Assembly: GCA_003062205.1 (NCBI GenBank)
Contig: PQCP01000109.1
Span: 1 to 42,570, forward strand
Direction of reading: 5' to 3'
Length of the DNA stretch: 42,570 bases
DNA from: Candidatus Sedimenticola endophacoides
Lineage (GTDB): Bacteria > Pseudomonadota > Gammaproteobacteria > Chromatiales > Chromatiaceae
Below, one piece after another: positions 1 to 42,570 of the stretch (the stretch's first letter is position 1; each line of letters starts with the position of its first letter). Position numbers and translations under genes: made by a program. The notes below the pieces were generated by a model. The model was not told where the DNA came from and searched no databases. It saw only the letters and a program-made list of their open reading frames with translations.

Positions 1-87
1 CACATAATCGCTTTTTGAGGCACTGATAGGCATCGAGAAGGCCGATTTACCGATGGTTTGCGCACGAGTTGCAATCTTGGTGCTCAT
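1..87 (-). CDS. Possible N-terminus of an unidentified protein (partial)
   Basis: An ATG at 87 on the minus strand opens a frame of 29 codons that runs off the left edge of the window (begins MSTKIATRAQ). No convincing ribosome binding site precedes it and I do not recognise the protein. The codons look plausible, with no stop, but 29 residues is too little to prove coding. It is reported so that whoever holds the neighbouring sequence can test it. Confidence 0.3.
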   Translation of the reverse strand, partial: MSTKIATRAQTIGKSAFSMPISASKSDYV

Positions 88-390
88 AGGGCGGTGGAAA
101 ACGGATTGATAGAGGTTCCCTTTATGTATCGGCCCGGCCTGAGCAGACTTGAAGGGGGGTTATCCTCCTCCCGGGCATCCCGGCCACCTCATGGTGGTGG
201 GACGTGGAACTGCGTGTCTGTTGCCCGGTTGCCGGTCCGGGTCGCAGTTCCGGTTTTGGTCTGTTTTCCGGCCTGAGTGAAACAGATGGGGGCGGGGGGT
301 GACCTTTCCAACCCGTGTGCTCGGGTGTCCGGGACGCTTCAGGTTCGGTTAAGAAGCGGAGCTTATGCTTGCCCTGACGGCGGATGAGGT
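88..390. other. Gene-free stretch upstream of the first cyclase gene
   Basis: This is GC-rich sequence with several short pyrimidine or purine runs. The frames in it look like chance frames. I see no tRNA, no recognisable riboswitch core and no strong sigma-70 promoter. It probably contains the promoters of the cyclase gene (rightward) and of the possible partial gene at the left edge (leftward). Confidence 0.4.
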
Positions 391-2016
391 ATGCAATACT
401 TCGGGGGTAACATGGATACTGTGGCACAGCGACTTCAGGGCGGATTCGGCAGCCGCTATTGGCAGGAGTTTTTCGGCAACAGTGCCTATTTTCCGCTAGC
501 CAGTATCTTTCTGGAGTTACTGCTCCATGACGCGACGGCCTATCTCTCCGGGCCGGACCCCTACCTGCTGCTGGGAGCGGCGCTGGGGCAGTCCGGGTTG
601 CTCGTCCGCTAACCGCCATGGAGAGCGAAGCGAAGGCGGTTAGTCCCCGATAGGCGTAGGCGCGGTTGTATGGCCGCAGTTACGACCGATAGGGAGTGAC
701 GTAGGGCATACAAATAGCGCATCCGACACGCCGTAGAGTCATTGTGGTCATCATGACGGAGTTGCGCACGAGCAGCTTTGCTGCAATGTGCGGGACGGAG
801 TCGTGATGAGCGCAGGACGGTCGGGGCAGTAACGGCTGTCGCGTTGGCGAGTCGATTTTGGGGACTGGGATGTCCCAAAATCTTTCACGAGGTAGCGACA
901 CTCTTGTATCTGGCGGGACGGGGTGTGCCCCGTCCGCTGCTGGGCAACCTGGCGGGTCCGGCGCTCTACACCCTGGTCGAGGTGCTGCTGGAAGGGGTGG
1001 AGTTCTTTTCCGCACCACATCATCAGGCCTACTGGGTATTCGCCCTGGCGGTCGGAGTGTTGCAGCAGTTGCGCCTCGGGTCTCCGGCGCAGCACTGGGC
1101 AAGGATCTTGCTGGTCAGCGAAAACCTGGTGCGCACCTCGATTCTGCTGGTCCTCTATGTGATCCTGGAACACCAACTGGGCGCTTACGACAGCGTCTGG
1201 CAGTTTTTCGAGGAGCGCTCCCATATCTACGTGGCGTTGGTGATACCGGTGATTGGCGTGGTGGTGGGCTTCTCCCAATGGACGGCACACAGCCATTTGC
1301 AGGGGGTGCTGGCGACATCCGCCCTGCTGCAGCGCTATTCGGAGTGGTTCCTGGGCAGGGAGTTGCTGGAACGGGCGGTGGCGGACCCCCACAGCCTGGC
1401 GCTGAAACGGCGCAACCGGGCGCTGCTGTTTCTGGATATCCGGGGCTTTACCGCATGGAGCGAGCGGCACGAGCCGGAGCAGGTGGTCACCCTGATCAAC
1501 CGCTTCTACCAGTGCGCCGAACCGTTCTGGAGGCGCGCGCAGGCGATCAAGGTGAAGTTGAGCGCGGATGAGATCATGCTGGTCTTTGCCGATCCGGAAG
1601 GGGCGGCCGAGGCGGCCCGGGCGGTGATGGCGGCCTGCGAAAGACTGCTACGGCACGAGGGGTTGCGTTGTGGCGCGGGGTTGCACTGGGGCGCGGTGGT
1701 GGAGGGGATGATCGGCGCGCGAGGACACCAGGGCTATGATCTGCTGGGTGACGCGGTGAACACCGCCAAGCGTCTATGCGATGCGGCGGCGGGGGGGGAG
1801 ATCCTGGTCTCGGGGCGTGCATGCGAGCGTCTGGGCCGGCGCTTCAGACTGAGCCCGGCCCGCCAGCTGCGCCTGAAGGGCAAGCATGGCGGGCAGGTGG
1901 TGCGTGCGCTGGTGTGGGATCCGCAGCCCGTCGGGGGGCGCGGAGCGGATCAGCTGAAGTCGTCCTCCGGGGTGTCGTATGGGTCGGGGTACTCCCTCCG
2001 GTCCCGGGAGGTATAG
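391..2016 (+). pseudogene. Membrane-anchored class III adenylate/guanylate cyclase, split by the 300-bp element
   Basis: The host gene is 391-606 joined to 907-2016. Both parts are in the same frame, and the joined product is 441 residues. The N-terminal half has hydrophobic, membrane-like segments. The C-terminal class III cyclase domain starts around residue 245. It keeps the first metal Asp in FLDIRGF (about 249), a second Asp in SADEIML (about 293), and the GDAVNTAKRL motif with the Asn and Arg used in catalysis (about 357 and 361). It should make cAMP (or cGMP) from ATP (or GTP). As the DNA stands, translation stops after 73 residues at the CGC TAA that begins the element, so the catalytic domain is cut off unless the element is removed. 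An alternative start is ATG 412, behind GGGGG. The 3' end overlaps the convergent DUF6763-type gene by 67 bp. Confidence 0.8.
607..906 (+). mobile_element. 300-bp repeated element, copy 1 (in cyclase gene)
   Basis: It begins CGCTAACCGCC and ends GCGACACTCTTG, and it has four other copies in the window that look identical. It has no target-site duplication: left flank ...CTCGTC, right flank TATCTGG... A perfect 9-bp hairpin (CTAACCGCC with GGCGGTTAG, 609-643) lies 2 nt from the left end. A long central hairpin spans 748-809. TGTCGC 837-842 pairs with GCGACA 895-900 and encloses another hairpin at 854-882. No protein is recognisable in it. It sits between codons (phase 0), sense to its host. 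The family is unknown to me. Confidence 0.95.
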
Positions 2017-2252
2017 TCGCGATCCGACTCGTACGCTTCCTGGGGCAGATCCATGGCGCCTGACCAGTCCTCGGGGGGGGAGGCGTTTTCCAGTTCGAGC
2101 TCATCCCAGGTTTCGAGATCGTACTCGTCCACCGCGCCGTCGAAAAATTGCACCTCGATGGTCTGCTCATCCGGGTCGTAGGCCACCACCTCCAGGTGAT
2201 CGCCCACCGGGGTCTGATACCAGTCGCCGATTCTCGGGGCGGGTGATCCCAT
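1950..2252 (-). CDS. Small acidic protein, DUF6763-like
   Basis: A 100-residue protein starting MGSPAPRIGDWYQTP. It is very acidic and ends in an Asp/Glu/Arg-rich tail. The pattern IGDWY, then EVQFFDG, then DLETWDELELE, then PPEDWSG matches what I recall of the small gammaproteobacterial DUF6763 proteins, which have no known function. I chose ATG 2252 because the IGDWY motif is normally near the N-terminus; the frame stays open further upstream to 2336. Its 3' end overlaps the convergent cyclase gene. Confidence 0.7.
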   Translation of the reverse strand: MGSPAPRIGDWYQTPVGDHLEVVAYDPDEQTIEVQFFDGAVDEYDLETWDELELENASPPEDWSGAMDLPQEAYESDRDYTSRDRREYPDPYDTPEDDFS

Positions 2253-2447
2253 CGTCTCTGCACCCCCGGCGCCTGCCCCTGGGCAGGCCATGATGAACCA
2301 AAAGCCTGTCGGGCGGTTCCCGACTACCTTAAGCATAGCCTCCGCTACGGCGGACGCCAGTCCCGTCGCCGGTTACGGGGGGGTGACGGGACGGAGGGGA
2401 CAAAATCGGGTATAACCTACCCTGTCTTCGGAATCCGGAGGGCCGCG

Positions 2448-3113
2448 ATGGAGCTGAAGGGCGAGCTGTTTTCCGCCGGGGTGGGGCTGTGGTTCTGGCT
2501 GGTCTATCTGGCGCTGTTGTTCAACGCCCTGCGCCTGGCCGCCTGGCGGGGGTTGCTGGGGGAGAACCGGCTGCATCTCTTCCTCGGTACCTGCGTCGCC
2601 CTGGTGCTGCTCTGGAGCGTGCGCGCCGAGGTCAATGCCGGGCTGAGCTTTCACCTCCTCGGCCTGCCGGTGGTGACCCTGATGTTCGGCTGGTCGTTCG
2701 GCATGCTTGCCGGCAGTCTGGCGCTGTTGGGGGTCAACCTCAACCTCGGCGGTGGCTGGGGCAACTACGCCCTCAACGCACTGGTGCTGGTGGCGGTGCC
2801 GGTGAGCCTGACCCAGGCGGCGCTGGTGCTGGCACGCTCCCTGCTGCCGAAGAACTTTTTTATCTATGTGCTGGTCAACGGGTTTCTTGCCGCCGGATTG
2901 GTGATGGTGGTCACCTGCTATCTGGCGGCCGGCCTGCTGGTGCTCGGCGGCGTTTATGAATACGCTGAACTGGATGAGACGTTTCTTCTCTTCGTTCCGC
3001 TGATGGCGATGCCGGAGGCGTTTCTCAACGGCTGGATCATCACCGTGATGGTGGCGATGCGGCCCCAGTGGGTCTATTCGTTCAGCGACGCGCAATACAT
3101 CAAGGGAAAATAA
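2448..3113 (+). CDS. Energy-coupling-factor-type permease-like membrane protein
   Basis: A 221-residue, almost wholly hydrophobic protein with about six membrane spans. It resembles the CbiM-like 'ECF transporter permease' proteins of Proteobacteria that stand alone rather than in a cobalt operon. Recognisable pieces are GLPVVTLMFGWSFGMLAGSL and the later segment PLMAMPEAFLNGWIIT, where a Glu-containing motif near the C-terminus is typical. GGAGG sits 7 nt before the ATG. TATAAC at 2411-2416 could be part of its promoter, but no good -35 is visible. It is followed after 10 bp by djlA, so the two are probably cotranscribed. The transported substrate cannot be told. Confidence 0.75.
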   Translation: MELKGELFSAGVGLWFWLVYLALLFNALRLAAWRGLLGENRLHLFLGTCVALVLLWSVRAEVNAGLSFHLLGLPVVTLMFGWSFGMLAGSLALLGVNLNLGGGWGNYALNALVLVAVPVSLTQAALVLARSLLPKNFFIYVLVNGFLAAGLVMVVTCYLAAGLLVLGGVYEYAELDETFLLFVPLMAMPEAFLNGWIITVMVAMRPQWVYSFSDAQYIKGK

Positions 3114-3123
3114 GGAGGCGGTT

Positions 3124-3918
3124 TTGGGCTGGTGGGGAAAGGTGGCAGGCGGGGCTTTCGGTTTCATGCTGGGGGGGCCGCTGGGGCTGCTGCTCGGCGC
3201 GGTGCTCGGACACAACCTGGATAAGGGGCTGGCTGGACTGGGCGACGGCGAGGCGACGGCCAGCGGCGATCCGGAGCGGGTCAAGAGCGCCTTCTTTACC
3301 GCGACCTTTTCGGTCATGGGCGCGGTGGCCAAGGCGGATGGACAGGTCTCGCGCGACGAGATCCGCCTGGCCGAGGCGGTGATGGGGGAGATGGACCTGT
3401 CGGCCGAGATGCGGCGCACCGCCATTGCGCTGTTCAATCAAGGCAAGGCCGGGGATTTCCCTCTGGACGATGTGGTGGAGCAGTTCCGCCTAGAGTGCCA
3501 CCGGCGCAACACCCTGATTCAGATGTTCATCGAGATCCAGATTCAGGCCGCCTATGCCGACGGGGTGATGCATGACGCCGAGCGCGCCCTGCTGCTGCGC
3601 ATCTGCAAGCGTCTGGGTGTTCCGGAATTCGCCTTCCGCCACCTGGAGCGGATGGCCCGGGGCGGGCGCCGTTATCAGCAGGGGGGGCGACGCGAGCCCG
3701 CGGGGCTCGTCCTGGACGACGCCTACGCCATCCTCAACGTCTCTGCCGACGCCACCGACGCCGAGGTCAAGCGCGCCTATCGCCGTCTGCTCAGCCAACA
3801 CCATCCGGACAAGCTGGTGGCCAAGGGGCTGCCGGATGAGATGATGAAGGTGGCGGCCCAGAAGACCCACGAGATCCGCCAGGCCTACGAGCGGGTGAAG
3901 GAGGCGCGGGGCCTGTGA
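3124..3918 (+). CDS. djlA: DjlA-type membrane-anchored J-domain co-chaperone
   Basis: A 264-residue protein with the DjlA layout. The N-terminus is a Gly-rich membrane helix (about residues 3-30, GGAFGFMLGGPLGLLLG). A TerB-like helical domain follows at about 50-170 (AKADGQVSRDEI and AYADGVMHDAE repeats). A C-terminal J domain occupies about 195-262, with the HPD signature in QHHPDKL. It stimulates the ATPase of DnaK at the inner membrane. The start is TTG, placed by GGAGG seven bases upstream; no in-frame ATG fits better. It lies 10 bp after the ECF-like permease gene. Confidence 0.93.
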   Translation: MGWWGKVAGGAFGFMLGGPLGLLLGAVLGHNLDKGLAGLGDGEATASGDPERVKSAFFTATFSVMGAVAKADGQVSRDEIRLAEAVMGEMDLSAEMRRTAIALFNQGKAGDFPLDDVVEQFRLECHRRNTLIQMFIEIQIQAAYADGVMHDAERALLLRICKRLGVPEFAFRHLERMARGGRRYQQGGRREPAGLVLDDAYAILNVSADATDAEVKRAYRRLLSQHHPDKLVAKGLPDEMMKVAAQKTHEIRQAYERVKEARGL

Positions 3919-3994
3919 GGCGGGGCGCCTCCCGGCCTGCCGAAAAGGGTGCTGGCAAGGTCGGCGCGGTTGAATTACTATTGCGCTCTGGCAC

Positions 3995-4070
<76 letters not shown>

Positions 4071-4085
4071 TCCAATCCAGCACCG

Positions 4086-4110
4086 ACCGGCCAGCCGATT
4101 CCGCGCCGGT
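4086..4110. terminator. Small hairpin between tRNA-Ala and serB
   Basis: ACCGGC (4086-4091) pairs with GCCGGT (4105-4110). The hairpin sits exactly between two convergent genes, so it may help end transcription from both sides. There is no T-tract, so the call is weak. Confidence 0.25.
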
Positions 4111-5322
4111 TCAGCCCACCTCGCGGTCACGCACCCCCAGCAGGTAGAGGATGCCGTCCAGCCCCAGGTTGGAGATGGCGTGGCGGGCGCTCTCGCGCAC
4201 CAGGGGCTTGGCGTGGAAGGCCACCCCCAGACCGGCAAGGCTGAGCATCGGCAGGTCGTTGGCACCGTCGCCCACGGCGATCACCTGTTCCAGGGTAATG
4301 CCCATCTCTTCGGCCATCTGGCGCAGCAGTTGCGCCTTCTTGGCGCCATCGACAATCTCCCCCCGGGTCTTCCCGGTGAGCCTGCCGTCGACGATATCCA
4401 GTTCGTTGGCGGAGACCCGGTCCACGCCCAGTTTGCGTTGCAGGTGCTCGGCGAAGTAGGTGAAGCCGCCGGAGAGAATGCCCACCCGGTAGCCCATGCG
4501 TTTGAGGTTGGTGATCAGGCGTTCGGCCCCCTCGGTGATCGGCAGGGTCTCGGCGATACCCCGCAGCACCCCCTCCTCCAGTCCCTGCAGCAGGGCCATG
4601 CGCTGGCGGAAGCTCTCCTTGAAATCGATCTCGCCGCGCATCGCCGACTCGGTGATGGCGGCCACCTGCCGCCCCACCCCGGCCGCCTTGGCGAGTTCGT
4701 CGATCACCTCGACCTGGATCAGGGTGGAGTCCATGTCGAACACGATCAGGCGCCGGTTGCGGCGGTAGAGGTCATCGGCCTGGAAGGCCACGTCCACCTC
4801 GTCGGTGCTGCTGATCTCCAGCAGCTCCCGGCGCAGGGCGCCGAGGTCGTCGGCGTTGCCGCGAACCGAGAACTCGACGCAGGCGCGGCGGCGCGGGTTC
4901 GACTCCTTCAGGGAGAAGCGCCCCGACAGGCGGGTGATGCCGTCGATGTTGAGGCCGTGGTGGGAGACCACCTGGGCCACGCGCGAGATGTTGCGCGCCG
5001 AGAGTTTACGCCCGAGCAGGGTGACAATATAGCGTGGCTTGCCCTGCATCCCCACCCAGCGTTCGTACTCCTCCTCCTCAACCGGGGTGGAGTTGATCCT
5101 CAGGCCGAGCTGGTGGGCCTGGAACAGCAGATCCTTGAGGACCGGCCCGGACTGTGCCTCGGCGGGCACCTCCAGCAGCATGCCCAGGGATAGGTGGTCG
5201 TGGATCACCGCCTGGCCGATATCGAGGATGTTGACGCCGTTCTCTTCGAGCACCTCGGTGAGGGCGGCGGTGAGGCCGGGGTGGTCCTGGCCGCTGACGT
5301 TGAGCAAGATGATTTCGCGCAT
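4111..5322 (-). CDS. serB: Phosphoserine phosphatase with two ACT domains
   Basis: A 403-residue enzyme that hydrolyses O-phosphoserine to serine, the last step of serine synthesis. Two ACT-type regulatory domains fill the first half (MREIILLNVSGQDHPG... and PRYIVTLLGRKLSARN...), as in the long SerB2-type enzymes. The HAD phosphatase follows, with motif I FDMDSTLI (nucleophile and general acid Asp), motif II in ILSGGFT, and motif III/IV in AVGDGANDLPM. The start at ATG 5322 places the ACT domain at the N-terminus. It is followed by tRNA-Ala on the other strand and preceded by the ycgL-like gene 22 bp away. Confidence 0.95.
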   Translation of the reverse strand: MREIILLNVSGQDHPGLTAALTEVLEENGVNILDIGQAVIHDHLSLGMLLEVPAEAQSGPVLKDLLFQAHQLGLRINSTPVEEEEYERWVGMQGKPRYIVTLLGRKLSARNISRVAQVVSHHGLNIDGITRLSGRFSLKESNPRRRACVEFSVRGNADDLGALRRELLEISSTDEVDVAFQADDLYRRNRRLIVFDMDSTLIQVEVIDELAKAAGVGRQVAAITESAMRGEIDFKESFRQRMALLQGLEEGVLRGIAETLPITEGAERLITNLKRMGYRVGILSGGFTYFAEHLQRKLGVDRVSANELDIVDGRLTGKTRGEIVDGAKKAQLLRQMAEEMGITLEQVIAVGDGANDLPMLSLAGLGVAFHAKPLVRESARHAISNLGLDGILYLLGVRDREVG

Positions 5323-5344
5323 GTCTCGTGGATGGTGTAAGGCT

Positions 5345-5632
5345 TCAGATACCGTCGCCTTCGTAGAGCCGGGGTTCGAGTTTTGGAGGCATCTGCAGGT
5401 AGTAGCCCTGTTCATCGAGGGCGCTGATCACGCTTGCCACATCCTCCCGGGCGAGCGGGCGGCGGTGGGTGAGCTGCAGGTTCATCACCAGGGTGGGGGT
5501 CCCGAACAGCCGTTTGAGCGGCTCGGGGAGCTCATCGAAGCCCTCCTCGCGGGCCAGGTAGAGATACATCTCGTCTTTGTTGCTGCTGCGATAGATCCAG
5601 CAGGGGGTGCTGGCGGGCTCTGTACGGCTCAT
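5345..5632 (-). CDS. YcgL-domain protein
   Basis: A 95-residue protein with the YcgL signature: CWIYRSSNKDEMYLYL near the N-terminus, LPEPLKRLFG, then a C-terminal LDEQGYYLQMPP. This is a small cytoplasmic gammaproteobacterial family of unsettled function. ATG 5632 was chosen because family members start about ten residues before the CWIYRS motif. It lies between serB and the GIY-YIG gene on the same strand, with short gaps. Confidence 0.85.
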   Translation of the reverse strand: MSRTEPASTPCWIYRSSNKDEMYLYLAREEGFDELPEPLKRLFGTPTLVMNLQLTHRRPLAREDVASVISALDEQGYYLQMPPKLEPRLYEGDGI

Positions 5633-5672
5633 CGGCGGTGCCTGGGATGGGTTGCTCCGGTGGGGAATCATT

Positions 5673-5930
5673 CTACCCCAATCCGGGGTTGCGGATCAGC
5701 GCCAGTTTCTGCTCCCGGCGCATGCGCTTGACCTGGTGTTCGCGCCGCAGGGCCTCGCCATGGGATTCGAAGCGCTCGCTGTAGGCGAGGCACACCGGCC
5801 GGCGGCTGCGGGTGTAGCGGGCGCCGCGCGCGCCGTGGTTGTGCTCATGCAGGCGCCGCTGCAGGTCGCGGGCGATACCGGTGTAGAGCGAGCCGTCGCA
5901 GCAGCGCAGGATGTAGAGGTGCCAGGTCAG
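5673..5930 (-). CDS. Short GIY-YIG nuclease-fold protein (YhbQ type)
   Basis: An 85-residue single-domain GIY-YIG protein, TWHLYILRCCDGSLYTGIA, with the Arg of RRLHEHNHG and a Glu in GEALRREHQVK. These correspond to the fold's Y-I-L, Y-T-G, Arg and Glu positions. Stand-alone members of this UvrC-like family are common, and their role is poorly defined. No ATG sits at the expected place. The best start is CTG 5930, which overlaps the TGA stop of the upstream dehydrogenase gene (CTGA), suggesting translational coupling. Longer frames would overlap that gene by about 80 bp and are unlikely. Confidence 0.75.
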   Translation of the reverse strand: MTWHLYILRCCDGSLYTGIARDLQRRLHEHNHGARGARYTRSRRPVCLAYSERFESHGEALRREHQVKRMRREQKLALIRNPGLG

Positions 5931-7261
5931 GGCCAGATGCCCCGCTTCAGGGTGATGTTGGCCACCCGTTCGATCGCCTCCACCAGGGCGGCGGTACGCA
6001 GATCGGTGCACAGTGACGGCGGCGAGTCGCCGGCGGCGGGCAGCTGGCGCCAGCGCGCCACCACCGCATCGGTCGCGGCGACCATCTTTTCACGCAGTTT
6101 GCGGTTCACCTCATCCAGGTGCCACTCCTGGTTTTCGATGTTCTGCACCCACTCGAAATAGCTGACGGCGACTCCGCCGGCGTTTGCCAGGATGTCCGGC
6201 AGCAGCGGAATGCCCCGGGCGGTGAGGATGTCGTCAGCCTCGGGGGAGACCGGGCGGTTGGCCGCCTCCACCACCAGCCGGGCCTGGATGCGGGGGGCGT
6301 TCTCCTGGGTGATCTGGTTGCCCATGGCGGCGGGGATCAGGATGTCGCACGGTAGCTCCAGCAGCCCCTGGTTGGTCAGGCTCTGGGTGCCGGGCATGCC
6401 GACCACGGTGCCGTGTTCACGTTTCCAGGCCAGCACCTGAGTCACATCCAGGGAGGTGCCGTCGCTGCTGGCGATACCGCCCTGGGAGTCGCTGACGGCG
6501 GTGATCGAGGCCCCGGCCTCACGGAACAGGCGTGCGGCGTGGGCACCCACCTGGCCAAACCCCTGGATCGCCACGCGCGCGCCGTCCAGGCCGCCCAGCT
6601 CCGGCATCCCCGCCAGTGACAGGAAACGCTCGGCGGCGATCAGGCAGCCGCGGGCCGTGGCATCCTCGCGGCCGGGCGAACCGCCCAGTTCCAGGGGCTT
6701 GCCGGTGACCACCGGCCGGTTGTTGCGTCCCGGGTGCATCATGTCGTAGGTGTCGAAGATCCAGGCCATGGTCTGGGCGTTGGTATAGAGATCGGGCGCC
6801 GGGATATCGGTATGGGGGCCGATGTTGTCGCCCAACTCACTGATAAAGCGCCGTGTGATCCGCCGCAGCTCGGTCTGGCTGAGCTGCTTGGGGTCGCAGG
6901 CCACCCCGCCCTTGGCGCCACTGAAGGGGATGCGCATCAGGGCGCATTTCCAGGTCATCAGCAGGGCGAGGGCGGTCACCTCGCCCTCGTTGACGCAGGG
7001 GTGGTAGCGGATACCACCCTTGCCCGGCCCCATGATGCTGTTGTGCAGCACCCGGTACCCATGGAAGGTGGTTACCGACTCGTCCTCCATCTCGATGGGG
7101 AAGCAGACGCTGATGGTGCGTTTGGGGTAGCTGAGAAAGTCGAGCAGGCCCTTCTTGAGTCCCTTTAGGTGCGTGGTGGCGCGCCGGAACTGCTCCTGCG
7201 AAACATGGATCGGGGAGAGGTCCTCGCCTTCGCAGCCGCTGGCTGGCCTGGTGTCGTTCAT
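5927..7261 (-). CDS. Glu/Leu/Phe/Val-family dehydrogenase (glutamate dehydrogenase)
   Basis: A 444-residue NAD(P)-dependent amino-acid dehydrogenase, most likely glutamate dehydrogenase. It interconverts glutamate with 2-oxoglutarate and ammonia. The N-terminal catalytic domain has GPGKGGIRYHP and the lysine motif PFSGAKGGV, followed by PAPDLYT. The Rossmann domain starts at VAIQGFGQVGAHAARL, and the end has LANAGGVAVSYFEWVQN. ATG 7261 is preferred over the upstream TTG because it has AGGA at about the right distance and gives a normal family length. It overlaps the GIY-YIG gene by 4 bp. Confidence 0.9.
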   Translation of the reverse strand: MNDTRPASGCEGEDLSPIHVSQEQFRRATTHLKGLKKGLLDFLSYPKRTISVCFPIEMEDESVTTFHGYRVLHNSIMGPGKGGIRYHPCVNEGEVTALALLMTWKCALMRIPFSGAKGGVACDPKQLSQTELRRITRRFISELGDNIGPHTDIPAPDLYTNAQTMAWIFDTYDMMHPGRNNRPVVTGKPLELGGSPGREDATARGCLIAAERFLSLAGMPELGGLDGARVAIQGFGQVGAHAARLFREAGASITAVSDSQGGIASSDGTSLDVTQVLAWKREHGTVVGMPGTQSLTNQGLLELPCDILIPAAMGNQITQENAPRIQARLVVEAANRPVSPEADDILTARGIPLLPDILANAGGVAVSYFEWVQNIENQEWHLDEVNRKLREKMVAATDAVVARWRQLPAAGDSPPSLCTDLRTAALVEAIERVANITLKRGIWP

Positions 7262-7578
7262 GGTGGTGTCCTGCCCGGATATCCCCCGGGGCGTGGGCTG
7301 GTTGGTCGAAAGTTCAGGCAACGATCCTAATCAATATCCCGTGCCATTGCGAGGAGGAGGGCGCGCGCGATCCATGGACGGCGGGTGGCGAGGCGTCGAG
7401 GGTGCTTCACCATGCATTCGCGAAGACGGTGAACCCGATGACGCGAGGCCTCCTGTGCAACCCTGCGCGGAAGCTACAGCGGGAGGGTCGCATGCGGTCG
7501 CGGTTGTGTTATGGTTTCCGCTGTGGACGCTGAAGCGCCTGATTGCTGGTGGTCGGGGAGAGCGATGGGAGGATGCCG

Positions 7579-9210
7579 ATGAGATGCTTGCTGAAGTTGC
7601 CGGTGCTGCCCCTGCGGTGGGTGCTGGCCGCCCTGCTGATCGGTTGCGGCCATGTCGCTGCGGCGCAGCCGGACCCTCTGCGGGAGCTGGAGGATCTGTT
7701 ACGCCAGGGACATGGTGGCGAGGCCTATGAGTTGGCGCTGGGGTTGCGGGAGGGGCATGAGGGCGAGCCCCGCTTCGACTATCGCTAACCGCCATGGAGA
7801 GCGAAGCGAAGGCGGTTAGTCCCCGATAGGCGTAGGCGCGGTTGTATGGCCGCAGTTACGACCGATAGGGAGTGACGTAGGGCATACAAATAGCGCATCC
7901 GACACGCCGTAGAGTCATTGTGGTCATCATGACGGAGTTGCGCACGAGCAGCTTTGCTGCAATGTGCGGGACGGAGTCGTGATGAGCGCAGGACGGTCGG
8001 GGCAGTAACGGCTGTCGCGTTGGCGAGTCGATTTTGGGGACTGGGATGTCCCAAAATCTTTCACGAGGTAGCGACACTCTTGCTGCTGGGGATCAGCGCC
8101 CTCGACAGCGGCCATCTCAGCGAGGGTGTGTTCGCCCTGGAACGCCTGCTGCGCCAGCATCCGGCGCAGGATCCGGCCCGCCTGCAGTTGGGACGCGGCT
8201 ATTATCTGCTGGAGCAGGACCGGCGCGCGCGCCACGAATTCGAACAGATCCTCTCCCATGACCCCGAACAGGCCCTGCGGCTCAGCGCGGAGCGCTTTAT
8301 CAAGGCGCTGGATCGGCGTGCGGGCCGTTACCGGCGCAGTCTGAACGCCTGGCTGGCGGCCGGGCTGGGCCACCACAGCAACCTCAACGCCGGGCCGGAG
8401 AGCACGCTCTTTCCCCCGTACACCCTTCCTGCCTCGGCAAGGGCCCAGGAGAGCCCGTTCGCCCTGGCCGCCGGTGGTATCGGTTTTGCCCAGCTCCTGG
8501 CGCCCCGTACCCAGTTGCTGCTGCTCGCCGACCTGGAGCAGCGCGAATACACCGACTCTCCGCTCGACAGCACCCGGCTCAACCTGCGCGCCGGTCTGGA
8601 CCTGCAACGCGGCGCCAACGATGCCAGCCTCTATCTCCAGGGCCGGGAACAGTGGATCGATGGCGACGCCTATCGCCGCTACCGTGGCGCGGGAATCGAT
8701 CTGCACCACCGGCTCTCTCCGGCCACCCGCCTGAGCGCCTGGTTGCAGGGAGGGGAGATCAGCTATCCGGGGCAGCCGCTGCTCGATACCACCCTGACCA
8801 CCCTGCGTATCGGGGCCAGCCACCGGCTGCCGGGACACGGGTCGCCGTTGCTGTTCGGCTCTCTCTATGCCGGGGAGGAGGAGGCCGACCTGGGGTCGCC
8901 CGCCGCCCGCGCCGCCGCCGAGCGCGACCTGCGGGGTGTGCGCGCCGGGGTTCAGCTGGCGCCCTCCGGGGCGTTCGATCTGTACGCCGTGCTGGGCTAC
9001 GAGGAGAGCCGCTACGGTGCTCCCGATCTGCTCTATTCGGTGGTCAGGGAGGATGAATTGACCACCCTGCGGCTCGGTGGCCGCTGGCACCTGGACCGGC
9101 AGTGGAGCCTGCGGGGCGAGCTGCTGCACACCGACAACGATTCGAATCTGCGTATGAAGGCGTACCGGGGCACCGAGGCGAGCCTGCGGGTGCGTTATGA
9201 TTTCAGATAG
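7579..9210 (+). pseudogene. TPR plus outer-membrane beta-barrel protein (SLAM/DUF560-like), split by the element
   Basis: The gene is 7579-7782 joined to 8083-9210 in one frame, 443 residues when joined. An N-terminal signal peptide (MRCLLKLPVLPLRWVLAALL...HVAAAQ) precedes a TPR-like helical part. The rest is beta-barrel-like, with alternating strands and a final RVRYDFR typical of an outer-membrane C-terminus. The layout resembles surface lipoprotein assembly modifier-type proteins. GGGAGG six bases upstream selects ATG 7579 over 7573. The joint FDY|LLGISALDSG rebuilds the motif I recall for this family (FDYLLGxAALDxG), which shows that the insert is exactly 300 bp. As it stands, the product ends after 69 residues. 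FecR follows after 10 bp, so the two form an operon. Confidence 0.8.
7783..8082 (+). mobile_element. 300-bp repeated element, copy 2 (in TPR/beta-barrel gene)
   Basis: Base-for-base the same as copy 1 by eye. Left flank ...TTCGACTAT, right flank CTGCTGGGG..., with no duplicated bases. Phase 0, sense to the host gene. The site falls inside a conserved motif (FDY/LLG), which makes the boundaries of the element especially clear here. Confidence 0.95.
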
Positions 9211-9220
9211 GAGGGAGACC

Positions 9221-10129
9221 ATGGTGCGAGAGCGGTTGCATATCGCCGCGTCCGTGGGGCGCGGTCTGCTGGTGGCGGGTCTGTTGGGATTGCTGGCCGT
9301 CCAGAGCGCGGCCGGCTCCGAACCGGCCGGGCGGGTACTCGCCAGCGTCGGCGATTTTCATGCCGAGCAGGAGGCCGGAGAGGCGCGGCCTCTGGCGCGC
9401 CGCTCCCCGGTGTTCGCCACCGATACCCTGGTCACCGGGGCCGATGCTTACGGGCAGGTGCGCTTCAGCGACGGGGCGCTGTTCGAATTCCCCGCCGAAT
9501 CGCGTTTCCGGGTCGAGGCGTATGCGTTCGACCCGGCCGCGCCGGAGGAGGGAGAGGCGCTGCTCCATCTGCTGAAGGGGGCGATGCGCACGGTCACCGG
9601 CGCCATCGGCAAGGAGAACCGGGAGCACTACCGGGTGAGCACCCCGGTGGCCACCATCGGTCTGCGCGGTACTCACTGGGGGATACGCCTGTGCGAGAAC
9701 GGCGGGTGCCGGGACCCCGACGGCAACCCCCTTGCCGACGGCCTCTATGGGGGGGTGATCGACGGTGCGGTCCTGGTCCGTACCCAGGCTGGAGAGCTGC
9801 TCTGTTCCCCGGGGATGTTCTTTTACGTGGCGGGACCACAGAGCCCGCCGCGGCTGCTGCCGGGTCCGCCCGGGGTGGTCTTTTCCGGGGGCGGCTCGGC
9901 CACCGGGGCGGGAACCCGGGAGCTCGGGTTGCATGGCGCGCCCCTGGGGACCCTGCTTCCCGAGCTGCAATGGCGTGGTCCCGGGGTGGAGGGCGGTTAC
10001 CGCGCGGGTGACCAGCTGGACAGCCGCGGGTTGCCCCAGGGGGGCGGCGGAGGACAGATCGATTCGGGGGGCGACTATTTCACGCTAACCGCCATGGAGA
10101 GCGAAGCGAAGGCGGTTAGTCCCCGATAG
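9221..10129 (+). CDS. FecR-domain periplasmic protein with element-altered C-terminus
   Basis: A protein with a signal peptide (about residues 1-32) and a FecR domain (about 40-165: SDGALFEFPAES..., then STPVATIGLRGTHWG, the usual FecR-domain end). A Gly/Pro-rich tail follows. FecR domains are exported sensing or scaffold modules; here the neighbours are a beta-barrel protein and a CHASE2 cyclase rather than a sigma factor. GGAGGGAG precedes ATG 9221. The element enters within the sixth codon from the end. The present frame ends LTAMESEAKAVSPR using element sequence (302 residues). Without the element the frame ends YFSVGQ with stop at 10394-10396 (291 residues). The protein is therefore probably still functional. 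Confidence 0.85.
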   Translation: MVRERLHIAASVGRGLLVAGLLGLLAVQSAAGSEPAGRVLASVGDFHAEQEAGEARPLARRSPVFATDTLVTGADAYGQVRFSDGALFEFPAESRFRVEAYAFDPAAPEEGEALLHLLKGAMRTVTGAIGKENREHYRVSTPVATIGLRGTHWGIRLCENGGCRDPDGNPLADGLYGGVIDGAVLVRTQAGELLCSPGMFFYVAGPQSPPRLLPGPPGVVFSGGGSATGAGTRELGLHGAPLGTLLPELQWRGPGVEGGYRAGDQLDSRGLPQGGGGGQIDSGGDYFTLTAMESEAKAVSPR

Positions 10130-10382
10130 GCGTAGGCGCGGTTGTATGGCCGCAGTTACGACCGATAGGGAGTGACGTAGGGCATACAAATAGCGCATCC
10201 GACACGCCGTAGAGTCATTGTGGTCATCATGACGGAGTTGCGCACGAGCAGCTTTGCTGCAATGTGCGGGACGGAGTCGTGATGAGCGCAGGACGGTCGG
10301 GGCAGTAACGGCTGTCGCGTTGGCGAGTCGATTTTGGGGACTGGGATGTCCCAAAATCTTTCACGAGGTAGCGACACTCTTG
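10083..10382 (+). mobile_element. 300-bp repeated element, copy 3 (3' end of FecR gene)
   Basis: Same sequence as the other copies. Left flank ...TATTTCA, right flank GTGTAGGGC..., with no target duplication. This is the only copy in phase 1, entering after the first base of a codon. With it removed, the FecR gene stops 12 bp short of the convergent CHASE2-cyclase gene. Confidence 0.95.
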
Positions 10383-10408
10383 GTGTAGGGCAGTAGGTTG
10401 GCGCCGAA

Positions 10409-12649
10409 TTACTTGCTGGTGTGGTTGAATACTCCGTCCCAGCGCGCCGGCAACTTCCCGGATGGATGCGCCGTGAGGCGCTCCAGGAGAATGCGGTTGA
10501 ACCCCTGGCCGGGGTGGTCGCGTGACAGCTGGCGCAGAATTTCTTGCGCCTCGGTCCACTCCCCGGCGAAGTAGTGGGTCATGGCGGTTTCGTGCCGTTC
10601 CAGCCCTTGGAGCAGCGGCGCGTCGGCATCGCGTCGGCGTCCCACCAGCTCATAGAGGGTCTCCGGTTCACTCCGTCCCTTTACCCTGACCCGGTCGAGC
10701 CGGCGGAACAGGTAGTCCCCCTGCCCCTCTCGGGTCTGCTCACCGACGATGATCGTGACACCGTAGTAACGGGTCAGGCCCTCCAGGCGGGAGGCGAGAT
10801 TGACGCTGTCTCCGAGTACCGTATAGGCCTTGCGATAGATCGAGCCCATGTTGCCGACGCTCATCTCACCGCTGTTGACGCCGATGCCGATCTCGAATGC
10901 GGGCAGTCCCTCGGCGGCCAGCAGGGGTTTCAGTGCCTCCAGCCCTTCGCGCATGCACAGGGCGCTCTCCAGGCCGTGACGGGCGTGTTGGGCATCACTC
11001 AGCGGCGCCCCCCAGAAGGCCATCACCATATCGCCCACGTATTTGTCCACCGTCCCCTGCTGTTCGAAGATGATGCGGGTCATCTGCGACAGGTAAAGAT
11101 TGAGCAGGCGGGCGAGCTTACGGGGGGGGAGGTCCTCGGAGATGCGGGTGAACTGCTGAATGTCGGCGAACAGTACGGTCATCTGGCGGCGGTCGCCCTC
11201 GAAGCCGAACTCCTCCAGACTGCGGTTCATCCGTTCCACCAGTGATTGCGGCACATACTGGCCGAACATCTCCTTCAATCGACGGCGGCTCAGCACCTCG
11301 CCGGTGAAACCGATCACCAGATTGTAGAGGGCCAGGGCCAGTACCATCATCAGTGCCGAGGTGACGCCCACCACCAGATGCTGGGCGGACCACATCCAGT
11401 AACTGAACCAGGCCAGTGAACCGGCGGCGGCGGAATTGATCAGCAACTGCCACCCCACGCCCGCGAAGGGGAGGGTCAGTGACAGAAGGAGGCCGAGCAG
11501 GATCATGGCGGTGAAGTTGACGCCTTCGGCCCATTTGGGTTCGTGGGGAAAGCGGAGTCCACGGCGGATGTCGGCGTAGTCAAGGATTCCTGCGATCACC
11601 GTGGCGTGGACCTCCACCCCGGGGAACTGGGGGTGCAGTGGGGTGCTGCGCAGGTCGAATAACCCCTTGGCGCTGGAGCCGATCAGGGCGATGCGATTGC
11701 GCAGCTTGCGCGGGTCGGCGGTGCCGTTCAGCACATCGCTGGCCGAAAGATAGTCGAACATTCCCTGGGGCGGACGGTAGGGGATGATTACCCGGCCGCG
11801 CTCGTCGGTCGGGATCTCCAGGGTGCCGGGAAGGAGTACCCGTTCCAGTTCCTGTGCCTCGCCGATTTGTTCAATACCGAGGGTGATTTCATCCTGCAGT
11901 AGATAGAGGCGCAGGGTCTCCAGGGCCAGGGAGGGGTAGAGTTTACCGTTGTGTGCGATCAGCAGGTTGTAGCGGCGCAATTGGCCGTCGGCGTCGGGAG
12001 TGATATTGAAGAAGCCCGCGCCCGGAGCAGCCTCGCTGAGCAGTGGCAGATTAGCGGTATGGCCGGGCATGGTGTCGATAGCCACCGCCGCTACTTGTGC
12101 CGGATTGGTGATCCGCAGGGGCGGGCCGAGACGGCCTTTGGTGTAGTTGTTCTTGTTGAACAGTTGGCCCAGCACGATGTCATGGGATCCCAGCGCCCGG
12201 GCCAATTCGGTATCGCCATCCAGGGTTGCGGCCAGCCTCGTCAGGGTTCGGGAGAGGGCCGGGTCGCTCTCCACGCCGAGCTGTCGGGCGACAACGGCGG
12301 CCGGGTTGGGTTCGGGTTCGGAAAACACCGCGTCGATAGCACTGACCACAACCCCCTGTTTGTGCAGTTGCTCCAGCAGACGGGACAGGGTGCGGCGGGG
12401 CCAGGGCCATCGGCCTTCGGTGCTGAGGGAGTGTTCGTCGATATCGATAATGACAACGGCCGGATGAGGGGCCTGTTCGCCAAACGGATTTCCCGAAAGA
12501 CGGAGGTCGTAGGCGATACGCTCCAAACGCTCCCTTATACCGGTCACCATGTGATTGTCCGTGTGCAGCCAGAACAGCGACAGCAGGACGATGAGCAGGC
12601 TGCCGGTGATGCCGGCCAGCTTGCGTCCGGTGGGGATGGGCAGTTTCAT
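10409..12649 (-). CDS. CHASE2-domain adenylate/guanylate cyclase
   Basis: A 746-residue sensor cyclase. It has an N-terminal membrane helix (about 12-27), a periplasmic CHASE2 domain (about 35-335, with VVIIDIDEHSL, GRWPWPR and ALIGSSAKGL), and about three membrane helices (about 370-450). A cytoplasmic class III cyclase domain follows. The cyclase keeps both metal Asp residues, in LFADIQQFT and VGDMVMAFWG, and the motif VLGDSVNLASRLE. It should couple an envelope signal to cAMP (or cGMP). CHASE2 cyclases next to FecR-domain genes are a recurrent bacterial arrangement. It is convergent with the FecR gene and intact. Confidence 0.92.
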   Translation of the reverse strand: MKLPIPTGRKLAGITGSLLIVLLSLFWLHTDNHMVTGIRERLERIAYDLRLSGNPFGEQAPHPAVVIIDIDEHSLSTEGRWPWPRRTLSRLLEQLHKQGVVVSAIDAVFSEPEPNPAAVVARQLGVESDPALSRTLTRLAATLDGDTELARALGSHDIVLGQLFNKNNYTKGRLGPPLRITNPAQVAAVAIDTMPGHTANLPLLSEAAPGAGFFNITPDADGQLRRYNLLIAHNGKLYPSLALETLRLYLLQDEITLGIEQIGEAQELERVLLPGTLEIPTDERGRVIIPYRPPQGMFDYLSASDVLNGTADPRKLRNRIALIGSSAKGLFDLRSTPLHPQFPGVEVHATVIAGILDYADIRRGLRFPHEPKWAEGVNFTAMILLGLLLSLTLPFAGVGWQLLINSAAAGSLAWFSYWMWSAQHLVVGVTSALMMVLALALYNLVIGFTGEVLSRRRLKEMFGQYVPQSLVERMNRSLEEFGFEGDRRQMTVLFADIQQFTRISEDLPPRKLARLLNLYLSQMTRIIFEQQGTVDKYVGDMVMAFWGAPLSDAQHARHGLESALCMREGLEALKPLLAAEGLPAFEIGIGVNSGEMSVGNMGSIYRKAYTVLGDSVNLASRLEGLTRYYGVTIIVGEQTREGQGDYLFRRLDRVRVKGRSEPETLYELVGRRRDADAPLLQGLERHETAMTHYFAGEWTEAQEILRQLSRDHPGQGFNRILLERLTAHPSGKLPARWDGVFNHTSK

Positions 12650-12689
12650 AATCCGATTCTATGCCAACGTCTCAGTTTGCCGAAACGGA

Positions 12690-14312
12690 TCACTCTTCGG
12701 TCGGTGAGCAGTCGTAGACCGGGTCGTCGTCCACCGCATCGATCTGCGACGGATGCAGGTAGCGCTCGGCATACTGAAGGTAGACCCGCTCGCGGATGAA
12801 CAGTTGAACCAGCTTCAGGTCCAGGTGCCCACCCTGCGCCATGCGGCAGATGATTTGCAGCGCCTGGGAGAGCATGATCGGGTCGCGGTAGGGGCGGTCG
12901 TGGGCGGTGATCGCCTCGAACACATCGGCGATGGCCATGATCCGCGCCGGGACCGAGAGTTGCTCCCGGGTCAAACCGTTGGGGTAACCGCTGCCGTCCA
13001 CGTGTTCATGGTGTCCCCCAGCGTATTCCGGAACGTGGCGCAGATAGGCGGGGAAGCGCAGGCCCTTGAGCATCAGGATCGAGGCATTGGCGTGCTGGTT
13101 GATCTTCTCCCGCTCCCGTTCCGACAGGGTACCCTTGCGGATGCTCAGCAGATCGATCTCCTCGCTGCTCAGAAAGGGGTGCGTTTGGCCGTCGCCGTCG
13201 CGCCAGCGGCGCTGGCCGACCCGATGAATACGCCGCAGCGTCTCCTGGTCGATGAATTCGCCGCCGACGTTGATTCGACGTAGAAACTCCAGGTCATTGT
13301 CGAGTGCCGCCATATCCCGGTCATGGGCCTGCTGCAGCGCTCCATCCGCATCGTCCACCCCGGCGCGCCGCTCCAGATACGCCAGCTGCATGTCGCGCCT
13401 GATCAGCTCCGCGCGCAGCCCGATTACCTGGATTCGGTCGAAACGGGTGTCGAGCTTGGTGGATTTGTTCAGCAGGTGGTCGGGGGTGGTGATCTTGCCG
13501 CAATCGTGCAGGCGTCCGGCGATCTCCAGTTCATAACGGTCGGATTCGCTCAGAGGGAGATGGGTGTCGGCGTCGCTGCTGCTGTTGGCCGCCTCGGCCA
13601 ACAGCAGGGTCAGGGCCGACACCCGTTTGCTGTGCCCGGCGGTGAAGGGCGAGCGCTCGTCGATCACTTCGCTGATCATGTTGACCAGCGACTCGAACAG
13701 TTCCCGCTGCTCGTCGATGAACCGCTGGTTGGTCAGGGCCACCGCCGCCTGGGAGGCGAGAGACTCGACCAGATGCTGATCGTTGACGCTGAACGGGATC
13801 GTCTCCCCGTCATCGCCGCGGATGGCATTGATTAGTTGCAGCACGCCGATGACGTCGCCGTCGCTATTGGCCATCGGAACGGCGATGAAGGAGCGGGATC
13901 GGTAGCCGAAGCGCTGGTCGAAGGCCCGGGTTCCGGAGAAGTCGAAGCCGTCTGCCGCATAGAGGTCGGGGATATTCACCGTGCGGTGGGCGCCGGCGGC
14001 GTGGGTGGCGACCAACTGGTGGTTGGGGTTTCCGTCTTCCAGAAACAGCGGGAGAGGGGGGAAGCGTTGATCACCGGGATTCAGATCGTAGTTCCAGTGG
14101 ATGCCGAGCGAACGGGTCATCAGGATCTTGAAGTCGAGATGGCGCGCGTCGTGCGACACCAGGTAGAGGGTGCCGCCGTCGGCGTTGGTGAGAGAGCGGG
14201 CGCTGTCGAGGATGCGCTCCAGCAGGCGCGGCGTCTCACGCTCGGCGGAGAGGGCGATACCGATGGCGTTGAGCCGGTGCAGGCGGTCGATCAGCGAGCG
14301 GTTGGCGTCCAT
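12690..14312 (-). CDS. GAF and HD-GYP domain protein (c-di-GMP phosphodiesterase)
   Basis: A 540-residue protein. A GAF domain occupies about 25-198 (LTNADGGTLYLV..., IAVPMANSDGDVIGVLQLIN). The HD-GYP domain begins near 205, with GHSKRVS, the HD pair in RLHDCGKI (269-270), HHEHVDGSGYPNGL (GYP at 442-444) and ADVFEAITAHDRPYR. About 120 residues lie between the HD motif and the ILMLKG-to-GYP part, more than in a minimal domain; some HD-GYP subfamilies carry this insert. Likely role: hydrolysis of cyclic di-GMP controlled by a ligand of the GAF domain. AGGGGAGG precedes ATG 14312. It is downstream of glgP on the same strand. Confidence 0.92.
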   Translation of the reverse strand: MDANRSLIDRLHRLNAIGIALSAERETPRLLERILDSARSLTNADGGTLYLVSHDARHLDFKILMTRSLGIHWNYDLNPGDQRFPPLPLFLEDGNPNHQLVATHAAGAHRTVNIPDLYAADGFDFSGTRAFDQRFGYRSRSFIAVPMANSDGDVIGVLQLINAIRGDDGETIPFSVNDQHLVESLASQAAVALTNQRFIDEQRELFESLVNMISEVIDERSPFTAGHSKRVSALTLLLAEAANSSSDADTHLPLSESDRYELEIAGRLHDCGKITTPDHLLNKSTKLDTRFDRIQVIGLRAELIRRDMQLAYLERRAGVDDADGALQQAHDRDMAALDNDLEFLRRINVGGEFIDQETLRRIHRVGQRRWRDGDGQTHPFLSSEEIDLLSIRKGTLSEREREKINQHANASILMLKGLRFPAYLRHVPEYAGGHHEHVDGSGYPNGLTREQLSVPARIMAIADVFEAITAHDRPYRDPIMLSQALQIICRMAQGGHLDLKLVQLFIRERVYLQYAERYLHPSQIDAVDDDPVYDCSPTEE

Positions 14313-14392
14313 GGCGTGTCCTCCCCTTTTAGTAAAGGATGTGCCTGGGGGATAACGGTCCGCTTTCGGGTCCGGGAATACCGGCCCGGGGC

Positions 14393-16918
<2,526 letters not shown>

Positions 16919-17002
16919 GGATCTCTCGGTTCGGTTTCACTTTCGGTTGGGTCGGGGAGTATAGGGCAAGAATCCGGCCATGTGACTCAAGAGAGTTTAA
17001 GC

Positions 17003-17347
17003 TTAGCCAAAAAAAAGCTGATAGGGGCGCTCCAGATCGGAACTGAGTTCGGTCAAGGAAAAGCTGCGTCCTTTAGTGATAAAGTGCTGACCCTCGAAGT
17101 AAATTTGCAGTGTGGGTACGGAAAACACCCGGGACTGGGCGGCCGCCTCGGGGCTGCGGGCGCAGTCGACCTCCACCAGGGCGAGCCGGGGGAAACGCGC
17201 CCCGATCAGGGTGGCGACCCGGGGTTTTAGATCCTGGCAGAGCCGGCAACCGGGGCCGGTGAACCAGATCAGCACGGCCGGCTCCCGGCGTATGCACTCT
17301 TTTAGTGCGTCCGGTGAGACGATGGTCTGGAAGAGGGTTTCCTGCAT
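17003..17347 (-). CDS. Thioredoxin-family protein with GCRLC active site
   Basis: A 114-residue thioredoxin-fold protein. The redox motif is FTGPGCRLCQDLKP (Cys 34 and 37, CRLC instead of the classic CGPC). The cis-proline is in VFSVPTLQIYFEG. It lacks a signal peptide, so it is probably cytoplasmic. The substrate is unknown, and the Arg-Leu between the cysteines suggests a specialised partner. It starts at ATG 17347 and is transcribed away from the MOSC gene. The two genes face away from each other across about 60 bp, which must hold both promoters. Confidence 0.88.
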   Translation of the reverse strand: MQETLFQTIVSPDALKECIRREPAVLIWFTGPGCRLCQDLKPRVATLIGARFPRLALVEVDCARSPEAAAQSRVFSVPTLQIYFEGQHFITKGRSFSLTELSSDLERPYQLFFG

Positions 17348-17407
17348 GGGGCGATGATACCCCCCCTTTGTTCCGCCGGGTAGATGCGGACCGGTGAGGT
17401 TAAGCGG

Positions 17408-18211
17408 ATGGTGCTGAGTGAGATTCATGTGTATCCGGTCAAGTCCTGCGCGGGGATCGCCCTGGAGCGGGCCCGGCTCGGCGCGCGGGGCATACGCCAC
17501 GACCGGCACTGGATGGCGGTGGGCGCCGATGGCGGTTTCCTCAGCCAGCGCCAGCATCCCGCCATGGCCCTGATCCGCACCGCCCTGACCCCAGGCGGGG
17601 TGCGCCTGGAGGCGCCGGGGGTCGCCCCCCTGGAGCTGCCCCTGGCGGACCCGCCTCCCCCGTGGGTGGAGGTCGGGATCTGGGGCGATCGCTGTCAGGC
17701 CGGTTTCATGGGTGAGGCCGCCGCGCGCTGGATCAGCCGCTATCTGCGGGTCCCGGCGCGGCTGGTCTGCCTGCCCGCGACACAGTGCCGCCAAGTCGAT
17801 CTGCGCTATGCGCGGGAGGGGGACCAGGTGGGCTTTGCCGACGGCTTTCCGCTCTTGCTGATCTCCCGGGCGTCGCTGGAGGATCTCAACGCGCGGCTCG
17901 GCGAACCGCTGCCGATGGCGCGCTTCCGGCCCAACCTGGTGGTCGACGGCTGTGCCGCTTATGCCGAGGATGGCTGGCGCAGGATCCGCATCGGCGGCAT
18001 CGAACTGCGACTGGTCAAGCCCTGCTCGCGCTGCCAGGTGATCACCGTGGATCAGGCGACGGCGCGCCCGGGGGTTGAGCCGTTGCGCACCCTCGCCCGC
18101 TATCGGGCACGGGACAATAAGGTCTTTTTCGGACAGAATCTCATTCATATGATGGAGGGGGAGCTGGCCACGGGTATGCCGATCGAGGTGCTGGAACATG
18201 CAAGTGAGTGA
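17408..18211 (+). CDS. MOSC-domain protein (YcbX-like)
   Basis: A 267-residue protein with the two-part structure of YcbX-like molybdenum-cofactor enzymes. The N-terminal barrel motif is EIHVYPVKSCAGI. The MOSC domain has FADGFPLLLIS, MARFRPNLVVDG, and KPCSRCQVITVDQ, where the conserved Cys would bind molybdenum. The C-terminus DNKVFFGQNLIH is typical. It may reduce N-hydroxylated compounds. GAGGTTAAGCGG precedes ATG 17408. It overlaps the start of the DUF1415 gene by 14 bp, so the two are cotranscribed. Confidence 0.9.
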   Translation: MVLSEIHVYPVKSCAGIALERARLGARGIRHDRHWMAVGADGGFLSQRQHPAMALIRTALTPGGVRLEAPGVAPLELPLADPPPPWVEVGIWGDRCQAGFMGEAAARWISRYLRVPARLVCLPATQCRQVDLRYAREGDQVGFADGFPLLLISRASLEDLNARLGEPLPMARFRPNLVVDGCAAYAEDGWRRIRIGGIELRLVKPCSRCQVITVDQATARPGVEPLRTLARYRARDNKVFFGQNLIHMMEGELATGMPIEVLEHASE

Positions 18212-19064
18212 ACAACAGGCGGTGGCGGTCACCAGCCGGTGGATCCGCGAGGTGGTGGTGGGGCTCGGACTCTGCCCCTTCGCCGCGCCGGTGGTGGAGG
18301 CGGAGAGTATCTTCTACGCGGTCACCCAGGCACGCGACGAGGAGGGCATCTATCGCGACATGCTGGCAGCCCTCGACCGCTTCCAGCAGAGCGACGAGCG
18401 GGAGATGGCCACCGGCTTCTTCATCATTCGCTAACCGCCATGGAGAGCGAAGCGAAGGCGGTTAGTCCCCGATAGGCGTAGGCGCGGTTGTATGGCCGCA
18501 GTTACGACCGATAGGGAGTGACGTAGGGCATACAAATAGCGCATCCGACACGCCGTAGAGTCATTGTGGTCATCATGACGGAGTTGCGCACGAGCAGCTT
18601 TGCTGCAATGTGCGGGACGGAGTCGTGATGAGCGCAGGACGGTCGGGGCAGTAACGGCTGTCGCGTTGGCGAGTCGATTTTGGGGACTGGGATGTCCCAA
18701 AATCTTTCACGAGGTAGCGACACTCTTGCCCAACGGCATGGCCCGCTTCGAGGAGTTCAATGCCTTCATGACCCTGGCCGACCAGGCGGTGGTCAACGCC
18801 GGCCTTGCCGGGGTGATACAGATGGTCGCTTTCCACCCGGGGATCCTGTTCGCGGAAACCGACGAGGAGGACCCGGCCAACTACACCAACCGTTCGCCCT
18901 ACCCGATGTTGCACCTGATCCGCGAGGATGATCTGGAGGCGGCGGTGGCGGGCTATCCCGACCCGGACGCCATCCCCGAGCGGAACATACGGCTGCTGCG
19001 CCGCATGGGGCTGACCCGGGTGCGCGAGCTGTTGGCGCGCTGCTACACGGCATCGGCGACATGA
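18198..19064 (+). pseudogene. DUF1415 protein, split by the element
   Basis: The gene is 18198-18428 joined to 18729-19064, same frame, 188 residues. DUF1415 features are GLGLCPFAAPV near the start, VAFHPGILFAET, the strongly conserved ANYTNRSPYPMLHLIRE, and PDAIPERNIRLLRRMG. The function of the family is unknown. The joint GFFII|PNGMARFEEFNAF lines up without a gap with the relatives I recall (a short hydrophobic strand, Pro, then ...DF..YNDF), so the excised length is exactly 300 bp. As it stands, the product ends after 78 residues and lacks the conserved core. Confidence 0.85.
18429..18728 (+). mobile_element. 300-bp repeated element, copy 4 (in DUF1415 gene)
   Basis: Same sequence as the other copies. 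Left flank ...TTCATCATT, right flank CCCAACGGC..., with no duplicated target. Phase 0, sense to the host. Confidence 0.95.
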
Positions 19065-19118
19065 GCGGTTTCCCGGATGCCCATGCTGGCCCTGGGACCG
19101 TTCGGGGGGGCGGCGGGC

Positions 19119-19529
19119 ATGCCTGACTGCTGCTCCGGTTCCCGTGCCGGGCAGCGCCCGTGCCCGGTCAGCGGTCAGCTGTGCGCGGTGGTGTCGAGGC
19201 GCACGGTGCTGCACCACCTGCAGGCGCCCTGGTCCCGGGAGGTGCGGGAGCAGGATTATTACTTCTGTGACGATCCCGGCTGCCCCGTGGTCTATTTCGA
19301 CCGGGACGCATCGACGATTACCGCCGAGGCCCTTCGCACGGAGGTCGGGGTAAAGGCGCTGGGGCTAGATGCCACGCTCTGCTACTGCTTCGGCATTTCA
19401 TTCGGGGCCGCGGCCGATAACCCCGCCATCAGAGAGTTCGTGGTGGAGCAGACCCAACAGGGGATCTGCGCCTGTGAAGCGCGCAATCCCTCCGGGCGGT
19501 GCTGCCTGCGGGACTTTCCTACCCGGTGA
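19119..19529 (+). CDS. CopZ-like cysteine-rich metal/[2Fe-2S] protein
   Basis: A 136-residue Cys-rich protein (MPDCCSGS..., KCP-like CPVSGQ, YYFCDDPGCPVVYFD, TLCYCFG, GICACEARNPSGRCCL). The spacing resembles the N-terminal iron-sulfur/zinc domain of the CopZ copper chaperone of Archaeoglobus, whose stand-alone homologues are common. Likely a metal- or cluster-binding redox protein; the partner is not evident here. The start chosen is ATG 19119 behind a G-rich run; ATG 19077 is possible. It follows the DUF1415 gene on the same strand after a short gap. Confidence 0.75.
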   Translation: MPDCCSGSRAGQRPCPVSGQLCAVVSRRTVLHHLQAPWSREVREQDYYFCDDPGCPVVYFDRDASTITAEALRTEVGVKALGLDATLCYCFGISFGAAADNPAIREFVVEQTQQGICACEARNPSGRCCLRDFPTR

Positions 19530-19680
19530 GCGGGGCGCCGTGTGGAGCCCTTTCGTTGCACGTAGGCTTGATAAGCGCCCCCCTTGTCCACACCTTTATG
19601 AGCGTTGCAAACCGCGCGTCGGCGCTAGGTGGCCGCTCCGCACGGCCCGTTCGCGCCGTGCGCCTGCGAGGAGGATGAGC

Positions 19681-21024
19681 ATGGTGCGTTTGGCGTTTCT
19701 ATGTCTGGGGTTGCTGCTCTGCGCCCCGCTGCGGGCCGCACTGCCGATGCAGGCCGGGGGTGAGCCCCTGCCGAGCCTGGCGCCGATGTTGGAGCGGGTG
19801 ACCCCGGCGGTGGTCAATATCGCCGCGCGCAATCAGATCCGGGCCGAGGAGCACCCGCTGCTGAGCGACCCCTTCTTTCGCTGGTTTTTCGATGCCCCGG
19901 GGCGCACCCCGCGCCACAAGAGTCGCCAGAGCCTCGGGTCAGGGGTGATCGTGGACGCCGCGCGGGGCTATGTGCTGACCAATCACCATGTGGTCTCCAA
20001 GGCCGACCAGATCGAGGTGACCCTGCACGATGGTCGCAAATTGACGGCGGCCCTGGTGGGGGCGGATCCGGAGACCGATGTGGCGGTGCTGAGGATCGAG
20101 GCCGGGGCGCTGCACGCCCTGCCCCTGGGGGATTCGCAACAGCTTCGGGTCGGTGATTTCGTGGTCGCCATCGGCAACCCCTTCGGTCTCAGCCAGACTG
20201 TCACATCGGGTATCGTCAGCGCCCTCGGCCGCAGCGGCCTCGGTATCGAGGGGTACGAGAACTTCATTCAGACGGACGCTTCGATCAACCCGGGCAACTC
20301 GGGCGGGCCGCTGGTCAACCTGCGCGGGGAGCTGGTCGGGATCAACACCGCGATTCTCGCCCCGAGCGGGGGCAACGTAGGGATCGGTTTCGCGATACCC
20401 ATGAACATGGCCAAGGCGATTATGGACCAGCTGGTGGCGTACGGCTCGATCGACCGGGGTCTGTTCGGGATCACGGTGCAGGGACTCAATCCCGACCTGG
20501 CCGGGGCCATGGGGCTGGAGCGCAGCGAGGGGGTGGTGGTCAGCGAGGTGCAGCCGGGTTCGGCGGCGGGCCGGGCGGGACTGCGCCCGGGGGATGTGAT
20601 CGTCGCCGTCAACGACGCCCCGGTGCGCAACAGCCCGGAGATGAACGTGCAGATGGCCCTGCTGCGCATCGGTGACCGGGTGACGGTGGATGTGGTGCGT
20701 GCCGGGGAACGCCTCCGTCTGCATGCGCGTATCGCCGACCCCTATGCCGACTATCTCCCTGGCGAGGGGATCCATCCCCTGTTCGCGGGGGCGCTGCTGG
20801 GGGAGGTCGAACGCGGTGAACTCAGTGGCGTGGCCGTGGGCCGGATCGACCGGGAGAGTCCGGTGCGCCGCCTGGGCCTGGAGGACGATGACCTGCTGTT
20901 GGTGGTGAACGAGCGGCGGGTGGAGCGGCTCTCCGATCTGCGCGAAATCATGGAGTCGGCGCGGCGTATCCGTATGGTCAAGGTGCTGCGGGGCAACCGC
21001 CTGATCACCCGGATCGTGCGCTGA
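19681..21024 (+). CDS. DegQ/DegP-type periplasmic serine protease with two PDZ domains
   Basis: A 447-residue HtrA-family protease. It has a signal peptide (about 1-19, LCLGLLLCAPLRAA). The trypsin-like domain carries the triad His103 (TNHHVV), Asp133 (ETDVAVL) and Ser207 (GNSGGP). Two PDZ domains follow (about 265-350, beginning LFGITVQGL, and about 370-445). It degrades or holds misfolded envelope proteins. GAGGAGG selects ATG 19681 rather than ATG 19675, which sits on the Shine-Dalgarno sequence. About 150 bp upstream is non-coding. Confidence 0.94.
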   Translation: MVRLAFLCLGLLLCAPLRAALPMQAGGEPLPSLAPMLERVTPAVVNIAARNQIRAEEHPLLSDPFFRWFFDAPGRTPRHKSRQSLGSGVIVDAARGYVLTNHHVVSKADQIEVTLHDGRKLTAALVGADPETDVAVLRIEAGALHALPLGDSQQLRVGDFVVAIGNPFGLSQTVTSGIVSALGRSGLGIEGYENFIQTDASINPGNSGGPLVNLRGELVGINTAILAPSGGNVGIGFAIPMNMAKAIMDQLVAYGSIDRGLFGITVQGLNPDLAGAMGLERSEGVVVSEVQPGSAAGRAGLRPGDVIVAVNDAPVRNSPEMNVQMALLRIGDRVTVDVVRAGERLRLHARIADPYADYLPGEGIHPLFAGALLGEVERGELSGVAVGRIDRESPVRRLGLEDDDLLLVVNERRVERLSDLREIMESARRIRMVKVLRGNRLITRIVR

Positions 21025-21183
21025 GCGGCACCCCGTGGATCGGGACAGGCTGAGAGCCGATAACACCGCCTGTGATTGCGCCCAATCCGTGTGCCTGCCG
21101 GTGCCGGTCGAGCGAAACGATTTTTTTAACCATCTGCTTCGTCAGGCGGCTAGACTTATTGGTGTGAACCGTAAGGAGTGCCC

Positions 21184-22482
21184 ATGTTTTCCTCGTCTCT
21201 GCAACAGATACAGGGTTTCGTCGATGGCATTGCCGCCAGCATCGCGGTGATCGAGCGCCAGGACGACGGCAATGATCAGGTGATCGCCTGCAATCGTTTT
21301 TTCTACCAGATGTTCGGCGGCAACAATCAATTGACGGTGACGCCGCCTTTCCTGCTCAAGGATCTGATTCCCCGCTACAATCGCCTCGAATTCCTCGACC
21401 GGGTGGGCGAGTGTTTTGAAAGCGGTCAGCCGCTGGAGTTCGAACAGGCCTACGACACCCGGGACGGAACCAGTTGGTGGCGCCTGTCGCTGAAACCGAT
21501 CCTGGATGAAGGGGAGAGCGTGAGCCGCCTGCTGATGACCGGACAGGACATCACCAAGAAGGTGGAGCTGGAGCATCAGTTGAAGATCACCAGCTCCCGT
21601 TTCGCATCGGTGGTGGAGGCGGCCTATGACTGCATCATCACCATCAATCAGCGTGAGCGAATCGTGCTGTTCAACAAGGCGGCGCAGGAGCTGTTCGGCT
21701 ATCACGAGGAGGAGGTGCTGGGCCAGTGCATCGAGATGCTGATACCGGAGCGATACCGCCCGGATCATTCGGATCACGTGGAGCGCTTTGCTCACTCGCC
21801 CATCACCTCGCGACAGATGGAGGAGCGCACCCGGGTTCACGGTCTGCACAAGGACGGTACCGAATTTCCGGTGGAGATCGCCATCTCCAAGATCAACGTG
21901 GGGGGTATGGTGGAGTTCACCGCCATCGTGCGCGACATCGCCGACCGGGTGCGTCTGATGGATCAGCTGGCGGCGCGGGCCTCGCGTGACCACCTCACCG
22001 GTCTGCTCAACCGGCGCGAATTCGAAGAGCGTGGCGCGGCGCTGTTCGGCACCGCCAAAGCCACCGGCACGCCACTGTCGCTGCTGATGATCGACGCCGA
22101 CAAGTTCAAGCGCATCAACGACACCCATGGCCATAGTCGTGGTGACGAGGTGCTGCGGGTCATCTCCAACGTGGGTTCTACCACCGTGCAGCACCGCGAC
22201 CTGTTCGCGCGCATCGGCGGCGAGGAGTTTGTGGTGTTGATGCCCGAGACCAATCGGGAGCAGGCGCTGGCGATGGCCGAGCGGATCCGCAAGATCTTCG
22301 ATCAGCAGGCGTTCGAGCACGACTGGCAGGGGGATCCGATCCCCTTCACCATCAGTGTCGGGGTCTCCAGCATGCGCCACGGCGAGGCTGACGAGAGTAT
22401 CCAGGCGATGCAAAAGCGCGCCGACATCGGGCTCTACCGTGCCAAGGAGAGCGGCCGCAACCGGGTCGAGTTCAACCCCTGA
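21184..22482 (+). CDS. PAS-PAS-GGDEF diguanylate cyclase
   Basis: A 432-residue cytoplasmic sensor. The first PAS-like region is about 12-125. The second, about 138-250, is a clear PAS domain (RFASVVEAAYDCIITIN..., then the PAC end VEFTAIVRDIADR). The GGDEF domain starts near 265 (RDHLTGLLNRREFEERG), with active site GGEEF at 345-349. It should make c-di-GMP from GTP. The usual RxxD inhibitory site upstream of GGEEF reads QHRD, so product inhibition at that site is probably absent. AAGGAG precedes ATG 21184. It is convergent with the kinase gene 15 bp on. Confidence 0.93.
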   Translation: MFSSSLQQIQGFVDGIAASIAVIERQDDGNDQVIACNRFFYQMFGGNNQLTVTPPFLLKDLIPRYNRLEFLDRVGECFESGQPLEFEQAYDTRDGTSWWRLSLKPILDEGESVSRLLMTGQDITKKVELEHQLKITSSRFASVVEAAYDCIITINQRERIVLFNKAAQELFGYHEEEVLGQCIEMLIPERYRPDHSDHVERFAHSPITSRQMEERTRVHGLHKDGTEFPVEIAISKINVGGMVEFTAIVRDIADRVRLMDQLAARASRDHLTGLLNRREFEERGAALFGTAKATGTPLSLLMIDADKFKRINDTHGHSRGDEVLRVISNVGSTTVQHRDLFARIGGEEFVVLMPETNREQALAMAERIRKIFDQQAFEHDWQGDPIPFTISVGVSSMRHGEADESIQAMQKRADIGLYRAKESGRNRVEFNP

Positions 22483-22497
22483 CCGATATCGGGCGGC

Positions 22498-23550
22498 TCA
22501 TGCGCCCCGGCTTCGGCAGCGGGCCGCGATCCGCTCCATCTCCGCCGCCTGTTCGCGCATGCTGTCGAGCAGGCAGAGCAGTTGCCTGCAGCGTTCCAGG
22601 TTCTGTCCCGGGGCGCGGGTCTTGAAGTAGTGGTTCCCCTCCAGGTAGTCGGTCATGTAACGCAGGGCAAGTTCGTAGGTGATCACCTGGGGGGCGCTGG
22701 CCAGCAGATCCAGTTCCGCCTCTAGGAGGAGCCCGTCCAGGCCGTCGAGCCAGCCCCCGAGCAGTGCTTCGAAACGCCCCGTATCGAGACGGCGGCGCCC
22801 GGCATCGGGCGTGGTGGCGGCGCTGCGCACCATGTCGCCGAAGTCGTGCAGCGCCAGCCCGGGCATCACCGTGTCGAGGTCCACCACGCATAGCGCCGCG
22901 TTACTGCGTTCGTGAAACAGCACGTTATTCAGTTTGGTGTCGTTGTGCACGATGCGCACCGGCATCCTTGCGCGCTCCAGGGTGTTGGCCAGGGGGGCGA
23001 GCTGGAACAGGCGCTCCAGGGTGGCGCCGGTCTGCGCGGCGCGGCCCACGCTGTCGGTGTCGGCGGCGCGGCGCAGGTTGCTCAGCCGTGCCCGGGTGTC
23101 GTGGAACCCGGGAAGGGTCTGGTGCAGGGGTGGGGCGGGCAGATCGGAGAGGTCGCGCAGGAAGCGCCCCAGCATCCCGGCGGCGCGGTAGGCGGTGGTA
23201 TCGTCGGGGCAGTGCTGATGAGCGGTGCTGTACTCTATGTAGCGGTAGATGCGCCACCACTGTCCGTCGCCGGTGACCAGCGCATCGGCGCCGTCGAGGG
23301 TGGGGATCAGCTCCAGCGAGTCGCCGGGTTTACCGGCCAGGTGGCGGCAGACCCGGGCGATGTTCTCCATCACCTGGGCGGGGTGTGGAAAGACATGGGT
23401 GTTGAGGCGCTGCAGCAGATAGCGGCCGCGGCAGCTGATGCGGAAGGTGTCGTTGATCAGGCCGTGGCCGATCCCCTCGATCCGCTCGATCGCCCCGTCC
23501 AGGGCGAAGCGGGCGGCGATCCGCCGCAGCCTCTCCTCGGGGTGGTTCAT
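22498..23550 (-). CDS. Phosphotransferase, N-acetylhexosamine 1-kinase (NahK)-like
   Basis: A 350-residue kinase of the aminoglycoside phosphotransferase fold. It has GHGLINDTFRI in the nucleotide-binding lobe and LLQRLNTHVFPHP. The catalytic loop is VHNDTKLNNVLF, and the metal-binding part is DLDTVMPGLALHDFGDMVR. This combination resembles N-acetylhexosamine 1-kinases, so a sugar or sugar derivative is the likely substrate; the exact one is not known. Its ATG overlaps the TGA of the MFS gene (ATGA), so it is translationally coupled and may act on what that transporter imports. Confidence 0.85.
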   Translation of the reverse strand: MNHPEERLRRIAARFALDGAIERIEGIGHGLINDTFRISCRGRYLLQRLNTHVFPHPAQVMENIARVCRHLAGKPGDSLELIPTLDGADALVTGDGQWWRIYRYIEYSTAHQHCPDDTTAYRAAGMLGRFLRDLSDLPAPPLHQTLPGFHDTRARLSNLRRAADTDSVGRAAQTGATLERLFQLAPLANTLERARMPVRIVHNDTKLNNVLFHERSNAALCVVDLDTVMPGLALHDFGDMVRSAATTPDAGRRRLDTGRFEALLGGWLDGLDGLLLEAELDLLASAPQVITYELALRYMTDYLEGNHYFKTRAPGQNLERCRQLLCLLDSMREQAAEMERIAARCRSRGA

Positions 23551-24764
23551 GGTCTCTCCCTTTGAAGATAGTACCAGGCCATGCCGATGGCCTGGGAGAG
23601 CAGTACGGCGGTGAAGGCCCAGTGGTAGCCGGCCGCGGGATAGTGCCCCCGGGCGTCCTCCGGCCACAGGCCGATGAGGGCGCCGATGCACCATTGTGCG
23701 CCAAAGGCGCCGACGAACACCAGCAGGTTGAGGGCGGTGTTGGCGCGCCCGGCGAGGTGTGCCGGGAAGTGCTGGGAGAGGGCGGCGTAAGCCAGCACCC
23801 CGGAGGTGCCGGTGAAACCGAACAGCGCCCAGGCCGGCACCCCGCCCCAGCCACCGATGATCGCCAGTTGGGCGAGCATGAACAGCAGCATGCCGGTCGC
23901 GGCCACCTTCTCGGTGGCGATGCCGCGCCGGATCAGGCGGCTGGCGCCGAGGCCGATGAGGGCGAAACCCGCCACCATGGCGGCGGCGATCCAGGCCTGG
24001 TAGAGCGCCCCCTGGGCCCGTTCGAGGCCCGCCACGTCGCGAAGCCAGGGGCCGGTCCAAAGGCCCTGGATGGCCAGGAAGGCGGCCTGGGAGGTGACGG
24101 TCCAGGGTGTCAGCCGCCAGAAGCGGCGGCTTGCGAAGATCGACACTATGCCCTGGATGTGGTCACCGAGGTTCAGGCCGTGATGCTTGCTCTCGCGCTC
24201 CGGTGCCAACAGGAAGATGAGCAGCGCGGCCAGCAGGGTCAGCAGCGCCAGGGCGCTGAAGATGCCGCGCCAGTCGGTGATCCCCAGCGCCATCTCCACC
24301 GGGGTGGTCGCGGCCAGGGCGCCCACCCCCCCCGCCGCCAGTTGCAGGCCGTTGACCGCCGCCAGGCGCTCGGCGGGAAACCACTGGACGAAGGCCTTGA
24401 ACGCGGCCATCAGACAGGCGGAGACACCGAAACCGATCAGGGCGCGCCCGGCGATCAATCCGGCGGTCTCTTCGGCCCGGGCGAAGATCAGCGCGCCCGC
24501 CGCCGCGAACAGCAGCAGAACCGCCTCGGTGCGGCGTGGCCCGTAGCGGTCGAGCAGGATCCCCAGGGGCAGTTGAAAGGCGGCGAAGGCGAGAAAATAG
24601 GCGCTGGTGAGCAGACCCAGATCGGATGCGCCGAGGCCCAGTTCCGCACTCAGTTCAGGGGCGATGACCGCATTGACCACCCGAAACAGGTAGGAGAGAA
24701 AGTAGCCGAGGGCGAAGGGAACGAAGATGCGCAGCAGCAGTGCCGGGCGGAGCGGTGGGGACAT
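23547..24764 (-). CDS. MFS transporter
   Basis: A 405-residue protein with about 12 membrane spans. The major-facilitator loop motif between helices 2 and 3 reads GILLDRYGPRRTE. The N-terminus LRIFVPFALGYFLSYLFRVVNAVIAPEL resembles anion or sugar-phosphate type MFS carriers. The substrate is unknown. It is coupled by a 4-bp overlap to the downstream NahK-like kinase gene, hinting at uptake and phosphorylation of the same compound. Confidence 0.9.
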   Translation of the reverse strand: MSPPLRPALLLRIFVPFALGYFLSYLFRVVNAVIAPELSAELGLGASDLGLLTSAYFLAFAAFQLPLGILLDRYGPRRTEAVLLLFAAAGALIFARAEETAGLIAGRALIGFGVSACLMAAFKAFVQWFPAERLAAVNGLQLAAGGVGALAATTPVEMALGITDWRGIFSALALLTLLAALLIFLLAPERESKHHGLNLGDHIQGIVSIFASRRFWRLTPWTVTSQAAFLAIQGLWTGPWLRDVAGLERAQGALYQAWIAAAMVAGFALIGLGASRLIRRGIATEKVAATGMLLFMLAQLAIIGGWGGVPAWALFGFTGTSGVLAYAALSQHFPAHLAGRANTALNLLVFVGAFGAQWCIGALIGLWPEDARGHYPAAGYHWAFTAVLLSQAIGMAWYYLQRERP

Positions 24765-24770
24765 GGCGGT

Positions 24771-25121
24771 TCAGAGGTCCACGGGCAGATAGAAGAAGAC
24801 GAATCGTCCCTCTTCGACGTCGATCTTTAGCCGCGCGTCGCGGTACAGGGCGTAGTCGATATAGCCGGGGATGGCGCTGTTGACGTGGCACTCGCTGGCG
24901 TGTTGCGGTGACTCGAAGTCACGATCCCGGTCGTACCAGGAGAGCAGCATGTGGCACCCCTCGCCGAGGCGCCGGTCGGCCTCGGCGTTGGCGAGGGCCA
25001 TCGCCGCCAGGTAGTCGGCGGGGGTGGGCACGGGGGCCAGTCGGACGATCTCCACGCCCCGGTAGTCGGGTGCGTCGGGCAGGCGGCAGCGGGGTGTGCG
25101 CGGCGGCGTCTCCTGACTCAT
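24771..25121 (-). CDS. Conserved hypothetical protein, DUF5619-like
   Basis: A 116-residue protein without membrane segments or signal peptide. The C-terminal half (SECHVNSAIPGYIDYALYRD, then EEGRFVFFYLPVDL) looks conserved and recalls DUF5619 proteins, whose function I do not know. It lies 6 bp before the MFS gene on the same strand and 53 bp after trpD, so it may share transcription with either. Confidence 0.65.
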   Translation of the reverse strand: MSQETPPRTPRCRLPDAPDYRGVEIVRLAPVPTPADYLAAMALANAEADRRLGEGCHMLLSWYDRDRDFESPQHASECHVNSAIPGYIDYALYRDARLKIDVEEGRFVFFYLPVDL

Positions 25122-25174
25122 CGGGCGGTCTCCTTACGGGGCGCCGGGCGGGGCGGCGCCCCTGGCCACAGGCA

Positions 25175-26194
25175 CTATTCGAAGCTCTGGGTCAGGATCA
25201 CCAGCTGATCCAGCCGGCTGCGCGCCTCGCCGCTGGCGATCGCCGCCGCGGCACGCTCCACCCCCTCGGCCAGGGAGGCGCCGATGCCCGAGGCATAGAT
25301 CGCTGCCCCCGCGTTGAGGCAGACGATATCGCGGGCCGGGCCCGGCTGATCCTCCAGCACGGCGCGGATGATGGCCAGGCTCTGGGTCGCGTCTCCGGCG
25401 CGCAGGCTGCTGATCGGGGCGCGGGTGAAGCCGAACTCCTCGGGCTGAATGGCGTAGCGGCGCACCCGGCCATCCTTCAACTCCGCCACCTCGGTCTTGT
25501 CGCCGATGGAGATCTCGTCGAGCCCATCCCGGGCGTGCACCACCATCACATGGCGGCTGCCCAGCTTTTGCAGCACGTTGGCCAGGGGATCGAGCAGCTC
25601 GTCGCTGAACACCCCCAACACCTGGTTGGGGGCACCGGCGGGATTGGTCAGGGGTCCGAGGACGTTGAAGATGGTGCGCGCACCCATCTCCCGGCGCGGG
25701 CCGATGGCGTGTTTCATGGCGCTGTGGTGCGCCGGGGCGAACATGAAGCCGACGCCCACCTGGTCGACGCAGCGGGCCACCTGCTCCGGGGTGAGGTTGA
25801 GATTGACGCCGGCCGCCTCCAGCACATCCGCCGAGCCCGACTTGGATGAGATGGAGCGGTTGCCGTGTTTGGCCACCCGGGCTCCGGCGGCGGCGGTGAC
25901 GAAGGCGCTGGCGGTGGAGATATTGAAGGTGCCGGAGGCGTCCCTGCCGGTGCCGCAGGTGTCGACCAGGTGTTCGCCGCCGACCTCGACCCGGGTCGCC
26001 AGTTCACGCATCACGCCCGCCGCTGCGGCGATCTCCGCCACCGTCTCGCCCTTCATGCGCAGGCCGATCAGAAAACCACCGATCTGGGCAGGGGTTGCGC
26101 CCCCGGTCATGATGGTGCGCATCACCGCCGTCATCTGTTCGCTGCTCAGGTCCTTGCGGGCCAGTACCTGATTGATCGCCTGTGGCATCTCCAT
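25175..26194 (-). CDS. trpD: Anthranilate phosphoribosyltransferase
   Basis: A 339-residue enzyme that transfers phosphoribose from PRPP to anthranilate in tryptophan synthesis. It shows the PRPP-site glycine loop [35 protein letters not shown], and the metal/substrate part [20 protein letters not shown] and GLDEIS. ATG 26194 matches the usual start ([21 protein letters not shown]). Normally trpD follows trpG directly. Here an acyltransferase on the opposite strand lies between them, and no trpC follows. Confidence 0.97.
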
Positions 26195-26417
26195 GGGGTG
26201 CTCCTGTGCTCGGTTCTTGGATTTGGCGGTGGAGGGGGCGGCCCCGGTCGTCCACCGTCGCGGGATTGTGCGCCCGCCTTGTTCAGGGGGAAAGGGTACC
26301 GCAATGCCAACGCGCGTCAAAGAGTGGATGCCTGAATCAGACATTTTCGTTTTTTTCGCTTATCTTCAACCCGGAAGGTGTTGTTGCTGAATGCGTTATT
26401 GCACAAGGAGAGAAGAG

Positions 26418-27041
26418 ATGGAAAACAATCAAACAACGTGGAGCAGGGTGCGGGAGGGGTTTTACTCGTTCAGTTCCTGGCTGTTGCAGAATCTGGTTTA
26501 TTACCCGACCCGCCTGTATCTGAAATATGTGAAGCGGTGCCGCCTTGACCTGGTCGGAAAGGCGCATGTATCCGACGGCCCGGTGGTGTTTGTGGCGGCT
26601 CCGCATCTGTCGCATCTGGATGTGGTGCTGGTCCCCTGCGCCATCCCCCGTGGCATGCTGCCGTTGCGGTGGCTGGCGGACGAGAAGATCTATACCGGGC
26701 CGCTCAAGGGTCTCTGGCTCAGGCTGTGGGGGGCGATCAAGGTCAAGCGCCACCCTGACGGAGGCTTCGAACCCGAGGATGTGGAGCAGGTTCTCGGTCA
26801 TGCGGCGGCGGGGAAGCGGATCGGCATCTTTCCCGAGTGCTGTCTGGTCGGGGGGCGTTTCAGCGGCACCCACCGTGATGTGATCGGCGGCGCGCTGGAG
26901 CGTGGTTTCACGGTGATACCGGTCTCCCTGAGCGGGGTTCCGCTGCCCGAGACCCGGATGTCCTGGGACGGCAAGCCGTTGCAGGTGGTGGTCGCACCGC
27001 CCCTGAGGGAGTATGCCGAGCTGATGAACGCCTTCGTTTGA
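26418..27041 (+). CDS. PlsC-like lysophospholipid acyltransferase
   Basis: A 207-residue protein. Motif I of the glycerolipid acyltransferases is HLSHLD (H-x4-D, catalytic). A motif III-like FPECC follows where FPEGTR is usual, so the substrate-binding Gly-Thr-Arg is replaced. A hydrophobic N-terminal stretch suggests membrane association. It probably acylates a lysophosphatidate-like lipid, with altered specificity possible. AAGGAGAG precedes ATG 26418. Its position, alone on the plus strand in the middle of the trp genes, is odd. Confidence 0.8.
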   Translation: MENNQTTWSRVREGFYSFSSWLLQNLVYYPTRLYLKYVKRCRLDLVGKAHVSDGPVVFVAAPHLSHLDVVLVPCAIPRGMLPLRWLADEKIYTGPLKGLWLRLWGAIKVKRHPDGGFEPEDVEQVLGHAAAGKRIGIFPECCLVGGRFSGTHRDVIGGALERGFTVIPVSLSGVPLPETRMSWDGKPLQVVVAPPLREYAELMNAFV

Positions 27042-27066
27042 GCGCGCGTGCCGCGGATGCCCCTGG

Positions 27067-27086
27067 CGCCATGGAACCCCATGGCG
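27067..27086. terminator. Perfect hairpin between convergent acyltransferase and trpG genes
   Basis: CGCCATGG (27067-27074) and CCATGGCG (27079-27086) form an 8-bp stem with a 4-base loop (AACC). It sits midway between two genes that end facing each other, so a two-way terminator is reasonable. There is no T-tract. Confidence 0.35.
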
Positions 27087-27104
27087 TCGCCGGGTAATCG
27101 CCGG

Positions 27105-27686
27105 TCATCTGCCTTCGAGGAAGTTCCTCAGCAGGTCGTGGCCGTGTTCGGTGAGGATCGACTCGGGGTGGTACTGCACACCCTGGATGTTGTACTCACG
27201 GTGGCGCACGCCCATGATTTCGTCCATCGCCCCCTCCGGGGTCTCGGTCCAGGCGGTGATCTCCAGGCAGTCGGGGAGGCTCGCGCTATCGATTACCAGA
27301 GAGTGGTAGCGGGTCGCGGTGTAAGGGTTGCGCAGGCCGCTGAAGATGCCGGTATCTGCGTGGTGAATGGGCGAGGTCTTGCCGTGCATCACCTCCCGGG
27401 CGTGGACGATGCGCCCGCCGAAGGCCTGGCCGATGGACTGGTGTCCGAGGCATACGCCGAGGATCGGCAGGCGGCCGGCAAAGTGGCGGATCGCCTCCAC
27501 CGAGATGCCCGCTTCGTTCGGAGTGCAGGGGCCGGGGGAGACGACCAGGTGGTCCGGCGCCATCGCCGCGATCTGCTCGATACTGATCTCGTCGTTGCGG
27601 TGGACATGGACATCGGCCCCCAGTTCACCGAAGTACTGCACCAGGTTGTAGGTGAAGGAGTCGTAGTTGTCGATCATCAAGAGCAT
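27105..27686 (-). CDS. trpG: Anthranilate synthase, glutamine amidotransferase subunit
   Basis: A 193-residue class I amidotransferase that supplies ammonia to TrpE; some relatives also serve PabB. The nucleophile cysteine is in [15 protein letters not shown], and the His-Glu pair is in [37 protein letters not shown] is the standard start. It begins 2 bp after the trpE stop on the same strand, so the two are cotranscribed and probably coupled. Confidence 0.97.
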
Positions 27687-27688
27687 GG

Positions 27689-29182
27689 CTACGCCTCCTC
27701 GCAGTGGTTGCTGGTCAGACCGGCCTCGGCCAGGGCGACGGCGCGAAACAGGGCCCGGCCCTTGTTCATGGTCTCCTTCCACTCCAGTTCGGGAAGCGAG
27801 TCGGCGACCACGCCGGCGCCGGCCTGTATGTGTAGGGTCTGATCCTTGATCACGGCGGTGCGGATGGCGATGGCGGTGTCCATGTTGCCATGCCAGGAGA
27901 GATAGCCCACCGCTCCGGCGTAGACCCCGCGCTTGACCGGTTCGAGTTCGTCGATGATCTCCATGGCGCGGATTTTCGGCGCGCCGCTGACGGTGCCGGC
28001 GGGGAAGGTGGCGCGCAACACATCCATGGCGCTCATCCCCTCGCGCAACCGGCCGGTGACGTTGGAGACGATGTGCATGACGTGTGAGTAGCGCTCGATC
28101 ACCATCTTGTCGGTCAGCTCGACGCCGCCGATCCTGGAGACACGGCCGGCGTCGTTGCGCCCGAGGTCGATCAGCATCAGGTGCTCGGCGATCTCCTTGG
28201 GGTCGGCCAGCAGCTCCCGCTCCAGTGCCAGATCCTCCTCCTCGTTGCGCCCCCGGCGGCGGGTACCGGCGATCGGACGCACCGTGATCTCGTCATCCTC
28301 CAGGCGGGTCAGGATCTCCGGCGAGGAGCCGACGATATGGAACCCGCCGAGGTTGAGAAAGTACATGTAGGGGCTGGGGTTGAGGCCGCGCAGCGCCCTG
28401 TAGAGATCGAGGGGCGCGGCCCGGAACGGGATGGAGAGGCGCTGGGAGAGCACCGTCTGCATACAGTCGCCCTCGAGGATGTAGGCCTTGGTTCGCTCCA
28501 CCGCCTGTTTGAAGCCCTGCTCGGTGAAGCCGGAGACGAAGTGGGATTCGTCGATCTCACTGGGTGGGTGCGGGGCGCGCTCGGGCAGGCTCTGGCGCAT
28601 GCGTTCGACGATCGCGCGCAGGCGTCGGCGACCGCCCTCGAAGCTGCCTCCGCGCGTGGGGTCCTCATAGACGATGACATAGAGGCGCCCCTTGAGGTTG
28701 TCGAACACCACCACCTCGTCGGAGACCATCAGCAGGATGTCCGGGTTGCCGATCGGATCGGGGTTGGGGCAGTGGGCCAGCTTGGGCTCGATGTAGCGGA
28801 TGGTGTCGTAGCCGAAGTAGCCGACCAGGCCGCCGGTGAAGCGCGGCAGATTCTCATGGCTGGCCACCCGATAGCGGCTCTGGAAGGCCTCGATGAAGGC
28901 GAGCGGGTCCTCCTCCTCGCTCTGCTCCACCACCTCGCCGTCGGTCTCCACGCGGACGCTGTGACCCGACACCCGCAGCAGGGTGCGGCAGGGCAGGCCG
29001 ATGATCGAATAGCGGCCCCACTTCTCACCGCCCTGCACCGATTCGAACAGGTAGGAGTGCGGGCCGTCGGCAAGCTTCAGGTAGACACTCAGCGGGGTGT
29101 CGAGGTCGGCCAGCACCTCGCACATCAGGGGGATACGGTTGTGCCCGGCGGCGGCCAGGGCGTCGAACTGTTCGGGAGTCAT
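27689..29182 (-). CDS. trpE: Anthranilate synthase component I
   Basis: A 497-residue chorismate-using enzyme that makes anthranilate with TrpG. The C-terminal catalytic part has [68 protein letters not shown] and [15 protein letters not shown]. The N-terminal part carries a tryptophan-site-like LLESVQ-type segment ([16 protein letters not shown]), so feedback inhibition is expected. AGAGG before ATG 29182 sets the start. About 195 bp separate it from gph. Confidence 0.96.
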
Positions 29183-29377
29183 GATCCTCTCCACTCAAGG
29201 GTATTCAACAGGGGGGGTGAGCGCGCGCCGCGTCACCAGCGCCATCGTCTGCCTGTCTTCAATATCCTGCCGTGGTGGATGGGGTGCATGCCGAACCTGT
29301 ATCTGGACAACGAAAGCGCTAAAGATAATCGAAAACGCGGGAACTATCCAGGGTCGGTACCCGGGTGCCTGCGCTCC

Positions 29378-30052
29378 TTAGTCGCCCCCTTCGAGCAGCC
29401 CGCGCAGTTCAACGAAGGAGTCGATGACGTGGTCCGGGTTGGCCTCGCGGATATCTCTGCCGTGGTTGTAGCCATAGCTGACACAGAAGATGCCGAAGCC
29501 CGCCGCGCGTGCCGCCTTGGTGTCGCTCACCGAATCGCCGAGCATCAGCGCCTCGGCGGGGGCGATGTCGAAGTGCCGCGCCGCGTGCAGCAGGGGCAGG
29601 GGGTCGGGTTTCTTCTTCGGCAGGGTGTCGCCGCTGATGATCAGTTCGAACTCGTCGTGGATGCCCAGCGCCTTGAGCAGGGGGATGGTGAACTGTGCCG
29701 CCTTGTTGGTGACGCAGCCGAGGTGGATGCCGGTGCCCTTCAGGTAGTCGAGCCCCTCGCGCACCCCGGGGTAGAGCCGGGAGTTCTCGCCGTTGTGTCG
29801 GTCGTAGAGCTCCAGAAAGATCGGATAGGCCTGGGCGAACTCCTGGTCCGGCGGCTCCCCGTCGAGTTGCCCGATCAGGGCGCGGCGGGTAAGGCGCTCC
29901 ACGCCGTTGCCTACCCAGTCGCGCACCCGCGCCTCGCCGTGCGCCGGGCGTCCGAGACGTTCCATCATCCGGTCCACGCAGAAGGCCAGGTCGGGCACGC
30001 TGTCGACCAGGGTGCCGTCGAGATCGATTAATATCAGCTTGGGTCTGTTCAT
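29378..30052 (-). CDS. gph: Phosphoglycolate phosphatase (HAD family)
   Basis: A 224-residue HAD phosphatase. Motif I is LIDLDGTLVDS, the cap domain follows, motif II is in CVTNKA, the lysine is in KKKPDPLPLL, and motif IV is LGDSVSDTKAARAAG. It removes phosphate from 2-phosphoglycolate, a by-product of Rubisco or of DNA repair. The rpe-gph-trpE-trpG order is the usual one in gammaproteobacteria, and position supports the assignment among many similar HAD enzymes. Confidence 0.92.
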   Translation of the reverse strand: MNRPKLILIDLDGTLVDSVPDLAFCVDRMMERLGRPAHGEARVRDWVGNGVERLTRRALIGQLDGEPPDQEFAQAYPIFLELYDRHNGENSRLYPGVREGLDYLKGTGIHLGCVTNKAAQFTIPLLKALGIHDEFELIISGDTLPKKKPDPLPLLHAARHFDIAPAEALMLGDSVSDTKAARAAGFGIFCVSYGYNHGRDIREANPDHVIDSFVELRGLLEGGD

Positions 30053-30218
30053 GATGGTCTGCGCACGTACCGGGCGGGGGCTGGATGGAGGAGGCAGGGG
30101 CGTCTCCGGCTGAGGGGCGCGCGGTGCGGGCGTGCTACTCCTTGAAAACTATGGCTATGGTGCGATACGCCCGTTATCCGGGCCGGGTTTCGGTGCGGGG
30201 TGGCGCTGTGGGCCGGTG

Positions 30219-30249
30219 CCCGCCGGGCGCCATGGGTGGCACCGGCGGG
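30219..30249. terminator. GC-rich hairpin downstream of rpe
   Basis: CCCGCCGG (30219-30226) pairs with CCGGCGGG (30242-30249), just past the rpe stop on the minus strand. No T-run follows in that direction, so it may instead be an mRNA-stabilising or processing hairpin between rpe and gph. Confidence 0.3.
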
Positions 30250-30266
30250 TTTGGTGCGCAGTCGGC

Positions 30267-30953
30267 TCAGACCTTGGTCAGCTCTTCGAGCATCTGTCCC
30301 ACGATGGTGTCGTAGCGGTTGGGATCGGAGTCCTTGCCGAAACCGAAGATACCGGAGCCGGCGACAAAGGTGTCGGCACCGGCGCGGGCGATGTCGGCGA
30401 TGTTATCGACCTTCACCCCGCCGTCGATCTCCAGGCGGATATCGCGCCCGCTCTCGTCGATCAGCTTGCGGCAGGCGGCCAGCTTCTCCATGGCGGCGGG
30501 AATGAAGCTCTGCCCGCCAAAGCCCGGGTTGACCGACATGATCAGGATCATGTCGACTTTGTCGAGCACATAATCGAGGTGGGAGAGCGGGGTCGCCGGG
30601 TTGAACACCAGGCCGGATTTGCAGCCGTTGTCGCGAATCAGCTGCAGCGAGCGGTCGACGTGTTCGGATGCCTCGGGGTGGAAGGTGATATAGGTGGCGC
30701 CCGCCTTGGCGAAGTCGGGAATGATACGGTCCACCGGCTTGACCATCATGTGGACGTCGATGTCGGCGCTGACGCCGTGCTTGCGCAGCGCCTCGCAGAC
30801 CAGCGGACCGATGGTCAGGTTGGGGACGTAATGGTTGTCCATGACGTCGAAGTGGACGATTTCGGCGCCGGAGGCGAGAACGTTATCGACCTCTTCGCCG
30901 AGCTTTGCGAAATCGGCGGAAAGGATGGAGGGTGCTAACTTGAAATTTGCCAT
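30267..30953 (-). CDS. rpe: Ribulose-phosphate 3-epimerase
   Basis: A 228-residue TIM-barrel enzyme that interconverts ribulose-5-phosphate and xylulose-5-phosphate in the pentose phosphate and Calvin cycles. Key pieces are [33 protein letters not shown] (catalytic Asp and metal His), [29 protein letters not shown] (second catalytic Asp) and [14 protein letters not shown] 30953 follows GGGAG. It is the first gene of the rpe-gph-trp block on the minus strand. Confidence 0.97.
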
Positions 30954-31145
30954 TTTTATACTCCCCAGCGTGCTGCGCCGGTGTTGATCAATGCGTGAAG
31001 TGGGCATCACTTTACCCCAAGGGAGAGGGGATTTCACCAATTTATTATCTTGTAACGTATTGATTGGGCGGGTTTATTTATGGGCTCCATAAATAATTCT
31101 TAAGAGTCGGGGGTGGTGGTGATAGAGCGCGGTGGCGGGATTTTC

Positions 31146-31151
31146 TATACT
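31146..31151 (+). promoter_or_regulatory. Possible -10 box of the DUF3530-like gene
   Basis: TATACT lies about 40 bp upstream of ATG 31190, in AT-richer sequence between two divergent genes. The -35 region is poor (no good TTGACA 16-18 bp upstream), so this is only a candidate. Confidence 0.35.
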
Positions 31152-31189
31152 GCCTGCTATCGACAGCCCCGCCGATGGAGGGTAACCGT

Positions 31190-31969
31190 ATGGGACGAAA
31201 AGTTTTTTTACTGCTGCTGGCGCTGGTCATGCCGCTGGCCGATGCATCGGATCTGGCGCGTGAGCAGCGCCTGGCGGCCGAGATCGAGGAGACGATTCTG
31301 GTTGGCGAGGGTCTGCGCCTGCAGGCCGGAGGGGTGGAGTTTTTCGCCATTCACGCCCTGGCCGAGACCGACGCCGTGCGCGGCGGCGTGATCCTCCTGC
31401 ATGGGCGCGGCGCCCACCCCGACTGGCCCGATGTCATCCATCCTCTGCGCTCGCAGCTGCCCGCCGGTGGCTGGGAGACCCTCTCCATCCAGCTGCCGGT
31501 CGCCGCCGTCGATGCACCGGACCACGCCTACCGCGAACTGATCCCCGAGGCCGGTCCGCGCATCCAGGCGGCGGTCGACTTTTTCAGACAGCGCAAGCTC
31601 GACCGCCTGGTGCTGGTGGCCCACAGCCTGGGATCGCGCATGGCGGTTGATTATCTGGCGGGTGGCGGACCGCCGGAAGTGAAGGCCCTGGTCGCCATCG
31701 GTCTGCCGGTCGCCGGACGGGAAGGGGGCTACGCGGCGCTGGAGAAGCTGACCCTGCCGCTGCTCGATCTCTACGGAAGCCGGGATATCGCCCCGGTGCT
31801 GCACGGCGTGAAGGCCCGCGCCGAGGCGGCGCGCAAGGCGGGCAACCGTGACTATCTGCAGTTCGAGGTGCCGGGGGCGGACCACTTCTTCCGGGGGTTG
31901 GAGCAGGAGCTGGTCAGCCGCGTGCAGGGTTGGATACGCAAGGCCGGTGCGGCAATGGCCGCGCGCTAG
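31190..31969 (+). CDS. DUF3530-like alpha/beta-hydrolase, exported
   Basis: A 259-residue protein with a signal peptide (MGRKVFLLLLALVMPLADA) and an alpha/beta-hydrolase fold. The oxyanion-region motif is ILLHGRGAHPDWP, the nucleophile elbow is VAHSLGSRMA (Ser), a candidate acid is in LDLYGSRDI, and the histidine is in PGADHFF. Members of DUF3530 are periplasmic and uncharacterised; an esterase- or dipeptidase-like activity is possible but unproven. GGAGGGTAACC precedes ATG 31190. Confidence 0.82.
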   Translation: MGRKVFLLLLALVMPLADASDLAREQRLAAEIEETILVGEGLRLQAGGVEFFAIHALAETDAVRGGVILLHGRGAHPDWPDVIHPLRSQLPAGGWETLSIQLPVAAVDAPDHAYRELIPEAGPRIQAAVDFFRQRKLDRLVLVAHSLGSRMAVDYLAGGGPPEVKALVAIGLPVAGREGGYAALEKLTLPLLDLYGSRDIAPVLHGVKARAEAARKAGNRDYLQFEVPGADHFFRGLEQELVSRVQGWIRKAGAAMAAR

Positions 31970-32116
31970 CCGCAGCGCCCGCCAGGCGAACCGAATCATC
32001 AGCAAGAGTGGCGGTTAAGCCATCGCCGCCCCCTTTCATCCCCACTGCATCAGGGAGCCGTTCATGCGGACATGGCCACGTCCTGGCCCAGGGGGTGAGC
32101 TCGTGTGAGCATCGGC

Positions 32117-32995
32117 TCACTGCCCCAGCTCCGCCAGCAGACGTTCGATCATGGAGGCGGCCTGCCCCGCGTAGCCGCCGCCGAACAGGTTGACGTGATT
32201 GAGGATGTGGTAGAGGTTGTAGAGGATCTTGCGGGTCGAGTAGCCGGGGGCGAGGGGCCAGACCTCCTGGTAGGCGTGGTAGAAATCGCGCCCCAGGCCG
32301 CCGAACAGTTCGGTCATGGCCAGTTCGGCCTCGCGATCACCATAGTAGGTGGCCGGGTCGTAGATCACCGGCCCGCCCCGGGTATCGTAGGCGAGGTTCC
32401 CCCCCCAGAGGTCGCCGTGGATCAGCGAGGGGCGTGGCTGGTGGTCGATGAGGGCCGGGAACAGCTCCAGCAGCAGGCGGCCCCGTTGCAACGCCCGGCC
32501 GGTAAAGCCGTTGCGCTCGGCCAGATCGAGCTGAAACCCGAGGCGTTGCTCGCGCCAGAAGGTGATCCAGTCGCGCTGCGGGGTGTTTCGCTGAGGTGTC
32601 GAGCCGATGGTGTTGTCGCGGTGCCAGCCGAACCGTTCCTGGGTGCTGTGGTGCAGGCGGGCCAGCCTCCGGCCGGCGGCGCGGGCATCGCCGGAGCCGC
32701 GCAGCTCGATGTGTTCGAGTACCAGGTAGCTCTGGCCGCCGGTGGTGCCGTGGCAGATGGGGTGGGGCACCCGGATGGCGGCGGTCCGGTCGAGTTCGGC
32801 CAGCCCCTCGGCCTCGGCCTCGAACATCGGCAGGTGGCGGGCCCCGTTGAGTTTGATGAAGAAGTCGCGTGCACCGTCACCCAGGCGCAGGGTGGTGTTG
32901 ATGCAGCCGCCGCCCACCTGCCGGGGCGGGCCGGGCCGGAACGGCTCCCCGGTCGTCGTGCCGATGTGCCGGGCGATCGCCCGCCAGTCGCTCAC
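32117..32995 (-). CDS. Fructosamine kinase family protein
   Basis: A 292-residue kinase of the fructosamine-3-kinase family, which repairs glycated proteins by phosphorylating ketoamine sugars. Features are GGGCINTTLRL in the nucleotide lobe, FIKLN, and LVLEHIELRG. The catalytic loop is LIHGDLWGGNLAYD, the metal-site part is PVIYDPATYYGDREAELAMT, and the end is YNLYHILNHVNLFGGGY. The start is GTG 32995, overlapping the TGA of the HNH gene (GTGA), which indicates translational coupling. The element in the HNH gene could therefore reduce its translation. Confidence 0.92.
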   Translation of the reverse strand: MSDWRAIARHIGTTTGEPFRPGPPRQVGGGCINTTLRLGDGARDFFIKLNGARHLPMFEAEAEGLAELDRTAAIRVPHPICHGTTGGQSYLVLEHIELRGSGDARAAGRRLARLHHSTQERFGWHRDNTIGSTPQRNTPQRDWITFWREQRLGFQLDLAERNGFTGRALQRGRLLLELFPALIDHQPRPSLIHGDLWGGNLAYDTRGGPVIYDPATYYGDREAELAMTELFGGLGRDFYHAYQEVWPLAPGYSTRKILYNLYHILNHVNLFGGGYAGQAASMIERLLAELGQ

Positions 32996-33879
32996 AGGCG
33001 CGTGTGCAGCGGGCTGCTGCGTGGAAAGTGGGCGCGCAGAAATGCCATCTGGTCGGCCAGCACATGGCGGCTCTGGAGGTAGACGTACGCTAACCGCCAT
33101 GGAGAGCGAAGCGAAGGCGGTTAGTCCCCGATAGGCGTAGGCGCGGTTGTATGGCCGCAGTTACGACCGATAGGGAGTGACGTAGGGCATACAAATAGCG
33201 CATCCGACACGCCGTAGAGTCATTGTGGTCATCATGACGGAGTTGCGCACGAGCAGCTTTGCTGCAATGTGCGGGACGGAGTCGTGATGAGCGCAGGACG
33301 GTCGGGGCAGTAACGGCTGTCGCGTTGGCGAGTCGATTTTGGGGACTGGGATGTCCCAAAATCTTTCACGAGGTAGCGACACTCTTGCTCGGCGTGGGTG
33401 GGGGTGAAGGGGATCGCCAGCAACTCCATTCCCGAGGCCTCGGGTGTGCGGTCCGCCTTGTGGTTGTTGCAGCGGACGCAGGCGGTGACCACATTGTTCC
33501 AGCGGTCGGGGCCGCCCTGGCTGAGGGGCCGGACATGGTCCCGCGACAGGCGCCGCCCGGGGAATCGGCCTCCGCAATAAAGGCAGGTGTGGTCGTCGCG
33601 TCGGAACAGGGCGGGGTTGTTGAGCGGCGGGGCGTAGCCGCTGTCCATTTTCTCCCGCGCCCGGCTGGTGCCGTGGGTGGCGATGATGGTGTTGACCTCG
33701 ATGACACTGCGCCGTCGGGTGCGGGCGTTGATGCCGCCGCGCAGCCGGTAGAGCACCCCACCGCAGCGGTAGGCGATCTGGTCCAGGAAGTGGAGCCGCA
33801 CGGCGCTGCGGTAGTCGATCCACTCCAGAGGCATGCCGGCGATGTCGGTGCGCAGGATCTGTTGTTTGAGCTCGCCCAT
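32992..33879 (-). pseudogene. HNH endonuclease, split by the element in antisense
   Basis: The gene runs from 33879 down to 33388, then 33087 down to 32992, in the same frame, 195 residues joined. The HNH fold has CLYCGGRFPGRRLSRDHVRP (zinc Cys pair and the His of the motif), then NNVVTACVRCNNHKADRTP with the second Cys pair. It resembles stand-alone HNH proteins common in Proteobacteria whose substrate is unknown. The joint THAE|YVYLQSRHVLADQ restores what I recall of the family end (AEYL.L..RR.LADQM.FL). In the present DNA the frame instead runs 50 codons into the reverse complement of the element and loses the last 31 residues. The HNH core is intact, so activity may survive. Confidence 0.85.
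33088..33387 (+). mobile_element. 300-bp repeated element, copy 5 (antisense in HNH gene)
   Basis: Same sequence and same contig strand as the other four, but the host gene is on the minus strand, so this copy is antisense. Plus-strand flanks are ...AGACGTA and CTCGGCGTG..., with no target duplication. It sits between codons GAG and TAC of the host. Confidence 0.95.
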
Positions 33880-34559
33880 TATGCTGCCGCTCACGGTTGA
33901 AGGCGGGTGCGCTCCCGCACCCGTCATCCTCGGTGCGAGTCGGCCCGCATCGTTCACCGGGCGAACCGCACCATAATGAATCGGGGATGCTACCCGGCCA
34001 GTTATGGCCGAAACTCCGGCTTCAGTCAAATGGCGCCCCGTTCCGTCCGGTTGTTGACGCCGTCCGGCGGCGCATCTTGCACATCCTCTCCCGGGGCCAT
34101 GCAACCAGCATGGCATTGTGGGCGATCGCGCGCCCCTGCCGTGTCGCGGGGCCTTTTATGCACAGTGTTGGTGCGGTGGGGCGGGTGCGGGGCGGGTGCG
34201 GGGCAGGCAGGAGAGATGTATTGCTTGATATTTTTTATCTTATTGAAATAATTGAATATATTGTTTCTGTCTATTTTTTTTACAGTTTAAATAAAAATCA
34301 GTGCTGACGGGGGATAACACTGGATATCGCGTTTGTCTCCACAGAGTTATCCACAGAAAATGTGGATAACTGATTCCCGGATACGACAATCAATGGGTTA
34401 GCGCAGTGGCGGGGTGGCCAGTGGGGCGGCTTGCCCCTACGTCCGTGCGATCGCGTTCACCCGCGGGTGTTTCGATAACCGGGCGGGGCGGTGCCCGGTC
34501 CCAGCGTCGAGGTGATATTGGGCCTTAAGGATTGCCGGTAACTGGTGTACTGTTTGTCC
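33880..34559. other. 680-bp gene-free region with AT-rich island
   Basis: There is no convincing gene here. From about 34207 to 34310 the sequence becomes strongly AT-rich, with runs of T and A, inside otherwise GC-rich DNA. It is followed by two perfect DnaA boxes (34347-34369). Genes run outward on both sides: HNH, fructosamine kinase and the rpe-trp block leftward, priA-argS-ftsN-like rightward. The region could be a replication origin or another DnaA-controlled site, and it must also hold the priA and HNH promoters. Confidence 0.55.
34347..34369. promoter_or_regulatory. Inverted pair of perfect DnaA boxes
   Basis: TTATCCACA (34347-34355) and its reverse complement TGTGGATAA (34361-34369) are separated by five bases. 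Both match the strict 9-mer bound by DnaA. They lie beside the AT-rich island, in front of priA. Confidence 0.75.
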
Positions 34560-36770
34560 ATGTCTCAGCGCCTGATCCTGCAGGTGGCGGTGCCCGCACC
34601 ATTGCACACTCTTTTCGATTATCTGTCCCCTGACGGGGAGCCGGAGGCGCGGTTGCGCCCCGGGGTGCGGGTGATGGTGCCCTTCGGTCGGGGGGAGCGC
34701 TGCGCCGTGGTGATGGGGTTGGCCCGACACTCCGGGCAACCGTCGTCACGGCTCAAGGCGGCGCGTCGGGTTCTCGACGATGCGCCGCTGTTCGCCCCCG
34801 GGGATCTGGCCCTGCTGGAGTGGGCGGCCGCCTACTACCAGCACCCGATCGGTGAGGTGGTGGCCAATGCCCTGCCGGTGCGTCTGCGCAGGGGTGAGCC
34901 GGTGGTCGATAGCGAGCACCGGGGTTGGCGTCTGAGCGAGAGCGGGCGACAGGAGGAGCCGGCGCGGCTGCGCCGCGCCCCGCGCCAGGCACAGGTGCTG
35001 CGGTTTCTCGCAGAGGCCCCCGACGGGCTGACCCGAGAGCAGATCTATGTGCGCTGCGGGGCGTGCCGGGCAGTGTTGCGCAACCTGTTGGAGAAGGGCT
35101 GGATCGAGGCGTGTGAGGTCCCCCCCGAGGCGTCTCTTCCGGTGCCCGGCGGGCAGCCCGCGCCGACGCTCAATGCGCATCAGGTGGCGGCGGTGGAGGG
35201 CGTTGCCCGGGGGTTGGGCGGGTTTGCCGTGTCACTGCTCGAAGGGGTGACCGGCAGTGGCAAGACAGAGGTCTATCTGGCGCTGATCGAGCACGCCCTG
35301 GCGCGGGGCTGCCAGACTCTGGTGCTGGTGCCCGAGATCGGCCTCACCCCGCAGTTGATGCTGCGTTTCCAGCGGCGTATCGCCGCTCCCCTGGCTCTGC
35401 TCCACTCCGGGCTTTCGGATCGCGAACGTGAACGCGCGTGGCACGCCGCGCGCAGTGGCCGGGCGCGGGTCGTGGTGGGTACCCGCTCGGCGCTGTTCAC
35501 GCCGCTGCCACGGCTGGGCCTGATCCTGGTGGATGAGGAGCATGATCTCTCGTTCAAGCAACAGGAGGGGTTTCGCTACTCGGCGCGGGATCTGGCGGTG
35601 ATCCGTGCCCAGCGCAGCGGCTGTCCGGTCCTCCTCGGCTCGGCCACCCCCTCCCTGGAGAGTCTGAACAACGCCCTGCGTGGACGCTATGGCCATCTGC
35701 GGCTGCCCGAACGCGCCGGCGGGGCTCATGCGCCGCGCCTGGACCTGCTCGATATCCGCTCCGCCCGGCTCGATGGCGGTCTCTCCCCGGTGATGCTGCG
35801 CCTGACCGGGGAGCAGTTGCAGGCGGGGAACCAGGTGCTGCTGTTTCTGAATCGACGTGGATATGCGCCGGTGCTCACCTGCTACGACTGTGGCTGGGTC
35901 GCCGAGTGTGGCCGCTGTGACGCACGCATGACCCTGCACCTGCAGAGCCGTCTGCTGTGGTGCCACCACTGTGGGAGCCAGCGGCGCCTGGAGCGGCGCT
36001 GTCCGGAGTGCGGCGGTGGCGAGGTGCACCCGATGGGGCAGGGGACCGAGCGTCTGGCCGAAACCCTGGGACAGCGCTTCCCCGACGTCAGCCTGGTGCG
36101 CATCGACCGGGACGCCACCCGCCGCAAGGGGAGTCTGGAACGGCTGTTGGGCGAGATCCGGGAGGGGCGGCACACGCTCCTGCTCGGCACCCAGATGCTG
36201 GCCAAGGGACACCACTTCCCCGATGTGACCCTGGTCGGCATACTGGATGTGGATCAGGGGCTGTTCGGGGCCGATTTCCGGGCCGCGGAGCGAATGGCGC
36301 AGCTGATCACCCAGGTGGCGGGCCGGGCCGGGCGGGCGGAAAAACCGGGACGGGTGGTGATCCAGACCCGCCACCCCGATCACCCCCTGCTCCATACCCT
36401 GGTGCGTCAGGGATACGACGCCTTTGCCCGCATGGCCCTCACGGAGCGGCGTGAAACCCAGTTTCCGCCGTTCAGCCACCAGGCGTTGCTGCGGGCCGAG
36501 GCGCACGACGAACGTCTGCCACGGCAGTTTCTGGAACTGGCGATGGCTCTGGGACGGGAGTTGGCGGCCCGGGATGTGGAGTTCTGGGGGCCGGTACCGG
36601 CCCCGATGGAGCGGCGCGCAGGACGCTATCGGGCCCACCTCCTGGTGCAGGGCGCGGAGCGGGCCAGGCTGCAGCGGCTGCTCGCCCGCTGGGTGCCGCG
36701 CCTGCCGGACCTGGAGGGCGCGCGGCGGGTACGCTGGTCGATCGACGTCGACCCCCAGGAGATGCTGTAA
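34560..36770 (+). CDS. priA: Primosomal replication restart helicase PriA
   Basis: A 736-residue superfamily 2 helicase that reloads the replisome at stalled forks. Order: an N-terminal 3'-DNA-binding domain (LQVAVPAPLHTLFDYL), winged helix, Walker A GVTGSGKTEVYL (about 230), and DEEH box LVDEEHD. The zinc-binding loop has CYDCGWVAECGRCD and CHHCGSQRRLERRCPECGG. The helicase C-terminus has LLGTQMLAKGHHFPDVTLVGILDVD and QVAGRAGRAEKPG. The start is ATG 34560, with GTG 34545 possible; neither has a strong Shine-Dalgarno sequence. It heads the priA-argS-ftsN-like group found in Pseudomonas-like genomes. Confidence 0.97.
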   Translation: MSQRLILQVAVPAPLHTLFDYLSPDGEPEARLRPGVRVMVPFGRGERCAVVMGLARHSGQPSSRLKAARRVLDDAPLFAPGDLALLEWAAAYYQHPIGEVVANALPVRLRRGEPVVDSEHRGWRLSESGRQEEPARLRRAPRQAQVLRFLAEAPDGLTREQIYVRCGACRAVLRNLLEKGWIEACEVPPEASLPVPGGQPAPTLNAHQVAAVEGVARGLGGFAVSLLEGVTGSGKTEVYLALIEHALARGCQTLVLVPEIGLTPQLMLRFQRRIAAPLALLHSGLSDRERERAWHAARSGRARVVVGTRSALFTPLPRLGLILVDEEHDLSFKQQEGFRYSARDLAVIRAQRSGCPVLLGSATPSLESLNNALRGRYGHLRLPERAGGAHAPRLDLLDIRSARLDGGLSPVMLRLTGEQLQAGNQVLLFLNRRGYAPVLTCYDCGWVAECGRCDARMTLHLQSRLLWCHHCGSQRRLERRCPECGGGEVHPMGQGTERLAETLGQRFPDVSLVRIDRDATRRKGSLERLLGEIREGRHTLLLGTQMLAKGHHFPDVTLVGILDVDQGLFGADFRAAERMAQLITQVAGRAGRAEKPGRVVIQTRHPDHPLLHTLVRQGYDAFARMALTERRETQFPPFSHQALLRAEAHDERLPRQFLELAMALGRELAARDVEFWGPVPAPMERRAGRYRAHLLVQGAERARLQRLLARWVPRLPDLEGARRVRWSIDVDPQEML

Positions 36771-36885
36771 CCCGCACGCGCCTGAATTACACGCCGCCCG
36801 CCCGGGCGAGGAGCACGGGCTACTGCTGGCGATCCTGCTTTTCTGGTATCCTTGCCCGCCTCGATTGAGTTATTCCAGGTAGCCG

Positions 36886-38646
36886 ATGAAGATTCAGATC
36901 CAGCAGTTGATGTCACAGGCACTCGCGGCGGTCGCCGCCGATGGCGTGATCCCCCGGGAGTCGATTCCCCAGCCGATCATCGAGCGGGCGCGTGATACCC
37001 GCCACGGGGATTTTGCCTGCAATGTCGCCATGGTGCTGGCCAGGGCGGCTCGCAGCAATCCGCGCGATCTGGCGCAGAAACTGATCGACGCCCTGCCCGC
37101 CTCCACGCTTCTGGAGAAGGTGGAGATCGCCGGTCCCGGCTTTATCAATTTTCACCTTGCGCCCGGCGCCTACCACGCGGTGCTGCCCGAGATCATCGGT
37201 GCGGGACACGGCTACGGCCGCAGCAAAAGGGGCGCCGGCAAGCGGGTGCAGGTGGAGTTCGTATCGGCCAACCCGACCGGACCGCTGCACGTGGGACACG
37301 GCCGGGGCGCCGCCTATGGCGCGGTGGTCGCCGATCTGCTGGAGGCGGTGGGGTTCGATGTGCACCGGGAGTACTACGTCAACGACGCCGGGCGGCAGAT
37401 GGATATCCTCGCCACCAGCGTCTGGCTGCGCTACCTGGAGTTGTGCGACGAGGCGCTGCTGTTCCCGGCCAACGGCTACAAGGGCGATTATATCTGGGAC
37501 ATCGCCGCCGCCCTGCACCGCGACAACGGTGAGGGCTATCGGCACACCGCCGCCGAGGTGTTCGAGGGGGTTCCCCCCGACGAGCCTGCCGGGGGCGACA
37601 AGGAGTTGCACATCGATGCCCTGATCGTGCGCGCCAAGCACCTGCTCGGTGATAACCGCTACCGGTTCGTATTCGAGTTGGCGCTGAACACGATCCTGGA
37701 CGACATCCGCGACGACCTCTCGCTGTTCGGCGTTCGCTACGAGCAGTGGTATTCGGAGCGCAGTCTCACCGAATCGGGGGCGGTCAACAAGCTGATCGAA
37801 CGCCTGCGCGAGAGCGGCCATGTGTACGAAAAGGGCGGTGCACTCTGGTTCAAGTCCACCGATTTCGGTGACGAGAAGGACCGGGTGGTGGTGCGCGACA
37901 ACGGCCAGACCACCTACTTTGCATCGGACATCGCCTACCATGTGGACAAGCTGGAGCGCGGCTTCGAGCGGGTAATCGATGTCTGGGGGGCCGACCACCA
38001 CGGCTACGTGCCGCGCGTGAAGGCGGCGCTGCGGGCGCTGGGCGACGACCCCGGGCGGCTCGACGTCCTGCTGGTGCAGTTCGCCGTGCTCTATCGCGGC
38101 GGCGAGAAGGTGCCGATGTCCACCCGCTCCGGCCAGTTCGTCACCCTGCGCGAGCTGCGCAAGGAGGTGGGCGCTGACGCCGCGCGCTTTTTCTATGCCA
38201 TGCGCAAGTGCGAACAGCACATGGACTTCGACCTCGATCTGGCGAAATCCCAGTCCAACGACAATCCGGTCTACTACGTGCAATACGCACACGCCCGCGT
38301 CTGCAGCGTACTCGCCCAGGCTGCGGAGAAGGCGCTGCCGGTGGAGCCCAGCCCGGGGATGGAAAACCTTGAACGGCTCACCGAGGAGCACGAGCAGGCC
38401 CTGCTCAAGAGTTTGGCCCGCTATCCCGAGGTGGTCGAGTACGCGGCGCTCAACGAAGAGCCGCACCAGCTTACCCATTACCTGCGCGAGCTGGCCAACG
38501 AATTCCACACCTACTACAACGCCCACCAGTTTCTGGTTGATGACGGCGCCCTGCGCGACGCCCGGATCAAGCTGATCCTGGCGGTGCGCCAGGTGTTGCG
38601 CAATGGCCTCAACCTGGTCGGCGTCTCCGCCCCGGAGCGGATGTAG
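36886..38646 (+). CDS. argS: Arginyl-tRNA synthetase
   Basis: A 586-residue class I synthetase that charges tRNA-Arg. It has the N-terminal tRNA-binding domain, the HIGH-type motif in [41 protein letters not shown], and the KMSKS-equivalent [13 protein letters not shown]. The C-terminal DALR anticodon-binding domain ends [19 protein letters not shown]. It starts at ATG 36886 and lies about 115 bp after priA. The SPOR-domain gene begins 1 bp after its stop. Confidence 0.97.
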
Positions 38647-38647
38647 C

Positions 38648-39238
38648 ATGCCGCGGGACTACAAGGGCAGGGCCAGCAGCGGGGGCGGCGGCAGACGCCC
38701 CGCCCCGTGCTGGGCCTGGTTCCTCGGCGGCCTGCTGGTCGGCTTGCTGGCTGGTGTGCTGGCCTGGCTGAAATACGGCGGCGGAGCGTCGGCGCCGCTT
38801 GCCAGACCTCCGGCCGCCGCCCAGTCCCGGGAACAGAAGCCGGCACCTGTTGAACCCGAGGCCCCCAGGCCCCAGTTCGAGTTCTACACCATCCTGCCCG
38901 AGATGGAGGTGGTGGTGCCGGAGCCCGAGCCCGCCCCCCCCGCGCCCCGGGGCGCGGAACAGACCGATGCGCCGCCGGGTGGGGGTGTTACGGCCATTGC
39001 GGAAGATCGCTACATGCTGCAGATGGGCTCGTTTCGCAAATACGCCGACGCCGACCGGCTCAAGGCGAGTCTCGCCCTGGTCGGCATCCTGGCCGAGATC
39101 CAGCGCGTCAACGTCAACGGCAGCGACACCTTCCACCGGGTGCGCAGCGGCCCCTATAGCCGCGACATGGTCAACAGCCTGCGCGCCCGGCTGCGCGAGA
39201 ACAATATCAGCAGCCTGGTGATCCGCCTCAAGCAGTAG
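38648..39238 (+). CDS. FtsN-like SPOR-domain cell-division protein
   Basis: A 196-residue bitopic protein: a short basic cytoplasmic tail, one membrane helix (about 21-41, CWAWFLGGLLVGLLAGVLAWL), and a Pro/Glu-rich periplasmic linker (VVVPEPEPAPPAPRG). A C-terminal SPOR domain (about 120-196, YMLQMGSFRKYADADRLKASL...) binds denuded septal peptidoglycan. Its position after priA and argS is where ftsN-like genes stand in pseudomonads. There hslVU would usually follow, but it is absent here. The 3' end overlaps the convergent TAXI gene by 11 bp. Confidence 0.88.
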   Translation: MPRDYKGRASSGGGGRRPAPCWAWFLGGLLVGLLAGVLAWLKYGGGASAPLARPPAAAQSREQKPAPVEPEAPRPQFEFYTILPEMEVVVPEPEPAPPAPRGAEQTDAPPGGGVTAIAEDRYMLQMGSFRKYADADRLKASLALVGILAEIQRVNVNGSDTFHRVRSGPYSRDMVNSLRARLRENNISSLVIRLKQ

Positions 39239-40538
39239 TTGGCGGTCGCGTTTCTTCCCGGGAACGCTCCAGCTTCTCCCGCACCAGGGCGATATGCAAC
39301 CGCAGATCGTACAACTCCTCGGCATAAGAGAGGGGCACCGAGACCTTGGCGACCTCCCGGTCGATGGCGTCGAGATCCCCGATCGCCGCTCGCAGGTCGG
39401 TTTTTTCACTGTCCATGTCGCGATCGATGCTCAGTACCTCACGATACCAGCGGTAGATGCGCGAGCGGATACGCCAGCGGTAGAGGGGCGGCATCAGCTT
39501 GAACAGCGGAATCATCAGGGCGACCAGGGGCAGAAGCATCACCTTCAGACGGTCCACCAGGGTTGCGGCCCAAAACGGCAGATAGCGCTGCAGCAGCGGC
39601 GGGCCGTGCTCGTGGAAGCGCTGCGCCTCCTTGCTGAGCGGATAGGCCAGATAGCGGGCGGATGGAAACTGCCCCCGCGCCTCGAACCAGCCCCCCTCGC
39701 CGTGGGAGGCGGTGGCCGCCTGCAACAGCAGATCCACCAGGGCGGGGTGCAGCCCCTTGCGCGCCACCAGGTTGGCGCTGGCCGCCAGCAGCCGGGTATC
39801 CTTGTGCGGCAGGTTCCTGGCCAGATCGATCATCCCCTCGGGCAGCACCACGGAGGTGAGGTAGCGGTGCCGGCCGGTGTAGGCGTCGGCCCGGTCAAAG
39901 CTGAGCAGACGGATCCCGGGGGAGGCGAGCAGTCGCCCCACCACCGGCGACTGGGGCGAGGCGACGAAAAAGGCGGCATCCACTTCGCCGCTCACCAGTG
40001 CATCGGCCGCCGCCTCCCCGGGCAGGGGCGGATGTTGGCCCGCGCTCTCCCGGATACCGTTCTCCTCCAGCAGTTGCAGGGCCAGGGATCGGGTACCGCT
40101 GCCCTCGGGGCCGATGGCGATGCGCCGATCCGCCAGATCGGAGAGGCGCGCGAGCGGTTGCCCCTCCCGATAGAATACCCACAAGGGCTCGAAATAGAGG
40201 CTGCCCAGGGAGATCAGCTCAGGGTCCAGGGGTGGGCGGGCGGTGCCCCCCTGCACAAAGGCGACCTCCACCTCCCCGCGCTCCAGCCGTTCGATGTTAT
40301 CGATGGAGCCCCTGCTGGGAAAAACCTGCAGCTCGATCCGCTCACGGGCAAGAAATGTCCGGTACTGACCGGCAAATAGATGGTAGGCGCCCCCTTCGCC
40401 GCCACTGGCGATACGTATCCGGTCCGGTGGCGCCGGTTCGACGAACTGCAGGGTCAGCACGAACCCCAGCAGGGTGATGGCCACGGCCGGGCCGAAGATG
40501 CGAAGGTGGTCTCTCAACGGGTGTTGTTCTCTGCTCAC
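39228..40538 (-). CDS. TAXI-type (TRAP family) solute-binding protein with C-terminal membrane segment
   Basis: A 436-residue protein. An N-terminal membrane anchor or signal (FGPAVAITLLGFVLTLQFV) is followed by a TAXI binding domain (IRIASGGEGGAYHLFAGQYR, EVEVAFVQGGTA, RRIAIGPEGSGTRSLALQLLE, LVSGEVDAAFFVASP). A second hydrophobic segment lies near residue 335-355 (LKVMLLPLVALMIPLFKLM), and the tail is charged and coiled. TAXI proteins usually feed a TRAP permease, but no permease gene is adjacent, and the membrane tail suggests a sensing or scaffold role instead. The GTG start at 40538 is set by AAAGGGG ten bases upstream. Confidence 0.85.
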   Translation of the reverse strand: MSREQHPLRDHLRIFGPAVAITLLGFVLTLQFVEPAPPDRIRIASGGEGGAYHLFAGQYRTFLARERIELQVFPSRGSIDNIERLERGEVEVAFVQGGTARPPLDPELISLGSLYFEPLWVFYREGQPLARLSDLADRRIAIGPEGSGTRSLALQLLEENGIRESAGQHPPLPGEAAADALVSGEVDAAFFVASPQSPVVGRLLASPGIRLLSFDRADAYTGRHRYLTSVVLPEGMIDLARNLPHKDTRLLAASANLVARKGLHPALVDLLLQAATASHGEGGWFEARGQFPSARYLAYPLSKEAQRFHEHGPPLLQRYLPFWAATLVDRLKVMLLPLVALMIPLFKLMPPLYRWRIRSRIYRWYREVLSIDRDMDSEKTDLRAAIGDLDAIDREVAKVSVPLSYAEELYDLRLHIALVREKLERSREETRPPTTA

Positions 40539-40732
40539 GATAGGCCCCTTTGTTGCCTCCACTATAGCGCCATCTTCCGTAAAAACGCAGTCCTGCGCCG
40601 GATCGGGGAGAGGGCGGCCCGGCCAATGCGCCTCGCCCACATGGCGCGGGGTTGGAAAAAAATGCAGGTCGTCCGGTAACCATCTGTTTAGTAGTCTATT
40701 ATCTAAAAAAACAGGAACTCGGGAGGCGCGCA

Positions 40733-41395
40733 ATGTTATTTCACGGTAAAGCACGGATGCCGGCCCCGGAGCAGGCGCTGCCCGGGCGGATGGAACCGAT
40801 GGGCGTGCCCTCGGGGCACTACGTGATGGGCACCACGCTCTGCCCACCTTTCCCGGTGGGCCTGGAGCTGGCGCTGTTCGGCCTGGGCTGTTTCTGGGGT
40901 GCCGAACGCCGCTATTGGCAGTGTCCCGGCGTTTTCAGCACCGCCGCCGGGTATGCCGCCGGTCACACCCCCAACCCCACCTACGAAGAGGTGTGCACCG
41001 GGCTGACCGGCCACAACGAAGTGGTGCGGGTGGTCTTTGATCCCGCGGAGGTCAGCTACGGCGAACTGCTGCGGGTGTTCTGGGAGAGCCACGATCCGAC
41101 CCAGGGGATGCGCCAGGGAAACGACGCCGGTACCCAATACCGCTCCGGAATCTACTGCTACACCGACGAACAGAGACGCCTGGCCGAAGAGACCCGGGCG
41201 GTCTACCAGAAACGGCTGAACACGGCCGGGTACGGAGAGATCACCACGGAGATCCTCTCGGCCCCCACCTTCTACTACGCCGAGTCCTATCACCAGCAGT
41301 ACCTTGCCAAAAATCCACAGGGGTACTGCGGTCTGGGCGGTACCGGGGTGAGCTGCCGGGACGGTCAGGCGGGATTGGCCATGGGGCAAACCTGA
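40733..41395 (+). CDS. msrA: Peptide-methionine (S)-S-oxide reductase
   Basis: A 220-residue MsrA that repairs oxidised methionine (S-epimer) using thioredoxin. The catalytic motif is [18 protein letters not shown] (Cys53), then [41 protein letters not shown], and [23 protein letters not shown] with resolving cysteines. The N-terminal extension ([11 protein letters not shown]) and length resemble the E. coli type. GGGAGG precedes ATG 40733. Confidence 0.97.
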
Positions 41396-41820
41396 GTAAG
41401 AGAGCGAGATTATTTTCGCTGGCAAACTGTTTTTGTCGAGGCACCATTCTCAGTCGGGAAAACGTGGTTTGTCCCCTATGCATCGTGGATGATGAGGCTG
41501 AGTATATTGCCCGGGACGACCCACAGGCAGCCCGGGTAGCCGTTCGACGGATTGTAAAACCCCCCTTTTTTATTGAGCGAAAATCCGTCCCTGGGCCACC
41601 CCGGACGATTACCGGGAACTCATGAGTTAGTCATCCCCAAAGCCCGCTGTATTGTCCCCCTGCCGAGTTCGTCCACTGCTGCAACGCATTGAGATTTTGC
41701 GTGTGTTTCACTCTTCTCGCAAAGCACCTGCTCGCTGGTAGTCTTACCCTTTCCTGATGTCCCACAAGCTTTGGAAATAGGGGATTGAGCGTGCTCCGGG
41801 GTGGCGTCCCCCATTCCCCG
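41396..41820. other. 425-bp stretch without a confirmed gene
   Basis: This lies between msrA and the comM remnant, which converge. GC is lower than average in parts, with a C/T-rich run near 41559-41572. A minus-strand frame of 64 codons (41620-41814) begins just after the comM stop and contains GTSGKGKT, formally a P-loop pattern. Its rest looks like no protein I know, and the frame may be a decayed mobile-element remnant or chance. Confidence 0.4.
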
Positions 41821-42450
41821 TTATCCGGCGCCGGCCCGTGCGGGACCCTGGCGATCCAGGCGCCGGTAGCCGATCGCCTCACTGATGTGGCGCGGTCCGA
41901 TCCTTCCCGCCTGTTCCAGGTCGGCGATGGTGCGCGCCAGGCGCAGGATCCGGTGGTAGGCGCGGGCGGAGAGGCCGAGTTGCTCCATGGCGCGGCGCAG
42001 CAGCGCACGGCTCTCCGGATCCAGCACGCAGGCCTGCTCCAGCGAAACGCCGAAGAGGGCGCTGTTGGGGCAGCCGCCGCGCGCCAGTTGGCGCCGCCGC
42101 GCCGCCTCGACCCGCTCCTGGACCACCGCGCTGGGCTCCTCCTCGCGGATGGATGCGTCGAGTGCCCCGGGATCCAGGCGGGGCACCTCGATATGCATGT
42201 CGATGCGATCCAGCAGCGGCCCCGAGATGCGTCCCCGGTAACGGCTCACCTGATCCTGGGTGCAGCGGCAGGCCCGGCCCGTCGTCTCGCCAAGGTGACC
42301 GCACGGGCAGGGGTTCATGGCGGCGACAAGCTGGAATCGGGCCGGAAAACTGGCCTGGCGGGCGGCGCGCGAGATGGTCACCCGGCCACTCTCCAGGGGT
42401 TCGCGCAGCACCTCCAACACCCGGCGGTCGAACTCCGGAAGCTCATCTAG
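41821..42450 (-). pseudogene. comM: ComM/YifB (Mg-chelatase-like AAA+ protein), C-terminal remnant
   Basis: The last 209 residues of a ComM-type helicase, which promotes branch migration during natural transformation. The fragment opens inside the Walker B motif (LDELPEFDRRVLEVLREPLE). It continues with FQLVAAMNPCPCGH, RYRGRISGPLLDRIDMHIEVPRL and the C-terminal helical domain (LSARAYHRILRLARTIADLE...). A full protein has about 500 residues. At 42450 the gene is cut by an insertion sequence, leaving CTAG at the junction. The N-terminal part with Walker A would lie on the far side of the insertion. Confidence 0.9.
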
Positions 42451-42470
42451 CCCGAATTATTCATAAAAAA

Positions 42471-42547
42471 GGGCGCACCTCGTTCAACCAATTGATATAA
42501 TTGGTATTTCGCCAAAAACGCTTCGGTGAAGCTAAACGAGGTCGCCC
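42471..42547 (+). promoter_or_regulatory. IS leader: hairpin that hides the transposase ribosome binding site, with internal promoter
   Basis: GGGCG (42471-42475) plus ACCTCGTT (42477-42484) pair with AACGAGGT (42535-42542) plus CGCCC (42543-42547), with one bulged base: 13 bp. The right arm contains the Shine-Dalgarno GAGGT (42538-42542). Inside the loop lies TGATATAAT, an extended -10 box (TATAAT 42496-42501), so the element's own transcript would begin near 42508, after the left arm. Confidence 0.7.
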
Positions 42548-42548
42548 C

Positions 42549-42570
42549 ATGTCCAAGTCTACCCAAGAAC
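42549..42570 (+). CDS. Transposase, first codons only (partial)
   Basis: ATG 42549, six bases after GAGGT, starts a frame reading MSKSTQE before the window ends. Position inside the IS end makes it the transposase start. Confidence 0.6.

Follow-up and report, generated by a model that had tools for sequence, protein, structure and literature searches.

A 300-bp noncoding sequence that occurs in five identical copies in the window (the whole stretch of DNA analyzed here, 42,570 nucleotides of a Candidatus Sedimenticola endophacoides contig) most likely represents a new family of nonautonomous, structured mobile elements that work like single-strand transposons. A covarying, multihelix mobile element with no Rfam match offers a route to studying spread without a visible enzyme, and it also lets one ask how so little sequence aims insertion.

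All five window copies lie in one orientation, are identical at 300 of 300 positions, and have unrelated flanks on both sides, which confirms what an earlier note, made from the sequence alone, had claimed about their number, position, and identity. A repeat search finds the same five copies, with boundaries that are off by 4 nt through its extension. The copies and the two tetranucleotides at the ends of copy 1 are as follows.

603 to 606, + strand: target tetranucleotide C-N-N-N (CGTC), left of copy 1
607 to 906, + strand: copy 1, in a class III adenylate/guanylate cyclase-type gene, sense
903 to 906, + strand: right terminal tetranucleotide C-N-N-N (CTTG), end of copy 1
7783 to 8082, + strand: copy 2, in a coding frame, sense; TPR-like by eye, with a 3' half that has no Pfam match
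10083 to 10382, + strand: copy 3, four codons upstream of the end of a FecR-like frame
18429 to 18728, + strand: copy 4, in a DUF1415 gene, sense
33088 to 33387, + strand: copy 5, in an HNH-endonuclease-type gene, antisense

The copies had been described as full units with fixed ends, and this is supported; likewise, by eye, none of the five is flanked by a direct repeat. No recognizable protein had been seen inside, and indeed the longest closed frame in the element has 89 codons and lies on the minus strand, with 4, 4, and 6 stops in the forward frames. The claim that every copy sits inside a gene stands for copies 1, 2, 4, and 5, where the reading frame runs on beyond the insertion (in copy 4, the gene halves match the DUF1415 profile at 3-70 and 72-169), but could not be made with confidence for copy 3. 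The window also holds a tRNA gene at 3995-4067.

Genome-wide, the count of five proved to be an undercount, and the earlier note had also passed over the C-N-N-N target, the conserved fold, the strand bias, and the wide distribution described below. The window genome (2.98 Mb in 172 contigs, rated 100% complete) contains 354 exact matches to the first 37 nt of the element (191 forward and 163 reverse; 0 for a reversed-pattern control), so that at 300 nt each the element makes up as much as ∼3.6% of the genome's DNA. In 782 kb of this genome, we found 115 full-length copies, of which 103 have 0 differences from the window copy, 11 have one, and 1 has four; partial copies were mostly at contig or stretch ends or nested. 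This near-identity indicates that the spread was recent, in support of the earlier suggestion of a very recent expansion. Free end-to-start excision junctions numbered 0 in the same 782 kb.

Insertion is exact, adding 300 bp without target duplication. For an acyl-CoA ligase gene, the empty site is covered by 14 aligned rows from other genomes, and 12 of these (from 11 genomes) are of equal length, as expected if insertion neither lost nor added bases; the G014 row differs in length by 1 nt and the G047 row by 3 nt at some point in the match. For an interrupted GGDEF-type gene, two paralogues encoded in the same genome can be aligned with no gap at the insertion junction. Of the 76 copies that were scored, 40 are flanked by coding sequence on each side, with the same frame continuing in 23 and opposite strands scoring best in 17; no same-strand frameshift across the insertion was seen among the 40, and the 17 opposite-strand readings are attributed to the ambiguity of GC-rich frames. 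Since strand calls from short codon windows are ambiguous in a GC-rich genome, the scoring was redone with longer windows, which gave 43 of 105 copies a confident place within a frame that runs on past the insertion. Of these, 23 are in sense and 20 in antisense orientation, which shows no sense bias relative to the interrupted genes.

Thirty halves of interrupted genes, drawn from these 43 copies, were scanned against Pfam, and 25 gave a match. The interrupted types include cyclases, a methyl-accepting chemotaxis protein (MCP), GGDEF/EAL proteins, histidine kinases, FliG, a T2SSE ATPase, DctM, a branched-chain permease, acyl-CoA ligases, a carboxylase, and MscS, among others, and by our judgment no core housekeeping gene was among the 30 halves. 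The set fits destructive insertion combined with selection against insertions into essential genes. The near-identical copies mark a very recent burst that hit chemotaxis, motility, signaling, and transport genes, which is genome decay under way. Two loci (L239:4736-5245 and L018) carry interrupted chemotaxis and motility genes, fliG and that for an MCP, which suggests a lineage in the course of losing motility.

The target is short and loose. Copies in continuous stretches have a C at position −4 in 98 of 103 cases, against a background of 30.6% C, so that the target takes the form C-N-N-N^, with insertion three bases 3' of the C. In a set of 108 distinct copies, which includes loci picked with their flanking bases, position −2 leans to T/A, −1 leans to C/T, and −5 avoids C; no fixed base was seen on the right side of the insertion site. 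Relatives in other genomes follow the same rule where the element starts with CGCT (60 of the 63 distinct elements have C at −4), and those with other model starts, several of which start one base off, have it in 4 of 18. The right end also has the form C-N-N-N, with C fourth from the end of the element in 38 of 45 distinct elements, and other subfamilies end in CCGG, CTAG, or CTTA. The two ends are fixed but unlike each other, and there is no terminal inverted repeat.

Orientation is biased with respect to base composition. Of 95 copies in the window genome where the skew is clear, 66 have the + strand of the element on the strand that is locally richer in G (P = 0.0002), and in relatives from other genomes it lies on the G-rich strand in 41 of 57 (P = 0.001), or in 31 of 42 when only those with clear skew are counted (P = 0.003); the bias was scored by local GC skew and not by mapped origins, and nearby copies are not independent. 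A smaller first set had given 27 of 40 copies, with 87 of 143 pairs sharing an orientation (70.8 expected). The G-rich strand is usually the leading strand, and if this holds here, the + strand was inserted into the lagging-strand template.

The + strand folds into a series of helices, which in copy 1 have the following positions.

609 to 643, + strand: P1, the hairpin at the 5' end (609-617 with 635-643), found by inspection and in relatives
645 to 650, + strand: 5' arm of P2 (CCCCGA), pairing with 821-826
653 to 732, + strand: P3 (653-657 with 728-732), enclosing P4 (666-672 with 707-713)
738 to 816, + strand: P5 arm, from the predicted fold, with approximate limits and outside the covariation test
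821 to 826, + strand: 3' arm of P2 (TCGGGG), linking the two halves of the element
837 to 900, + strand: 3' domain, with P6 (837-842 with 895-900) around hairpin P7 (854-865 with 872-882)

P6 is based on inspection and on the folds of some relatives, and the lowest-energy RNA fold of the window copy pairs the 5' end differently from P1. In 77 distinct 5' parts, aligned in a fit to the structure itself, 29 of the 32 base pairs in the 5' domain vary at both partners, and 93.4% of cells are paired, compared with 29 to 44% when partners are slid. The 3' hairpin has 8 of 11 pairs that change on both sides and 90.6% of cells paired, compared with 28 to 52% for slid partners (12 sequences); in 500 shuffles, its pair count was reached 39 times and its number of pair types 177 times. 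For P2, the two arm windows are joined by a perfect 6-mer in 22 of 38 distinct elements and lack one in 16; when the right windows were swapped 1,000 times, the number of elements with such a 6-mer averaged 6.7 and never exceeded 16. The arm pairs include CCCCGG/CCGGGG, CCCCGA/TCGGGG, CCCGGG/CCCGGG, and CCCCAA/TTGGGG.

G-U pairs account for 12% of standard-paired cells on the + strand, and since these would be C-A on the other strand, the + strand is indicated as the folded one. The window copy folds better than its shuffles with z = −6.8 on the + strand and −4.3 on the minus strand. When six members were folded with single-stranded DNA parameters, broadly the same arms were obtained in most, which is compatible with either RNA or DNA. 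The sister genome G001 contains five short forms (L065 to L069; 138 to 170 nt as cut) that keep P1 and P6/P7 and are without most or all of the inner arms, with P2 predicted in 4 of the 5; since they differ among themselves, they may have arisen by deletion following insertion.

The family extends well beyond the window genome, to other sulfur-oxidizing and further Gammaproteobacteria. A blastn search recovered it in 20 of 55 genomes including the window genome, in some through short matches only. With a covariance model of the 5' part, matches were obtained in 34 of 274 genomes in an even sample of the class (Gammaproteobacteria), the window's included, at an E value of 1e-4, and in 1 of 398 genomes of a phylum sample, the window's own, at 1e-5, which indicates a patchy family whose rate depends on the sample. 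A degenerate pattern, to which the window copy itself does not conform, recovered 39 named stretches from Thiohalocapsa, Thiorhodococcus, Thiocapsa, Thiocystis, Chromatium, Thiodiazotropha, Sedimenticola, Methylococcaceae, Thiotrichaceae, a tubeworm endosymbiont, other Gammaproteobacteria, and one Polarisedimenticolaceae metagenome-assembled genome, a name that we take to belong to the Acidobacteriota. In addition, two IMG/VR viral contigs (L093 and L094) carry family members, that of L094 being full length; plasmids and phages gave no match by distant blastn.

A model of the 3' part gave 71 matches in the same loci as the 5' model. The 46 elements matched by both models have total lengths of 209 to 317 nt, and 42 of 45 distinct full-length sequences, the window's included, are 271 to 317 nt long. 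The earlier note had proposed looking for a longer relative that shares these ends and encodes a transposase; none was found among the elements matched by both models, and longer forms may exist at the other loci, where just one model matched. Beyond frames that run through the element and duplicated stretches of one genome, no neighbor gene common to the relatives was recognized at 22 loci. In Rfam, the window element had only weak overlaps, with E values of 0.7 and above, and the relatives' loci gave three matches, none of which was on the element. The view that the element belongs to no named family is thus upheld by Rfam and by the distant blastn against plasmids and phages, and a literature search, mostly outside subscription journals, found no description of it.

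None of the six mobility-enzyme families tested accounts for all carriers. Y1_Tnp is present in 40 of 55 genomes and was found neither in the window genome nor in the sister G001, which is rated 84% complete. RVT_1 occurs in 30 of 55 genomes and again in neither of these two, on which ground a retroelement was rejected. The IscB-type RRXRR domain was detected in 7 of 55 genomes, the window genome not among them, and a blastn comparison of 13 family members with 15 iscB loci gave short matches only, at E values of 0.01 or above; an IscB guide RNA was therefore also rejected. The TnpB domain is found in 1 of 15 carriers, with no match in the window genome. Transposase_20, of the IS110 type, is present in 8 of 15 carriers including the window genome. 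One related genome, G005 (L095, L102, and L107), has 29 IscB-type RRXRR matches.

The closest likeness is to the IS200/IS605 family, whose members carry hairpins at their ends, insert 3' of a tetra- or pentanucleotide without duplicating the target, and use the lagging-strand template (PMC6006769 and PMC7290912). As in these elements and in PATEs, their ends-only derivatives, there is a hairpin near each end, no terminal inverted repeat, and no target duplication; insertion is 3' of a short motif, and a lagging-strand-template bias is shared, which for our element is judged by local GC skew only. Unlike them, the element has a target in which only the C at −4 is nearly fixed, it has a 300-nt covarying core, and no Y1 enzyme was found in its host; moreover, the loci read showed no parental insertion sequence with the same ends. 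With its loose target and with no Y1 enzyme found in the host, the element stays outside the IS200/IS605 family.

We favor, with a probability of roughly 55%, the prediction that the noncoding element moves as folded single-stranded DNA via an HUH-type enzyme acting in trans, into lagging-strand templates. The end hairpins P1 and P6/P7 would be the putative binding sites of this enzyme, and helix P2 would keep the two ends of the element together. The enzyme would nick 3' of both C-N-N-N sites and free the + strand, which would then be joined to a new C-N-N-N target in a lagging-strand template, and replication would presumably convert the inserted strand to double-stranded DNA. The inner arms P3 to P5 are likely dispensable for movement, since the G001 forms are read without most of them, and may have a second role as RNA. 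Several findings weigh against this reading: no tested enzyme of this kind (Y1_Tnp or Y2_Tnp) tracks the element across carriers, the 782 kb showed no end-to-start junction, the conservation of the inner arms exceeds what recognition of the ends would need, and a single fixed target base contrasts with the tetra- or pentanucleotide of IS200/IS605.

A rival reading, which we consider possible but rather unlikely, is that a Y1 transposase of either the TnpA-REP or the IS200 kind has the element as its REP-like or PATE-like partner, the transposase gene being lost or missing here. The anatomy is the same, and in G047 the sole element found lies ∼770 bp from a Y1 gene, which from its look we take to be of the REP type, while in G043 an element lies 27 bp from a Y1 remnant. 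This adjacency is a weak lead to the enzyme: elements were found in 3 of 20 Y1-neighborhood regions, of which L263 was selected for its element, and those of G043 and G047 were selected after the adjacency had been noticed. In PMC6006769, Y1 subclass 2.3 is described as spreading in the Chromatiales, and class 3 genes are described with atypical structures, ∼600 copies being present in one genome. Against this reading, Y1_Tnp was found in neither the window genome nor its sister.

The element is also much longer than a REP, a unit of 21 to 65 nt that is largely intergenic (PMC6006769); the published marks of single-strand transposition, with PMC8266576 as the source for TnpA-REP, agree with the element in anatomy and strand. 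Like REPs and REPtrons, it is a folded noncoding unit in hundreds of copies without an enzyme of its own, but it is ∼300 nt long, 43 of the 105 copies are confidently in genes, and by eye there is no GTAG foot before P1.

We regard it as improbable that the element is mobilized by an IS91-like or Helitron-like Y2 rolling-circle enzyme. Elements of that kind have asymmetric ends, a 3' hairpin, and a C fourth from the nick, all of which our element shares, and CTTG, the very tetranucleotide at the right end of the window element, is a site 3' of which Y2 enzymes like the phiX174 initiator nick. The window genome has four Y2_Tnp matches, one of them in a 497-codon frame. However, Y2_Tnp was not found in the carriers G023, G025, G032, and G043, the CTTG is part of the inserted block and is absent from the empty site, the other subfamilies have different right ends, and the target is not a fixed tetranucleotide.

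Just as doubtful, to our minds, is that RNA drives the spread, either as the guide RNA of a trans-acting nuclease or host enzyme or as a ribozyme that inserts into DNA. Were this true, an RNA-driven element would insert into single-stranded DNA three bases past a C without a transposase of its own, and such spread would have reached many Gammaproteobacteria. It would sit well with the large covarying fold and its conserved unpaired stretches, with the share of G-U pairs on the + strand, and with the lack of a consistent protein partner among the families tested. IscB and TnpB guide RNAs resemble the element in having a structured, RNA-like core within a mobile element and in leaving no duplication, but the window genome has no match to IscB or TnpB, and the TnpB domain is rare among carriers. 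The lack of RVT_1 in the window genome and its sister, the lack of an Rfam match, and the existence of forms without most inner arms in G001 argue against it as well.

We see very little chance that an integron-type tyrosine integrase recombines the folded single strand; integron-type recombination does use folded single strands and leaves no target duplication, as the element does, but by eye no attC-like core is common to its two ends. That the element is a self-splicing intron or a bypassed segment, with the genes left functional, is scarcely credible: the insertions are precise, structured, and often within genes, but the balance of 23 sense to 20 antisense copies shows no sense preference, the genome has no RVT_1, no group I or II intron family in Rfam matches, and the gene halves, 25 of 30 with a Pfam match, include none that looks like core housekeeping. 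Least credible of all is a DDE-type MITE or an assembly artifact, the latter raised as a formal alternative in the earlier note, since, short and multicopy as the element is and although some contigs end within a copy, it has neither terminal inverted repeats nor target duplications, and the family is present in many copies with clean ends in G067 and G281, genomes of one and two contigs (six copies compared in G067 are 93 to 98% alike, and those in G281 are 98 to 99% alike). The intron, MITE, and artifact readings were all rejected on these grounds.

Several loci show further arrangements of the element. At L010 (G000:C155:46627-49928), the last 21 nt of the element at position 1503 are repeated immediately after it. 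Solo 3'-end fragments (nt 248-300 and 268-300) occur in inverted pairs at L042:7689-7765 and L246:10444-10520. At several places (L046 to L049, L051, and L054 to L056), the element adjoins the same repeated sequences, with right flanks that differ, and among 79 copies the left flank ends in GTTGTAGCGTCCAT in 5 and in GTAAGCCGCCAC in 3.
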